Shown one piece after another: positions 1 through 64,000 of a stretch of 64,000 nucleotides of DNA. Origin of the DNA: Chloroflexota bacterium (GTDB taxonomy: Bacteria > Chloroflexota > UBA6077 > FW602-bin22); assembly GCA_016875715.1 (NCBI GenBank), contig VGOZ01000003.1:1-64000 (forward strand), written 5' to 3'. Both the position numbers and the translations under genes were made by a program. Under the pieces are notes generated by a model. The model ran no database searches. It was given only the letters and a program-made list of their open reading frames with translations, and was not told the DNA's origin. How positions within the stretch are numbered: the first letter of the stretch is position 1; each line of letters starts with the position of its first letter.

Positions 1-2
1 TG

Positions 3-209
3 CTCTATCTCCTGAAGGCCCGGTTTCGCGATCAGGTCGTCGGCTCCATCTATCTGTGGCAGCAGGTCCGGCGCGATCTGGCTGTCCACGAGCCGTGGCA
101 GCGGCCTCGGTTCTCCCTTCTCCTGCTCATCCAGGCGGCGATTCTCGTCATGCTGGCCCTCGGCCTGGCGCGCCCTGCCGCACATCGGCCATTTGAAGCT
201 CGGCCATAG
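3..209 (+). pseudogene. BatA/aerotolerance-type N-terminal membrane fragment (truncated)
   Basis: Frame beginning at base 3 reads LYLLKARFRDQVVGSIYLWQQVRRDLAVHEPWQRPRFSLLLLIQAAILVMLALGLARP, typical of BatA N-terminal domains, then runs into unrelated sequence and stops at 207-209. Confidence 0.6.
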
Positions 210-309
210 CTCGATTGTCTTGACCTTGTCCACCTACGCGCATTCATCGCCGACGCACTTACGCGCCGCCGCCGACGCGATGGATGCCGCCCTAGCGGCC
301 CAGGCATGA
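181..309 (+). pseudogene. Tyrosine recombinase/phage integrase C-terminal remnant
   Basis: Frame at 181 reads HIGHLKLGHSSIVLTLSTYAHSSPTHLRAAADAMDAALAAQA*, the LGHSSI..TL.TY.H signature of integrase C-termini; no upstream catalytic domain. Confidence 0.65.
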
Positions 310-407
310 CGGCCGTTGCTACCCCGTTGCTACCAGCTTGCTTGCTATCGGCGCGGTCTCGACGGTCGGAGCAGGCAGGCGATCGGGCAATCTAGCTTTG
401 AAAACGG

Positions 408-501
408 CGGGAGCGTATGGGAGTCGAACCCACCCGCCGACGGGCAACGCCGGCGCAACGGTTTTGAAGACCGCGAGGACCACCGGGCCCCATCCGCCCC
501 C
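408..501 (-). tRNA. selC: tRNA-Sec (anticodon UCA)
   Basis: Minus strand: acceptor GGGGGCG/CGCTCCC, D-arm GGGCC-CGGT-GGTCC (long stem, tiny loop), anticodon arm GCGGT-CTTCAAA-ACCGT, long variable arm CGCCG...CGGCG, T-arm GTGGG-TTCGACT-CCCAT. Hallmarks of bacterial tRNA-Sec. Confidence 0.93.
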
Positions 502-519
502 GTGGCGGATGGCTGGCGA

Positions 520-2004
520 TTATATGGACGCCCGCGCCGGCAGAACGGTCAGGGGCAGCCGCCCATTGAGCGGCGCGGCGAGCCTGCCACCCGCGTCCGC
601 GCCGGCGACTGTCCCGACGAGGTCATAAGCCATCGCATCATCAATCCGCACGGGCACGATCTCGCCGATTGCCGCGGTACCGCGGACGAACACCAGGCCG
701 TCCACCTCGGGCGCATCGCGGTAGGTGCGCCCGATGGCCTGGTAGTCGCCATCGCCGTCCTCAACCGCACCCTCGATCAGAACCGGCAGCGTGCGCCCGA
801 TCTGCAATCTGTTCCGCTCGATCGAGATCGCCTGGAGCGTCTCCATCGCGCGCCGGTAGCGTCGCTCCTTCACCCGTTCGCGCACCTGGCTCGCCGCCGT
901 CGCCGCAAGCGTGCCCGCTTCCGCAGAATAGGTGAACACACCAACCCGGTCGAGTTGGGCCGAGCCGAAGAACTCCAGGAGCGACGCGAACTCCCGCTCG
1001 GTCTCGCCGGGAAACCCGACGATGAACGTGCTTCGGAGGGCGAGGTCAGGGATTGCCGCGCGGAACCGGCGGATGAGATCAAGGGCGTCCACGGTCGGAC
1101 GACGCATCCGCCTCAGCACGTCACGATCGGCGTGCTGCAGCGGCATATCGACGTACTTGACGATCTGGGGATGCCGGGCAAAGGTCTCGATCAATCGATC
1201 GGTCACCGTGCCGGGATAGACGTACATCACCCGAACCCAGGGGATCTGTGGAACCGCGGCGACCAGGCGATCGAGCATCTCGGCGAGTCCGTCGCGCATC
1301 GCGAAGTCCTTGCCGTATCCGCTGGAGTCCTGAGAGACGAGCACGATTTCGCGCACTCCCCGTGCGGCCAGTTGGCGTGCCTCGACGATGATCCGTTCGA
1401 TCGGTTTCGAGCGGTGCTTGCCCTTGATAAGCGGAATGGCGCAAAACGCGCAGGTGTGGTCGCAACCGTCGGCGATCTTCAGATAAGTGCTGGGCCCCCG
1501 AGCGACGCGGCCCGGAGACGGATCGACCGCCCCGGCACCCAGCCACTTCGGGCGCACGCCTGCGCGAACCGCCTCAAGCAGTCGATCGATCTCTCCCCAG
1601 CGCATCGCCCCGAGCATGCCATCGATCCCCGGCACCGCCGCGGTCAGTCGATCGCCCCAGCGCTGAGCGAGGCAACCGGTCGCAATCAGCCGCTGACCGC
1701 GACGCCGAGTCGCGGCGTGCCCGCGCAACGCGGCGACGGACTCATCCGCGGCGCGCTGGATGAAGCCGCACGTGTTCACAATGATCGTATCCGCCTCGTC
1801 CGGACTGGATACCTCAACGTAGCCACGAGACTTGAGAATCTCGGCCATGTTCTCGCCGTCGACGAGGTTCTTCGGGCACCCGAGCTGTTCCAGGTAGAAA
1901 CGCCCAGCGGGGGCTACATCGGTCACGGGCGCAAGTATCTGCGGGTTACTGACCGGCGAGCCACTCGCGCCGAACGACTTCCTCCGCGCCCCCGGCCTTG
2001 CCAA
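520..2004 (-). CDS. rimO: Ribosomal protein S12 methylthiotransferase RimO
   Basis: FYLEQLGCPKNLVDGENMAEIL, radical SAM CAFCAIP motif, C-terminal TRAM-like region. Confidence 0.93.
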   Translation of the reverse strand: MARPGARRKSFGASGSPVSNPQILAPVTDVAPAGRFYLEQLGCPKNLVDGENMAEILKSRGYVEVSSPDEADTIIVNTCGFIQRAADESVAALRGHAATRRRGQRLIATGCLAQRWGDRLTAAVPGIDGMLGAMRWGEIDRLLEAVRAGVRPKWLGAGAVDPSPGRVARGPSTYLKIADGCDHTCAFCAIPLIKGKHRSKPIERIIVEARQLAARGVREIVLVSQDSSGYGKDFAMRDGLAEMLDRLVAAVPQIPWVRVMYVYPGTVTDRLIETFARHPQIVKYVDMPLQHADRDVLRRMRRPTVDALDLIRRFRAAIPDLALRSTFIVGFPGETEREFASLLEFFGSAQLDRVGVFTYSAEAGTLAATAASQVRERVKERRYRRAMETLQAISIERNRLQIGRTLPVLIEGAVEDGDGDYQAIGRTYRDAPEVDGLVFVRGTAAIGEIVPVRIDDAMAYDLVGTVAGADAGGRLAAPLNGRLPLTVLPARASI

Positions 2005-2782
2005 TCGCTTGACCGTTGTGGGTCAACTCCACCAGCGCGCCGTTACCGACATGCATGATGATCCGCGTCTCGCCGCGCCAGGTCCGGTGCTCGCCGCTCT
2101 GCAGTATGCCGGAGAAGACGGTCTGCCCATCCACCTCGACCTGCGTCCAGACGCGGCCCAGCGTGCGCGCCTCGATCGTCACGCCACGCGCGGTAGACGG
2201 GACGCTCGCCGGAGCGGTCGGTGCGCCGGTGGGCCGGGGAGTCGCGGCGGGAGCGGGTGTGGCGGTCGGGGGCGGGGGTGTCGTGGCAGTGGGGACTCGG
2301 GTCTGGGGCGCTACGGTCGCCGTGGGCGCTACCCGTGTGGGAGTCAAGGTCGGGGCGGGTTCGTTGGCTGCGGCGGTCAGGATCGACTGATAGCGCGGCA
2401 CGACTTGATAGAGAGCGGCCCCCAGCAGAATCGCGACAATGAGGGTAAGCCCGATGCGCGTGATCTGAATCGTCGACCCGCTCAGCACCGGCCGATCCTC
2501 GACCTCCCGCTGCACTCCGTGCCCGGGCGGCCGAGGATCGATCTCGGCGACCATGCGCTGGGCGTCTCGCGGGTCGAGGCCCAGGTAGACCGCGTAATTG
2601 CGTACCAGTCCACGGGTGAAGACCGGTGGCGGCAGCCGCGTGAATTGCTCGTCCTCCAGCGCCTCCAGATGGTGCCGAGGAATGCGCGTCTGCTGCTCGG
2701 CCTGTGCGATCGTGATCGATCGCCCTTCGCGCGCTGCGCGCAGCAGGCTACCCAACCCGGGCGATCGCGACTCGGGTGACAC
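1946..2782 (-). CDS. RodZ-like helix-turn-helix/DUF4115 protein
   Basis: N-terminal HTH (GSLLRAAREGRSITIAQAEQQTRIPRHHLEALE), one TM segment, Thr/Pro-rich linker and C-terminal DUF4115-like domain. Confidence 0.85.
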   Translation of the reverse strand: MSPESRSPGLGSLLRAAREGRSITIAQAEQQTRIPRHHLEALEDEQFTRLPPPVFTRGLVRNYAVYLGLDPRDAQRMVAEIDPRPPGHGVQREVEDRPVLSGSTIQITRIGLTLIVAILLGAALYQVVPRYQSILTAAANEPAPTLTPTRVAPTATVAPQTRVPTATTPPPPTATPAPAATPRPTGAPTAPASVPSTARGVTIEARTLGRVWTQVEVDGQTVFSGILQSGEHRTWRGETRIIMHVGNGALVELTHNGQAIGKAGGAEEVVRREWLAGQ

Positions 2783-2851
2783 CGACCCTCCCGGCTCGCG
2801 CCCGCGCTGATCCTACACAGGAAGCTGTTCGGTCACAACACAACCCCACGA

Positions 2852-3577
2852 TCAGGTCCGTCGGGCGACGATCAGGTGCGAGAGTCCGAAACGACGCAGG
2901 GGGGTACTCTCACACGCGTAGAAGACCGCCCGGAGGAGAGCGCCGACCCCGCGGCGGCGGGCGACGATGTTGTCGAAACCGGGGTAGACATACTCGTGCG
3001 CGATGATCTCTAGGCCCGAGTCCTGGAACAGCCGCTCTATCTGACCGTGGGTATAAGCCCGGACGTGCGGCGCCAGTCTCTGCCGAACGGAATCGGGCAG
3101 ATAGCCCACCAGGGGAATGTTGCCGAAGACAAACCGCTTTCCCAGATACACCCCGTGAGTCTCGAAAGGGAAGAGCCGATTTGGCGCATAGACGATGAGT
3201 CTCCCGCCCCGCCTCAGCACCCGCGCCGCCTCCGCGATGGTGCGGCGATCGTCGGCCACGTGCTCGATCACTTCGTTGAGAAGCGCGACGTCGAACCGCG
3301 CGTCGTCGTACGGCAGGTTCTCCCCGACTGAAAGGCGAATGTTTGGCAGAGTGGCGCTGGCGCGTGCCACGCGCTCGGGATCAATGTCGACACCGTGGAC
3401 GTCGCCGCTGAACTCGCGGAACTTCCGCACGTAGGTGCCGATGCCACAACCGATGTCGAGAATCGCGCGTCCTTCTAGCGGGGCGTAACGCCGGATCAGG
3501 GCGAGCCGTCGGTTCTGACCGAAACGCCACACATAGCTCGGATGGCCGAGGTGAATCCAGGATCGGTCGTCGGACAC
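2852..3577 (-). CDS. Class I SAM-dependent methyltransferase
   Basis: ILDIGCGIGTYVRKF and LLNEVIEHVADDRRTIAEAARVLRRGG motifs. Confidence 0.85.
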   Translation of the reverse strand: MSDDRSWIHLGHPSYVWRFGQNRRLALIRRYAPLEGRAILDIGCGIGTYVRKFREFSGDVHGVDIDPERVARASATLPNIRLSVGENLPYDDARFDVALLNEVIEHVADDRRTIAEAARVLRRGGRLIVYAPNRLFPFETHGVYLGKRFVFGNIPLVGYLPDSVRQRLAPHVRAYTHGQIERLFQDSGLEIIAHEYVYPGFDNIVARRRGVGALLRAVFYACESTPLRRFGLSHLIVARRT

Positions 3578-3667
3578 GTGCAGCCATCGTAGGATGGGTT
3601 ACGGCGACACGCCAATCGCGCGTGGTATGATCGCCGACGCAATCTTCGAGGTGCGAGGTGAGGTTTA

Positions 3668-4438
3668 ATTAGCATTCGGGAGCTACGGACGAATGACAAG
3701 ATCCGGGTCAGGGACGTCCGGCTGATTGGCAATGATGGTGAACAACTGGGGATCGTGGCGACGATCGACGCGATCCGGATGGCCCAGGAGCGGGGACTCG
3801 ATCTTGTCGAGGTAGCACCGAACGCAGTCCCACCCGTGTGCCGCCTGATGGACTACGGGCGGTTCAAGTACGAGCAGACCAAGCGCGAGCGCGAAGCGCG
3901 CAAGAATCAGAAGGTCATCGAACTCAAAGAGGTGCGCCTCACTCCACGCACCGACGAGCACGACATCACCGCGAAGGTCAAGATGATCGGCCGATTCCTT
4001 GAAGAGGGGGATAAGGTCAAAGTCACAATCCGCTTCCGCGGCCGCGAACTCGCCCACCCCCAGTTGGGACGAGAGGTGCTTGACCAGGTCGCGGAGCATC
4101 TCCGCGCGACCTCGGTCGTGGAACGCCCGCCACTCATGGAGGGTCGGGCCATGTTCATGATCCTCTCGCCGCCGGGATCCCGAGCGGCGGCACCCGGTCG
4201 ACCGACCGCCGCGAATGAGGGAGAGGCGGCGGCTCCACGGCCGGTCGGTGAAGCACGAGCGGCCGTCGCGGCAGCGCCTGCGCAGTCGGCGGCAACGTCA
4301 CCCAGGCCCGTTCCGGTCGCGTCCCCCGCTCGACCCGCGGGGCCGGTCGCCGCACGGCCACCCGCGCCAGCGCGACCGACTCCGGCCAACGGTGTGCCGT
4401 CTCCCCCACGGCCCGCGTCTCGTCCTCCGGCGCGTTAG
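3668..4438 (+). CDS. infC: Translation initiation factor IF-3 with Pro/Ala-rich C-terminal extension
   Basis: In-frame extension of ORF 3755..4438 reads (ATT)SIRELRTNDKIRVRDVRLIGNDGEQLGIV...; in-frame stop TGA at 3659 and SD-like GAGGTGAGG upstream; no ATG/GTG/TTG between that stop and the conserved N-terminus. Confidence 0.92.
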   Translation: MSIRELRTNDKIRVRDVRLIGNDGEQLGIVATIDAIRMAQERGLDLVEVAPNAVPPVCRLMDYGRFKYEQTKREREARKNQKVIELKEVRLTPRTDEHDITAKVKMIGRFLEEGDKVKVTIRFRGRELAHPQLGREVLDQVAEHLRATSVVERPPLMEGRAMFMILSPPGSRAAAPGRPTAANEGEAAAPRPVGEARAAVAAAPAQSAATSPRPVPVASPARPAGPVAARPPAPARPTPANGVPSPPRPASRPPAR

Positions 4439-4453
4439 CCTCTCACGGGAGGT

Positions 4454-4759
4454 TCAGGCCGGTTCCAGTTCTCGATTGCGTCCCGCGGTCGGCGTGGCCG
4501 CTCCGCGCGCGGCGATGATCTGATCGGCGCGCTTGCCCACTCCCAGTGCGCGACAGTCGCAGTACGCGGTGAATGTGCTGGCGCGGAGCAGCCGCTCTCC
4601 GATCTCGTTCAGTTGACCGGCATAGATCCGCTCGAATGTCGCGAAGCGGGTAAGCCGCTCGATCGCAAGCTCGATCTGCGCGCGCTGGTTGAGCACGGCT
4701 AGGCGGCGCCGGGGCGCCTCTCTGCTGGTTGACGACACCTGCGAACCCCCGTCCTGCAT
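4454..4759 (-). CDS. Hypothetical protein
   Basis: 101-aa ORF convergent with infC; no recognised domain. Confidence 0.4.
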   Translation of the reverse strand: MQDGGSQVSSTSREAPRRRLAVLNQRAQIELAIERLTRFATFERIYAGQLNEIGERLLRASTFTAYCDCRALGVGKRADQIIAARGAATPTAGRNRELEPA

Positions 4760-4877
4760 CGGCCGGGATCATCGGATTGCTGCTGTAAGAACGGTGATCA
4801 GATTGGCGGCGAGGGTGTTAGAGGGACTCGTGACCACGTGAGGGGCGTCGATCTGGCCGTCGATACACTGATCGCGC

Positions 4878-5801
4878 ATGGGCTTCACGATCGACCTGGA
4901 GGCGGCGCTCCACTTCTCGTCGATCGACGGCTACCTCCAGCAGCAACGCCAGGTCGTCGCGTCGTTGCGTGCTTTCTACGATGCGGACGCGGCACGCATT
5001 TGGAACGCGCTGAGCCCGGTTCAGCGTGCCCGATTCGCCGGCGCGCTCGGGCGCGATGTCGCGCTGCCCGAGCGGGAGTGGAACCGCGCCTGGTGGCTTC
5101 ACGCAATCGGTGGGACACCCCGCGCGCCTTTCGTCACGGGGCTATCGCCGGAGGACGGCGCGGTCCTGTTTGCTGCCCTGTCGGCGGCACTCGACCCGGC
5201 TGTTCCACCGTCCGATCGACGCGCGGCATTCGAAGCCTGGTGGGCCGCGCTGATCGAACGGTGCCGCGCCTTGATCGCACGTTATGTCGATGAGCGCATT
5301 CAGGGCGCCCGGCGCCGCCTGCTCGACGAAGGTGTTCTCGAGGCGGACGTGGCAACGGGAACCCAGTCGCCGGGCGCGATCCGCCACGCCCGGCGCTCTC
5401 GCCGCGGCGTCGGCGATCGGCAGCGCATTCGGGCCTCCGAGCAGGCATGTCTGGACCTGCATCGTGCTCTGGATCTCCGCTTCCGCCCACTTCAGCCCGT
5501 ATGCGGCGCCTGCGTGCGGCAGACTGGCGGCTGTTGCACCATTACCGTCCCGCTGATCTGGCGTGAGAACGACTTCCGCCTGCTCGCGTTCGATACACCC
5601 GCTCCGATGGTGCCCGACCCAGCGCTCGCCGGCGCGTGCCCCTTCCTCGGCGCGAGCGGTTGCCGCCTTCCATCTGAGCGGCGACCGCACATCTGCCGTT
5701 CCTTCCTCTGCGAGAGCGCCGAGGCCGCGCTCGGCACCACTCTGGAAGGAACGCGCGGAGAGATCGAGCGACTGACGCGGGCCCGCTCCCAGCTTGCCTG
5801 A
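4878..5801 (+). CDS. YkgJ-like cysteine cluster protein
   Basis: C-terminal CGAC..TGGCC...ACPFL..SGCRL...RPHICRSFLC cysteine pattern. Confidence 0.7.
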   Translation: MGFTIDLEAALHFSSIDGYLQQQRQVVASLRAFYDADAARIWNALSPVQRARFAGALGRDVALPEREWNRAWWLHAIGGTPRAPFVTGLSPEDGAVLFAALSAALDPAVPPSDRRAAFEAWWAALIERCRALIARYVDERIQGARRRLLDEGVLEADVATGTQSPGAIRHARRSRRGVGDRQRIRASEQACLDLHRALDLRFRPLQPVCGACVRQTGGCCTITVPLIWRENDFRLLAFDTPAPMVPDPALAGACPFLGASGCRLPSERRPHICRSFLCESAEAALGTTLEGTRGEIERLTRARSQLA

Positions 5802-5804
5802 GCG

Positions 5805-6503
5805 CTATGACTTCCGCGCGATCGCCAGGACCGATACCCCGAGCGGCAGGTCGATACGCCGGAGAAGCCGGCGTTCCACGGCCAGCGCCACCCTGCCGCT
5901 ACGGCGCTCGAGCCAGGACTCGCTCGAGAGATCATTCCCGCGATAGTGGCGCCAGCGTTGGAGGACGCGGCGCAGCGCGATCGCGGGGAGCAACAGACTG
6001 TTGACGTAGCTCAGGCGCTGGGGCCAGAGGTCCGCCTCGCGGAGTTTCGCGCGCAATCCGGCAACGGTGTAGCGCCGAGCCGTTTCCACGGCTTCATCGT
6101 GAGGCCCGCGCAGCCATTCGAGCGCCGGGAGGCGCAGGATGAGGAATCCCTCCGGCCGCAGCACCCGGCGCATCTCGCGCAACGCCGCGACGTCGTCCTG
6201 CACGCGGGCGTGATAGAGGACCTCGAACGAGGTCACGAGATCGAAGGCGCCCGCGATGAAGGGCAGGGACTCCGCCTCGCCGGCAACCTGATCGGGCAAG
6301 CGCCCGCGCGCCAGACGACGTGCATCCTCGCTCGGTTCTAGGCCGACAACGGAGCCGAAGCGCGACAACAGTGCGCCGTTCCCACCCGTTCCCGAGCCAA
6401 CATCGAGGATGCGCCCGAGGGGCGGCTCGCACGCGCGGAGCACGTCGCCGACGATGAGCCGATTGCCGACGTACCACCAGTGGCGATCCTCAACCGCCCG
6501 CAT
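5805..6503 (-). CDS. Class I SAM-dependent methyltransferase
   Basis: RILDVGSGTGGNGALLSRFG motif I. Confidence 0.85.
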   Translation of the reverse strand: MRAVEDRHWWYVGNRLIVGDVLRACEPPLGRILDVGSGTGGNGALLSRFGSVVGLEPSEDARRLARGRLPDQVAGEAESLPFIAGAFDLVTSFEVLYHARVQDDVAALREMRRVLRPEGFLILRLPALEWLRGPHDEAVETARRYTVAGLRAKLREADLWPQRLSYVNSLLLPAIALRRVLQRWRHYRGNDLSSESWLERRSGRVALAVERRLLRRIDLPLGVSVLAIARKS

Positions 6504-6545
6504 ACGTTCGAGTTGCTCGCGGTTCAGGAGACGCTCGCAGAATGG

Positions 6546-7652
6546 TTACGCAATCGCGTGCCGCCCGATCCGATCGATCGCGTACTCCAGGGCATCCTCG
6601 GCCATCTCCGGATAGAGCGGCAGCGATAGGATCTCACCGGCAGCCCGCTCGGTGACCGGGAGAAATGGCGCCTGATCGCGACACTCGCGGTAGGCCTCCT
6701 GGCGGTGAACGGGAATCGGATAGTGGATCAGGGTGCCAACGCCGTCCGCGGCGAGGAGGTCGCGCATTGCGTCCCGCCGCGCGAAACGGGCCACGTAGAG
6801 GTGCACGACGCTGCGCCGATCGCTCGCCACGAGCGTGGGGAGCATGACGCCGGGGAGGTCGCGCAGGACCTCATAGCGCGCGGCCAGCGCCCGGCGCTGT
6901 GCTGTCCACTCGGCGAGGTGGGGTAACTTCGCCCGCAGGAACGCGGCCTGCATCTCGTCTAGGCGGCTGTTTATCCCCTTGTCCCGGTGCACGTACCGGT
7001 CGGCCTGACCGTACGCGCGGAGCCGTCGGACCCTCCCGGCGACCTCTGCGTCGTTGGTCGTCACCATCCCGCCATCGCCAAGAGCACCGAGGTTCTTCGT
7101 CGGGTAGAAACTCCAGGCACAGGCGTCGCCGAGCGCGCCGACCGGACGATCGCCGAGCGCCGCGCCATGCGCCTGGGCAGCGTCTTCGAGCACGCGCAGG
7201 CCGTGCCGGTGCGCGATTGCGCCGATCGCATCCATGTCGGCGGCCAGTCCGTAGAGGTGGACCGGCAGGATCGCCCGAGTGCGCGCTGTGATCCGCTCCT
7301 CGATCCGAGCGGGATCCATGAGCAGCGTCTCGGGGTCGACGTCGACGAAGACCGGCTGAGCGCCCGCGGCGGTGATCGCGCTGACTGTGGGCACCGCGGT
7401 ATTCGCGACGGTGATCACCTCATCTCCGGGCATCACGCCCAGTGCCGCCAAGCCCAACTGGAGGGCCTCCGTGCCCGAGGCAACGCCGACGCCATGGAGG
7501 CAACCGACCGACGCCGCGAACTCCCGCTCGAACGAGGCGACCTCGGGACCCAGAACGAACCAGGCGGAATCGATCACGCGCGCTGCCGCCGCCATCAGTT
7601 CCTCGCGCAATGCGGCGTGCTGCGGGCCGAGGTCATTGAACGGAACCCTCAC
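6546..7652 (-). CDS. DegT/DnrJ/EryC1/StrS-family PLP aminotransferase
   Basis: VPFNDLGPQHAALREEL, EDAAQAHGA, FYPTKNLGALGDGG motifs; start GTG overlaps upstream gene stop. Confidence 0.9.
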   Translation of the reverse strand: MRVPFNDLGPQHAALREELMAAAARVIDSAWFVLGPEVASFEREFAASVGCLHGVGVASGTEALQLGLAALGVMPGDEVITVANTAVPTVSAITAAGAQPVFVDVDPETLLMDPARIEERITARTRAILPVHLYGLAADMDAIGAIAHRHGLRVLEDAAQAHGAALGDRPVGALGDACAWSFYPTKNLGALGDGGMVTTNDAEVAGRVRRLRAYGQADRYVHRDKGINSRLDEMQAAFLRAKLPHLAEWTAQRRALAARYEVLRDLPGVMLPTLVASDRRSVVHLYVARFARRDAMRDLLAADGVGTLIHYPIPVHRQEAYRECRDQAPFLPVTERAAGEILSLPLYPEMAEDALEYAIDRIGRHAIA

Positions 7653-8659
7653 TCCGGCGCCGCCGTCCAGTATCGATCGCGATGCAGCCGATAGAAGGCG
7701 ATCATGCGCGCGAGGCCCTCTTCGAGGTCGATCGTCGGATCCCACCCGAGGACCTCCCGCGCCCGGCGATGGTCGGAGTACACCGATCCGATGTCGATCG
7801 CGCGGCGTTCATCGGGCCATGGGACGGTGACCAGGGAACCCTGTCCTACGAGCCGGACGATTGTCTCGGCGATCGCGCGCAGGCTGTACGGCCGCACGCC
7901 CCCGAGGTTGATTGCGAGCCCGTTCGCCGCCGGGTTCCGACCGGCGAGGAGGAACGCATCCACCGCGTCGTCGACGTAGGTGACGTCGCGCAACTGTTCG
8001 CCGTCGCCATAGAGGGTGATGGGAAGCCCGTCCATCGCCCGTCGCACGAACCAGGGGAGAAACCCCTGCCTGCCGTGAGACATCAGCATGCGTGGACCAA
8101 ACGTATTGGTGAGTCGCAATGCGCAGGTGCGCAGCCCGTGGACCGAGCTGTAGAGGAGGTGGTATTGCTCGCCGGCGAGTTTGTTGATCCCGTTGACATC
8201 CGTCGGCACCGTCCCGTGCGTCTCATCCAGCGGGAGGTACCGCGGGCGGCCGTAGATCTGGCGCGTCGACGCGTGCACGATCGCGATCGACGGATTCTCT
8301 CTTCGGCACGCCTCGAGCAGGGTCAGCTGGGCGCGACAGTTGATCTCGAGATCAGTGACCGGGTCCGTCATGCTGTCGAGATGGCTCACCTGACCAGCCA
8401 GATTGAACAGAACCGCCTGGTCGCGCACCAGGTACCGGATAGTCCACTCGGTCCGTACGTCCGCGATGTTCAGCGTGAGCCGATCGCGCAGATGGGAGAT
8501 GTTGAACAGGTTACCGCCGTACTCGGGCGCGAGGACGTCGACGATGAGCACTCTCGCACCCAGCGAAACCAGGCGACTGGCCAGGTTGGAACCGATGAAT
8601 CCGCATCCCCCGGTGATCATCACCGGGAGGCCAGCGTAGAAGCCTCCGAAATCGCTCAT
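7649..8659 (-). CDS. NAD-dependent epimerase/dehydratase
   Basis: VMITGGCGFIGSNLASRL Rossmann motif; Y-x3-K-type INKLAGEQYHLLY region. Confidence 0.87.
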   Translation of the reverse strand: MSDFGGFYAGLPVMITGGCGFIGSNLASRLVSLGARVLIVDVLAPEYGGNLFNISHLRDRLTLNIADVRTEWTIRYLVRDQAVLFNLAGQVSHLDSMTDPVTDLEINCRAQLTLLEACRRENPSIAIVHASTRQIYGRPRYLPLDETHGTVPTDVNGINKLAGEQYHLLYSSVHGLRTCALRLTNTFGPRMLMSHGRQGFLPWFVRRAMDGLPITLYGDGEQLRDVTYVDDAVDAFLLAGRNPAANGLAINLGGVRPYSLRAIAETIVRLVGQGSLVTVPWPDERRAIDIGSVYSDHRRAREVLGWDPTIDLEEGLARMIAFYRLHRDRYWTAAPE

Positions 8660-9477
8660 CCGTCGGGAGGGATCGCGCGTGCGGCCACGGACATTGCAGT
8701 CCGCTGACCGCGGAGACGCCACCAGAGCCGCCAGAGCTGGGCGAACGTCCGCAGGACTCGTCCGGGGCGAAAGAACTGCGAGGAACCAAACGGCCGGTCG
8801 TAGTGGTTCACACCGACCTCCGCGAACCGCGCGCCCCGATCCTGCAGCGCACGGATCAACTCGACGCAGATGGTCCCGCTGGTGGATTCGAGGTGCAGGT
8901 GATCCAGTAACGACCGACGGATCAAACGGAAGTCGCAATCCACGTCGCGGATTCGCAGTCCGAATGCGAGCGACACGACTTTGTGGTACAGGCGGCCGAC
9001 AATCGACCGAACCGGGCCATCACCACGAAGCAGTTTGTAGCCGTTGACCACATCGATCTCGGGCGTCAGAGCCGCGACGAGAAGGGTCAACTCGCGTGGA
9101 TCGTACTGGGCGTCGCCATCAGTGTAGAAGACGAGTTCCTTCGTCGCCGCGGCGAAACCGCTGCGGAGGGCGCCGCCATAGCCGCGATTGCGGTCGTGGG
9201 TGATAACCTGGAGGCGTGGGTAGCGCGCCGCCAGTTCGTCAAGCACGTCGCCGGCGTGATCAGGCGACGCGTCGTTGACGACGATGACCTCCCAGTCATC
9301 GGTCAGTCCGCGAAGCGTGCGCTCGGCCAGAACAACCATGCTCGCGATGGTTCCGGCATCGCCATACGCGGGGAAGAACGCGCTGATGCTCCTCACCGGG
9401 AGGTCCGCCCGCGCCGCGCGCCAGACCCTAGGCGGCGCGATTGCAGCATAGAGGCCAGGCCTGCGGCGTCGGGTCAT
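8656..9477 (-). CDS. Glycosyltransferase family 2
   Basis: SISAFFPAYGDAGTIASMV, VNDASPDHAGD, YTDGDAQYDP motifs. Confidence 0.88.
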   Translation of the reverse strand: MTRRRRPGLYAAIAPPRVWRAARADLPVRSISAFFPAYGDAGTIASMVVLAERTLRGLTDDWEVIVVNDASPDHAGDVLDELAARYPRLQVITHDRNRGYGGALRSGFAAATKELVFYTDGDAQYDPRELTLLVAALTPEIDVVNGYKLLRGDGPVRSIVGRLYHKVVSLAFGLRIRDVDCDFRLIRRSLLDHLHLESTSGTICVELIRALQDRGARFAEVGVNHYDRPFGSSQFFRPGRVLRTFAQLWRLWWRLRGQRTAMSVAARAIPPDG

Positions 9478-11818
9478 ACCCGATCACCAGCCGAACACGC
9501 GCGCCGCGGACCAGGGGCACGCCCGCGGGCGGATCCTGGAACATCACCTTGCCCGGCACCCCGCCGCGCCGCGCGCCGATCTTGATGGGCTGGTACGCGT
9601 AACGATCGATCGTCATGCCGACGCCTTCCAGCACCGTGTGCGCGCGATCGGGATCCATCGAGACGACCGATGGCACGATGGTGGCAATCGGGCTGAATGA
9701 TCTGTATGCCGCGCTCAGTGCGGCCACAGTGCCGTCGACGGGCCGTCCCCTGTCGAAAAGGCCGAAGACGCGGTCAGACGGTTCCGGCCCATCGACGTTC
9801 CACACGTAGGGCGCGAGACCCAGGACAGACTCGGGACGTGCTCGAATCATCCCTATCGCCCGCCTGTATCCCGCCGGGCGGTCCTCGCGACTGAGTCCGG
9901 CCGGCGCGAACTCGGACACGACGATCGGCGCGTCGATCCCGCGCCGCGGCCACGACTCGATTGCGTCGCGCATGCGGAAGGTATAGAAGTTCATGCCGAC
10001 GATAAACCCTTCCGGCGCACCGCCCCTCGGCCGCCAGGCGTCCGCGATCCAGCGGTAGTAGACATCCTCCGCCTCGCGCGCCATCACCGGGTGGTCCGGA
10101 TCGATCTGACGCAGAAGATCCACTGTCTCGGCATAGAACTGGCCGAATGCCTTCGCCCTCGCAGTCTGGCGCATGCCCAGAAGCGTCTCGTTCCCCAGAC
10201 CCCACATCGCGACGGCGGGATGGTCGCGATACCGCTGCACCCAGGCGACCACCGCACGACGCACCAGCCGACGCACGTTCGCATCGCTGTAATCGAGCGC
10301 GGGGTCGAAGTCGAAGGGCAGCACCACCATGAGTCCGGCGCGGTGCGCCGCGTCCAGGACTGTGTGATCCCACTCCGGCGATCGCCAGCCGACGAGGATG
10401 TTGACGCCCATGTCCTTGAGGTGGGCGAAGTCGCGGTCGAGGAGGGATCGGCGTTCGGCGGCGCTCCGATCGTGGAAGGTGACGTTGTACCCCATTCCCC
10501 GGAACTCTGTCGGCTCACCGTCGACGATGAGGCTGTAATGATAATCCCGGCCGGACACCACGAACTCGCGCCGCTGTAGATCGGCTGGCCGCCGGTAATG
10601 CCTGCGCGGGAACACGACAACGCTCGCCGCATCGGCCGTCAACGGGCGGGTAGATTCGTGCGCGGCCTCGGCGACCCGCTCTACGATCGGCTCTTCGCGC
10701 TCCCAGACGCCGGACGCGACGTCGACCACATCCTCGTGGTGCGGGATCTTCTCGGCCGCGACCAATTTGAGCGCGCTGCCCTCACCCATCACGGGGGCTG
10801 CGTGCACGCTCCCCTCGATCCAATCGAGGAACGATGTCGCTGGCGCAGCCTGCTGCACGACGGGGAGCATGCCTGCCAGGATCGCGACCACAAGCGCCTC
10901 GCAGAATCTCCGCGAACTCGACGTCGCGGGCGTGGTCGCAAGGTCGGTACGCCAGCCGATCGTCACGCCCCGCCCGCGACATAGGGCGACAAGCACCGAA
11001 GGAGAGATCGCACGGGTCACCCCTTGGAATGCCCAGAGCGCGATGTAGAGACCGAGCACGAGGACCAGGGGCAGAATCGGGTCGAGGGTGGCCGACAGCC
11101 AGCCCACATAGCTGTCGTACACAGAGGTGTGGAGTCGCAGGAGTTGGTGGAAGATGAAGGGCGTGACACCGATCGTCTCGAGATCGGCGATGATGGCGCG
11201 GTCGCGCAGGACCCGCGCGACCACCTCGGCCTGAATCGTGATGCCCGCGATGACCAGCGCCAGGCGAGGGCGCGGCATGCTCCCGAGGTCGGGTGACGAC
11301 ACGCCGCGGCACGCGAACGCGACGGTGCACACCCCGGCGCCGAGGATGGCGAGATTCGCCAGCGACGACGCGAGCACCCGCGCCAGAAGCGCACTACCGG
11401 GCGCGATGATCGCGGCAGCGCGGGTAACCGCCGTTGCACCCGCATCGGAGATCCCGACGAGATGTGCCACGCCGGTAATCTCCGGACCCGGATGGAGCCC
11501 GGCCACCTCAATCTGCCCGACGAAGCGAAGGATCGCCCGCGCGTAGACCTCGTTGATGGGCAGGAGTCCGACCAGATCATCGAGAACCGGGTTAGCCGAG
11601 AGGCGAGCAAGCAGAGTCGCGCCGACGAGCACGGTGACCTCGTGGACCAGCCCTATCGCGTGCCAGACCAGGACGGTCAGAGCGACCGCACCGACGATCG
11701 AGATGACAAGACCGCTCGAGCGACGGGTCCACCGCTCCGATGCGCGGCCGGCCGGATCGAGTCGGCCGACGGATCTCCCCACGATCGAGGCCAAAGCGAG
11801 CGCGAATCTAACTTTCAC
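9428..11818 (-). CDS. Multi-TM protein fused to GH2-like TIM-barrel and C-terminal PASTA domain
   Basis: N-terminal hydrophobic region; FRGMGYNVTFHD...MWGLGNETLLG...VVSEFAP GH2-like catalytic motifs; C-terminal VPSVVSMDPDRAHTVLEGVGM PASTA-like repeat. Confidence 0.7.
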   Translation of the reverse strand: MKVRFALALASIVGRSVGRLDPAGRASERWTRRSSGLVISIVGAVALTVLVWHAIGLVHEVTVLVGATLLARLSANPVLDDLVGLLPINEVYARAILRFVGQIEVAGLHPGPEITGVAHLVGISDAGATAVTRAAAIIAPGSALLARVLASSLANLAILGAGVCTVAFACRGVSSPDLGSMPRPRLALVIAGITIQAEVVARVLRDRAIIADLETIGVTPFIFHQLLRLHTSVYDSYVGWLSATLDPILPLVLVLGLYIALWAFQGVTRAISPSVLVALCRGRGVTIGWRTDLATTPATSSSRRFCEALVVAILAGMLPVVQQAAPATSFLDWIEGSVHAAPVMGEGSALKLVAAEKIPHHEDVVDVASGVWEREEPIVERVAEAAHESTRPLTADAASVVVFPRRHYRRPADLQRREFVVSGRDYHYSLIVDGEPTEFRGMGYNVTFHDRSAAERRSLLDRDFAHLKDMGVNILVGWRSPEWDHTVLDAAHRAGLMVVLPFDFDPALDYSDANVRRLVRRAVVAWVQRYRDHPAVAMWGLGNETLLGMRQTARAKAFGQFYAETVDLLRQIDPDHPVMAREAEDVYYRWIADAWRPRGGAPEGFIVGMNFYTFRMRDAIESWPRRGIDAPIVVSEFAPAGLSREDRPAGYRRAIGMIRARPESVLGLAPYVWNVDGPEPSDRVFGLFDRGRPVDGTVAALSAAYRSFSPIATIVPSVVSMDPDRAHTVLEGVGMTIDRYAYQPIKIGARRGGVPGKVMFQDPPAGVPLVRGARVRLVIGYDPTPQAWPLCCNRAA

Positions 11819-11984
11819 CGGTTGACCTGTCAATTGGCGACATCGCCTCGGCGATGCTGGCGCCGCCGTCCGGTTGCACAACGCTCCCGTACGGTGCCAA
11901 CGATGCCGGGGGTCAGACCGTCCGCAGCCTCTCCCGTCGCCGACTCATCGGAGCAGTGATTTCGGCAACATGAAGGCGCAGCCG

Positions 11985-12977
11985 TCAGTGTCCCGCGATC
12001 AGAGCGCCGGTGCGGGCGGCCCACGCCGAGGACAGCGCACCGATCGCCCCATTCGGCCAGCCATCGGGCCCGGCGGCCAGGTCCATCTCCTCCTCGAGGT
12101 GCCGGAGCGCGCCGCGTGCCAGTTGCTCGAACGGCGCCCCTGTACCGAGCGCCAGGAGCGCTCGATCCATCGCCGCCTCGATGTGCTCCTGAATCTCCGC
12201 GCTCTCGCGCAGAAACGCCGCGACCAGATCGCCATAGCGGATCGACTCGCGCGTCTGGCGGAGGGTCAGGTAGTGGTGGCCGAGACACAGGACGCGCGGA
12301 CGCAATCCCTCGATCCGCTGTAGCGACGACCGGTACAGGTCGGGGTAGAAGATCAAGGGCATTCCGCCCGGCCGGCTGCCGCGACCGAGCGCTGAGTCTT
12401 CAGAGATCGCGATTCCCTCGGCCTCCCAGTGGAGCGTGATGCAGCCACGGGTGTGCCCCGGCGTGTGCACGACCCGAAACGCGATGCCTCGGCCGAAATC
12501 GAGCACATCGCCGTCGACGAGTTCCCGTGCGATCGGGGCAGGCTGGCCCGCGGTCACACGGTGAGCCACACGCGCCTGCTCCAGACGTGAGGCGCGTCCA
12601 ACAAGACTGAGGTTCCGCGCGAAGAAGAGATCGAAGGCGGCGTCAGGATCACGGGCGATCGGGGCATCGTCGCGATGAATCCAGATTTCACACTGCGCGG
12701 CGCGATGGACCGCGTCGTTACCGCCGGCGTGATCGTGGTGACCGTGCGAATTGATGACCACCTCGACATCGCGAAGTGAGAGGCCCATCGATCGGAGCGC
12801 AGGTTCGATGTACTCGGCAGGGGTTGATGCCACGCCCGTGTCGATGAGGCCGAGTCGCTCGCCGCGGATGAGGTACATCTCGGTGTGTCCTCGGCCCTCC
12901 TCCCAGTAACAGCCGATCTGGGTAAGGGCCCTGTGGAAAGGGAAATCGGTGTGATGCCAATAACGTGGCGCGGTCAC
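11985..12977 (-). CDS. MBL-fold metallo-hydrolase
   Basis: INSHGHHDHAGGN and HTPGHTRGCITLH motifs. Confidence 0.88.
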   Translation of the reverse strand: MTAPRYWHHTDFPFHRALTQIGCYWEEGRGHTEMYLIRGERLGLIDTGVASTPAEYIEPALRSMGLSLRDVEVVINSHGHHDHAGGNDAVHRAAQCEIWIHRDDAPIARDPDAAFDLFFARNLSLVGRASRLEQARVAHRVTAGQPAPIARELVDGDVLDFGRGIAFRVVHTPGHTRGCITLHWEAEGIAISEDSALGRGSRPGGMPLIFYPDLYRSSLQRIEGLRPRVLCLGHHYLTLRQTRESIRYGDLVAAFLRESAEIQEHIEAAMDRALLALGTGAPFEQLARGALRHLEEEMDLAAGPDGWPNGAIGALSSAWAARTGALIAGH

Positions 12978-14605
12978 GCGGCATACCCGGGAGGGCCACG
13001 GTAGGGCGCGCCAAGCGCTCTCTCCAGCGATCGGCCCACGCCAAGTACCGTGGCCTCGTCGAAGGCCCGGCCGACGATCTGCAGACCGAACGGCATTCCG
13101 GCGCCGCCGACGCCCGCAAGCAGGCTCAACGCGGGATGCCCGCTGAGATTGAAGGTCGAAACAAGGCGGTTCCACGCCCGAGTCGGCTCCCGCGAGAGCA
13201 CCGCATCGAAGGTGGGCGCGACGTGGGGAATTGTGGGCAACACCAGAACGTCGACCAACGCGAGCGCCGCGTCGATCTCCCGCCGCACGATTGCCTGAAT
13301 GCGTCTCGCCCGGGCGTAGAGATGGGCTCCGATCGTCAGACCCATCTCGAGTCTGGTGCGCACATCCGTGCCGTATCCATCGGGATGGGCGCGCAGCCAG
13401 TCGCGATGGATGTCGGCGGCTTCGGCGCCGATGATGGCAAGAAGCGCCGCTGGGCCCCTCGATACCGGGGGCGGCGAGATCCGGTGGATTTGGAAGCCCA
13501 CGGAACTGAACGACGCCACGGCCTCCTCCATCGCGGCGGCAACCTCAGCGTCCACGTCGCCGATCAGCGGCGTGGTCAGAAAACCGATGCTGGCCTTGGC
13601 GATACCGTCCCGTGCCAGGGCCGCGGTCGGGCGATGACGCGATCGATGCGACCACGGATCCGCGGCATCGTGCCCGGCGATCGTGTCGAGCAGAAGGCCC
13701 AGATCCTCAACCGTGCGGGCCATCGGGCCCACGTGATCGAGCGTCCACGAGAGCGGGAAGACGCCACGACGGGAGACGCGGCCGAAGGTCGGCTTGAGGC
13801 CGGCGACGCCGCACGCGGCGGCGGGCAACCGCACCGACGCGCCGGTGTCGGTGCCCAGCGATAGCGGGAACAGCCCGGCGGCCAGACCCGCGGCGCTGCC
13901 CCCACTCGACCCACCGGGAACGCAGGCCAGGTTCCACGGGTTGCGCGTTCGCCCGTAGTGCGGATTGTCGGTCGTGAGGCCGTAGGCGAACTCGTGCAGA
14001 TTCACCTTGCCAAGTGAGACCGTTCCACCGGCGGCGAGCCGCTCGACCGCACGCGCGTCGCGAGGGGGAATCCGTTTGCGGAGAAACGACGATCCCACAC
14101 CGGTCGGGACCCCGGCGGTGTCGAAGATGTCTTTGTACGCGATCGGGACGCCGTGGAGCGGTCCGCACGAATGGCCCCGCGCGAGGTCGCGGTCGAGACG
14201 TTCCGCGTTCGCCAGGGCCATCTCTGGATCGAAATGAACGAAGGCATTGAGTCGTCCATCGATCGAGGAGATGCGGGCAATGTGATGCTCGATGACCTCG
14301 CGCGCCGAGAGGCGACGCGATGCAATTTGGCGTCCGATCTCGGCCCCGGATTCGTAATGAAGGGGATCCAACGTCCGAAAGACCGTCGCAGGCGAGATCG
14401 CGCTATCGGGCTCCCTCGATCCCACCCTCCGCGATCGCGGCGCGTCGATCGGCGTTGCCGGCGGAAGATCGGGAGCTACCGTCGCATCCACACCATCGAG
14501 ACCGGAATCGATGATGCGAAGTTGCGCGGCGATCGCCTCAAGCCGCGACTCATCGACCCGAAGCCCGAGCGAGAGCAGGCGCTCGCGAATCTCCGCCAGC
14601 GTCAT
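12974..14605 (-). CDS. Amidase signature-family protein (GatA-like)
   Basis: HGVPIAYKDIFDTAGVPT and PGGSSGGSAAGLAAGLFPLSLGTDTGASVRLPAA motifs. Confidence 0.9.
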   Translation of the reverse strand: MTLAEIRERLLSLGLRVDESRLEAIAAQLRIIDSGLDGVDATVAPDLPPATPIDAPRSRRVGSREPDSAISPATVFRTLDPLHYESGAEIGRQIASRRLSAREVIEHHIARISSIDGRLNAFVHFDPEMALANAERLDRDLARGHSCGPLHGVPIAYKDIFDTAGVPTGVGSSFLRKRIPPRDARAVERLAAGGTVSLGKVNLHEFAYGLTTDNPHYGRTRNPWNLACVPGGSSGGSAAGLAAGLFPLSLGTDTGASVRLPAAACGVAGLKPTFGRVSRRGVFPLSWTLDHVGPMARTVEDLGLLLDTIAGHDAADPWSHRSRHRPTAALARDGIAKASIGFLTTPLIGDVDAEVAAAMEEAVASFSSVGFQIHRISPPPVSRGPAALLAIIGAEAADIHRDWLRAHPDGYGTDVRTRLEMGLTIGAHLYARARRIQAIVRREIDAALALVDVLVLPTIPHVAPTFDAVLSREPTRAWNRLVSTFNLSGHPALSLLAGVGGAGMPFGLQIVGRAFDEATVLGVGRSLERALGAPYRGPPGYAA

Positions 14606-14614
14606 CGCACCATT

Positions 14615-15166
14615 CTACGTTCCATCGGAGCCCGCGTCGGATGCGGCGCGCAGCTTCCACGCACCGAGGCGCGGCAGGAGATCGTCGATGATTCGCAGTG
14701 TCGCCCCCCAGAGGATGTGATCGCCGAGGCGAATGAATGTCACCTCGCGAGGCGCTTCCCAGCCCTCCCGCCGCCACACGGCGCGCTCGCGGGCCGCCCG
14801 ATCGGCCAGGTAGGCGATCTCCACCTCGAGCACATCGACGATCTCGCCCGGGTTGGGACGCCACGGTCCCTGTGTCCCAACTATCCCCAAGAACGGTGTG
14901 ATGTGAAACCCGGACGCCCGCGTCGCGACGGAGGGGAGCTCGGTGATCATGCGGACCGCTTCGGCGGGCAGGCCGATCTCTTCCCATGCCTCGCGCAGCG
15001 CGGTCGCCCGCAGATCAGGATCGGTCGGATCGCGTACGCCCCCCGGGAACGCGATCTGACCGCCGTGAGGCCCACCTGGCGCCCGCACGACCAGGACAAA
15101 TCGCTCCTCAGCGCCGCCCGCTCCGAGCAGGGGGACGAGGACCGCAGCCGCGCGAACCGGGTCCAC
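14615..15166 (-). CDS. NUDIX hydrolase (CoA pyrophosphatase-like)
   Basis: GGVRDPTDPDLRATALREAWEEIGL Nudix box. Confidence 0.87.
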   Translation of the reverse strand: MDPVRAAAVLVPLLGAGGAEERFVLVVRAPGGPHGGQIAFPGGVRDPTDPDLRATALREAWEEIGLPAEAVRMITELPSVATRASGFHITPFLGIVGTQGPWRPNPGEIVDVLEVEIAYLADRAARERAVWRREGWEAPREVTFIRLGDHILWGATLRIIDDLLPRLGAWKLRAASDAGSDGT

Positions 15167-15181
15167 AGACTGAATGATCGC

Positions 15182-15994
15182 TCAGTCAAAGAACGGAAAG
15201 AGTCGCGGGATCGCCTCCTCGGTGAGTCGTGACCCGTACTCGCACCCTTCGAACGCCTCGGCGTGTCGGATCCGCGCGCCCCGCGCGGCCCCGTAGAAGC
15301 GGACGAGGAGATCGCGGTACCGATCCGCGCGTCGACGGAACCGCTCGAGATAGCGATCGCGCAACCATGCCTTCCTGGCCGACTCCTCGTCCGGCACCTC
15401 GTGTTCGCGCATCGCGTTGTAGGCGAGCCACTCGTACACCTGCGACGTGTGGCAGTGGAGCGCCTCGACCTTGGCTTCGACCGCCTCATCGATATCCACA
15501 GCCACGTCCGGCGTGAACGGATAAGGGCGCTGGAAATCGTCCGAGACGTAGGCGATGACCGGATTGATGCGCAGGTGTGGCGTCAGTGAGACCACATTGG
15601 GCACGGTCACCATGTACGCGGCATCCTGGATCAGCGTCGCCGCATAGCGGTGGTCCGGGTGGTAATCGTTCGGCCGAGGACCCAGGACCAGATCGGGTTG
15701 GAACTCCCGAATGACGCGTATCACCTGACGGCGATTCGTCAGGCTGGGTTCCAGTTCGCCATCGTGATTGTCGAGGACCTCATAGGCGGCGAGTCCCAAT
15801 GCTTGCTGGACGGCCCGCGTCTCGGCGAGCCGCCTCCAAGCGAGCGGTCCGCCTCCCATTGTGTGGTGCCCGGCATCGCCGTTGGTCATTGAGACGAACT
15901 TCACCCGGTGGCCAAGGCGTCCGTACAGGTAGGCGACGCCGCCCGCGGAGAAATCCGGATCGTCCGGATGGGCGCCGATGACGAGGATGTTCAC
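15182..15994 (-). CDS. PIG-L family deacetylase
   Basis: NILVIGAHPDDPDFSAGG and PNDYHPDHR motifs. Confidence 0.88.
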   Translation of the reverse strand: MNILVIGAHPDDPDFSAGGVAYLYGRLGHRVKFVSMTNGDAGHHTMGGGPLAWRRLAETRAVQQALGLAAYEVLDNHDGELEPSLTNRRQVIRVIREFQPDLVLGPRPNDYHPDHRYAATLIQDAAYMVTVPNVVSLTPHLRINPVIAYVSDDFQRPYPFTPDVAVDIDEAVEAKVEALHCHTSQVYEWLAYNAMREHEVPDEESARKAWLRDRYLERFRRRADRYRDLLVRFYGAARGARIRHAEAFEGCEYGSRLTEEAIPRLFPFFD

Positions 15995-16956
15995 AGCGAC
16001 GCCACCAGACGCATGGTCCGGTCATAACTTGCTACCCGATCGTCACCGACGATGAGGGTGGACACGATCAGTTCGTCGAGACCAGCGGTGAGATAAGCTC
16101 CCAGACGGTCGGCCACCTGCCTCTCGGTGCCGCCGACGACGACCGCGTCCACGATTTCGTCGGTTACCACGCCACTACGCGCGTCCGGAAACCCGGCTTG
16201 AACGAACATCTCCTGATAGTTCGGTGCGCGCAGGTAGAAGCCCAGGCGGTCCCGTCCGGCCGCGTGCACCGCGCTCAAATCGGCCTCGACCGCCGCGAAG
16301 CAGTGCCCGACCAGGGGCGGTCGTTCGCGCCCGGCACTCCGGGCGGCGCGCGCGAGCGCGGGCGCTGCGACGTCGCGCAGGAACGGCAGCGGGCAGATCC
16401 AGGCCAGCGCGCCATCGGAGATCTCACCGGCGAGTTCCCACGACGCCGGGCGCAGCGCCGAGATGAGCACCGGTACTCCCGGCGGGTCAGCCAGCCGACC
16501 CGCCACGTTGTACGAGCGCCCCCGCTGTTCAAATGGCCCCTTCTGGAGCGCACTCCGCACAATGGTGACGTACTCGCGGAGATGGCCGAGCGGCCGATCG
16601 TAGGGGATACCGTACATCCCCTCGATGCCGGCGCGATGGCTCGGACCCAGGCCGAGCCGGAATCGTCCTGGCGCTAACGCCGCGAGAACCTGCGCCTGCT
16701 GCACGGCTACCAGGGGATGCCGGGGATAGGTTGGCGTGATGCCTGTGTTCAGCACGATCTGGCTCGTACGGACCGCCGCGGCGCCAAACAGCGTGAGTGC
16801 GTCCGGACCCACCCCACCGGTCGTCAACCACACCGAACGTACGCCCAGACGGTCGGCACACTCAATCGCGGCGAGTTGCCCGACCACCGTGGTCTCGTGG
16901 ACGGCGACGCCGTAGCGACCGGCATCAATCCGATAGAGGCTCTCTGGCATCACCAC
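15991..16956 (-). CDS. LLM-class (F420-dependent) oxidoreductase
   Basis: Luciferase-like fold motifs FRLGLGPSHRAGIEGMYG and VVVGGTERQVADRLGAY. Confidence 0.85.
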   Translation of the reverse strand: MVMPESLYRIDAGRYGVAVHETTVVGQLAAIECADRLGVRSVWLTTGGVGPDALTLFGAAAVRTSQIVLNTGITPTYPRHPLVAVQQAQVLAALAPGRFRLGLGPSHRAGIEGMYGIPYDRPLGHLREYVTIVRSALQKGPFEQRGRSYNVAGRLADPPGVPVLISALRPASWELAGEISDGALAWICPLPFLRDVAAPALARAARSAGRERPPLVGHCFAAVEADLSAVHAAGRDRLGFYLRAPNYQEMFVQAGFPDARSGVVTDEIVDAVVVGGTERQVADRLGAYLTAGLDELIVSTLIVGDDRVASYDRTMRLVASL

Positions 16957-17032
16957 CTCGCGCTGGCCGACCGCTGCGGACGGCTCCGGACGCGGAGTCT
17001 ACACTCCGCCGAATCGCCTCAGGAGCATCGCC

Positions 17033-18121
17033 GTGGCACCCACACGCGTCGGCATCATCGGCACGGGAACCATCGCCAACTCGCACGCGACCGCGCTGAG
17101 AGGCTACCCCGGAGGCCAGATCGTGGCGGTCTTCGACGTCCTGGGCGACCGAGCCCGCGACTATGCCGAGAAGTGGAACGTGCCCACGGTGTGCGGTTCG
17201 CTGGATGAGCTGCTCGCGCGCGGTTATGTCGACGCGGTCATCGTCTGCACGCCCCCCTTCGCGCACGCCGAACCGACGATGAAGGCACTCGAGGCGGGGA
17301 AGCACGTCCTGTGCGAGAAGCCCTTCGCGCTCGACCCGCACGAGGCCGAGCGCATGGTGCGCACCGCGGAGCGCGCCGGTAAGTTCCTCGCCTGTGCCTC
17401 CGGGCGCAATCGGTGCAGCGCCGCGCAACGCAAGGCGCACGCGATGATGGCGAGCGGTGAACTGGGTGACGTGTACCACGTGCGCTGGAGCCGCTGGCGC
17501 TTCCGCGGCCGGCCGGGCCATCACATCTTCCCCGAGAGCGCATGGTTCCTCGATCAGCGGCGTGCCGGTGGCGGCGCGATGATGGACATCGCCGTCTATC
17601 AGATCGACACGGTCCTCTGGTTGCTCGGGAATCCGCGAGTCACCTCGGTGATGGCCTCGATGCGGCAGATCACGGAGGAACCACCGGCGGGAGGCGTCAA
17701 ACAGGACGTAGAGGACCACGTCGTGATCATGGTTTCGTGCGAGGGCGGTAAGAGCGGAATCATCGAGACCGCATGGGTCGCAAATGTGAAGGGTGCCGAC
17801 GGATTCTTTGTCTTCGGCACGAAGGCAGGCCTGCGATTCGACCCACTCACGAAGATCACCGCGGTGCCGGTGGATGAGTCTTCTGGACTCCAGAGAATGC
17901 CGTGGATGGGCGGCGAGAGCTTCCGCTCCATCGAGGAGCAGGTACTCCTGGCGCCGGACAACTACAGCGACGACTTCGGCAGCATCACCCAGCAGTTCGT
18001 CGACGGTGTGGCCGCGGGCCGGCAGCCGTATACACCGGGGCGCGACGCGCTGGAGGTGACGCGGATAATCGACGCGGCGTACCGCTCGGTGCGCTCCGGA
18101 GCGATGGTCGCGCTCGCCTAG
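17033..18121 (+). CDS. Gfo/Idh/MocA family oxidoreductase
   Basis: VGIIGTGTIANSHATAL and GKHVLCEKPFAL motifs. Confidence 0.9.
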   Translation: MAPTRVGIIGTGTIANSHATALRGYPGGQIVAVFDVLGDRARDYAEKWNVPTVCGSLDELLARGYVDAVIVCTPPFAHAEPTMKALEAGKHVLCEKPFALDPHEAERMVRTAERAGKFLACASGRNRCSAAQRKAHAMMASGELGDVYHVRWSRWRFRGRPGHHIFPESAWFLDQRRAGGGAMMDIAVYQIDTVLWLLGNPRVTSVMASMRQITEEPPAGGVKQDVEDHVVIMVSCEGGKSGIIETAWVANVKGADGFFVFGTKAGLRFDPLTKITAVPVDESSGLQRMPWMGGESFRSIEEQVLLAPDNYSDDFGSITQQFVDGVAAGRQPYTPGRDALEVTRIIDAAYRSVRSGAMVALA

Positions 18122-19023
18122 CCAGGGAGCGGCCGGGGGAACGAGGCGTAGGCGGTTACGTCCATTCCTCCACAGTACTGACCGACGCGGATGTCGCCCG
18201 CCGCGCTGATCGCCATCGTCGCGGCGATCCGACCAAATCCGTACTGCTCTCCGAGGAGCTGCACGAGTCGCGCGGTCGCGGTGGTGAGGGCCACGTCGAT
18301 CGTCGGGCCGTGAGCGATTGCGACGATCCGGTCATCGGACTCGACCCATGGGAATCCGTGCGAGCCGCAGAATAGGCTCTCGACGCGCACCAACACCTCC
18401 GCGCCGATCTCAATGCCGGTTCCGGAGATCTCGGCGTCCCCCATGGAGGCGTGCACGTCTCCAAGTGCGAGCAAGGCGCCCTCGACCGCGACCGGGAGAT
18501 GGACGCGTGCGCCTGACCGGATCTCATTGCAGTCGAGATTCGAGCCGTGATCGCCGGGCGCAGCGGTGAGAAGCTCGCCGCGAGCCGGCGCAGTGCCGAT
18601 GACACCGACCATTGGACGAATCGGGAAGCGATGGCCACCCATCAAGAAGCGGTCGCCGACGATGGGCACGATGACGGCCTGATGCTCGTCGACGCGATCG
18701 ACCAGCGCACTCCCCGGACCGACCCTCACGTAACCGCGCGGTCCGATGTCGATGCGCTCGATCGTGACGACCAGTTCATCGCCAGTCCGACTACCCACGA
18801 CCCGCACCGGACCCGTCGCCGGATTGACGCGACGCCGGTCTCGAACAGCCAGATACGGCTCGAGGTCGTCGGCGTGATGGATGCGGCCAGTGGATGCGTC
18901 GTGCGTCTCGAACAGGATCTGGCTACCCGGCGCGACCTCGCACACAGGATCGAGGCCCGGAGTGAAGGCGTAGATGAAGTGCTCGCGCCATATCCGTTGC
19001 AGGGGAACCTCCACCGATGTCAC
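18118..19023 (-). CDS. Acetamidase/formamidase family protein
   Basis: GNGDAE-type region LGDVHASMGDAEISGTGIEI and DLD/N-rich motifs typical of the family. Confidence 0.82.
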   Translation of the reverse strand: MTSVEVPLQRIWREHFIYAFTPGLDPVCEVAPGSQILFETHDASTGRIHHADDLEPYLAVRDRRRVNPATGPVRVVGSRTGDELVVTIERIDIGPRGYVRVGPGSALVDRVDEHQAVIVPIVGDRFLMGGHRFPIRPMVGVIGTAPARGELLTAAPGDHGSNLDCNEIRSGARVHLPVAVEGALLALGDVHASMGDAEISGTGIEIGAEVLVRVESLFCGSHGFPWVESDDRIVAIAHGPTIDVALTTATARLVQLLGEQYGFGRIAATMAISAAGDIRVGQYCGGMDVTAYASFPRPLPG

Positions 19024-19059
19024 AGCGCCAGGCGGACAATACGCGAATAGAATCCGTCG

Positions 19060-19650
19060 GTGCGATCCGCGGCCTCACCGCGCGCCGGTGAGAGCGCTCC
19101 GATTCCCTTTCCCCGCGCGCCAGATCCGGATGCCCGATGGCAGAAGCCTCTCCGTGCGATTCTCGGCTACGTCGAGTTCTTCGGGCTGGCGTTCTGGATC
19201 GGAGGTCTGGCTACCCTCGCGCTGCTGGCCCCGCTTTTGTTCCAGACGATCCCGTCCCGCGACCTGGCGGGTGAGGTCTTTGGCCGAAGCTTGGATCGTA
19301 TCCTGCCGCTCCTTGCGATCTGCGTCGGGCTCCTGATCTGCGCGACCGCGACCCGCCAGGCAATCGATCGCCCGAGCGATCCGCTGGGGTTCATCAACTG
19401 GCTCGTCGTCATCGCGATGGCCGGGATTATCGGATACGTAATCCTCGGTGTGATCGGCGAGATGCGGATCCTGCGGATGGCGATGCCTTTGCCCCTCGAG
19501 AGCACCGCGCCGGACGATCCCCTGCGTGTGGCGTTCAACGCCGTGCACCGTCGCGCCGAGCAGATGATGGCTGTGGCCTTCGTGCTAGGCCTGATTCTGG
19601 TTCCGTTGCTGCGCCGCCGGTGGCATGCCGATCGAGTGACCTGGCCATAG
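19060..19650 (+). CDS. DUF4149-like membrane protein
   Basis: Four hydrophobic segments; FFGLAFWIGGLATLALLAPLLFQ. Confidence 0.55.
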   Translation: MRSAASPRAGESAPIPFPRAPDPDARWQKPLRAILGYVEFFGLAFWIGGLATLALLAPLLFQTIPSRDLAGEVFGRSLDRILPLLAICVGLLICATATRQAIDRPSDPLGFINWLVVIAMAGIIGYVILGVIGEMRILRMAMPLPLESTAPDDPLRVAFNAVHRRAEQMMAVAFVLGLILVPLLRRRWHADRVTWP

Positions 19651-20381
19651 GGACGATTGATCCGGACTCGGACGGGGCTGATGTCACTCCGGACGAGCTT
19701 GACGACGAGGAGACTGGGCCGGGTCCGCGCGGGATCGTGCGCCTCGTGCGGAGCCAGGGTCGCCGCGCGATCGCCGTCGACGGCGTGGTCCAGTCGGTGG
19801 AGGTGCCGGAGGAGGCTTCGATCGCTGGCTACTGGCCAGAGATGCTGCCCCGGCGCCCAATAGGCCGGGCGCTCGTGCTCGGCATGGGTGGCGGCACGAT
19901 CGCTCACCTGATCCTTCGCGAGCATCCCGCGGCGCGGGTCTGCTCGGTTGACGACGATGCGCGCATCATCGAACTCGCCCGACGCAACGCTCGGTTCCGT
20001 CTGGACGACCCTCGAATTGAGATCGTTCTCGGTGACGCGTTCGCCCATGTGCGCGCGCTCGTCGCTCAGGGCAAGACGTTCGATCTCATCGCGGTCGACC
20101 TCTTCCGCGCCGGCGAGGTCGTGCGCGCGGCGTTCGCACGGCCCTTCCTGCGCCGGCTGGACGCCCTGTGCAACGCCGGAGGCGTGGTGACGTTCAACCT
20201 GATCCGCGATCGGCGCACGGCACGGATCATCCGGCGCGTCGCGCAGCACCTGCGCCTAATCGAGACACGTCTGATCGGACTGAACTGCGTTCTTCACTGC
20301 GAGAGCTCGGGCCTGAGCGGCATCTCGCGTGAGAGAGCCTCCACGCCGCGCCGGGCGCGGGGGCGACTCACCGACCGCTAA
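19620..20381 (+). CDS. Spermidine synthase-like methyltransferase fold protein
   Basis: ALVLGMGGGTIAHLI, VCSVDDDARIIELARR, DLIAVDLF motifs. Confidence 0.78.
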   Translation: MACRSSDLAIGTIDPDSDGADVTPDELDDEETGPGPRGIVRLVRSQGRRAIAVDGVVQSVEVPEEASIAGYWPEMLPRRPIGRALVLGMGGGTIAHLILREHPAARVCSVDDDARIIELARRNARFRLDDPRIEIVLGDAFAHVRALVAQGKTFDLIAVDLFRAGEVVRAAFARPFLRRLDALCNAGGVVTFNLIRDRRTARIIRRVAQHLRLIETRLIGLNCVLHCESSGLSGISRERASTPRRARGRLTDR

Positions 20382-20538
20382 CGGCGTACCTGCGGCGTCG
20401 CGGTCGGCGCCCGAACGTTGAGCCGGTCCGGTGGATCCGACGCGCCGAGGGCGAGGTAGAACGCCAGGATCAGGATCAGGAGCGCCCCGGCGATGGCGTT
20501 GGCCCGTTTGCCCAACACGGCCTGCCTATGATATTCAG

Positions 20539-21075
20539 GTGCTCGACTACCTCTATCTGATCGTGACGGGTGCCGGGACGGCCCGCGAGTGCCCGGCCCT
20601 CGCGGGGCGTCTGATGCTGCTGGCCGAGCACCTGACAGTGGTGCTGACGCCGAACGCCGAGCGCATCGTCGCCCCGCGAGAGTTCACCCTCGCGTTCGGC
20701 GACCGGCCGGGATGCAGGCTCGTTGAGAGCTATTTCGACGTGGCGATCCTGCCACGACCGCCTCACGGCGCGGTCCTGGTGGCACCGTGCAGTTTCGCCT
20801 CGCTCAACAAGCTCGCCGCCGGCATTGCCGACAATCTCGCGCTGTCGATCGTTTCAGAGGCGATCGGGCGTCGCACGCCGGTCGCGGTCGCCGTCTCGGT
20901 GAATCAGTCGCTCTGGGACCATCCGATCACCGCGGAGTCGGTGGCGCGGCTCCGCGGGTGGGGAGTCCGCGTCCACGAACCGCGCGCCCTGGACGATCGG
21001 CTCACCATGGCGAGCCCCGATTTCCTGGTTGATGAGGCGCGGTCGATACTTCTCGGCGCACACGGCGGTCCGTGA
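20539..21075 (+). CDS. Flavoprotein (UbiX/Dfp-like)
   Basis: LYLIVTGAGTARECPALAGRL and LVAPCSFASLNKLAAGIADNLAL motifs. Confidence 0.75.
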   Translation: MLDYLYLIVTGAGTARECPALAGRLMLLAEHLTVVLTPNAERIVAPREFTLAFGDRPGCRLVESYFDVAILPRPPHGAVLVAPCSFASLNKLAAGIADNLALSIVSEAIGRRTPVAVAVSVNQSLWDHPITAESVARLRGWGVRVHEPRALDDRLTMASPDFLVDEARSILLGAHGGP

Positions 21076-21111
21076 TAGGATGCCCGGCGACTTCTCGTTT
21101 GGACGTAGCCG

Positions 21112-21837
21112 ATGATGTCGCGAGCCACTCCTACTCGTCGCACCGTTGTGACCGCCCAATGTGCATTCTCGGTCGGCTTCTGCGGCGCCGGATCTCCCGT
21201 CCTACTCATCCCCGGTGGCGTGGGGACGAGCGCCGACTGGGACGCGACCGCAGCGGCCATCGGCGAGGCCGGGCGTGCCGTCATCATCCCGGACCTCCCG
21301 GGAACCGGCGGATCCGGGACTCCACGCGAGGGATATGACCGGGCGATCCTTGCGCGCTCGCTCGTTGTCCTCGTCAAGGCGCTGGGCCACGAACGGCTGG
21401 CGGTCGTCGGTCATGGGATCGGCGGGTTCCTGGCAATCGAGATGGCCGCGGCGACGCCCTACGTTGTCGAGCGACTCGTGCTCGTGGCCCCGACCATCGG
21501 CGGGATGGGCGAGCGCGTACGGCGATTGACCGCCGATGAAGCGATGGCCGAGCAGGCGCTCTATCAGCAAGCCAGCACCGACGAGCCGCTGATCAATCAC
21601 CTGCTGGGGGGGGCTGCGAGGACCGATGACGGGCCGCTCCTCGGCGCCATCGAATGCCCTACGCTTATCGTGCGGGGCGATAGCGATGCCACCTTCGGCG
21701 CCGAGCGCGCGCGGGCGGCCGGCCGACTGATCGGGAACGCTTTCGAGGCGACGATCGAGGGTGTCGGTCATCGCGTGCACGCGCAGCGACCGGCTGAGTT
21801 CGTCGATCTGATCGTTCGATTTCTGTCCGGGCGCTGA
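21112..21837 (+). CDS. Alpha/beta hydrolase
   Basis: LLIPGGVGTSADWD, VVGHGIGGFLAIEMA motifs. Confidence 0.85.
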   Translation: MMSRATPTRRTVVTAQCAFSVGFCGAGSPVLLIPGGVGTSADWDATAAAIGEAGRAVIIPDLPGTGGSGTPREGYDRAILARSLVVLVKALGHERLAVVGHGIGGFLAIEMAAATPYVVERLVLVAPTIGGMGERVRRLTADEAMAEQALYQQASTDEPLINHLLGGAARTDDGPLLGAIECPTLIVRGDSDATFGAERARAAGRLIGNAFEATIEGVGHRVHAQRPAEFVDLIVRFLSGR

Positions 21838-21850
21838 TCGCCCGCCGTCG

Positions 21851-22519
21851 CTACTCGGGGACGTGTTGGCGAGCCCCCGCGGTGGCGATGCCATCCGGCC
21901 ACATCACGTTCCAGGGCGCGAGCGGGCGCGGCCGACCCGGAACTTGATGATGGGCCCGACAGCGCGCTTCGTACATTTCGGACGCCCCCACGGCGATCAA
22001 CGGCGCACCGTACTCGGCAGGCAACCCCCCGACCAGTCGCTGGGTTCGCGTCGCCGTCGGCGCGCCACAAGTTGCGCACACCGCGGTGAGTTTCGTGAGA
22101 CTGTCGGCGTTCGCCATGAGAGCCGGCATCGGTCCGAAAGGTTCGGCCCTGAAATCGAGGTCCAGCCCCGCCACGAGCACGCGCCGGTTCTGGCGCACCA
22201 GTTCTTCGCACACGGCGATGAGATCGAGACCGAAGAACTGCGCCTCGTCGATCGCCACGACCTCGGCTCTCGGATCGATCATGGCCCATAGGGTGGCTCC
22301 ATCTCGTACGGGCAGCGCCGAGACGCTAGTCCCATCGTGCGAGACGATCTCGACTGCAGAGTAGCGCGTGTCCAGCGCGGCCTTGAATGCCTGCACGTGC
22401 TGGCGCCCGATCAGCGCACGCCGCAGGCGGCGGATCAACTCCTCGCTCTTGCCAGAGTACATGCATCCAACAATCGCTTCCAGCGAGCCAGCGCGCCGGG
22501 GCATCGCCTCGTCGCACAC
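21851..22519 (-). CDS. tdk: Thymidine kinase (type II)
   Basis: GCMYSGKSEELIRRLRRA P-loop, IDEAQFFG, CATCGAPTATRTQRLV zinc-site region. Confidence 0.9.
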   Translation of the reverse strand: MCDEAMPRRAGSLEAIVGCMYSGKSEELIRRLRRALIGRQHVQAFKAALDTRYSAVEIVSHDGTSVSALPVRDGATLWAMIDPRAEVVAIDEAQFFGLDLIAVCEELVRQNRRVLVAGLDLDFRAEPFGPMPALMANADSLTKLTAVCATCGAPTATRTQRLVGGLPAEYGAPLIAVGASEMYEARCRAHHQVPGRPRPLAPWNVMWPDGIATAGARQHVPE

Positions 22520-22542
22520 GATGCCGATGATACGCTAGCACC

Positions 22543-23742
22543 GTGTCAGGTCCCCTCGCCGGGTTGCGCGTTCTTGAATTGACCAACTTCATCGCCGGAC
22601 CCTTCTGCGGCTGCCTTCTGAGCGACCTGGGGGCGGATGTCATCAAGGTCGAGATCCCAGGTGTGGGCGATCATGCCCGCGTGCAACCGCCGATCGTCGG
22701 CGGCGATGGCGTCGGATTCATGGCCCTCAATCGCGGGAAGCGCAGCCTGGCGCTGAACATCAAGCGGGATGCCGGAAGAGAGGTCTTCCTTCGATTGGTC
22801 GACTCGGGCGATGCGCTCATCGAAAACATGCGCCCCGGCACGCTGGCCGATCTCGGTCTCGCGCCGGATGCGCTGATGGCACGGAATCCGGGTCTCATCG
22901 TTTGCAGTCTCTCCGGCTTCGGGCAGACGGGTCCATGGAGCGAGCGCGCCGGACTCGACCTGATCGCTCAGGCGATGTCGGGAATCATGAGCATCACCGG
23001 TGAACCCGGCGGCGCGCCCGTGAAATGCGGCGTGCCAGTTGCGGATCAGGTCTCCGCACTGTATGGCGCTCTGTCCATCACCGCCGCGGCGCACGAGCGG
23101 GCGCGTTCGCGCCGCGGCCAGCACATCGATCTGAGCCTCTTCGAGTGCGCGCTTTCGCTGGGCGTTTGGGAGACGGCGGCGTATTTTGGCACCGGCATCG
23201 TGCCGGGACCGATCGGCTCGGCACATCGCGCCGCGGCGCCGTACCAGGCGTTTCGCTGTGCCGACGGCTACATTACGTTCGGCGCGGTGACACCGGCGAG
23301 CTGGCACGGCGCGTGCGTGGCGCTCGGGCTGGAGCATCTGGAGCACGATCCCGGGTACGCGACGATCGCCGACAGAAAACTGCGAGAGATCGAACTCGCA
23401 TCGCAGATCGAGGACGTCACCGTTCAGCGACCGCGCGCCTACTGGCAGGGACGGCTCGAGATGGCGGGTGTGCCTTGTGGACCCATCCTGCGCTATGACG
23501 AGACGCTCGCGACGGATCACACCGTGGCGCGCGAGATGGTCGGGGAGTTCACTCATCCGCGCGCGGGGAGCATGCGCGCGGTCGCAAGTCCGGTGAAGAT
23601 GGGCCGGACCGCGGTGAGGCGCCCATCGGCGGCGCCGCTCCTGGGCGAACACTCCCGCGAGATCCTCCAGGAGATTCGGATCGGTGACGAGGAGATCGCC
23701 CGTCTGATCGATATTGGGATCGTCCAGGAGGGACGGCCGTGA
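22543..23742 (+). CDS. CoA-transferase family III (CaiB/BaiF)
   Basis: LAGLRVLELTNFIAGPFCGCLLSDLGADVIKVE and NMRPGTLADLGL motifs. Confidence 0.92.
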   Translation: MSGPLAGLRVLELTNFIAGPFCGCLLSDLGADVIKVEIPGVGDHARVQPPIVGGDGVGFMALNRGKRSLALNIKRDAGREVFLRLVDSGDALIENMRPGTLADLGLAPDALMARNPGLIVCSLSGFGQTGPWSERAGLDLIAQAMSGIMSITGEPGGAPVKCGVPVADQVSALYGALSITAAAHERARSRRGQHIDLSLFECALSLGVWETAAYFGTGIVPGPIGSAHRAAAPYQAFRCADGYITFGAVTPASWHGACVALGLEHLEHDPGYATIADRKLREIELASQIEDVTVQRPRAYWQGRLEMAGVPCGPILRYDETLATDHTVAREMVGEFTHPRAGSMRAVASPVKMGRTAVRRPSAAPLLGEHSREILQEIRIGDEEIARLIDIGIVQEGRP

Positions 23743-24428
23743 GCGGTCCCTCGATTCTGTTGACGGTGGCGGCCCGGGCGCGCGATGAGATCGTCGAGCA
23801 ATACCGCTCGTTCGTGGCGCGCGAGGGCGCCCGTGTCACGGTCGTTCGGCCGGGCGATGCCGTGCCAGCGCGGATCGACGGTCTACTTCTGAGTGGAGGG
23901 GCCGATGTCGACCCGCGCGAGTACAGTCACGAGCCGGGATCGTTGACCCGCCCCGAACCGGAGCGGGACGCGTTCGAGCGTCCGCTCCTCGCGCGAGCCA
24001 TCCAGGCAAGTACGCCGGTCCTTGCGATCTGCCGCGGCTTCCAGCTTGTGAACGTCGTGTACGGCGGCACGCTCATCCAGCATCTGGAGGGGCACAGTCG
24101 AGATGAGATGGGCGAATCGCGCCTCCACCTCGTGCACGTGCGCCCGGGCACCCGGCTACGCGAGATTCTTGATGCGGGGATGGTGCAGGTGAACAGTTCG
24201 CATCATCAGGGAGTGGCCGACGATCAGATCGCACGCGGGCTTCACGTCTCGGCGCGGACCAACGAAGGGCTCATCGAGGGGATCGAGGCGCCAGATCGCT
24301 GGGTTGTCGGGGTGCAGTGGCATCCCGAGAGGAGCGACGAAGTCGATTCCAGCCATCGACGTCTGGCGGCGAGTTTCGTGCGCGCATCAGCCGTCGCCGA
24401 CGGTGCTTCGCGCCTGCCTGCGGTCTGA
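23739..24428 (+). CDS. Gamma-glutamyl-gamma-aminobutyrate hydrolase family (class I glutamine amidotransferase-like)
   Basis: LLSGGADVDP, VLAICRGFQLVNVVYGGTL, VGVQWHPE motifs. Confidence 0.9.
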   Translation: MSGPSILLTVAARARDEIVEQYRSFVAREGARVTVVRPGDAVPARIDGLLLSGGADVDPREYSHEPGSLTRPEPERDAFERPLLARAIQASTPVLAICRGFQLVNVVYGGTLIQHLEGHSRDEMGESRLHLVHVRPGTRLREILDAGMVQVNSSHHQGVADDQIARGLHVSARTNEGLIEGIEAPDRWVVGVQWHPERSDEVDSSHRRLAASFVRASAVADGASRLPAV

Positions 24429-24456
24429 AGTCGACATCGGCGAGACGCCGACCCGG

Positions 24457-24984
24457 CTACTCGCCCAGAAATCCCTGCGCGGCGCCCAGATGCGGCAGAA
24501 CGAAACTCTGCGTGCACTGGGCGATCTGGATCAGGTGGGCTCGATCGTGATGCACCCACTCGTTCACAATGTCCCCCACGGTGAGGAAGCCCACCTTCGG
24601 GTGATCGCCGCCACGGGTCAGATCGTCGCCGCGAAGGCGGAACACCAGAGCGACGCCCTCGTGGCGCATGGTCTGGAACTCGCGCGCAAGATCCGGCAGA
24701 CGGCGCGCGCAGTCGTTACGGCTAGCAGCGACCTCGTCGGGATCCCACCCCTGCAGCGCGGGACGATCCGCGGCAAGAATCTGGCGGATCCGCCCGGCAA
24801 AGCCACGCCGCTCTGCCTCGATGAGATGCCCCACGACCTGCCGCGCGCACCACTCCCGCGGCGCCGGATGGTGCGCCGACGCAGCTTCGGTCATCGCCAG
24901 TACCTCGCGGAGGATCGCCTCGCCACTCGCGCGAATCAGCTCCGATAGCTCGCCGGGACGAAGCGCCGGAGTCGTGTCACTCAT
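24457..24984 (-). CDS. DinB-family protein
   Basis: REWCARQVVGHLIEAERRGFAGRI and VNEWVHHDRAHLIQI metal-site motif. Confidence 0.78.
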   Translation of the reverse strand: MSDTTPALRPGELSELIRASGEAILREVLAMTEAASAHHPAPREWCARQVVGHLIEAERRGFAGRIRQILAADRPALQGWDPDEVAASRNDCARRLPDLAREFQTMRHEGVALVFRLRGDDLTRGGDHPKVGFLTVGDIVNEWVHHDRAHLIQIAQCTQSFVLPHLGAAQGFLGE

Positions 24985-25009
24985 CGAAGCGCGATTGTAG
25001 ACTGGCTCG

Positions 25010-26581
25010 GTGACCCACACTGCCGCCGACCTCGTCGCAGGAGCCCTCGCCCGCTCGGGCGTAGTCGCGTTGCCCAACCTCTCTGGCAATCACATTATGT
25101 CGTTCTACACCGCTCTCGAGAGATCCGGAGTCCGTCTCGTCCATACTCGCCACGAGGCTGCGGCGGTGCACGTCGCTGACGCAGTCGCCCGCCTGACCGA
25201 CCGACCGTGCCCAGCTCTCGTTACCGCGGGACCGGGCTTCGCCAACACGCCAGGCGCGCTCTATACCGCGCTGCAGGCGCAGTCACCGGTGGTGCTCCTG
25301 GCCGGTGCCATCGAGGAGGCATTGCTCGGCCGGCCGGCGTTCCAGGCGATGGATCAGGTCGCGATGAGCCGCGATCTGGGCATTCCCGCGCGACTCGTCC
25401 GAGCGTCCACCGCCCTTGCCGACGTGGGTTGGGCCTTCCGCGGGGCGGATCGCGGAGTTCCTTCGCCCCGCGCGCTGCACCTCTGCGCCGACGTCGGTAG
25501 ACGGACAATCCCGGAACCCGTCCGAGCGATCGCGATGCGCGCGCGACGGCGGCACGCCGATGCCGCGTCCATCCGCACCACAATTGACGCCCTGCGCCGC
25601 GCGCGCCGTCCCCTCATCGTCGGGGGACCGGTACTGGCGCGCGGCGCGGGGCGCGCGCTCTTGCGGCGGAGCGAGGAGATCGGTATCCCCGCGGTGGCGC
25701 TGGAGAGCCCGCGCGGCCTCGGGGATCCGGGCCTTGGCGGAGTCCGGGATGTCCTCCGCGAGGCCGATGCGATCGCGTTCGTGGGCAAGCCGTTCGATTT
25801 CGCGATCGGGTATGGACAGGCGCCTTCGGTGGCCGGCAACGCCAGGCTCGTGCGGCTGGCCGAGGGGAGGTCCGGACCGGGGTCGCTCGCCCCATCTACC
25901 CACCCGACTCTGGCGCTCACCGCGCTGCTCGACGCGTGCGACGTTGACCGACAGGCGGATGGTGGGTGGCTCGCTCGAACACGCGATCTGCGCGACTGGC
26001 GTCCGGCCGTGCCCGATGCCCCCTCGGCCGGGGCGATCCATCCCGGCCGGATCGGGCTAGTCGTCGAGAGAGCGCTGCGGGAGTCCGATGTCCTGGTCGC
26101 GGACGGTGGCGAGTTCAGTCAGTGGGTGCAGGCGTTCGTACGCCGGCCGGAACGGGTGCTGAACGGACCGGCCGGGGCGATCGGCGGCGCGCTCCCGTTC
26201 GCAATCGGCGCGCGCCTCGCCCGGCCCGATGCTCGAATCATCGCGATATCCGGCGATGGCGCCGTCGGCTTCCACCTCGCCGAGTTCGAAACCGCGGCGC
26301 GCGAGAACCTGCCCTTCGTCCTCCTCGTCGGCAACGACCGGCTCTGGAACGCGGAATCGGTGATCCAGAGCCGCTTCGGCGGTCCACCACTGCGCTCGCT
26401 CGATCTCTCCGCGGCACGTTACGATCAGGCCGCCATCGCCCTGGGTGGTTACGGCGAACGGGTGGAGACGGAGCCGGACCTGATCCCGGCGATCGAGCGC
26501 GCACTCGCATCGGGCAAGCCGGCGCTGGTCGAAGTGGCGATTCTGCCTGTCCCGGCTCCTTCCTACGCGCCAACCGTCTGA
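25010..26581 (+). CDS. Thiamine pyrophosphate-dependent enzyme (acetolactate synthase-like)
   Basis: HEAAAVHVADAVARLT, VTAGPGFANTPGALYTA, GDGAVGFHLAEFETAARENLPFVLLVGND TPP motif. Confidence 0.9.
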   Translation: MTHTAADLVAGALARSGVVALPNLSGNHIMSFYTALERSGVRLVHTRHEAAAVHVADAVARLTDRPCPALVTAGPGFANTPGALYTALQAQSPVVLLAGAIEEALLGRPAFQAMDQVAMSRDLGIPARLVRASTALADVGWAFRGADRGVPSPRALHLCADVGRRTIPEPVRAIAMRARRRHADAASIRTTIDALRRARRPLIVGGPVLARGAGRALLRRSEEIGIPAVALESPRGLGDPGLGGVRDVLREADAIAFVGKPFDFAIGYGQAPSVAGNARLVRLAEGRSGPGSLAPSTHPTLALTALLDACDVDRQADGGWLARTRDLRDWRPAVPDAPSAGAIHPGRIGLVVERALRESDVLVADGGEFSQWVQAFVRRPERVLNGPAGAIGGALPFAIGARLARPDARIIAISGDGAVGFHLAEFETAARENLPFVLLVGNDRLWNAESVIQSRFGGPPLRSLDLSAARYDQAAIALGGYGERVETEPDLIPAIERALASGKPALVEVAILPVPAPSYAPTV

Positions 26582-26670
26582 CCGCGCGGCCCGCGTGCGG
26601 TGGCGAGTCCTCGCCACGTCGCCCCTCGACTACGTTCGGTCAGGCTGCGGTGACGATCTACAGTCGCCCC

Positions 26671-26922
26671 ATGAGACTGACACCGGCAGACGTCCTGGCC
26701 GGACTTCCGGAGAATCTGTCGCGGGAGGAGGCGCGGGCGTGGTTACGCGCGGCCAACGAGCTTCTGGAGGCGTCGGTCGGCGTCGTCGCGACGCCGGAGC
26801 AGATGCGGCGTTTCACTTCGGCGCAGTGGCAGGCACTCAAGCGCGATCCGCACGCGCTGAGCGAGGCGGTGCGCGCTGCGCATGTGCGGTTCCGGGAGCG
26901 ATTCGATCGTCCGCCCCTGTGA
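26671..26922 (+). CDS. Hypothetical small protein
   Basis: 83-aa ORF MRLTPADVLAGLPENLSREEARAWLRAANELLE...; fits the gap between neighbours. Confidence 0.5.
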   Translation: MRLTPADVLAGLPENLSREEARAWLRAANELLEASVGVVATPEQMRRFTSAQWQALKRDPHALSEAVRAAHVRFRERFDRPPL

Positions 26923-27137
26923 GCAATTGCCGTGACACTCGCCGAAGTGCTGACACCCCGCGACACGCGCGCCCTTGCGACGCGTTTATCCACGGTGCGA
27001 TCGACACCACCGTAGAAATAATCCGGCGCAAGGTGATGTGAACGGGTGGGCAATCGAACAAATGCCCCGTCTTCGGTGTCCCTGACGGCACGCCGTGCAC
27101 GCTGTCCATCGTGATGCACGTCCTACCATTCGCCCCG

Positions 27138-27770
27138 ATGATCCCGCTGATCGCGCACGATGGCCCGACGACAAAGCTGACTGTGTGGTCCGACTACATA
27201 TGACCGTGGTGCTACATCGGCCAGGCTCGGGTCGATACGATCGCGCGGGAGTTCGCCCTCACCATCGAATGGAAATCCTTCGAACTCCACCCCGGAGTCC
27301 CGCCGGAGGGGATGGCTCTCCCCTATAGCCCCGAACGGATCGCGGAGGGACAGGCGCGTCTGGAGACGGCCGCGGCGGCGGAGGGCCTCGCCTACGGTCG
27401 TCGGTCGCACTGGTTCGACACCCGGCCGGCCCACGAGGCCACGCTGTGGGCGGCGGACCTCGGTGCCGCCGATCGTATGAAGCGTGCGATCTTTCCGGCC
27501 TACTTTGTGGAGGGGCGCAACATCGGGTCGCCGGAAGTCCTAGCCGAGATCGCTACGGCGGTGGATCTGGATGGCGCGGACCTGAGAGCCGCGCTCGAGG
27601 AAGGGCGATACGCCGAGGCGGTGAGCGCGCAGTTCGCGGAGGCGCGCGCCATCGGCGTGACCGCCGTGCCCACCTTCGTCATCGCGGATCGCTACGCGAT
27701 CATGGGCGCCCACCCAGTGGAGGGCTTCCGGCAAATGCTCGGCCGCGTCCGAGCGCCGCGACGGGACTGA
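27138..27770 (+). CDS. Selenocysteine-containing DsbA/FrnE-family thiol oxidoreductase (UPWC active site; UGA at 27201-27203 read as Sec)
   Basis: ORF 27312..27770 extends in frame upstream through one TGA: M-IPLIAHDGPTTKLTVWSDYI-[TGA]-PWCYIGQARVDTIAREFALTIEWKSFELHPGVPPEGMALPYSPERIAEG... The TGA replaces the first Cys of the CPWC motif; C-terminal GVTAVPTFVI cis-Pro motif intact; tRNA-Sec present at 408-501. Confidence 0.85.
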
Positions 27771-27776
27771 GGCCCG

Positions 27777-28697
27777 CTACCGCGGCGTCGCCGACTCGCG
27801 GACAGAGACCGCCGTCGCGCGCAACGTACCGGCCAGGTCGGCGAGCCAATCCGCCCGCGCCGCCGCCCGCTCCGGGTGCGCCAGAACGACCCCCTCGAGC
27901 CGCCCCCAGGCTCGAAACAAATCGCGCGCGATCCGGACGATCTCGCGCGGTGGTGCAGCGATGACGTCGAGCGTCTTCTCGATCTGAATCGCGTGCTCCC
28001 GGAAATGCGCCGCCCAGCGGTGGAGGCGGAACCGAACGTTGACCTCGAACCCGGCCCAGACCGTGGGCGCGGCTAGTCCTCGCCAGTCATCGAGCCCCCA
28101 GATCGCCGCCAGACCCTCGTGGTGCAGGTCGCTCATCCGATCGAGGATGGGAGCGAGCCCCCCGAGGCCGAGCGTTGCGCTCAGTTCGTGCGCGGGGATA
28201 AGGCTCTCAGCCGGACGCACGGGAAGATCCGGTTGGGCGAGGCGCCCGAGTGCATATGCGGTTGAGAACGCGTAGCGTACCTGCGTGGCGAGGATGTGCC
28301 CCAGCGTCTGGCGGAGGCTCCACTCGCCGCCCGCCGGCGCCCGATCGAGCAGATCGTCACCGACGTCGAGCAGCAGGCCGCGCAACCCCCAGCAAGCCGC
28401 CGTGGCCTGGACGAGGTTGGCGCCGCCGTGCGTCGCCCGTGGTGATCCCTCACGCAGCATCGTCGCAGTCGCCTCATCGATCCGCTCGGCGATGTAGTAG
28501 AGGCCGTAGCGAACATCCGCCTCGCCGTGCAGGAACGGCCACCCCCGGCCCAGTCCGTCGTCGGGGATGGCGAGGATCTCCGCAGCGGCCCGCCGGATCG
28601 TCGCACCAGCGTCGACGACACCGGACGGGAGCGGCGGACCCACCAGGTCGATCCCTGCGGCGCGCAGGAACGCCCCGACCGTTATTGCGTCCGCCAC
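27777..28697 (-). CDS. DinB-like/maleylpyruvate isomerase N-terminal-like protein
   Basis: EWSLRQTLGHILATQVRYAFS motif and helical character. Confidence 0.6.
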   Translation of the reverse strand: MADAITVGAFLRAAGIDLVGPPLPSGVVDAGATIRRAAAEILAIPDDGLGRGWPFLHGEADVRYGLYYIAERIDEATATMLREGSPRATHGGANLVQATAACWGLRGLLLDVGDDLLDRAPAGGEWSLRQTLGHILATQVRYAFSTAYALGRLAQPDLPVRPAESLIPAHELSATLGLGGLAPILDRMSDLHHEGLAAIWGLDDWRGLAAPTVWAGFEVNVRFRLHRWAAHFREHAIQIEKTLDVIAAPPREIVRIARDLFRAWGRLEGVVLAHPERAAARADWLADLAGTLRATAVSVRESATPR

Positions 28698-29455
28698 ACC
28701 GATACCGAGTAGAGCAACCCGATCTCCCGCTCACCGCGACCGCCCGACAGGTGAAAGCTGCTGACTCCGCCCGGGTGGCGGCGGATCGCCTCCTCGATGA
28801 GGTCGCGCGATTGCGCCGCGCCGGACCCACGCGCCAGCCACTCCTCGAAGTCGAGGCGGAAGGGCACCACCTTCTCGCGCACCGGGAGTAGACCGAGCGC
28901 GAGAGCCAGCGCACGGATCCGCGCGTGCGGCAGGCACGCCCAGTGCGAAGGGTCGCGCAGGCGTTCGATGGATTCGTGCCAGAGCGACTCGGCGCGATCC
29001 TCCGACCCGACGTGATCCGCGATCACGATGTGTCCGCCCGAACGGACCACACGCGCCATCTCAGCCACGCAGCGCTCGGGGAATGGGATGTGGTGGAGGC
29101 TGAAGCGAGTCACTGCGCCATCGAAGGAACCGGCGCGCACATCGAGCGCGCACGCGTCGCCCAGCGCGAAGGTGATGTTTGTCAGCCCTTCGCGCGCCGC
29201 CTCGGCTCGACCGAGTTCAACCATCGCTGCGGTCAGGTCGATGGCATGTACCACCGCGACATGCGGCGCGAGCGCGCGGGAGACGAGTCCGGGCCCGGCC
29301 GCGAGATCCACCCAGGACTGATCGGGCGCAAACGGCATGAACTCGATCAGGCCGCGCAGAGTCGCGGCGGAGCGCATCACCGGACTCACGTTGAAGGCGC
29401 GCGCCTGGTGCGTAAACTCGGAGAGAATTGACTGGCCGTGGCCGGTCTCGATCAC
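28682..29455 (-). CDS. Class I SAM-dependent methyltransferase (UbiE-like)
   Basis: WVDLAAGPGLVSRALAPH, RFSLHHIPFPERCVAEMARVVRSGGHIVIADHV motifs. Confidence 0.87.
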   Translation of the reverse strand: MIETGHGQSILSEFTHQARAFNVSPVMRSAATLRGLIEFMPFAPDQSWVDLAAGPGLVSRALAPHVAVVHAIDLTAAMVELGRAEAAREGLTNITFALGDACALDVRAGSFDGAVTRFSLHHIPFPERCVAEMARVVRSGGHIVIADHVGSEDRAESLWHESIERLRDPSHWACLPHARIRALALALGLLPVREKVVPFRLDFEEWLARGSGAAQSRDLIEEAIRRHPGGVSSFHLSGGRGEREIGLLYSVSVWRTQ

Positions 29456-31884
29456 CCGGCTCGATTCTCCAGCGCGACGAACGCGGCGTTCACGATGTGA
29501 TCCGCGTCGATACCGTATTCGCGGTACAGGTCCGGCATCGACCCGGACTGCCCGAATCGGTCCACGCCCAGGGGGATTACCACCGTGCCCAGCGCGGCAC
29601 CAAGCCCGGCGAGGGCGTGTGACGCTCCGTCCAGAACCGTCACGATAGGGGCCCCGCGCTCGTCCGGGTGTATGATGCGGCCAAGGTGGCCGATCGGGTC
29701 ACCCACGGACTCGCCGCGCGCCTGGCGGCGCCGCGCCTCGGCATAGCGCTGATGGAGGAGGCCGGCGCTGGTCAGATTCAGGACGTTGGCGGGCACGCCC
29801 TCGGCGGCGAGGATCTCGGCGGCGCGCACCGCCTCCGGTATCACGGCTCCGGCGGCAGCGATCTGGACGAGATCGGGACGATGCGCGCCGGCGGCGCCGT
29901 CGCGCCAGTCCACGAGGCGATAACCGCCGGCGAGGACTTGACGGCGCAACTCCTCCTCGCCGTAGCGCCGCAGCGCCGGCGTGAGGAGGGACTGATCGAG
30001 CACCTTGGTCGTCAGCCGGAGGTAGCTTGCCGCACCGTGTTCCCTGTCGCAGACCCGGCGGATCGCTTCGAGGAGAATCCACTCGACCTCGCGCGCGAAC
30101 GCCGGTTCGAAGGGATCGATCCCCGGAAGTTCGATGCCGAGCGATGGCGTCACGGTCGACTGGTGGGCGCCGCCTTCCGGGCTGAGCGTGATCCCGGAGG
30201 GAGTCGCCACGATGATGAAGCGACTCCCCGAATAGAGAGCGTGGATGATCGCGTCCAGACCGCGGCAGATGAACGGGTCGTACACCGTGCCGATAGGGAC
30301 CAGGGGCTGCCCGATCAGATCACCGGCGAGCCCGGCCTGGCCGAGCAGTGAAAATAGGTTCATCTCGGAGATGCCGAGTTCGATGTGCTGTCCGGTCGGC
30401 CCAGGCTGCCAGCGCAGGAGGCGCGGCCCCGGCAGCGGCACCTCTTCCTGGTCGGTCGCGTGGAAGACACCAACGCGATTGACCCACCCGCCGAGGTTCG
30501 TCGATACCGCAACGTCCGCGCTCATCGTCACGATGCACTCGCCAACTCCGGGGATTCCCGGTAGATCGGTCAAAATCCGACCGAACGCCTCCTGGGTGGA
30601 GATGCGGTCGGCGAAGCGCGTACCCACATCCGCGGGGACAGCGCCAAGTGGTATGACTCGACGGGCAGACGCGTCTGCGGGTTCGCGAAGTCGATTCGCG
30701 GCTCGCCGAATCAGATCGGCCTCGGCGGATTCTGGCGGGAATCCGGCCCAGGGGTCGCCCTCCGGAACACCCAATGCGACGCGAAGATCCTCGATCTGTT
30801 CCGGCGTCAGTTGCGCGGCGTGGTTCATCGGATCGCCGGCGAAGGGAAGGCCCCAGCCTTTGATCGTGTAGGCGAAGAGCACGGTCGGGCTCGTGGTATG
30901 CCGCGCCGCCGCACGGAATCGCCCGACGAGTTCGGCGAGGTCGTGTCCTCCGAGATCGCCGATCAGTTCGGGCAGTTCCTCATCGCGATGCGCACGCAGC
31001 AGCCGGGAGATCGCGCCGCCGCCCGAGAGGCGGCCCAGTCGCTCGCGTATCTCTCCACCCTGCAGGCGAATGAGTGCCTGGTACTGCTGGTTGCTCATTT
31101 CGTCGATCGCGCACTTCAATTCCTCGCCACCGGGCGCACGGAAGAGCGCCTGGAGGCGCCGGCCATATTTCGCCTCGAGGACATTCCAGTTGTTCGCACG
31201 GAACATCTGCTGCAGTTGCGTCGCGCGGATGCCCGGAATGACCCGATCGAGGCTCTGTCGATTGAGATCGACGATCCAGAGGACGTTGCCAAGAGTCGAG
31301 AGGTGCTCTTCGGCGACCGCCTCCCAGATCGAGCCCTCATCGAGCTCCGCATCTCCCACCACGGAGACAAAGCGTCGGCCCGCGGGTGCCTCGAAGTGCG
31401 TACCCGCGTAGCGATCGACCAGCGCAGCGAAGGCGGGGACGGTCGCGCCGAAACCCATCGAACCGAGCGAGAAATGGATCGGACCCGGATCCTTCGTCTG
31501 GCTCGGATAGGACTGCAGACCGTGGAACTCCCGCAACCGCGGAAGGAAATCGCCGGAGAGGTTGCCCAGGAGGTACTGGATGGAGTGGAACGCCGGGGAC
31601 CCGTGCGGCTTGGGCGCCACCCGATCGCCGGCGCGGAGGAAGGCGAACCACAGCGCGGTGAAGATCGAGACGATCGAGGCAGACGACGCCTGGTGGCCGC
31701 CGACCTTCAGGCCGTCCACATTTGGCCGGATGCTGTTGGCGTGGTGGATCATGTACGTCGACATCCACAGGATGCGCCGCTGGATCGACTCCATTGCCGC
31801 GAGGTCGGCGGCTGACATGACCGGCACCGAACTTACTGCGGCGAGCGTTCCACCGCGCGACGATGAGCGGACGGACTGCGACAT
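29452..31884 (-). CDS. Transketolase/pyruvate dehydrogenase E1-like protein
   Basis: DGLKVGGHQASSASIVSIFTALW, VVGDAELDEGSIWEA TPP motif; C-terminal transketolase-like regions. Confidence 0.82.
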   Translation of the reverse strand: MSQSVRSSSRGGTLAAVSSVPVMSAADLAAMESIQRRILWMSTYMIHHANSIRPNVDGLKVGGHQASSASIVSIFTALWFAFLRAGDRVAPKPHGSPAFHSIQYLLGNLSGDFLPRLREFHGLQSYPSQTKDPGPIHFSLGSMGFGATVPAFAALVDRYAGTHFEAPAGRRFVSVVGDAELDEGSIWEAVAEEHLSTLGNVLWIVDLNRQSLDRVIPGIRATQLQQMFRANNWNVLEAKYGRRLQALFRAPGGEELKCAIDEMSNQQYQALIRLQGGEIRERLGRLSGGGAISRLLRAHRDEELPELIGDLGGHDLAELVGRFRAAARHTTSPTVLFAYTIKGWGLPFAGDPMNHAAQLTPEQIEDLRVALGVPEGDPWAGFPPESAEADLIRRAANRLREPADASARRVIPLGAVPADVGTRFADRISTQEAFGRILTDLPGIPGVGECIVTMSADVAVSTNLGGWVNRVGVFHATDQEEVPLPGPRLLRWQPGPTGQHIELGISEMNLFSLLGQAGLAGDLIGQPLVPIGTVYDPFICRGLDAIIHALYSGSRFIIVATPSGITLSPEGGAHQSTVTPSLGIELPGIDPFEPAFAREVEWILLEAIRRVCDREHGAASYLRLTTKVLDQSLLTPALRRYGEEELRRQVLAGGYRLVDWRDGAAGAHRPDLVQIAAAGAVIPEAVRAAEILAAEGVPANVLNLTSAGLLHQRYAEARRRQARGESVGDPIGHLGRIIHPDERGAPIVTVLDGASHALAGLGAALGTVVIPLGVDRFGQSGSMPDLYREYGIDADHIVNAAFVALENRAG

Positions 31885-31951
31885 TGGTCGAGACCTCCTG
31901 GGGCCGCGACGCGATTCTACCCCGAGGTGATTCGTCTCCCGCGATCGAAAG

Positions 31952-32659
31952 TCACTCGATCGTCAGACGGAGCCGTTTGTTGTTCCTCCCCTTCGACTCG
32001 TAACCGGCGATCCGGGCATGACCAACATGCGCTGTATTCGCGACGTGTGTCCCGCCATCCGCCTGCAGGTCCAGACCGACGATATCGACAATGCGGATCG
32101 TCTCGATCCCTTCGGGGAGGAGGTTCACCTTCGTCCGTATCAGATCCGGAATCGCGAAGGCCTCGGCGCGGGGCAGGAACCGCACCTGCACGGGTCGCGC
32201 GGCGGCGATCTCCTCCGTCATCCGTTCCTGAACCCGCGCGACGAAATCGGCCTCCAGACGCTCCAGATCGAAGTCCATGCGTGCGCTACCCACATCCATA
32301 CTCGCGCCGGTGACACTCGCGCCGTAGTCGCGAAAGATGATCCCACACAGGACGTGGAGCGCCGTGTGCGCGCGCATCAACGCGTGGCGACGAGGCCATT
32401 CGATCTCCCCCTCGATCGCCTCACCGACCCGCGGCCTCACCCCTTCGATCAGGTGGATGGGACCAGACGTCCCCCGGCGAACGCCGTGGACGGAGAAGGA
32501 CGCGCCGCCCTGCCAGATCGTCCCCAGATCAGCGGGCTGCCCGCCGCCACCAGGAAAGAACGCGGTGCGATCGAGAACGACGCCATCACCATCCTCGGAA
32601 ACGACTGTCGCGGAGAAGGCCTTGAGGTAAGCGTCGGAGTGATAGAGGGCTTCGGTCAT
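31952..32659 (-). CDS. Alanyl-tRNA editing protein AlaX-type
   Basis: TAFFPGGGGQPADLGTI and HTALHVLCGIIFRDYGASVTGASMD; C-terminal NTAHVGHARIAGYESKGRNNKRLRL. Confidence 0.9.
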   Translation of the reverse strand: MTEALYHSDAYLKAFSATVVSEDGDGVVLDRTAFFPGGGGQPADLGTIWQGGASFSVHGVRRGTSGPIHLIEGVRPRVGEAIEGEIEWPRRHALMRAHTALHVLCGIIFRDYGASVTGASMDVGSARMDFDLERLEADFVARVQERMTEEIAAARPVQVRFLPRAEAFAIPDLIRTKVNLLPEGIETIRIVDIVGLDLQADGGTHVANTAHVGHARIAGYESKGRNNKRLRLTIE

Positions 32660-32684
32660 GGGCCGAAGGCTATCATCGGCCGCG

Positions 32685-33743
32685 ATGCGCGATCCGCTGC
32701 GCCCCGGCAGAACGATCGGCGACGAGATCGACCGGCCGGTCCACATCCGGGCGCGAGGCGCCGACGCCACTTCCGATCCAGTCGAAGAATCGGTCGCGCT
32801 TGGTCGCGCCATCGAGAACGCGATCCGCGCCCGCGTGATCGGTCAGGATGACTTGATCCGCGGCGTTCTGCTCGCACTGCTCTCGGGTGGACACTGCCTG
32901 GTCGAGGGAACTCCCGGCCTCGGCAAGACCATGCTCGTGCGGACGATCGGCGCGGTGCTCGGCGTCACCTTCAGCCGGATCCAGTTCACGCCCGATCTGA
33001 TGCCCACCGACGTGATCGGCACGTCGATCTATGGCCCGAACCTGAACGGCGCGCGCACACTGCGTTTCGAGCCCGGCCCGCTGTTCGCAGGAGTGGTCCT
33101 CGCCGACGAGGTCAACCGAGCCACGCCGAAGACTCAGTCCGCACTCCTGGAGGCCATGGAGGAGGGTCAAGCGACGGTCAGCGGAGAGACCTATCGCCTT
33201 CCCGAACCGTTCTTCGTGCTGGCGACGCAGAACCCGATCGAGATGGAAGGCACCTATCCCCTGCCGGACGTGCAACTGGATCGCTTCTTCTTCAAGCTCC
33301 ACGTGGACTATCCCAGCCCCGCCGACCTCAACCGAATCCTCGAGGCCACCACCCGAGGCCCTGAGGCGGAACCGGAGAGGATCGCGAGCGGCGACGGCCT
33401 GCTGCTCGCCCGCGCGGTCGTGCGCGAACTGCCGATCGCCAGTTATGTCCGCGACTACGCGGCGCGACTCGTCCTCGCGACCCACCCGAATCGGCGCGCG
33501 CCGCGCATCGTCCGCCGCTACGTCGCTCACGGTGCGAGTCCGCGAGGCGCACAGAGCATGATCCTGGCGGCCAAGGCGCGCGCGCTGCTGGGGGGGCGGT
33601 ACAACGTGTCGTTTGCCGACATTCGGTCTGTCACATTGCCGGCGCTCCGTCACCGGGTGAAGCGCAACCTCGCCGGCGAGGTCAGCGGCGTCACGACCGA
33701 TCAGGTCCTCGACGCGGTGCTGCGCGAGATTGTCGAGGAGTAA
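32685..33743 (+). CDS. MoxR-type AAA ATPase
   Basis: HCLVEGTPGLGKTMLVRTIG, VVLADEVNRATPKTQSALLEAMEEGQ, VLATQNPIEMEGTYPLPDVQLDRFFF. Confidence 0.94.
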   Translation: MRDPLRPGRTIGDEIDRPVHIRARGADATSDPVEESVALGRAIENAIRARVIGQDDLIRGVLLALLSGGHCLVEGTPGLGKTMLVRTIGAVLGVTFSRIQFTPDLMPTDVIGTSIYGPNLNGARTLRFEPGPLFAGVVLADEVNRATPKTQSALLEAMEEGQATVSGETYRLPEPFFVLATQNPIEMEGTYPLPDVQLDRFFFKLHVDYPSPADLNRILEATTRGPEAEPERIASGDGLLLARAVVRELPIASYVRDYAARLVLATHPNRRAPRIVRRYVAHGASPRGAQSMILAAKARALLGGRYNVSFADIRSVTLPALRHRVKRNLAGEVSGVTTDQVLDAVLREIVEE

Positions 33744-33748
33744 CGCCC

Positions 33749-34492
33749 CTACCGGGTGAAGATCGTCCCTCGCACATAGTCCGCGTCGTCCGACGCCAGG
33801 AAGGTGAGCACACGGCCCACCCCGGCGGGATCTCCCAGTTCCGCCCGCGCGGTCGCGCGGGCCCGCTCCGGGTCGTCGCCGCGCGCGCGGGCCACATCGG
33901 CGACGTTGTCCAGCTTCAGCTCCGTCGCGAGGCTACCCGGGCAGATCCCGTGGACGCGTATGCCATGCGGCTCGAGTTGCGGCGCGAGCACCAGAGAGAG
34001 ACCGTGGACGCCACCCTTACTCGTGCCGTACGCGACCGATGAGGACCCTCCGCGAACACCAGCACCCGAGGCAATCAGCAGGATGACGCCGCGACGCTGC
34101 GCACGCATCGGGCCCGTCACCGCCCGGCAGCACAGGTAGGCGCCGCGCAAGTTGACCGCGATCACCTCGTCGAACACCGCCGGATCGAGTTCGTCGACGA
34201 GCAGAGTCGCGCCCTTGAGGATGCCCGCGGCATGCACCAGCACGTCGATGCGGCCCCACCGAGCAAGGACCGCCTCTACCGCGCGCGAGACGCTGGCCTC
34301 ATCGGTCACGTCCACCTGCAGGGCGATCGCCTCTGCCGTGGGACCCATCTGCGCGAGAGTGGCGTCTGCCTCGCGTTGTCGCACATCGAAGATCGCGACG
34401 CGCGCCCCCTCGCCCGCGGCGAGGATCGCGGTCTCCCCGCCGATTCCGCGGGCCCCACCCGTGACGATCACGACCCGATCGCGAAGCGGCAC
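33749..34492 (-). CDS. SDR-family oxidoreductase
   Basis: VVIVTGGARGIGGETA, VHAAGI, YGTSKGGVHGL motifs. Confidence 0.9.
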   Translation of the reverse strand: MPLRDRVVIVTGGARGIGGETAILAAGEGARVAIFDVRQREADATLAQMGPTAEAIALQVDVTDEASVSRAVEAVLARWGRIDVLVHAAGILKGATLLVDELDPAVFDEVIAVNLRGAYLCCRAVTGPMRAQRRGVILLIASGAGVRGGSSSVAYGTSKGGVHGLSLVLAPQLEPHGIRVHGICPGSLATELKLDNVADVARARGDDPERARATARAELGDPAGVGRVLTFLASDDADYVRGTIFTR

Positions 34493-34531
34493 CCTATCTC
34501 CTCCCAGACCCGGTTAGCGAAGGCAGCGCGC

Positions 34532-34831
34532 TCAGCGTCTGGCCATGCCGGGGCGGTGAACCGGCTGGACATCCACCAGGACCCGCTTGCCGATCCTCTG
34601 CGCCAGGGCATCCGCGAGCACCCGAATCGCCGCGATGGTACGCCCATCGCGGCCGACCAGGCGACCGACCTCCTCGGGTGGCGCGCTCAGTTCGATGACG
34701 ATGAGGTTGGCGCCTTCCACGCTGGCGACTTTGAGTTCGCCGGGTTCCGCCACCGCGATGCTGGCCGCCATCTTGCAGAACTCGTCGGCTGGGGGCAGCC
34801 TCGCCGGCCGGAGGTACTGTCGGGGTCTCAT
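34532..34831 (-). CDS. KH-domain RNA-binding protein (KhpA-like)
   Basis: GRLVGRDGRTIAAIRVLADALAQRIGKRVLVDV KH GxxG motif. Confidence 0.8.
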   Translation of the reverse strand: MRPRQYLRPARLPPADEFCKMAASIAVAEPGELKVASVEGANLIVIELSAPPEEVGRLVGRDGRTIAAIRVLADALAQRIGKRVLVDVQPVHRPGMARR

Positions 34832-34840
34832 GCGACTAGT

Positions 34841-36654
34841 TTAGGCGACCATCTCCGCCGACTTCTGGTCCGCGTTTCGTTCCGGGCCGTACTGCATCTC
34901 GATCAGTTCACAGTACGCACCCCCGCTTCGCATCAACGCATCGTGAGAGCCCACTTCGCGCACCGTTCCGTGGTCGAGCACGACGATACGGTGCGCATTA
35001 CGGATCGTGGAGAGACGATGCGCGATCACGAACACCGTGCGCCCGGCGACGACCCGCTCGAGCGCCGCCTGGATCTGCAACTCGGTCTCGGTATCGATGT
35101 CGGATGTGGCCTCATCGAGGATGAGGATGCGCGGATCGCGCAGAATGGCGCGAGCCAGCGCGATCCGCTGTCGCTGCCCGCGCGAGAGGCGCGACCCACC
35201 CTCGGCCACCGAGAGCTGATAGCCGCCCGGGAGTCGCGCGATGAACTCGTGCGCGTTCGCGAGGCGCGCCGCGGCTTCGACCTCCTCGTCGGTCGCGTCT
35301 AGCCGCCCGTAGGCGATGTTCTCCCGAACCGTCGAGGCGAAGAGAAAGGTCTCCTGCAGTACGATCGCCATCTGCGACCGGAGCGAATGCAGAGTCACGT
35401 CGCGCAGGTCGTGCCCGTCCACGCGCACCGATCCAGCGGTGGGGTCGTAGAAGCGCGCGACGAGGTTCGCCAGGGTCGTCTTTTTAGAGCCGGTGTGCCC
35501 GACCAACGCGATCATCTGACCCGCCGCAATGTCGAGGTGGATATCGGACAGCACGCGCTGACCCGGCTGGTACCCGAAGTCGACATGGTCGAACTCCACA
35601 CGCCCGCGGATGCGCGGCAGCACACGCGCGTGGGGACGCTCCCGCTCGATCGGTTCATCCAGGAACTGAAAGATCCGATCGGAAGCGGCGAGAGCCTGGG
35701 ACGCGACATTATTGACCTCGCTGAACTGGGCGATCGGCTGATAGAAGGCAATGAGGTAGGTCATGAACGCAACGAGTTCGCCGACCGTCGCCTGCCCCAT
35801 CATCACCTGAGCCGCGCCATACCACAGCACCAGCGCCGTTCCCGCTGCCGCGATCATCTGCATCGTCGGCGTCGCGATCGATTGGACCCGCACGGCCTCC
35901 ATGTTCGCGCCCATGTTCTGCCGATTCTGCGTATCGAATCGCCGCTGATCGGCGCTCTCGCGGGCGAATGCGCGCGCCACCCGTACGCCGGCGACGTTTT
36001 CCTGCAGGACCGCGTTGACCCGGGCAGCCGACTCCTGCACCTTGCGATAGCGCACGCGCAAGATGTCCGAGATGATGCGGGTTGTCACGATCAGTGCGGG
36101 GACGGTCGCGACGATCATCAACGTGAGGCGCCAGTTCAGGGTGCTGAGGATCACCAGATAGATGCACATGTCGATCACGCCCACGAACGCGTTGACCGTC
36201 GGACCGATCAGAGCCTGCTGGAGAGCATTCACGTCGTTCACCAGGCGCGACATCGTGACGCCAGATTCCTGACGCTCGAAGTAGCGGAGCGGCATCCGCT
36301 CGAGGCGGCCGAACATCTCCCGCCCGATCGCGAGCACCACCTTCTGCCCGACGAGCGCGATCGCGTATCGGTTGGCGTACGTAAGGAGAGCACGCGCGAG
36401 ATGGACGACCGTCAGGGCCAGGCCGATCTGGAAGAGCCTGGTACCTCAACCTCGGCGGGGATGACCTCGTCGATCACATGCTTTGCGAGCCATGGCGGCA
36501 GCATCGAGAGGAGCGAGACCGCCAGGATCGCGATCGCAACGGCGAGCAGTGTCACGCGGTGCTCGGCCATGTAGCCCCAGAGGCGCACGAAGGTTCCCCG
36601 AGGATCCGCGATCCGCACTTCCTCGGTGGATCCGAACGCCCACATGTTCGCCAT
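34841..36654 (-). pseudogene. ABC exporter (TMD-NBD) with frameshift and altered Walker A
   Basis: N-terminal piece MANMWAFGSTEEVR...AEVEVPG in one frame (36412..36654) continues as LFQIGLALTVVHLARALLTYANRYAIALVGQKVVLAIGREMFG... in another; NBD has GHTGSKKTTL in place of GxxGSGKTTL. Confidence 0.8.
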
Positions 36655-36702
36655 GCGTTAGCCCCCCGCGGCGACGAAGAGCGAGGCAGCTTCGATGGCG
36701 TC

Positions 36703-38424
36703 CTACGTGGGTCGCAACTGAGTCTCGTAGATCGTGCGATAGGTCGGGCTGCGGTCCAGTAGCTCAGCATGGGACCCGCGTGCGGCGACGGCACCGTCAG
36801 CGAGCACGCGGATCTCATCGGCGCGCATCGCGGTGGTGAGCCGATGAGCGATGACGAACGTCGTGCGGCCCACCATCAGTCGGTCGAGCGCTTGCTGGAT
36901 CAAATAGTCGGTGCGGGAATCAACGGCCGAGGTGGCCTCATCGAGGATAAGGATGCGCGGGTCGACGACGATTGCGCGCGCGATGGCGATGCGCTGGCGC
37001 TGCCCGCCGGAGAGGCGCACCCCCTTCTCTCCGATCATCGTGTCGTACCCGGCCGCCAGTTCGCCGATGAAGTCGTGCGCGTTCGCGGCCTTCGCGGCGG
37101 CCACGATGTCCGCCTCGGTCGCGTCGGTCCGCCCGTAGCTTATGTTCTCGCGGATCGTCATGTTGAACAGGAAGGTCTCTTGCATCACCATCCCGATCTG
37201 GGACCGCAGCGACGTCAGAGTGAGCTCACGCACGTCAATGCCGTCGATCAGGATCTGCCCGAAGGTCGCGTCGTAGAAGCGCGGAATGAGATTGATCAGC
37301 GTGCTTTTGCCCGAACCACTCGGACCGACAATGGCGATCGTCCGCCCGGCCGGGGCGCGGAAGTCGATTCCTCGGAGCAGGGGCGGGGCCGAACCGTAGG
37401 CGAAGCCGACCTCGCGGAAGGTCACGTCTCCGCGCATCGGGCGGAGGTCGCGCGCGTCCGGCCGTTCGACCACGTCGAGCGGGGTGTCGATGATCTCGAA
37501 GATGCGTTCGCCGCCCGCGATCGCCTGGTGACTCATCATGTTGATGAAGCCGAGCATCTGGGTTGGCATCCAGAGGAGCATGGCGTAGCTCTGAAACGCA
37601 AAGAGTTACCCGATGGTGATGCGCCCTTCGACGACCAGCAGCGCGCCGTAGCACAGCGCCAGACCCTGGCTGAGCGTTGTCGCGACCATCATCGACTGCA
37701 TGAACGCCTGCATCGAGCGGCTTGTCTGCAACCGCATCTGGCGCACGTCCCACAGGACCCCATTGAAGCGGTTCGCCTCGAACTCCTCGCGCGTTAACGC
37801 CTTAACGAGCTTGATCGCGCCGATGTTCTCTTGCAGGATGGTGCTGAGGCTGGCCATCCGCTGCTGTATCGCGCGCCACATGGGCATCACGGTCGAAACC
37901 TGCATCTGAGTCGCCACGATGAGCGGCGCCACCGACAGGGTGAGCACAGTCAGCCAGCCATCGATCGTGGCCATCGCCCAGACGTTCAGGCCAACCATCA
38001 GAGCGAAATTGATCGCCTGGATCAGAGCACCGGTGATGAAGAACTGCACCATCCCCACATCGTTCGTCGCGCGCGACATCAACTGGCCAGTCTGGTTCTC
38101 GTCGTAGAAACTCATCGACTGCGACTGCAGATGGCCGTAGACCTCGGAACGAAGGTCGAAAATGACGCGCTGCCCCATCATTTGCCCCAGGTAGGTTTGG
38201 ACCGACGTCAGGACATTCAGCAGTCCGGCCGAGGCGAAGACTCCGAGAACCAGGAGCGCCAGATTCTGCCAGTGACGCGCGGGGATGACGTCGTCAATCA
38301 CGATCTGCGTGAAGTAGGCGGGGGTCATTCGCAGGGCGGTGATTGCGCCGAGCATCAGGACCACCCCTGCAGCCATCCACCAGTGCGGGACGAGATATCC
38401 AGTCAGGCGAAGGAGGGTGCGCAC
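36703..38424 (-). pseudogene. ABC exporter (TMD-NBD) interrupted by in-frame TAA at 37606-37608
   Basis: ORFs 37606..38424 and 36703..37581 are in the same frame: ...GRITIG-[TAA]-LFAFQSYAMLLWMPTQMLGF...; Walker A GPSGSGKSTL and LSGGQRQ intact. Confidence 0.82.
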
Positions 38425-38448
38425 CGCGCGGAATCTAGCAAGCGCTCA

Positions 38449-38467
38449 ATTAGTTGCACAAACTAAT
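38449..38467. promoter_or_regulatory. Inverted-repeat operator upstream of ABC exporter genes (MarR/TetR-type candidate)
   Basis: ATTAGTT-GCACA-AACTAAT: perfect 7-bp arms, AT-rich in GC-rich context, about 25 bp upstream of the ABC start codon at 38424. Confidence 0.65.
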
Positions 38468-38679
38468 CATCAAGACAGGCGCCGTCGCCCTCTCATCAAC
38501 AGCGAGGCCTTGCGCGCTGTGGTATGTGCGGTTCGCCGGCCTCGCCGAGACGGCGGCCTGGAAGCGCTTTGCGGGACGTGGCAAAGAGCTGACGGACGCG
38601 GATCTCACCGAGACCTGCCTGCCGCCGTGAGCAGGCGCGGCCGGGGATCGCGCGGACCGTACGGTCCGACCCGAGGCGG

Positions 38680-39921
38680 TCAGTCCGCGCCGGGAACCTC
38701 GATGAGTCCGAGATCGCCGTCCATCTCGCGCTGTGCGAGGTCGTGATCTCCGGACTCCACCTGATCCAGCGAGATGGCGCGCTGCAGGCGGGCGCTCTCC
38801 AAGACCGCGCACACAAGGGCCACGTCCCGCCTTCCGCCCAGCGCGTCGACCTCGGGCAGGGAGCCCTTGAGGATCACGTCGCCGAACCCGTGCAACTCCA
38901 TCGCCAGGAGCTTCCGATCGATCTCTGGCGTACTGAGGCGGTAGGACGTCGGCCGTTCCACGCCGAACAGATGGGCGCCGAGCGCATCCAGCCGATAAGA
39001 CGGGGCGTACTCGAGAAGGGCGTCATCGGTAAGTGAACGACCTTCGATCAGGTCGAGGCGTGGGCTGCGCCCAGAGGCGTCCACCGGTGCGACGATCGAC
39101 CCTCTGGACCCGTACAGCACGCGCTGGCGCACCATCTGACCCGCGGCCGCAGCGTTGAGGCACCACTGGCCCACAATGCCGTGGCGGAACTGGAGAACGG
39201 CCGTCAGGAGATCGTGCGCAGTCGCACCGATCCACTCCCCCTCGCGCGCACCACGACCGACACGGCGGCGGCGGCGGCGTACGAGCCGTGTCGCACCCAT
39301 CACGCTCTCAATATCGCCGCCGAAATAGCGCAGAAGGCTGGCCGTGTGTATGCCCAGGTCGAGGAGGAGACCGCCCGACAGCGCGTCGTGGCGCCATTCC
39401 GAGCCCAGGACGCGGTCGCCCCCGCGTGCGGAAGTCTCAAGCACCATCGCGGGATCGCCAATGGCCCCATCGTCGATCATCGCGCGGATGAGCCGATTCA
39501 TGGGATCTCGTCGGAAGTTCTCAGCCACGGAGAGGCGACCGCGCGAACGGCGCGACGCGCGAATCAGAAGGTTGCACGCGCGGATGGTGATGGCGAGCGG
39601 CTTCTCGACTTGAACGTGTAACCCGCGGTCCAGACACTCGATTGCTATGCGATGATGGCTGCGCGGATCGGTGACGATGTCGACGCCGGCCAGACTATCC
39701 ACCGCCTCAGCCATGGTCGCGATCGACTGAAAGACGCGCGGACGAGAACCCAGGAGAACGCGACACTCCTCAGCCATCTGCTCGACGGCCCGATCGTTCA
39801 GGTCGCACACCGCGGCAACCTCGACATTCGCGAACGGCGTCGCCGCGAGTTCGGCATAACCCGCCACGTGGCGGCGACCCATCGGGCCACACCCGACGAT
39901 GCCGACGCGAGCGCGCTGCAT
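38680..39921 (-). CDS. Gfo/Idh/MocA family oxidoreductase
   Basis: RVGIVGCGPMGRRHVAGYAEL, GLHVQVEKPLAI motifs. Confidence 0.9.
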   Translation of the reverse strand: MQRARVGIVGCGPMGRRHVAGYAELAATPFANVEVAAVCDLNDRAVEQMAEECRVLLGSRPRVFQSIATMAEAVDSLAGVDIVTDPRSHHRIAIECLDRGLHVQVEKPLAITIRACNLLIRASRRSRGRLSVAENFRRDPMNRLIRAMIDDGAIGDPAMVLETSARGGDRVLGSEWRHDALSGGLLLDLGIHTASLLRYFGGDIESVMGATRLVRRRRRRVGRGAREGEWIGATAHDLLTAVLQFRHGIVGQWCLNAAAAGQMVRQRVLYGSRGSIVAPVDASGRSPRLDLIEGRSLTDDALLEYAPSYRLDALGAHLFGVERPTSYRLSTPEIDRKLLAMELHGFGDVILKGSLPEVDALGGRRDVALVCAVLESARLQRAISLDQVESGDHDLAQREMDGDLGLIEVPGAD

Positions 39922-39952
39922 GGAGGAGGCAGGCTACCCCAGCACATAGTGG

Positions 39953-40000
39953 TTGACAATATCGAACGTCCGTTCTACGATGATAGTAGAACAAACGTTC
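39953..40000 (+). promoter_or_regulatory. Sigma70-like promoter with two LexA-type (SOS) boxes
   Basis: TTGACA (39953-39958), 17-nt spacer, TACGAT (39976-39981); GAAC-GTCC-GTTC at 39964-39975 (in spacer) and GAAC-AAAC-GTTC at 39989-40000. Confidence 0.78.
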
Positions 40001-40016
40001 TAGTGAGGGTACGGCG

Positions 40017-40235
40017 ATGCGCACGACGCAACTGACGCTGTTTCCGGAGTCCAGGCGCCGATCGCGTGCGATGCATCCGGCTGGAGCACGCCGGCGGCAT
40101 GGGGATGTCGCCGCGCTGGAGTCACAGGCGCGTGGGGCGCGCCAGGGCGCAAATCTGCACTCGGCGTTTGTGTCCTTCTGGGCGACGCTCTCCCCTGAGC
40201 GGCGTGCCGAGTTGCGCTCCCGCCTCGCGGCGTGA
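40017..40235 (+). CDS. Small SOS-regulated protein with N-terminal QLTLF (putative beta-clamp-binding motif)
   Basis: 72-aa ORF MRTTQLTLFPESRRRSR...LHSAFVSFWATLSPERRAELRSRLAA directly downstream of the LexA-box promoter with GAGGG-type RBS. Confidence 0.7.
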   Translation: MRTTQLTLFPESRRRSRAMHPAGARRRHGDVAALESQARGARQGANLHSAFVSFWATLSPERRAELRSRLAA

Positions 40236-40242
40236 GCGGACT

Positions 40243-41817
40243 TCAGCGATAGACCCCGAACGTGCGGACGCCCGGCGAGGTGCCCGGGCCGGTCGACGTA
40301 ATGGCGATGCGCAGGTAGGCGACATCCGGCACGGGCGTGGCGAAGACGAAGGACACAGTGTCGCCATCCGCCTTCGTGCCGTTCGCGATCTCCTCATTGG
40401 CGATCTCGTCGAAGTTGCCGTTTCGGAGGATGATGCGCGCCGTCACGGGCCCAGTTCCGCTGAATGCGAGCCGGGCCTGCACTGCGGACACGGTATCGGC
40501 CGCGGAGAGCGTCACGGTGACCGTGCGAGACGTGCCGGAGGTGGCCTAGCCTGTCGCGAGCCAGTAGGTCGATGCGTTCTGATCGTTCGGACCTCCCGCG
40601 AGCGCATCGACGGCGTGCGCGGCGAGATGATCGTTCGGTGCATCCGAGGCGATCTCGATCCCCGGTGGGGGTGTGGGTGTCGGGGTCAGGGTCGGCGTGG
40701 CTGATGACGTCGGCGTGGCGGAGGCCGTGGATGTCGGCGTCGGCGAGGGGGTGACCGGGGCTGTCGACGTCGCGGACGGAGTCGACGTGGCTGTGTTGGA
40801 GGGTGTCGCCATCGGGGTCGGGATTGTCGTGGCGGTCGCGGTGGGAGTTCCGGTCAAGGTGTGGGTCGGCGTCGCGGCAGGCGTGGGTGTCGCGGTCCCT
40901 GTCGGCGAACTGGTGGACGTTGCCGTCCAGGTCGGAGTTGCTGTAGGCGTCGCCGTGGAGGTGCTGGTGGGAGTGGCGGTGGGGGTCTCGGTCGGCGAGG
41001 GGATCCACGTCGGGGTTGTCGATGCCGTGGCAGTGGACGTCCAGGTCGGTGTCGGTGTCCCGGTTGCACTGGCGGCGGCCGTCGGCGACGCAGCGGGCGT
41101 TCCGTTGGGTGTGGCGGTGGAGGTGGAACTCGGAGCCAGCGTGAGCGTCGGCGTCACAGTCGCGCTGGAAGTCCGGGTAGATGGTGACGGATCGGCGCGA
41201 TTGGCCGCGACCCGCCCCAGAGCAAGTGTTAGCTCGAGCCCACCGCCAGCGGCGCGCAAACGCAGGCTCTGCACGGCGTTCCGTGTACGGAAATGCAGGA
41301 GATACTCTCGCTTCCCCTGTACCTCCTCCCGCGCCAGCCACGCACGTGACTCATTCCCGACGACATCGGTCCCGATCGGCAGCCAGGCGTCATTCTTGCA
41401 GCGCTCCAGATCGCCGATCACCAGCGAGGCGAGTGCGGCGCTGCCGAACGTCGCGACCAGATGATCGATTTGAATCACGCCAGCAATGCCATCGGGGCGC
41501 AGGAGCGACCGCTGGGCGGACGCGTTCGCGCCGGTTCGCTGCGGCGTCGCGCTGCCGCCGCAGGTGGTGTAAAGATCGTCGGACGTGGTCGGACCAGAGG
41601 CAGTGAGATCGAGGAAGACGAACTGTCCGGTGATCGAGCGCACGTCGCTGGGCGCCAGGACGATTGCTGCGACCGGAAGCTCGACGATCGGATTTTCCGG
41701 AACGGCGCGGTAGCCGACCGGAACGTAGGAGCGGTAGGCCGTCTGCGTGCGGGCGACATCGCATGCGGTCGTAACGAGGACGAGCAGAACCAGCGCGAGC
41801 CCCCGTGTCGGGCTCAC
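40243..41817 (-). pseudogene. Lipoprotein with long Thr/Pro/Ala/Ser-rich stalk, interrupted by in-frame TAG at 40546-40548
   Basis: [11 protein letters not shown] lipobox, globular domain, ~180-aa [14 protein letters not shown]-type linker, then ...YWLATG-[TAG]-ATSGTSRTVTVTLSAADTVSAVQARLAFSG... in the same frame. Confidence 0.65.
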
Positions 41818-42065
41818 GTGCCGCTTGTGCGGAGGCGGCCGTTACGTCAACGCTCGCGGTCGCCGGCGGCCTGTTCGAAAGACGTAAGAGGGGGCGCAGC
41901 CTTCCACCGCTCGCGCACGAAGGGAGCCCGATCGTCGAAGTCACGCATCGGCGCGGATCACCGATTCGGTAGTCTTGGAACATTCTGCCCGGACGGGCTG
42001 TGGGCAGGAGGATACCACCGCTGCTCTATAATCGGTCGGATCATACAGAGACGCTGAGCGATGCG

Positions 42066-42464
42066 ATGGCACGCGGCAGGCAGCGGATCCGACAGCGCGG
42101 GAGCCGTCAACAATGGGCGGTTGCGCGTGCCTTCAAAGGCTCCCCATCGGACGAGGGTGGTGGCGAAACCGTCGGAAGCGAGGTCGAAGTGGCGATACGA
42201 CCTGACGTGATCACAACTGCGCGTTGCGGTCTGTGCAAGAAGGTCACCGAGCAGAAGATGGTCGGCGGGCAGGTGAACGTGCTGATCCCCTACTCGCGGT
42301 GCTTCAGTTGTAACGCCGTGCGGTGTGAGGAGTGCTGGGACGATCCCGACGACCCCTGCGATGGGATGGACGAACATGAGTTCCTCAAGGTGCGACTGAG
42401 CGAGGAGGGCGTTCCACGCACCGCCAATTTCCAGACGTACGTGCGGAGTCGGATCGAGCGCTGA
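42066..42464 (+). CDS. Hypothetical protein with Cys-rich zinc-binding-like motif
   Basis: CGLCKK...SRCFSCNAVRCEECWDDPDDPC. Confidence 0.6.
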   Translation: MARGRQRIRQRGSRQQWAVARAFKGSPSDEGGGETVGSEVEVAIRPDVITTARCGLCKKVTEQKMVGGQVNVLIPYSRCFSCNAVRCEECWDDPDDPCDGMDEHEFLKVRLSEEGVPRTANFQTYVRSRIER

Positions 42465-42477
42465 CGATCGCGCCGCA

Positions 42478-43404
42478 TTGGCTGAGGCACGCGCCGTGTC
42501 CGTAGAGACATCCGGGTCCCCGGCAGAGTTCATCGCGACGCGACGACTCGGGCCGTGTACTGTCACGGTCATCCGCGAGGGCGATATCCGCTGGGAACCG
42601 GATGTGCGTCGAGGCGACGGAAGTCCGGTGCCGCTCGACCTCTGGCGCGGCGTCGTTCCGTCGGCGGACGAGCGTGGCGGCGCCTCGATTCCCTGCAACT
42701 GCGTTCTCATCCGGGTGGATGATGTTCTGGCAGTGGTCGACCCCTGTTTTGGCGAGGCCACGGAGGATGGTCCGTGGCCCGAGTATGGCCTGCAGCGAAC
42801 TGCCGGACGCGAGGCTGCGTTCCGACTGCTCGGAATCGCACCGGAGCACGTGACGCATGTCTTGCTCTCGCACCTCCACGGCGATCACATCGATGGATGC
42901 ACGATCGTGCGGAATGGCGAGCGCGCACCCCGCTACCCGCGGGCGCGATATGTCCTACAGCGGCAGGAGTGGGAGCCCGCACGCGGCAGCGATGATCCCC
43001 TGGGCCTTGCCTCGCGGCACCTCCTGGCCGTGGAGGCGCACGGGCAGCTCGATCTCATCGATGGCGACGTGGAGATCGGGTCGGGCCTCTGGGTTCGCCA
43101 TCGGCCGGGTGAGAGTCGTGGCCACGCGATCGTGGAGGTGACCGCCGGCGCGCACGCGTTCTTCCATCTGACCGATCTCTTCCACTTCGCCTGTGAGGTG
43201 GAGCACCAGGACTGGGCGCCGCGGGGCGTCGATATCGTCACGGCGCGTCGGTCGCGTGGGCTGGTGTGCAAGAGCGTCGAGGCAGCGCACGCGCTCTGCA
43301 CCTTCGGCCATGCTGGTCCGCCCTGTTTCGGTCACATCGAGCGTGCTGGCAACGGGTACGCCTGGCGCTGGGAGACGATGCCCGGTGACTCGCAGCCGCG
43401 GTAA
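42478..43404 (+). CDS. MBL-fold metallo-hydrolase
   Basis: HVLLSHLHGDHIDGC and HRPGESRGHAIVEV motifs. Confidence 0.85.
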   Translation: MAEARAVSVETSGSPAEFIATRRLGPCTVTVIREGDIRWEPDVRRGDGSPVPLDLWRGVVPSADERGGASIPCNCVLIRVDDVLAVVDPCFGEATEDGPWPEYGLQRTAGREAAFRLLGIAPEHVTHVLLSHLHGDHIDGCTIVRNGERAPRYPRARYVLQRQEWEPARGSDDPLGLASRHLLAVEAHGQLDLIDGDVEIGSGLWVRHRPGESRGHAIVEVTAGAHAFFHLTDLFHFACEVEHQDWAPRGVDIVTARRSRGLVCKSVEAAHALCTFGHAGPPCFGHIERAGNGYAWRWETMPGDSQPR

Positions 43405-43482
43405 CGCCGACCTGCCCATCCGGGGTCGTGCCGAGGCGCATGAGTTGCCGTGCCAGATTGAGCGCCCTACGATCCTCGACGG

Positions 43483-44724
43483 ATGACCGATCGCCCCGCG
43501 ACCGGCGGCCGGTCGGTCGCAATCTGGTTCTTCGCTGGCACGACGCTCGCCCTCGGGACTCTCCTTGCGGTCCTGCTCTGGGCGCTCCTGGCGAGCGGCC
43601 TCATCGGTCCTCTGGGCCTGTTCATCGCGTCGACCGTGCGGCCGGCGGGCAGCGTGACCGCGATCGGCGCCTCACCGCCCCCGCCACCCGCGACCGCCAC
43701 GCCGGCGCTGCCGTCGGTCCAGCCAGGCAGCGTGTCCACCCCCAACCCGACCGTCCCGCCTCTCACACCGGCCGCGCCGACCGTGGCGAGGAGCGCCACG
43801 GCGACAGCCCAGGCCTCGGGAACGACTGTGGGGCGCGTCGGAACCGCGATCGAGTCCGACACCTGGCAGTTCCTACTCACCTCGGTCGATGTCGCACCGG
43901 CCGCGACGGGACGCCGGGTCGCGGTCACGTTCTCGATCAAGAACAACGGGTCGCGGGCGGCGACGCTCTCGATCCCACGGACCCGTGAGGCTCTCCCGCC
44001 GCGCTCCCCGGCGAGCCGTGATGCGAGCGCTGCGTTCCAGCCAGTCCAGTTCGTGGAACCACCGGCACTGACGCTGCGCATCGAGGACGCGAACGGCAGC
44101 GAGTACGGCGGCGGGTTTCTCAGCGCGACCGGGGAAGAGAACGGGAACTTCACCTTCCTGTCCGCGCCGGGCGATGCCATCGATCTAGCCTATGTGTTCC
44201 CGCTTCCGATTGCGGCGATCGATCCGCTCGTACTGAAAGTGCGTTTCGGGATCGGCGCGGGAAGCATCAGCCGGACGATCCCGCTGCTTCACGGCTATCG
44301 CGCCTCCCCGGCGTTGCGCTCGAGCGACGCGCCGGACATCCGCGGGCGGGAGCAGCGCATCGAGGTGGGCGAGATCTGGTCGCTCACCGCGCTCTCCCTC
44401 ACCACCGCGAGCGGGCCGAATCGATCGAAGCGCGTGACGCTGCACCTCAGCGCCGAGAACCGGACAACGCGACCCCTCGTGGTGGGCGCCACGCTCGATG
44501 ATCCCACCGGCCAGGATCGCGATTTCTACATCGTCGACGCGGCCGGCGTCCTGGCCTATAGCGCGGGCGAATCGATGCCGCGCAACGTGATCCCGCCTCG
44601 GGCCGTCCGCACCGTCGACGTCCCCCTGGAGGCACCGGAGGCGTTCGCGAACGCCGGGCCGTACCGCGTCACGGTTATCGTCAGCCCTCGTTACAACCTG
44701 TTTGCGCGCTTCCGCCTGGACTGA
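43483..44724 (+). CDS. Membrane-anchored hypothetical protein (DUF4352-like repeats)
   Basis: N-terminal TM, Pro-rich linker, immunoglobulin-like beta-rich regions (VGTAIESDTWQFLLTSVDVAPAATGRRVAVTFSIKNNGS). Confidence 0.6.
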   Translation: MTDRPATGGRSVAIWFFAGTTLALGTLLAVLLWALLASGLIGPLGLFIASTVRPAGSVTAIGASPPPPPATATPALPSVQPGSVSTPNPTVPPLTPAAPTVARSATATAQASGTTVGRVGTAIESDTWQFLLTSVDVAPAATGRRVAVTFSIKNNGSRAATLSIPRTREALPPRSPASRDASAAFQPVQFVEPPALTLRIEDANGSEYGGGFLSATGEENGNFTFLSAPGDAIDLAYVFPLPIAAIDPLVLKVRFGIGAGSISRTIPLLHGYRASPALRSSDAPDIRGREQRIEVGEIWSLTALSLTTASGPNRSKRVTLHLSAENRTTRPLVVGATLDDPTGQDRDFYIVDAAGVLAYSAGESMPRNVIPPRAVRTVDVPLEAPEAFANAGPYRVTVIVSPRYNLFARFRLD

Positions 44725-44727
44725 CGG

Positions 44728-45672
44728 TCACGCCGCACGGCGAGTATCTAGCGCGTCGCGTAGACCATCGCCGACGAAATTGACGCAGAGCACCGCCAGG
44801 AAGATGCACATGCCCGGGAAGATGGCCATCAACGGATTGAGCGTGATGTAGTTCTGGGCGTCGTTGAGAAGGCGACCCCAGGTCGGGAAGTCCGGCGGAA
44901 AACCGAGGCCTAGGAAGGAGAGTGTCGCCTCGGCGATCATCGCCGAGCCGACCGCCAGTGTCGCCGAGACGATGACAGGGCTGAGCGTGTTCGGCAGCAT
45001 GTGACGCAGGATGATCCGGCCTGGCCCGACGCCGAGGCAGCGGCACGCCTCGATGAACTCCCGCTCCCGCAGCGAGAGGAACCCGGCGCGGACGAGACGA
45101 GACGTGGCCATCCAGTTGAGCCCGCCGATGACGGAGACGATCATCACGAACACGCCGATTTCCGGGCCCAGCGCGTTCACGAAGATCGGCCTGAAGAGGT
45201 ATGTGACAACGAGCAGCAACGGCAGTTGCGGGATCGAGAGGAAGACCTCGATCACACGGGAGAGAACCAGATCGACCTTTCCGCCGAAGAACCCCGCGCT
45301 GGCACCCACGAAGACGCCGATGGAGATGGAGATGAGCATCGCCGCGATGCCCACGGCGACCGAGACGCGACCGCCGAGCAAGACCCGGGCGAACGTGTCC
45401 CGGCCCAGATCGTCCGTTCCCATCGGGTGATCCCAGGTCACGCCGGCGTTGGACCGCGTGAAGTCGATCTGGCCGACCGGTATCGTCCATACGAACGGAC
45501 CGGCCACCACCGTCACGGCGATGAGGAGGTAGAGCACGAGACCGAACCGCGCCAGGTTGTGGGCGCGGAACCGGCGCCAGGCATCACCCCAGAGCGTCCG
45601 CTCAGGCAGATCCAGGATGGAATCAGAGCCCGGAGCAGACGCTGTGGGGTAGGTGGCGACGACGCGAGCCAT
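44728..45672 (-). CDS. ABC transporter permease (DppC/OppC-like)
   Basis: HPMGTDDLGRDTFARVLLGGRVSV and EACRCLGVGPGRIILRHMLPN motifs. Confidence 0.93.
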   Translation of the reverse strand: MARVVATYPTASAPGSDSILDLPERTLWGDAWRRFRAHNLARFGLVLYLLIAVTVVAGPFVWTIPVGQIDFTRSNAGVTWDHPMGTDDLGRDTFARVLLGGRVSVAVGIAAMLISISIGVFVGASAGFFGGKVDLVLSRVIEVFLSIPQLPLLLVVTYLFRPIFVNALGPEIGVFVMIVSVIGGLNWMATSRLVRAGFLSLREREFIEACRCLGVGPGRIILRHMLPNTLSPVIVSATLAVGSAMIAEATLSFLGLGFPPDFPTWGRLLNDAQNYITLNPLMAIFPGMCIFLAVLCVNFVGDGLRDALDTRRAA

Positions 45673-46616
45673 CAGGCGTACCTTACGCGCGGGTCGAGAA
45701 CGCCGTAGAGCACGTCGGCGATCAGCGTCATCACGACCACCAGCACCGATGAGAGGAGGACGATACCCATCACGACGGGCGTATCGCCGTCCTGAATCGA
45801 TTTGATGAGCAGCGCACCCATGCCCGGCACGCGGAAGATCTGCTCGGTCACGACCGCGCCGGTGAACACGTTCGGCAGCTGAAGCGCGATGAGGGTGACG
45901 ACCGGAAAGAGGGCGTTCCGGAGCACGTGTCGGACGACCACGATGCTCTCGCGCAGCCCCTTGGCGCGCGCGGTGCGGGCGTAGTCCTGCCCCAGGTTAT
46001 CGAGCATCGACGCGCGGACGAATCGGGCCAGCGAGGCAGCCTGAAACAGCGCCAGAACCGCGACGGGCATGATCATCTGTTTGATCTGCACCCAGAGATC
46101 TTTCGTGTTTCCATCGTAGACGAATGGCAGCCAGTTCAAGTTGACACTGAAAATGATGATGAGGATGAGGCCGGTGAAGAACGTCGGTAGAGAAAATCCA
46201 ACGAAACTCAGTGTTGTGACAATCTGATCAATCATGGAGTACTGCCGAACAGCAGTGATCACACCGAGGGGTATCGCGATGAGAATCGCGATGGCATACG
46301 CGGTGCCGATCACGAGGATCGTGGTGGAAAGGCGCTGAGCGATCAGCGTGAGGACGTTCACGCGACTGGCGAAGGAGTACCCCCAGTCGCCCTGGAGCAT
46401 CGAACCGACCCATTTGACGTACCGGATGTGCATCGGCTGATCGAGCCCGAACTGGCGGCGCACGTTTTCGCGCACCTCTGCCGGCACGTCGGGATTCGCC
46501 GCGAACTGTGCGAGGGGGTCACCGGGCGCCAGCGCCAGGATGCCAAAGACGATGGCGCTGATCAGGATCAGCGTCGGTATCGAGATGGTCACCCGTCGCA
46601 GGAGGTAGGTCGTCAC
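45672..46616 (-). CDS. ABC transporter permease (DppB/OppB-like)
   Basis: YLLRRVTISIPTLILISAIVF, DYARTARAKGLRESIVVVRHVLRNA motifs. Confidence 0.93.
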   Translation of the reverse strand: MTTYLLRRVTISIPTLILISAIVFGILALAPGDPLAQFAANPDVPAEVRENVRRQFGLDQPMHIRYVKWVGSMLQGDWGYSFASRVNVLTLIAQRLSTTILVIGTAYAIAILIAIPLGVITAVRQYSMIDQIVTTLSFVGFSLPTFFTGLILIIIFSVNLNWLPFVYDGNTKDLWVQIKQMIMPVAVLALFQAASLARFVRASMLDNLGQDYARTARAKGLRESIVVVRHVLRNALFPVVTLIALQLPNVFTGAVVTEQIFRVPGMGALLIKSIQDGDTPVVMGIVLLSSVLVVVMTLIADVLYGVLDPRVRYA

Positions 46617-46642
46617 CCGGTACCTCGATCCTCTGGAAGAAT

Positions 46643-46675
46643 GGGGTGGCCCGAGTGCGTTGCCCGGGCCACCCC
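46643..46675. terminator. Strong intercistronic hairpin between solute-binding gene and permease gene
   Basis: GGGGTGGCCCG / CGGGCCACCCC perfect 11-bp inverted repeat, loop 11 nt; no long U-tract, so could be an attenuator or mRNA stabiliser. Confidence 0.65.
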
Positions 46676-46686
46676 GTCACGACGGA

Positions 46687-48585
46687 CTAGGCGAGCGACC
46701 AGTCCTCCATGTTCCACGGATCCGAGTCGAAGGGCACGAGCTTCGGCCCCTTGATCCGCTTCGAGTAGGCGTCGACTCGCTTGCGATCGATCAGCGGGAT
46801 GCTGATGTACTGGTTGACGACGATGTCGTTCAACTTGTGCCAGAGCGCGACGCTCTTCTCGCCATCGAGTTCCTTCTGCGCCGCGTCGAAGGCCTTGTTG
46901 AACTCCTCATTGATCCAGCGGACGCGGTTCGTGCCGGCCCACTGGTTCGACTTCTGGGCCACATCTCGAGCAACATCGCCGGAGTACCACGACTTCATGT
47001 AGCCGGCCGGCCAAGGCGATCCGAAGGTCGACGTGAACATCATCGCGTCCCACTGGAAGTGGTTGATAGTATCCGGCTTCCCCGGGTCACTAGCGAAGAA
47101 CACGGTCGCATCGACGGCCTTCAGTTCGGTGTCGATGCCAATCTTCTGCCATCCGTCCTTAATCAGAGCCTGCTCCTTCTGGCGCAGGCTGTTGATGCTG
47201 GTGGCGAAGACGATCTTCATGCGGGTGCCGGAAGGCGTCGTCCGGATGCCATCGGCGCCCTTCTTGTAGCCAGCGTCGTCGAGGAGCTTGTTCGCCGCAG
47301 CAAGATCGAGAGTGTACTTTGTGCCCTTTGACGACAGCTTGGGCGGAGTCGTCAGCACGTTCAGAGCTACCACGCCCGTCTCGCCATACAGCTGCTTCGC
47401 CATCGTGTCGCGATCGATCGCAAGTGAAAGCGCCTGCCGCACTTTGATGTCGGTGAGGAACGGATGCTTCGACTTGAGAGACGACTTCTCGCCGTCGACT
47501 TCTTTGTGCGGATCGGTCATATTGAAGTGAACCGCCTCGACGCCAATGCCGGGAAGGGTGAGTAGCGTCCCTCGACCGGCCTTCATCAATTCCTCGAGGA
47601 CCTGCCACTCAACCTGCAGGTTCCAGGCGAAGTCGTACTCGCCGGTCTGGAAGACGGCCCGCGCCGCCGAGACGGCGTCGCCACCACCCTTCATCTCGAC
47701 CCGTCCAAACGCCGGCTTCGCCGGATCGCGATAGTTCGGGTTCGCAACATAAACGACTGAGTCGCCCGACTTGAAGTTATCGACCATGTAGGGGCCAGTG
47801 CCGAACGACTTGGCGTTGAAGGGGGCCTCACGGGCCTTGGCCCCCTGGTACGCCTCGAGGGCGTGCTTCGGAAGAACCTGGCCGCTCTCCCCCACGAACG
47901 GGACATACCACGCTGGGGAGGGGGCCTTAAACATCACGCGGGCGGTATTGGCATCGACCGCGACCACATCCTCGACTTCCAGGTATCCGCCGATGTTTGT
48001 CGCCGCGGTCTCCTTGTTGGTAATGAACTTGAACGTGAAGACAACATCGTCGGCCGTGAATGGCTTGCCGTCGGCCCACTTGACATCACGCTTGAGCTTG
48101 TAGGTGACGCTCTTGCCATCCTCCGACAGGCCGCCATTCTGCCGGCTCGGCACTTCTGCGGCGAGCACTGGTACCAGGTTGCCGGCCTCGTCGTAGTTCA
48201 GGAGCGGCTCGGTCACCAGACGCGCCGCGTGCACGTCCTTTGTCCCTACAGCAAGCGCCGGGTTCAAGATCGTCGGGCCCTGCCAGTAGAGGACCTTCAG
48301 CGTACCGGCCGAACCGCGACCAACGGCGGCCGCGGCGGGCTTGGTGGGAGCAGGCGCCGCGGCCGGCGCGCTCGTCGCGGTCGGCGCCGGAGCCGGCGCG
48401 CTCGTCGCGGTCGGCGCCGGAGCAACTGGCGCCGCCGGCGGGGCAGCCGGAGCGGCAGGCTTCGCCGGTACAGGTGTGGCGGTCGGGGCCGGAGCCGCGC
48501 AGGCCGCCAACAGCGCTCCCGCGCCGATGGCCAGACCGCCGGCGAGAAAACCGCGCCGTCCCAGTCTTCCGATAGTCACTATGTC
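46687..48585 (-). CDS. ABC transporter substrate-binding protein (family 5), lipoprotein
   Basis: RRGFLAGGLAIGAGALLAAC Tat/lipobox signal; family 5 SBP motifs. Confidence 0.9.
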   Translation of the reverse strand, partial: DIVTIGRLGRRGFLAGGLAIGAGALLAACAAPAPTATPVPAKPAAPAAPPAAPVAPAPTATSAPAPAPTATSAPAAAPAPTKPAAAAVGRGSAGTLKVLYWQGPTILNPALAVGTKDVHAARLVTEPLLNYDEAGNLVPVLAAEVPSRQNGGLSEDGKSVTYKLKRDVKWADGKPFTADDVVFTFKFITNKETAATNIGGYLEVEDVVAVDANTARVMFKAPSPAWYVPFVGESGQVLPKHALEAYQGAKAREAPFNAKSFGTGPYMVDNFKSGDSVVYVANPNYRDPAKPAFGRVEMKGGGDAVSAARAVFQTGEYDFAWNLQVEWQVLEELMKAGRGTLLTLPGIGVEAVHFNMTDPHKEVDGEKSSLKSKHPFLTDIKVRQALSLAIDRDTMAKQLYGETGVVALNVLTTPPKLSSKGTKYTLDLAAANKLLDDAGYKKGADGIRTTPSGTRMKIVFATSINSLRQKEQALIKDGWQKIGIDTELKAVDATVFFASDPGKPDTINHFQWDAMMFTSTFGSPWPAGYMKSWYSGDVARDVAQKSNQWAGTNRVRWINEEFNKAFDAAQKELDGEKSVALWHKLNDIVVNQYISIPLIDRKRVDAYSKRIKGPKLVPFDSDPWNMEDWSLA

Positions 48586-48632
48586 TTCCTCCATCGCGTC
48601 GCGAACCACTCCAAGCCCGCTGACCGGCACAC

Positions 48633-48660
48633 ATTATTGAGTTAGCAATAGCCGTGTCAA
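48633..48660 (-). promoter_or_regulatory. Sigma70-like promoter of the oligopeptide transporter operon
   Basis: Minus strand TTGACA-(16 nt)-AATAAT immediately upstream of the SBP gene. Confidence 0.6.
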
Positions 48661-48698
48661 CTTATTGGGCCAACCCGCCGTGTCCAGTCGCGCGGCGG

Positions 48699-49943
48699 TC
48701 ACGATGGGCGCTCCACCGCCTCTCTGCTGATGCGCGAGTCGATCTCGCGCGCGATCGTCACCGCGCGCTCTCGATCGCCCGGCCCACCCGGAGTGAGGAG
48801 GGTGACCGCGGCGATGACATCGCCGCGACGGAGCACCACCAGATGGCCACTCCACCCGACATCCCCGGCGACCATCCGGCCGATCACCCCGGCTTCCCCC
48901 ACGTCGACGCCCGCCACTGCAGTCAGAACCATCGCTGGATCGTCGCTCGCCCACCGCGCGACGGACTCTCGCGACCATGCTTCCAGTGCAGCGGCGGCGT
49001 TCGGATAGCGGGCAACCTGAACAATCAGGTGCCGCGTCGCGGCGACCTCGGGCCGGGTCAGGTCGCCGTGGGCGTAGGCTCGTCGCGCGAACACGACCCC
49101 ATTCTGCGTCGCCGAAGGCGACACGTCCTCCCAGATCGTCCGCGCCGCGACGGAGAGCGCATCCGGCCCGGGAAGCAGCCCGGACAGCGCCCGGATGGAC
49201 GGTGCAACGGAGGGCGCGGAGGTTGGGGGCTCCGGCATCCGCGCCGCGGGCGGGACCACTCCGAGCTCGGCGGCGATCGTTCCGGCCAGGCCTACGGTCA
49301 CCTGACCCGCCCGCGCCCACGGTGTGTCCACCTTCCAGAGTTGCAGGAACGCTCGTTGCGTGCGGAGGGCGATGTGACTCCCCTGATCGGTCGGAGGAGA
49401 GGCCGGCAGTCCGTACCGCGTCAGCGGATCCTCCACCGACTCGTAGTGCTCGCGGAGAGCTCCCTGCCGGCCGAGGAGGCCAAGGCGGACCGCGACGATA
49501 TCGGCCCAGGAGCGGCCCTCCTCATCGAATCTCCCCATCGATGGAACCTGCCATCGCGAGGCGAGAACCGGGTCGAAGCCGCCGGCGGCGAGCCGATCGA
49601 GCAGATTCGTCAGTCGCAGCACTGCATCTTCTTCCGACCACTGCAAGATCGCGCGCTGCGTCGCCTGCACGATGAATCCGTCCTGTACGAAGCGTCGCGA
49701 GATCGGATAGCCGAGAGCCTCAACCCCACCCAGTTCGAGGTATCCGCTCCAGATCCGCGCCTGGGCATCATCCACCACCGCATACCCCGCGACCTCCGGC
49801 GTACCGGTTTGCGAATACCAGCGCCCGCCCGGCACCTCACGCTCCACCTGAGCACCGGCTACCTCCAGCGAGAGCGCGAGGAGGAGGCCGAGGAATGGTC
49901 CGACGCGTCTGAGGCGCGGGGAGAGAGGAACGCTGCCAGTCAC
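48699..49943 (-). CDS. Secreted hypothetical protein with LGFP-like repeats
   Basis: N-terminal hydrophobic segment and WSGYLELGGVEALGYPISRRFVQDGFIVQATQRAILQW repeat-like region. Confidence 0.6.
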   Translation of the reverse strand: MTGSVPLSPRLRRVGPFLGLLLALSLEVAGAQVEREVPGGRWYSQTGTPEVAGYAVVDDAQARIWSGYLELGGVEALGYPISRRFVQDGFIVQATQRAILQWSEEDAVLRLTNLLDRLAAGGFDPVLASRWQVPSMGRFDEEGRSWADIVAVRLGLLGRQGALREHYESVEDPLTRYGLPASPPTDQGSHIALRTQRAFLQLWKVDTPWARAGQVTVGLAGTIAAELGVVPPAARMPEPPTSAPSVAPSIRALSGLLPGPDALSVAARTIWEDVSPSATQNGVVFARRAYAHGDLTRPEVAATRHLIVQVARYPNAAAALEAWSRESVARWASDDPAMVLTAVAGVDVGEAGVIGRMVAGDVGWSGHLVVLRRGDVIAAVTLLTPGGPGDRERAVTIAREIDSRISREAVERPS

Positions 49944-49970
49944 GGGGAGACCGAACGATAATCGCCGGCG

Positions 49971-51041
49971 ATGGCAGAGACCTTTCGGGCCCAGATCGTC
50001 GGCGCGACCGGGTATGGCGGCCTCGGTATGACCGAGCAACTCATCCGGCACCCGAGAATCGAGATCACATCGCTGCTGGCCAGTTCCGATGTGGGAAAGC
50101 CGATCAGCGACTTCTTCCCGCACCTGCGCGGCTTCTGCGACCGCGTCGTAGAGGACGCCGAGGAAGCGCGGATCGGCGAGAACGCCGACATCGTCATCTT
50201 TTCCACCCCGGACCGCATCGCGATGCAGAACGCTCCCGCCCTGCTGGATCGCGGCATCAAGGTCATTGACTACTCAGGTGACTTTCGGTTCCGCGATCCC
50301 GTCGTCTACGCGCGGTACGCGGAGCGGCAGCCGTCCGTCGCGGGCAAGCCCCACCTGTGCCCCCATTTGCTTGCCGAAACGGTCTACGGCGTGCCCGAAC
50401 TGTTCCGGGCCGACATCGCGGGAGCCCGTCTGGTGGGGAACCCCGGATGCTTCTCCATCGCGATGGAACTGGCACTCGCGCCCGCGCTGAAGGCCGGGAT
50501 CGCCGAGTCGCGCGGGATCGTCGTCGACGGCAAGACGGGCATCTCCGGCGCGGGGAAGAAACCCTCGGCGACGTTTCACTTCCCCGAGCGAGTGGAGAAC
50601 ATCACTCCGTATCGGATCGCCGCGCATCAGCACGGGACAGAGGCGGCGGAGCACCTGGGCCGGTACACGGGGCAGCCGATCGGGCTCACGTTCGTGCCGC
50701 ACCTCGTGCCGATCTCTCGCGGTATCGAGTGCACCTGCTACGTGCGCTTGACCCGATCGGTGACGGTGCAGGAGGCGCGGGATCTCTACTTGGCAACCTA
50801 CACCCGCGAGCCATTCGTCCGCGTGTTGCCATCCGGGTCGGCGCCCGGTCCGAAGGCGGTCCACGGCAGCAACCTCTGCGACATCTCCTTGTTCGTCGAT
50901 GCAGCAAACGAGATGCTGGTGATCGTCTCTTCGATCGATAACTTGATGAAGGGGCAGGCCGGCAACGCCCTCCAGAACATCAACCTGATGCTCGGACTTC
51001 CCGAGACGCTCGCGCTCGACCGCGTACCGCTTTACCCATGA
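49971..51041 (+). CDS. argC: N-acetyl-gamma-glutamyl-phosphate reductase
   Basis: QIVGATGYGGLGMTEQLIRHPRIE, GNPGCFSIAMELALAPAL catalytic Cys motif, MKGQAGNALQNINLMLGLPE. Confidence 0.93.
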   Translation: MAETFRAQIVGATGYGGLGMTEQLIRHPRIEITSLLASSDVGKPISDFFPHLRGFCDRVVEDAEEARIGENADIVIFSTPDRIAMQNAPALLDRGIKVIDYSGDFRFRDPVVYARYAERQPSVAGKPHLCPHLLAETVYGVPELFRADIAGARLVGNPGCFSIAMELALAPALKAGIAESRGIVVDGKTGISGAGKKPSATFHFPERVENITPYRIAAHQHGTEAAEHLGRYTGQPIGLTFVPHLVPISRGIECTCYVRLTRSVTVQEARDLYLATYTREPFVRVLPSGSAPGPKAVHGSNLCDISLFVDAANEMLVIVSSIDNLMKGQAGNALQNINLMLGLPETLALDRVPLYP

Positions 51042-51604
51042 GTCGCGCGCTCGTTCGTGCGGGCTCGATCCTGGCCGGGCCAGCGCTCGTCCTGGCAATC
51101 CTGCCGGGAATGGGCGCGCAGACGACCGACTGCGGTCCTCTCGACTGCGCGCTCGTTCAGACCGCGGGCAAGATCCTGGTGTGCGTCGCGTTCTTCCTGT
51201 TCACCGCGGCATTCCTGCTCCGCGGGATTGCCTTGCGATCATGGGCCACGGTCGGGATATCCGCGCTCGTGATGTTCCCCTCGCTCGTCTACCCGTTCCT
51301 CATCGTCCAGACCTATCAGGACCTGACCGGTGGGACCGGCGAAATGCATCAGATGATTCACGCGGCGCGAACGTATGCCGCGGCGTCCATGTCCCGTCCG
51401 GTGGAGGATCTGGAGGGTCTGGCAATCGACGGGAAGCCCGGGTGGGCCGCGGTGCGGATCAAGGATCGGGCGGAGGGTACCTGGATCGTGGTGCTGCGCA
51501 GTTCAAACCGTATCTGGTCGCCTCAGGCGATCGCTCCGCGTTTCGACCGCGATGCGCTCCGCGCGCTGGGCGCCCCGACCGACCTGATCCGCGACCAGGG
51601 CTGA
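51038..51604 (+). CDS. Hypothetical membrane protein
   Basis: ATGA overlap with argC; three hydrophobic segments. Confidence 0.6.
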   Translation: MSRALVRAGSILAGPALVLAILPGMGAQTTDCGPLDCALVQTAGKILVCVAFFLFTAAFLLRGIALRSWATVGISALVMFPSLVYPFLIVQTYQDLTGGTGEMHQMIHAARTYAAASMSRPVEDLEGLAIDGKPGWAAVRIKDRAEGTWIVVLRSSNRIWSPQAIAPRFDRDALRALGAPTDLIRDQG

Positions 51605-51605
51605 G

Positions 51606-52982
51606 TCAGTCGCGCGCCACGTCCACGTACGTGGCGGCGCCCACACGACGCTCGCGAAGGACTCCCCAGCCGCCGTGACTGACGATCCGCTCCGACTCGG
51701 GTGGGGTCGCGCCACCGAACGCCTCGAGCAGCGGACGACCTGTCATGGACGTCGGCCGCTCGCACCCGAGGAGATGGAGGATTGTGGGCGCGACATCGGC
51801 CGGACTGGCCGGGAGCGATGAGTCGGCCGGCGGGAACACGCCTGCCCCGATCGCGAACATCACGTTGCCCATTTCCCAGGGGGAGAGCGCACCGTGATCG
51901 GACTGCAGCCGGTCGGCGCTCGACGCATCGCCGGTGGACCAGCCGGGGACACCGTAGAGGTTCGACTCGTCGCCCCAGGAAGGTGACCAGAAGAGATCCG
52001 GGACCCACCGGCCGGCGTTGCCTCCCCAGAGCGACGAGGCTGAGGCCACCGAGGCCGGAAAGTCGGTCGCGGGCAGGTCATCACGGGCGAAGATCGGACC
52101 GCACCAGGTCTGTTCCGCGAGCCACGTCACGATCCGGGGGAGCCGGGCCCGTGCCGCGCCGCGGATGTGGATGCCGCGTCCGGCGGCAGTGACCTCGATC
52201 TGAGCCCGGTTCGCCAGGCCGGCGCGCTCGAGTTCGACGCGCACGGAGGCGCCCGGGCGCACCGTCGCGTGACCGTGGTCGGAAAGGAACAGCAACGTGG
52301 TGTGGCTCAAGTCGAGGCGATCGAGCAAGCGCGCGAGGCGGTCATCGTTCCGACGCAGCGCCGCGCGCACTTCCGGTGAGCCGAGGCCGTGCGTGTGGAG
52401 CGATCCATCCGGCTCGGATGACCAGAGGATGAAGACATCCGGATCCAGTCGAGGCAAAGCCACATCGAGCAGCGCGGTCTGCAGGAAGCGGTCGACGGAA
52501 TCTCGATCCGCATCGGCCGCAGGCATCGTTCCCAGGACGGCGTCGAGATCGACGGGGACGCGGAACGCGCGATTGATCGTCCAACCCGCGCCGTGGGGAT
52601 TCTGGAGCAGCGTCTGGCCGGGAGAACCGGACCCCAGCACCGCCAGACGCTTGCCGCCCGAAGCCATAACCTCGCCGAGTGTCGGCGGGAGGACCACGCG
52701 GCCGTACTTCTGTCCGATAGCGAGCAACTGCGACGGATCGCCGGTGTTCAGGTGGCCGACCACGTCCGGGGCGAACATGTGATTGGCGGTGATACCGTGC
52801 GCGCCGGGCTGGGCGCCTGTCCCGATGGTGGCGTTGTTAGGCCGCGTCTCGCTCGGATACACAGAACGTGCGCGCGGAAAACGGAACGCGCGGGCCCGTA
52901 ACGCGGATAGGGTTGGGGTCGTCCGCGCGTCGATCAGGTCGGGGCGCAGTCCATCCCACCCCACCACCGCGACGCGGGGCAT
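51606..52982 (-). CDS. Alkaline phosphatase/phosphodiesterase superfamily protein
   Basis: VAVVGWDGLRPDLIDARTTPTLSALRAR...YPSETRPNNATIGTG...LFLSDHGHATV motifs. Confidence 0.85.
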   Translation of the reverse strand: MPRVAVVGWDGLRPDLIDARTTPTLSALRARAFRFPRARSVYPSETRPNNATIGTGAQPGAHGITANHMFAPDVVGHLNTGDPSQLLAIGQKYGRVVLPPTLGEVMASGGKRLAVLGSGSPGQTLLQNPHGAGWTINRAFRVPVDLDAVLGTMPAADADRDSVDRFLQTALLDVALPRLDPDVFILWSSEPDGSLHTHGLGSPEVRAALRRNDDRLARLLDRLDLSHTTLLFLSDHGHATVRPGASVRVELERAGLANRAQIEVTAAGRGIHIRGAARARLPRIVTWLAEQTWCGPIFARDDLPATDFPASVASASSLWGGNAGRWVPDLFWSPSWGDESNLYGVPGWSTGDASSADRLQSDHGALSPWEMGNVMFAIGAGVFPPADSSLPASPADVAPTILHLLGCERPTSMTGRPLLEAFGGATPPESERIVSHGGWGVLRERRVGAATYVDVARD

Positions 52983-54010
52983 CACGCGGCGCGCTGCCCG
53001 AGATGAAGCCGGTTTCGGGCGTAGGCGACACTGGACTCGAAATCCGCGCGCTGCTGGATTCGCAAGCGCTCCAGCGTGTCGGGCGGCGTGATGGCGCCGC
53101 GCACGGCGAGGATCTGGCGGCGCGGCCCTAGGCCGCGCCGCATCCCGTCTCGGGCCAGGCAGGCGAATCGTGCGGCATCTGCCGCCGCAACGTGTGGGTA
53201 GAGCGCGGCGTGCGCGGCGGTGAGGTAGGGGACGCGCGCCGGGCCTGATCCGGTGATGATCTCCAGATCGAAGGGGCACTCCGGCGCCTGCGCGACGAGC
53301 AGATCGCGGATACCCACGAGATCGGCATTACCCTCGCCGAGCGGGACCCACTGGGCCATCGCACCGTCCGCCGCCTCCCACACGGCGGTGTCGCGCACGT
53401 GAGTCGACAGCGCGTACGAGGCGAGGACCTCGGCAGCAAGGAGCGGGTCCTCGCCGGCATAGGCAGGATTGCCCGTATCCAGGCAGGCGCCGACCACATC
53501 GAATCCCCGCCGCTCGATGATCGCGCGCAGTTCGCGGGCGAGGAGATCGACCCCGCCGTGATTCTCGAGCGCGAGTCGCACCCCGTGTGCCCGCACGACC
53601 GGAGCGACTGCGGCGATCACCCGCTCGCACTCCTCGATGTGCGCTCCGAGAGGCACGGCTCCCGCGCGATCACGCCGATCGCCGAGAAAGCAGCGCACGA
53701 TGGGTGACCCTACCTCGGCCGCGGCCTGGATCAAGGCGGTCACCTGCTCTTCGGCGGTGCCGTACGTTGGGTCGAACGAGGCAGCATGCCGATCGATGCT
53801 ACCGAGCCCGACCTCCAGCGCCACGCCCCGGGCGCGAGCTTCGTCGCGCACCTCACGCAGGTAGGACCGATCGTGCGAGGCAAGGTTCGCACGCTCCGAG
53901 AAGTGCACTGCGTCGAGGCCCATTTCACTGGCATAGCGGATAAACGCGAAGGCATCCCATCCCTGCAGGCGGAGCGAATAACTATCAAGGCCGAGCGCCC
54001 AACGGGTCAC
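52982..54010 (-). CDS. Sugar phosphate isomerase/epimerase (xylose isomerase-like TIM barrel)
   Basis: LALENHGGVDLLARELRAII and VGACLDTGNPAY motifs. Confidence 0.85.
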   Translation of the reverse strand: MTRWALGLDSYSLRLQGWDAFAFIRYASEMGLDAVHFSERANLASHDRSYLREVRDEARARGVALEVGLGSIDRHAASFDPTYGTAEEQVTALIQAAAEVGSPIVRCFLGDRRDRAGAVPLGAHIEECERVIAAVAPVVRAHGVRLALENHGGVDLLARELRAIIERRGFDVVGACLDTGNPAYAGEDPLLAAEVLASYALSTHVRDTAVWEAADGAMAQWVPLGEGNADLVGIRDLLVAQAPECPFDLEIITGSGPARVPYLTAAHAALYPHVAAADAARFACLARDGMRRGLGPRRQILAVRGAITPPDTLERLRIQQRADFESSVAYARNRLHLGQRAA

Positions 54011-54033
54011 CGGGCGCGAGTATATTCCGCGTT

Positions 54034-55119
54034 ATGAAGATCACTGACGTCCGCTCCGTCTACCGCGATCGAGGTCTTGGTGCGCGCCCGAACACCGATG
54101 GCGGCTACGCGAATCAGCGCCGCATATTCGGGTACGTCGAGGTATTCACTGACGAGGGCCTGACTGGTTTCTGTCCCGGAGCTGCGCATCCGGCGGTTGT
54201 CGAGACCGACCTCAAGCCGGCGATCATGGGGATGGACCCGCGCGATGTTGAAGCGGTCTGGGCACAACTCTGGCAGGGTTGGCGTCACCCCAAGACGGAC
54301 GACGTGATGGCGCTGAGCCGGGTCGACATCGCGATCTGGGATCTGCTCGGCAAGGCCCTCGGCCAGCCGGTTTGGCGCCTTCTCGGCGGCGCGCGGCGGC
54401 GCGTGCGGGCGTATGGCGCGGGCGGAATGTATCAGCCGGGCAAAGGCATCGACGAACTGGTGAACGAGATGATGGACTTCGCCGACCATGGCTTCGACAT
54501 CGTGAAGATGAAGGTGGGCCGGCTCGGTTTCGACGATGACCTCGCGCGAGTGCGGGCCGTGCGGGCGGCGCTTCCCGCGAGAGTCGGCTTGATGATCGAC
54601 GCGAACCACGCCTGGACGCCGTACGAAGCGATTCGCTTCACACGGGCGGTGGGCGAGGCGAACCTTTACTGGCTGGAAGAGCCGGTGGACCCGTGGGATC
54701 ACCGCGGCTGCGCCGAGGTCGCCCGCGCGCTCGACCTACCCATCGCAACCGGCGAGAACGTCGGCGCCCTGCACGCCTTCCGCGACATGATCGATTGCCG
54801 CGCCTGCGACATCGTGCAGGCCGACGCGCTGATCTGCGGCGGCCTCACGGAATGGCGGAAGATCGCCCACTACGCGGCGGCGCACGGGCTGCCAATGGCC
54901 CCGCACGGCAACGGGCACGTGGGGGCGCACTGCGTGGCCGGCGTCGCCAACGGCATGATCGTCGAGGTCGGGATGTATTTCGGCCGAGTCAGCAGCACGC
55001 CCGTCACCATCGCCCCGCTCGTCGTGGAAAACTCGGAGATCGTGATGACCGACGAACCCGGTATCGGGTGGAAGATCGATCGCGACGCGCTGAGGTGGTA
55101 CGAGACACACGACGACTGA
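54034..55119 (+). CDS. Mandelate racemase/muconate lactonizing-like enolase superfamily enzyme
   Basis: DIAIWDLLGKALGQPVWRLLGG, MIDANHAW, WLEEPVDPWD, ATGENV motifs. Confidence 0.92.
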   Translation: MKITDVRSVYRDRGLGARPNTDGGYANQRRIFGYVEVFTDEGLTGFCPGAAHPAVVETDLKPAIMGMDPRDVEAVWAQLWQGWRHPKTDDVMALSRVDIAIWDLLGKALGQPVWRLLGGARRRVRAYGAGGMYQPGKGIDELVNEMMDFADHGFDIVKMKVGRLGFDDDLARVRAVRAALPARVGLMIDANHAWTPYEAIRFTRAVGEANLYWLEEPVDPWDHRGCAEVARALDLPIATGENVGALHAFRDMIDCRACDIVQADALICGGLTEWRKIAHYAAAHGLPMAPHGNGHVGAHCVAGVANGMIVEVGMYFGRVSSTPVTIAPLVVENSEIVMTDEPGIGWKIDRDALRWYETHDD

Positions 55120-55188
55120 TTTTCCCGGATCCGCAGGCGCGTGTTCGGGCTACCCGGATGCGCCTCTCGACAATACGTACCGACCGCG

Positions 55189-55590
55189 TCACGGCGCGGG
55201 CGGCGAATCCTTAAGGAGCCGCCGCAGGTCGGCCTCGAACTCGTCGATCGTCGAACGCAGGCGAGCCATGTGGGCGCTCACCGTCACGCGCTCGGCCTGG
55301 CCCGCGTCATACATGTCCCACGCGACCGCGTGGGCGGTGCGGAGCGTGGTGATCACCTGTCGCAGGTCGCGCTCCTCACCGGCGAGTGCGGCGAACAGTC
55401 GCTGGGCGATCTCCTGCGCTTTCAGCGCCACGGTCAACCGGGCCGGACGTTCCGGATGGCCGGGCTCGATCGCACGCCCGAGCAGCGCCGTGAGAGCGAG
55501 CAGTTCCTCCCAGTCCGCGCGGTCGATCTCGCCCCAGTCTCCCGCCCGCATCGTATAGGAGGCGGCGCCAGATGCGCCCTGTTCGGACAC
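55189..55590 (-). CDS. Hypothetical protein
   Basis: 134-aa ORF from GTG; helical, no recognised domain. Confidence 0.5.
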   Translation of the reverse strand: MSEQGASGAASYTMRAGDWGEIDRADWEELLALTALLGRAIEPGHPERPARLTVALKAQEIAQRLFAALAGEERDLRQVITTLRTAHAVAWDMYDAGQAERVTVSAHMARLRSTIDEFEADLRRLLKDSPPAP

Positions 55591-55668
55591 TGATACATCG
55601 TACCGGCTCCTCGTGCGACGTGCGCGCGTGCCGTATGATCGCGTGCGCGACGCGACGGGGAGAGTGAG

Positions 55669-57150
55669 ATGGCCACGCCAGGGATCGGACTGATCGGCCT
55701 CGCCGTGATGGGCGAGAACCTCGCGCTCAATATCGCCAATCACGGTTTCCCGATCGCGGTCTACAACCGCACCCGCGCCGTCACCGAGCAGTACGTCGCG
55801 CACCGAACCGCCGGGAAGCCCGTGACCCCGGCGTACACGCTCGAGGAGTTCGTGAGAACGATCGCCCGGCCGCGTTCGATCGCGATCATGGTTCAGGCCG
55901 GCAAGCCGGTCGATTCGGTTCTGGATCAACTCCTGCCCCTGCTCGGCCCGGACGACCTGGTGATGGACTGCGGCAACTCCTATTTCGAAGACACCGCGCG
56001 CCGCTCGGCCGCGATCGCGCCGACGGGTATCCATTACTTCGGCGTTGGCGTCTCGGGCGGTGAGGAGGGCGCGCTCAACGGTCCGTCGATCATGCCGGGT
56101 GGTCCCGAGGCCGCGTACCCACGCATCGCCGGCGTGCTTGGCGCCATCGCCGCGAAGGTGCCCGACGGGCCCTGCGTGGCGTACATGGGGACCGGCGCGG
56201 CCGGTCACTATGTCAAGATGATCCACAACGGCATCGAGTACGGCGACATGCAGCTGATCGTGGAGGCGTACGACATCCTCAGCCACGCGTGCGGATTCTC
56301 CGCGATCGAGATCGGCGCCATCTTCGCGGAATGGAACCGCGGCGAACTCGACTCCTACCTCGTCGAGATCTCGGCCGCGGTCCTGCAGTCCGTCGATCGC
56401 GACACGGGCCGCCCGATTGTGGATGTGATCCTCGATCGCGCCGGGCAGAAAGGGACCGGACGATGGACAGGTCAAGATGGACTGGAACTGGGTGTGCCGA
56501 TTCCCACGATCGAGGCCGCGCTGTGGGGGAGGAACATCTCAGCGCTCAAAGCGGAACGTCTGGCCGCGGCGAAGGTCCTGAAGGGGCCGCGCCAGTCGCG
56601 TTTGCGCGGCGCCTCGGCCGAACGTCTCGTCGCCGCCGTGCGCCAGGCGCTCTACGCCTCCAAGATCGCCTCCTACGCGCAGGGGATGTCGCTCCTCGCG
56701 ACCGCGTCGGCCGAGCGCGGCTACAGCCTGAACCTCCCGGAGATCGCGCGCATCTGGAAAGGCGGCTGCATCATCCGGGCCCGCCTGCTTAACGAGATCC
56801 AGGCGGCCTTTACGCGCGATCCCAGGTTGCCGAACCTGCTCCTCGACGCCGATTTCCGGGCCGCGATCAACGAGCGGCAGGCGGGTTGGCGCCATACGGT
56901 GCGCACCGCGATCGGATTGGGCATCCCGTGCCCGGCATTCGGGTCGTCCCTGGCCTATTTCGATAGCTACCGCGCGGCGCGCCTCCCGGCGAATCTCATC
57001 CAGGGGCAGCGCGACTATTTCGGCGCCCACACCTACGAGCGCGTGGACCGCAACGGCGCGTTTCACACGGAGTGGCTCGTACCCGAGGCGAGTGCGAACG
57101 GGGCACGGATCGTGACGAGTCAACCTGCGGGCCGGGGCGGAGGGCATTGA
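55669..57150 (+). CDS. gnd: 6-phosphogluconate dehydrogenase (decarboxylating)
   Basis: GLIGLAVMGENLALNIANHGF, GVGVSGGEEGALNGPSIMPGG, KMIHNGIEYGDMQLI motifs. Confidence 0.95.
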   Translation: MATPGIGLIGLAVMGENLALNIANHGFPIAVYNRTRAVTEQYVAHRTAGKPVTPAYTLEEFVRTIARPRSIAIMVQAGKPVDSVLDQLLPLLGPDDLVMDCGNSYFEDTARRSAAIAPTGIHYFGVGVSGGEEGALNGPSIMPGGPEAAYPRIAGVLGAIAAKVPDGPCVAYMGTGAAGHYVKMIHNGIEYGDMQLIVEAYDILSHACGFSAIEIGAIFAEWNRGELDSYLVEISAAVLQSVDRDTGRPIVDVILDRAGQKGTGRWTGQDGLELGVPIPTIEAALWGRNISALKAERLAAAKVLKGPRQSRLRGASAERLVAAVRQALYASKIASYAQGMSLLATASAERGYSLNLPEIARIWKGGCIIRARLLNEIQAAFTRDPRLPNLLLDADFRAAINERQAGWRHTVRTAIGLGIPCPAFGSSLAYFDSYRAARLPANLIQGQRDYFGAHTYERVDRNGAFHTEWLVPEASANGARIVTSQPAGRGGGH

Positions 57151-58322
57151 GGGGACTCGCCCGGCGACACTTCGCCGAGCACGGCAGAGAGCAGATCGAG
57201 CGCATCGCGCCGGAGGGTGCGGCGTTCGATCTGCGCCGATGACGCGAGCCGATCCAGAGTCTCTGTCTCGCTGAGGCCGCGCACCATCAACGCGCGCCCC
57301 CGCTCGCGCAAGCGCACGCGATAGTCCTGCGTCAGCCTTCGGTGCACCGAGCGAATCGCGGCCTGACCGGCCGGGCTCTCCGTATCCATCCCAATCCGTC
57401 GCGCGTCGCCATTGAGCGCCTTGAACCCGTATGGGAGTTGCTCGATCGTCCGACGGCGCCCGACTAGCTCCTTTCGCACCGCGCGGCGTCGCTCGAAATT
57501 ACGGAGGATCGCGCGGGAAGAGCGCTCACCGCCCGCGATCGACGCCGTCACGATCGTTTCAGCGGCCTCCTCGTCGCTCGGGTCGTTCCGGAGCAACTCG
57601 TCATCCGGGATTCCGTCGCGCTCGGCAAAGATCGTTCGGCGCTCGGCCATCGCCGCCCCGAACACGCCTACACCCAGCAGGTAGTAGGTCGATGCCACTT
57701 CGAAGTCGGACGAGATGTCGCCGCGGCGATCTAGGCTCGCGAGGCGGCGGGCGAGGCTCCAGCCGGGCAAGGGCGCGTGAAACTCTTCGGCGTCGATCGC
57801 GATCAAATGGACGTCCGCCGCCAGGATGGGCCGCGACTGCGCGCAATTGACCTTCGAACGAAGGTAGGCCACGTTCAACGGACGTGCCGGGGCGACGAAT
57901 AGACCATCCTCCACGGTTGCGCCGTCACAACCCTCCGGAAGCAAGCCGGCCAGGCGGTCGCCCCCAATCTCCAGGAGCCGGGTGAGGACTGGCGCAGACA
58001 CCTGGTCGTGTTCGGCCGTGTCGAGCGTGAACTTGAGATCGATCGGGCGCAGGACGGTTCCTCTGCCCGGAACGACACCGAGCGCGACGGCATCGGGATT
58101 GCGTACGCCGAGCGTCCCGAGCCATCGGGTGATGGACCGTTCCCGCCACAGATCGACGGTGCGCACGCCGAGAATCGAAGGGATGCGCGGACCGGCCACC
58201 TCCTCCCAGCGGGCGCCCAGACGTCGCCCGCCGTCACCCCAGGAGGCGATCTCACGGAGCATCCAGAGATCCCAGCCGAGCAGGGCTGGCAGCTCGCTGC
58301 GCCGGAGCCAGCGCCGGAACAT
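57120..58322 (-). CDS. Hypothetical protein, last gene of antiporter-like module
   Basis: ORF with ATG at 58322 overlapping upstream stop (ATGA); no recognised domain. Confidence 0.6.
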   Translation of the reverse strand: MFRRWLRRSELPALLGWDLWMLREIASWGDGGRRLGARWEEVAGPRIPSILGVRTVDLWRERSITRWLGTLGVRNPDAVALGVVPGRGTVLRPIDLKFTLDTAEHDQVSAPVLTRLLEIGGDRLAGLLPEGCDGATVEDGLFVAPARPLNVAYLRSKVNCAQSRPILAADVHLIAIDAEEFHAPLPGWSLARRLASLDRRGDISSDFEVASTYYLLGVGVFGAAMAERRTIFAERDGIPDDELLRNDPSDEEAAETIVTASIAGGERSSRAILRNFERRRAVRKELVGRRRTIEQLPYGFKALNGDARRIGMDTESPAGQAAIRSVHRRLTQDYRVRLRERGRALMVRGLSETETLDRLASSAQIERRTLRRDALDLLSAVLGEVSPGESPQCPPPRPAG

Positions 58323-60082
58323 CAGAACGCGGCTCTGCGGACGACCAGGAGTGCGGCGAGGATCCACGCGCCGATGAGCGGTCGCGTAACGCCGGCGAGA
58401 CGCTCCTCTTCGATGCGCGCCCAGAAGTCGCCGAGCATGCGCAGCCGCCAGATGCACGCCAGGACCGACGCGCCGATGACCAGCGCCGTCGCGGGACGAC
58501 TCGATACGACGCCGTGGATCAGGTCACTACCCACGGGTGGCGTGCCGACGGGAAGCAAACCTGCAAGCGCGAGGACGCTGGCGACAAATGTCACAGTGGC
58601 CCCGTCAGTGGCGCGTGCAAGTGGACCGGTCCCTGGGCCACCGCGCGCCTCCCGCGCGACCAGCGCAAGTCCGCCGACGGCGAGCCACCCGACCCGGCTC
58701 CACACCGCGTCGGCCGCCAACGATGGGTCGAGACCCGCGCCAAGGCCAATGAGCGCCGTCCCGAGGGGGTACGCCGAGATCGCCAGAAGGAAACCACCGG
58801 GCCGCCGATCCGCGAACGCCCACAAGCTTCCCAGAAGAAGCAGAAGAACCCCGATCAGCTCGAGAAACCCTCTTGCACCGACCAGACCGAGGAGCCACGG
58901 ATGGAGTTCCAACGCGCGTACGACGATGGCCGCACCGCCCAGCGAACTGGCCGCGAACGCGATCCAATGGTCCGCACTCGGCGTTGAGGGAACCGCGAAC
59001 GTGCCGAACCCGGAGAAGCTCAGTCCGCATACGAGCAAGATCGCGAGGGTAAGACGCGCGATGAGCGGATCGACACTGCCGCCGCTGGCATGGTCGACGA
59101 GAGCGGGGAGGAGCGCTCCGATCGTACCCACCGCAGCGATGGCGGTCGTGCTCGATACGATCCTCTCCGGCTGGCGATCGGTCGCCAAGGTCGCGCGGAG
59201 GGCAAGGAGAGCCGCCACCGTGGCCAGGATGCCCGCCCAGACGTGATCGGTGGCGATCCACGCCGCCGATGCGAGGACGAGCGCACCTAGGGGAAGAACG
59301 AACGCGCGCCCGATGGGCGCGCCTCGCGCCGAGGTGAGCATGGACACGCCAGCGAGGCAGAGCGCCAGCAAATGCGGCACGAAAGCAGCGGCGGGCGGAA
59401 GGGGCACCTGCACTCCCCTGAGTATCAGGAGAATCAGGAGGAGCGCCGACGCGGCAACCCCTACGGCCAAACGCACCAAGATCGAGAGTCGGGGCGACAG
59501 GCGATCCCACTTCCACGCGACCGGTACGGAGTGGAAGATGGCGGTGAGGAAGCCCGGCACCACCAGACCCAGCGCGGCCGCCATTCCCAGGCCTTGATGA
59601 ACGCCCAGAGCGAGCGCGCCTACGGAAAGTAGGATGGAACTCGCGATGAGGCCCGATCCGCCGCGCTCGACGGTCAGGAGCAGTCCAGCGACGAGGATGG
59701 GCCATATCCAGGCCAACTCAGCATCAAGCCGGCCGGTTCCTGTCAGCGGATAGTCGCGTGCCAGGACGGAGCTGGCTATTCCTGCCGCACCGGCCAGGAG
59801 CGGTGCCTGCAGCCGGCTGAGCCGATCGCCCTCTCGCCCGGCTGATCCACGCCACAGCGTCCACACCCCGGCGCCACCGACCGCCGCTGCGGGCATGACG
59901 CCGTGGGCCAGACTGCCGGTCGCCCGATACAGGCACATCGCCACCGCGAGCGCCAGCGCGCCGATCCCCAGCGAACGCGCTCTCCGGCCCCGGAAGAGGA
60001 ACGCGATTGCTCCGTTGGCGACGATCAAGACGGCGATCAGAACGGTGGCCCACTCCGTGGCATCGCCGGCCAAAACGCTCAC
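58322..60082 (-). CDS. Large polytopic membrane protein (complex I antiporter-like?)
   Basis: Many hydrophobic segments; GTGA overlap with next gene upstream. Confidence 0.55.
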   Translation of the reverse strand: MSVLAGDATEWATVLIAVLIVANGAIAFLFRGRRARSLGIGALALAVAMCLYRATGSLAHGVMPAAAVGGAGVWTLWRGSAGREGDRLSRLQAPLLAGAAGIASSVLARDYPLTGTGRLDAELAWIWPILVAGLLLTVERGGSGLIASSILLSVGALALGVHQGLGMAAALGLVVPGFLTAIFHSVPVAWKWDRLSPRLSILVRLAVGVAASALLLILLILRGVQVPLPPAAAFVPHLLALCLAGVSMLTSARGAPIGRAFVLPLGALVLASAAWIATDHVWAGILATVAALLALRATLATDRQPERIVSSTTAIAAVGTIGALLPALVDHASGGSVDPLIARLTLAILLVCGLSFSGFGTFAVPSTPSADHWIAFAASSLGGAAIVVRALELHPWLLGLVGARGFLELIGVLLLLLGSLWAFADRRPGGFLLAISAYPLGTALIGLGAGLDPSLAADAVWSRVGWLAVGGLALVAREARGGPGTGPLARATDGATVTFVASVLALAGLLPVGTPPVGSDLIHGVVSSRPATALVIGASVLACIWRLRMLGDFWARIEEERLAGVTRPLIGAWILAALLVVRRAAF

Positions 60083-61536
60083 CACGTGGCGAGTATGGCG
60101 AGGACTCCGAGAAGCATCACGATGAGCACATGCGCTGGCACCCTCTCCAGAGATGCGAGAGGGCGGGCGATCGCGTCGCCGGCCGCGATGAGGAGGGGAC
60201 GGGCGAAGATCCACGGCAGGCCCTGCAGCACGAGGTTCCTGCCGATCTCGCTTCCGCCACCGGGCGCGACGTCGCGCCAGAGGAAGATCGACCGGCGCGC
60301 CAACCCGATGTCGCGGGCACGCGCGAGGGCGATGCCGCCCAGCGGGATCGCGCAGGTCAGCGCCAGGGCCAACGCGCCGGGGACACCGAAGAGGCGGTCG
60401 TACCCGAGATCCCAGGCGACGCTCGGAAACGCCGCGGCGGCAGCATCGCCCACGGGTCCGATGATGAGCGCGATGGCAGGCAAGATGCCGAGGACGAGTG
60501 GAATCCAGAGCAGGGCAGCGGTCACCGCGACCCGTTCGGACGGCTTGTTCGCGTCCCGTGGTAGGGCGAGGCCGCTAGCGTGCCGAACGATTGCCGCCGC
60601 GATCACGATCGGCGCGCACACCACGATGACCAGCACTCCAGGTTCGGCCGCCTCGATGAGGGCCAGGAGGAGGAACCAGCGCCCCAGGAACGCGGCCGAG
60701 GGTGGAATGCCGAGTGTGCAGAACAGGCCGATGGCGCCGGGAAGCACGCCCAGCGCCCCGGGAACGCGTCGGGTCTGCGCCCCGTGGGGATGTGCCGAAT
60801 CGGCCGCGAGCGCGATCGCCGCCCACGCCGGGATCGAGCCGAAGGCGACGAGGATCGCGCCTACCACTCCGACCGGCGAGCCGAGCGAGAGACCCGCCGC
60901 CACGAGGGCGAGTTCGACCCCAATGCCGACATCCACCGCCATACGGAACCGCCGCGCGAGCAGACTTGCCGCCAGCGCGACAAGCACGGCCAGAACGGCG
61001 ATGACGAGGCCGGTGCCCGTCGGCGCATCGTGGCCCACGACGGCACGGATGAGATACCCAATCCCGCCGATCTGCGCGAGCATCGACCCGAGAACGTAAC
61101 TTGCGCCGGGCAATCGGCTCAGTTCGATGCCGAATCCGTTCATCGGTACGACCCGACCTCGCGCACAGAATGCGATAAAGAGCACCGGCTGCACGATGGC
61201 AGGATTCGCGATCGCACTGGAGAGTACGACGGCGGCGTCGCCAATGAGGCAGACGAGCGCAAACGCAGCGATTCCGCGACCACCGGTGCGGGTCGCCCGT
61301 GGGTCAGTACGGCAGGCTAGCCACGCGGCGATCGCGGCGAGCGACGCCCACATCGCCGCCGCGGTCAGGTCGGTAGAGGTCAGCGAGAAGCACGTCGCGC
61401 ATCCGGCAGCAAGACCCGCTGCTGCGAAGGGAACGGCTCGGGAGCGATCAGCGGCCAGTCGCTCGATCGTGGCCGCGAGGGCTAGGAGGCCCGCCACGAT
61501 CGCCAGCGGGAAACCGAGTGCGCCGTCGAGCGACAC
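60079..61536 (-). CDS. NuoL/M/N-like proton antiporter family membrane protein (divergent)
   Basis: GAIGLFCTLGIPPSAAFLGRWFLLLALIEAA resembles the conserved G-x-PP-x-x-G-F antiporter motif; about 14 hydrophobic segments. Confidence 0.65.
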   Translation of the reverse strand: MSLDGALGFPLAIVAGLLALAATIERLAADRSRAVPFAAAGLAAGCATCFSLTSTDLTAAAMWASLAAIAAWLACRTDPRATRTGGRGIAAFALVCLIGDAAVVLSSAIANPAIVQPVLFIAFCARGRVVPMNGFGIELSRLPGASYVLGSMLAQIGGIGYLIRAVVGHDAPTGTGLVIAVLAVLVALAASLLARRFRMAVDVGIGVELALVAAGLSLGSPVGVVGAILVAFGSIPAWAAIALAADSAHPHGAQTRRVPGALGVLPGAIGLFCTLGIPPSAAFLGRWFLLLALIEAAEPGVLVIVVCAPIVIAAAIVRHASGLALPRDANKPSERVAVTAALLWIPLVLGILPAIALIIGPVGDAAAAAFPSVAWDLGYDRLFGVPGALALALTCAIPLGGIALARARDIGLARRSIFLWRDVAPGGGSEIGRNLVLQGLPWIFARPLLIAAGDAIARPLASLERVPAHVLIVMLLGVLAILATW

Positions 61537-61605
61537 ACCCCATGCTAACCTAGCCGTCGGTTCTGCCCGGCGCGTTCGGCCCCGTGGAGAACGAAGGAGC
61601 TAGTC

Positions 61606-62973
61606 GTGGTGCAGCAAATCGCATCCGAACGGCTGGTCGCTACCGATCAGCGACATCTCATCCATCCCCTCCATAACAGTACGCATCGCGCGCGCATCCT
61701 CGCTCGCGGTCGCGGCGCCCTGCTCTGGGACATGGATGGTAGAGAGTACATCGACGGGCTCTCCGGACTATGGAACGTCAACGTCGGTCATGGGCGCGAG
61801 GAGCTCGCCGCGGCGGCACATCAGCAGATGAGCACGCTCGCATATTGCTCCGGCTACGTAGGTCAGTCCACCGAACCGGCGATCGAGCTGGCGGAGCGTC
61901 TCGCCGGCCTCGCCTACCCGAACCTGAACACGGTGTTCTTCACCTCAGGCGGCGCGGAGTCGAACGAGTCGGCGTTCAAGACCGCCCGATACTACTGGAA
62001 GCGTCACGGCAAGCCCGGAAAGGTCAAGATCATCTCTCGCCATCACGGCTACCACGGCGTCACGATGGCGGCTATGAGCGCGACTGGCATGAGTGTATAC
62101 CACACGATGTTCGGACCACTCGTCCCGGAGTTCGTGAAGATCGACGCGCCCTATCTGTATCGATGCCCTCCGGGCATCGATACAGAAGTCTGGCCGGCCG
62201 CCACGGGAGCGGCGCTGGAAGAGAAGATCCTCGCCGAGGGCCCTGACACCGTGGCGGCCTTCATCGCCGAGCCGGTGATGGGCGCAGGTGGCGTGATCCC
62301 GCCGCCGGACGGCTATTTCGCGAGCATCCGGGAGATCTGCGATCGGTACAACGTGCTGTTCATCGCCGACGAGGTCATCACTGGCTTCGGGCGCACCGGC
62401 CGGTGGTTCGCACTCGATCACTGGGGCGTGCAACCCGACATCATGAGTTTCGCCAAGGGCATCACCAGCGGTTATGTCCCCCTGGGGGGCATCATGGTGT
62501 CCGACGCGATCGCCGATTCGATCCGCTCGGGAAGCGGCGCCAGCGCGTGGATGCACGCCTACACCTACTCAGCGCACCCGACCTGCTGCGCGGTGGGCCT
62601 CGCGAACCTGCGGGTCTTCGAGCAGGAGCGACTGGTGGAACGGGCGGCCGAGAATGGTGCCTACCTGCAGAAGCGCATGCGCGATCTGGAGGCGTCGCCC
62701 CACGTCGACGGCGCCCGCGGCCTTGGGATGATGGCCGCGGTGGAGGTCGTGGCGTCGAAGGAGGGGCGGCGAGGGTTTCCGCCCGAGCGTGGCGTTGGGA
62801 GCCGCGCGATCGCGATCGCGGCAAGCCGCGGGCTCATCACCCGCACGCGCGCCTATCCCGGCGGTGAGGCGCTCTGCCTCGCTCCGCCGCTCGTTACGAC
62901 ACGCGAGCAGATCGACCGCGCCGTAACGATCCTCGGAGAATCGATCCAGGAAGCGATCCGCGCGACTGCCTGA
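61606..62973 (+). CDS. Class III PLP aminotransferase (omega-transaminase-like)
   Basis: FFTSGGAESNESAFKTARYYWKRHG, LFIADEVITGFGRTG, SFAKGITSGYVPLGG motifs. Confidence 0.95.
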   Translation: MVQQIASERLVATDQRHLIHPLHNSTHRARILARGRGALLWDMDGREYIDGLSGLWNVNVGHGREELAAAAHQQMSTLAYCSGYVGQSTEPAIELAERLAGLAYPNLNTVFFTSGGAESNESAFKTARYYWKRHGKPGKVKIISRHHGYHGVTMAAMSATGMSVYHTMFGPLVPEFVKIDAPYLYRCPPGIDTEVWPAATGAALEEKILAEGPDTVAAFIAEPVMGAGGVIPPPDGYFASIREICDRYNVLFIADEVITGFGRTGRWFALDHWGVQPDIMSFAKGITSGYVPLGGIMVSDAIADSIRSGSGASAWMHAYTYSAHPTCCAVGLANLRVFEQERLVERAAENGAYLQKRMRDLEASPHVDGARGLGMMAAVEVVASKEGRRGFPPERGVGSRAIAIAASRGLITRTRAYPGGEALCLAPPLVTTREQIDRAVTILGESIQEAIRATA

Positions 62974-63012
62974 GTCGGCATCCCAGGCGTGGCGGCCGCC
63001 ACGCCCGATGCC

Positions 63013-63651
63013 TCAACTCACCCAGGCCACCGCGTTGGCGAGCATGCGCTGCACTTCCACGGTCTCGAACGTATTGTTCGCGTGGCCGAGCGTCGTGAAG
63101 AACACTTTGCCTCGTCCGTACGAGTGGGTCCAGGCCATGGGCAGGTTCTGGCCGTTCCAGGGCGCCGTCGCGAGGACCGATACCGTGGGTTCCCAGGCCG
63201 ACATGTAGATCTCGTCGCGTACCGTGAAGTCGGAGATGCCCTTGAAGATCGGGTGATCGGGCGCCTGGACCTTCACCGTGAACTCGAGACCCGGCGGATG
63301 CCAGTTCGCGGTGCCGCCGGTGAGGCGCATCGAAGCGCCATCGATCCACCAGCCCGTGCCGTGGATCCCAACAAACCCTTTGCCTGCCTCGATCGCGCCG
63401 AACAGTCCAAGGGTCTGCGTCTCGTTCAGTTCGTAGTGCAGCTTGCGCGAACCGTCCGGCAGTCGCTCGCGGCGCGTGAAGCCGGTGCCCAGGACGATCG
63501 CGTCGAACCCACCGAGTCCGCTCGCAAGGACGTCTTTATCGTCTGTGAGCGTGCTCTGGTGTCCCGCCCCCTGGAGCGCGGAATGGATGGTCGGCGCGCA
63601 CGTGTGGAAATTGTGATTGGTTCCGTTGAGAACGAGGACGCGGCTCATCAC
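63013..63651 (-). CDS. ThuA-like (trehalose utilisation) domain protein
   Basis: GFVGIHGTGWW and HPIFKGISDFTVRDEIYMS motifs. Confidence 0.87.
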   Translation of the reverse strand: MMSRVLVLNGTNHNFHTCAPTIHSALQGAGHQSTLTDDKDVLASGLGGFDAIVLGTGFTRRERLPDGSRKLHYELNETQTLGLFGAIEAGKGFVGIHGTGWWIDGASMRLTGGTANWHPPGLEFTVKVQAPDHPIFKGISDFTVRDEIYMSAWEPTVSVLATAPWNGQNLPMAWTHSYGRGKVFFTTLGHANNTFETVEVQRMLANAVAWVS

Positions 63652-63686
63652 CCACCTCCGGGTCAGTTGGACGGGATTCTACCCCT

Positions 63687-64000
63687 TCAGCGATCGAGGT
63701 ACCGTCGGGTCAACTCGATGTAACGGCGTCCATCGCGTCGGGTCTCGGCAATCTCCGTGCCCTACGAGAACTCGTTCCACGTCTCGACCGCGATGATGCG
63801 GCGTCCACTCGCGACCGCCTGCTGGAGCTGGCGCTCGTACCGACGACCGCCCTCCCGGTCGATGTCGAAGCAGTTCTGAGCCGCGCCTCCCTGGCAGAAC
63901 TGGGGGTTCTTGAATCCCGGATCGACATAGGCGACGGTGAAGCGCCCGTCGGCATTGAACCCGAACGGCGCGGCGCCCCCCCCCGCCGTACAGGCCGTCG
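63687..64000 (-). pseudogene. Glycoside hydrolase-like C-terminus with in-frame TAG at 63762-63764 (runs off window)
   Basis: Minus strand: FGFNADGRFTVAYVDPGFKNPQFC...IIAVETWNEFS-[TAG]-GTEIAETRRDGRRYIELTRRYLDR*; TWNEF.EGT..AET motif expected at the stop. Confidence 0.65.

Follow-up and report, generated by a model that had tools for sequence, protein, structure and literature searches.

Promoter Architecture and Predicted LexA Control

Two perfect LexA boxes at a single core promoter raise the question of which product a bacterium would withhold so strictly until its DNA is damaged, and where that product would act. The case considered here is a 72-aa protein gene in a 64,000-nucleotide stretch of Chloroflexota contig VGOZ01000003.1 (the window), in which a first-pass annotation had proposed a TTGACA-N17-TACGAT promoter with one palindrome in the spacer and another just 3' of the -10 hexamer. 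The sequence agreed with that description base for base. The -35 hexamer TTGACA (39953..39958, forward strand) is a perfect consensus also present in the promoters of same-order homologues, and the -10 hexamer TACGAT (39976..39981, forward strand) follows after a 17-nt spacer. LexA operator 1 (GAACGTCCGTTC; 39964..39975, forward strand) lies within this spacer, and operator 2 (GAACAAACGTTC; 39989..40000, forward strand) covers the expected transcription start. Both operators read directly as perfect GAAC-N4-GTTC palindromes, a motif published for LexA of Bacillus and, more widely, of Gram-positive bacteria (PMC3323433).

Scored with a box matrix for which only lexA and imuA/imuB boxes served as training set, the two operators reached 19.0 and 19.3, and no background position among 246,248 taken from unselected loci scored 16 or higher. 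The host LexA regulon was sampled through pattern searches. GAACN4GTTC occurred at 79 sites genome-wide compared to 21 for the reversed control pattern; the further sites within the window (30097 and 42372) were both intragenic, in coding sequence. Perfect site pairs within 30 nt numbered only two in the host genome (G000), at the promoter of the 72-aa gene and at lexA, with none for the control pattern. Double perfect palindromes with the spacing of the 72-aa gene were present in 11 of the 31 genomes searched, the control giving zero in all of them. Such double boxes are considered real LexA targets because several of those in relatives precede lexA and four precede an Rv2578c-like radical SAM gene.

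The proposed repression presupposes a LexA of GAACN4GTTC specificity in the genome, and one is present: a LexA above the family cut-off is encoded on contig C73, and its own double-boxed promoter (TTGACT - CGAACGGGTGTTCG - ... - AGAACACACGTTCG) has the same two-box layout as that of the 72-aa gene. In the order and the class, every main lexA of determinable orientation likewise had GAACN4GTTC on its 5' side. Judged from operator sequence and position, the 72-aa gene is almost certainly under LexA control, from which we infer its induction.

Several further LexA-related loci were recorded. The host carries a second LexA-like gene (C16:33913-34515; L036), and a second LexA-like protein was likewise encoded in several genomes of the order (L246-L252). 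The Rv2578c-like radical SAM gene lies behind a perfect double LexA box at about locus position 1500 in four f9 genomes (L074, L075, L076, and L077 in G014, G015, G024, and G013, respectively), which suggests that this Chloroflexota class has a radical SAM enzyme under SOS control. In the class member G021, a double LexA box (C340:11458-11491; L072) points at an unidentified ORF.

A Small Protein With a Candidate Clamp-Binding Tail

Downstream of the double-box promoter, the 72-aa ORF with a QLTLF-type start was located exactly as claimed (40017..40235, forward strand; ATG at 40017, stop at 40233-40235), and encodes a candidate SOS-induced clamp binder. Its N-terminus is MRTTQLTLF, in which QLTLF (residues 5-9; 40029..40043, forward strand) is a candidate beta-clamp-binding pentapeptide by its conservation and by its motif class, as in DnaE; the peptide of this region is MRTTQLTLFPES. 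Of 2,204 background ORFs, two, the 72-aa ORF included, had the pattern Q-x-[STDE]-[LM]-F within their first 20 residues.

AlphaFold2 modeled residues 1-24 as a low-confidence tail, so that the segment carrying QLTLF is predicted to be disordered, followed by helices at residues 25-57 and 60-71 with block pLDDT values mostly of 84-97. The short helical C-terminal domain suspected by the first-pass annotation is accordingly predicted with high confidence as a two-helix hairpin (40089..40229, forward strand) carrying F-x-x-FWAxLSPERRAELRxR. The homologue from G011 had the same plan of a tail and two helices; the pTM of the two models was low (0.42 and 0.39) and the inter-helix angle is not reliable.

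The 72-aa protein had no significant match in Pfam, NCBIfam, PHROGs, or PADLOC. Foldseek gave no match in the PDB and only noise in BFVD, and a profile search of PDB sequences returned chance matches only. Searches of phages, plasmids, and viral contigs were negative for the gene, which therefore shows no sign of being a mobile-element gene. The family libraries and literature searched contained no description of the protein; subscription journals were mostly outside this coverage, so an earlier description is possible. To our knowledge, the protein does not correspond to any known SOS protein.

Conservation of the Motif and the Operators

Beyond the host, seven genomes of the order (G001, G002, G006, G008, G010, G011, and G012) and one of the class (G019) carry a homologue. 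The protein, in a size range of approximately 72-129 aa, is kept across four families in differing gene surroundings. The named records of these relatives are "Chloroflexi bacterium" metagenome assemblies. Protein searches gave one clear relative, in G001 from another genus of the family (MDARQMTLFDGE...FAAFWAGLSPERRAELRARVAA; 43% identical), and most of the weak matches were rejected as apparent chance matches in arginine/alanine-rich frames. Profile searches added the members in G002, G006, G008, G010, G011, and G012, with the motifs QATLF, QRSLF, QGELF, QESLF, QRSLF, and QRSLF, respectively. No copy was detected in G003, G004, G005, G007, or G009, several of which are incomplete assemblies.

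The proposal had tied the protein to joint conservation of the QxxLF motif and the LexA boxes in homologues, and members of the order keep both. All seven same-order homologues have Q-x-[STE]-L-F near the N-terminus, and all seven genes are faced by a TTGACA/TATAAT-type sigma-70 promoter with a LexA-type site that is perfect or one to two bases off. The G001 promoter reads TTGACA - CGAACGTGCGTTCT - TATTCT with the second box one base off; G002 and G008 have perfect boxes between -35 and -10 (GAACGAATGTTC, GAACATTCGTTC); and the f6 operators (G006, G010, G011, and G012) occupy the same promoter positions with one or two mismatches (e.g., AAACAGACGTTC, GAACACTTGTCC). The class member G019 retains a clamp hexapeptide, QLELPL, and no LexA site was found at its gene. 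In the motif alignment, Q and L are invariant in 11 homologues and F (or PL) is present in all members but two paralogues.

These paralogues, G000:C49:23159-23386(-) (L059) and G001:C29:45624-45842(-) (L058), share the C-terminal helical part of the protein and have QPNLPGM and QPSLPGM, respectively, in place of QxxLF. No LexA site was present at either gene.

Compatibility With DnaN and DnaE

The replicative polymerase DnaE has a Q-x-[ST]-[LM]-F motif in all nine genomes tested, such as QTSMFD in the host, QASLFD in G001, and QSSLFD in G012. The DnaN positions compared were those presumed to line the peptide pocket: R152, L155, R176, P242, N320, Y323, M362, P363, and M364 (E. coli numbering) were identical in nine of nine genomes and L177 was kept in eight of nine, and T172, S346, H175, and R365 are substituted relative to E. 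coli, mostly consistently. Going by these residues, the pocket is largely conserved and fits a QLTLF-type peptide. Published dissection of the motif describes a conserved Gln, a tolerant position 2, and a terminal Phe/Leu (PMC11139829), and the variation among the homologues matches these rules. A pentapeptide alone being no proof, conservation of motif and pocket together make it very likely that the 72-aa protein binds the DnaN clamp. Additional DnaN-like clamps were observed in G008 (two in all; L268, C66) and in G019 (three in all; L267 and L269, C3 and C75).

Relationship to Translesion Polymerases and Alternative Roles

An alternative role is that of a mutasome adaptor, in which the tail would sit on the clamp and the hairpin would recruit ImuB, DnaE2, or ImuA for translesion synthesis. 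The host does encode an imuA-imuB-dnaE2 operon (G000:C42:1494-7199; L217) with a one-base-off LexA box upstream that is kept in G001 (L218; GAACAAATGATC / GAACATTTGATC), clear boxes lie 5' of the mutasome genes in G002 and G019, and in G008 the small gene is located approximately 2 kb from a DnaE2 fragment. However, the host operon is separate, the small gene being outside imuAB-dnaE2 in G000, G001, G011, and G019, and ImuB has a clamp-like motif of its own (QLRLL in G000 and QGELF in G011). Furthermore, the small gene is carried by G006 and G010 (93-94% complete) with no IMS (Y-family) or DnaE2 match, and by G008 with no IMS match and the DnaE2 fragment only. Its retention in at least two relatives in which ImuB, DinB, or DnaE2 was not found indicates that the small protein is probably not merely a mutasome subunit, an absence argument weakened by gaps in the metagenome-assembled genomes, and favors a ubiquitous target, for example DnaN or DnaE. 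An adaptor role is thus regarded as unlikely.

The near-LexA sites of the imuA-imuB-dnaE2 operons in G000 and G001 end in GATC instead of GTTC, a deviation common to both genera. The G008 neighborhood (C119; L216) was rejected as a mutasome operon, the DnaE2 match (5400-6461) being a truncated fragment that overlaps a convergent RecA/ImuA-like gene with a perfect LexA box at 6516; it may be what remains of a mutasome locus, or else an assembly join.

Two other functions were weighed against the predicted fold. The motif of Hda sits in its disordered N-terminus (PMC11139829), and a similar placement in the 72-aa protein could indicate a clamp-bound initiation regulator that inactivates DnaA after damage. 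This is improbable for a protein that lacks an AAA+ domain and any Pfam match and consists, beyond its tail, of a helical hairpin of approximately 50 residues only. An SOS division inhibitor comparable to YneA, SidA, or SulA, with an accidental likeness to QLTLF, would agree with the small size, SOS control, and fast evolution that are typical of that class. It is nevertheless similarly improbable, as reading the 72 residues by eye revealed no membrane-spanning hydrophobic stretch of the kind expected for membrane-type inhibitors such as YneA and SidA, and what is conserved at the N-terminus is the clamp motif, retained even in distant members; modulation of division, listed among the options in the first-pass annotation, found no support in the analysis.

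Neighboring genes were named by reading their translations. In f1, the small gene is flanked on one side by a divergent Gfo/Idh-type gene and on the other by a gene for a Thr-rich lipoprotein; in f6, it adjoins one gene for a zinc alcohol dehydrogenase and another of PAC2-like type, with an alcohol dehydrogenase gene nearby in G011; and in G002 and G008, it has other surroundings. The Gfo/Idh-type gene, on the opposite strand, starts 43 nt from operator 1 and is kept in G001, yet an untranslated ORF with operators serving this oxidoreductase gene is scarcely credible, given a protein conserved in four families with different gene contexts and a gene that, in the order, always follows a sigma-70 promoter directed toward it and carrying a LexA-type site. 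As the neighbors differ between families, the 72-aa gene looks like an independent transcription unit.

Proposed Role at the Replication Fork

Taken from the genomic evidence, the 72-aa protein looks like an undescribed DNA-damage factor working at the replication fork. It is likely to be the product of a stand-alone SOS gene and to dock on DnaN via QLTLF. In an undamaged cell, LexA dimers on the two operators overlapping the core promoter would keep the gene tightly off, and LexA cleavage following DNA damage would allow the protein to be made. The QLTLF of the flexible N-terminal tail would then dock in the hydrophobic DnaN pocket that DnaE (QTSMF) uses, and the C-terminal two-helix hairpin could provide a second contact, either through self-association (dimerization) or with a partner. 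On clamps at damaged forks, the small protein would compete with or displace DnaE, by which synthesis might be slowed or the clamp freed for repair. Whether such competition, or a modulation of the fork, is the main effect is finely balanced, with doubt slightly outweighing confidence. A more tentative suggestion is a dedicated SOS replication brake, made of a DnaE-type clamp motif on a helical hairpin, that would be present only upon damage and evict DnaE.

Among known SOS factors with an effect on the clamp, most are polymerases or polymerase subunits. A replication brake, if true, would constitute a checkpoint exerted on the replisome and not via division or polymerase replacement, and would operate in bacteria without translesion polymerases. 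A small, stand-alone, LexA-controlled candidate clamp ligand, kept in several uncultured Chloroflexota families and also in genomes that gave no translesion polymerase match, points to direct SOS control of the replisome, and would offer a naturally occurring case of the clamp blocking sought in antibiotic design.

Comparison With Known Systems

The operator sequence and core-promoter position of the 72-aa gene are shared with LexA-regulated SOS genes of the Bacillus/Mycobacterium type (motif: PMC3323433), whereas its product matches no family library used. The Q-x-[ST]-L-F pentapeptide is shared with the beta-clamp binders DnaE, DinB, UmuC, ImuB, Hda, and MutL, and its position in an N-terminal tail with Hda (PMC11139829), but in contrast to these proteins the 72-aa protein has no polymerase, AAA+, or repair domain and only a two-helix hairpin. 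ImuB, an SOS-controlled, clamp-binding hub (PMC10421592), is also encoded in the host genome and has SOS control and clamp binding, the latter a candidate property of the 72-aa protein, in common with it. As a large Y-family polymerase without activity, ImuB differs from the 72-aa protein, which is unrelated to it in sequence, encoded outside its operon, and kept where ImuB was not found. The fold of UmuD is that of a LexA-like peptidase, from which the predicted all-helical hairpin with its canonical QxxLF tail differs. UmuD is nonetheless listed as a clamp partner (PMC11139829), and UmuD/UmuD' are small SOS proteins for which clamp binding has been reported, a property proposed here for the 72-aa candidate.
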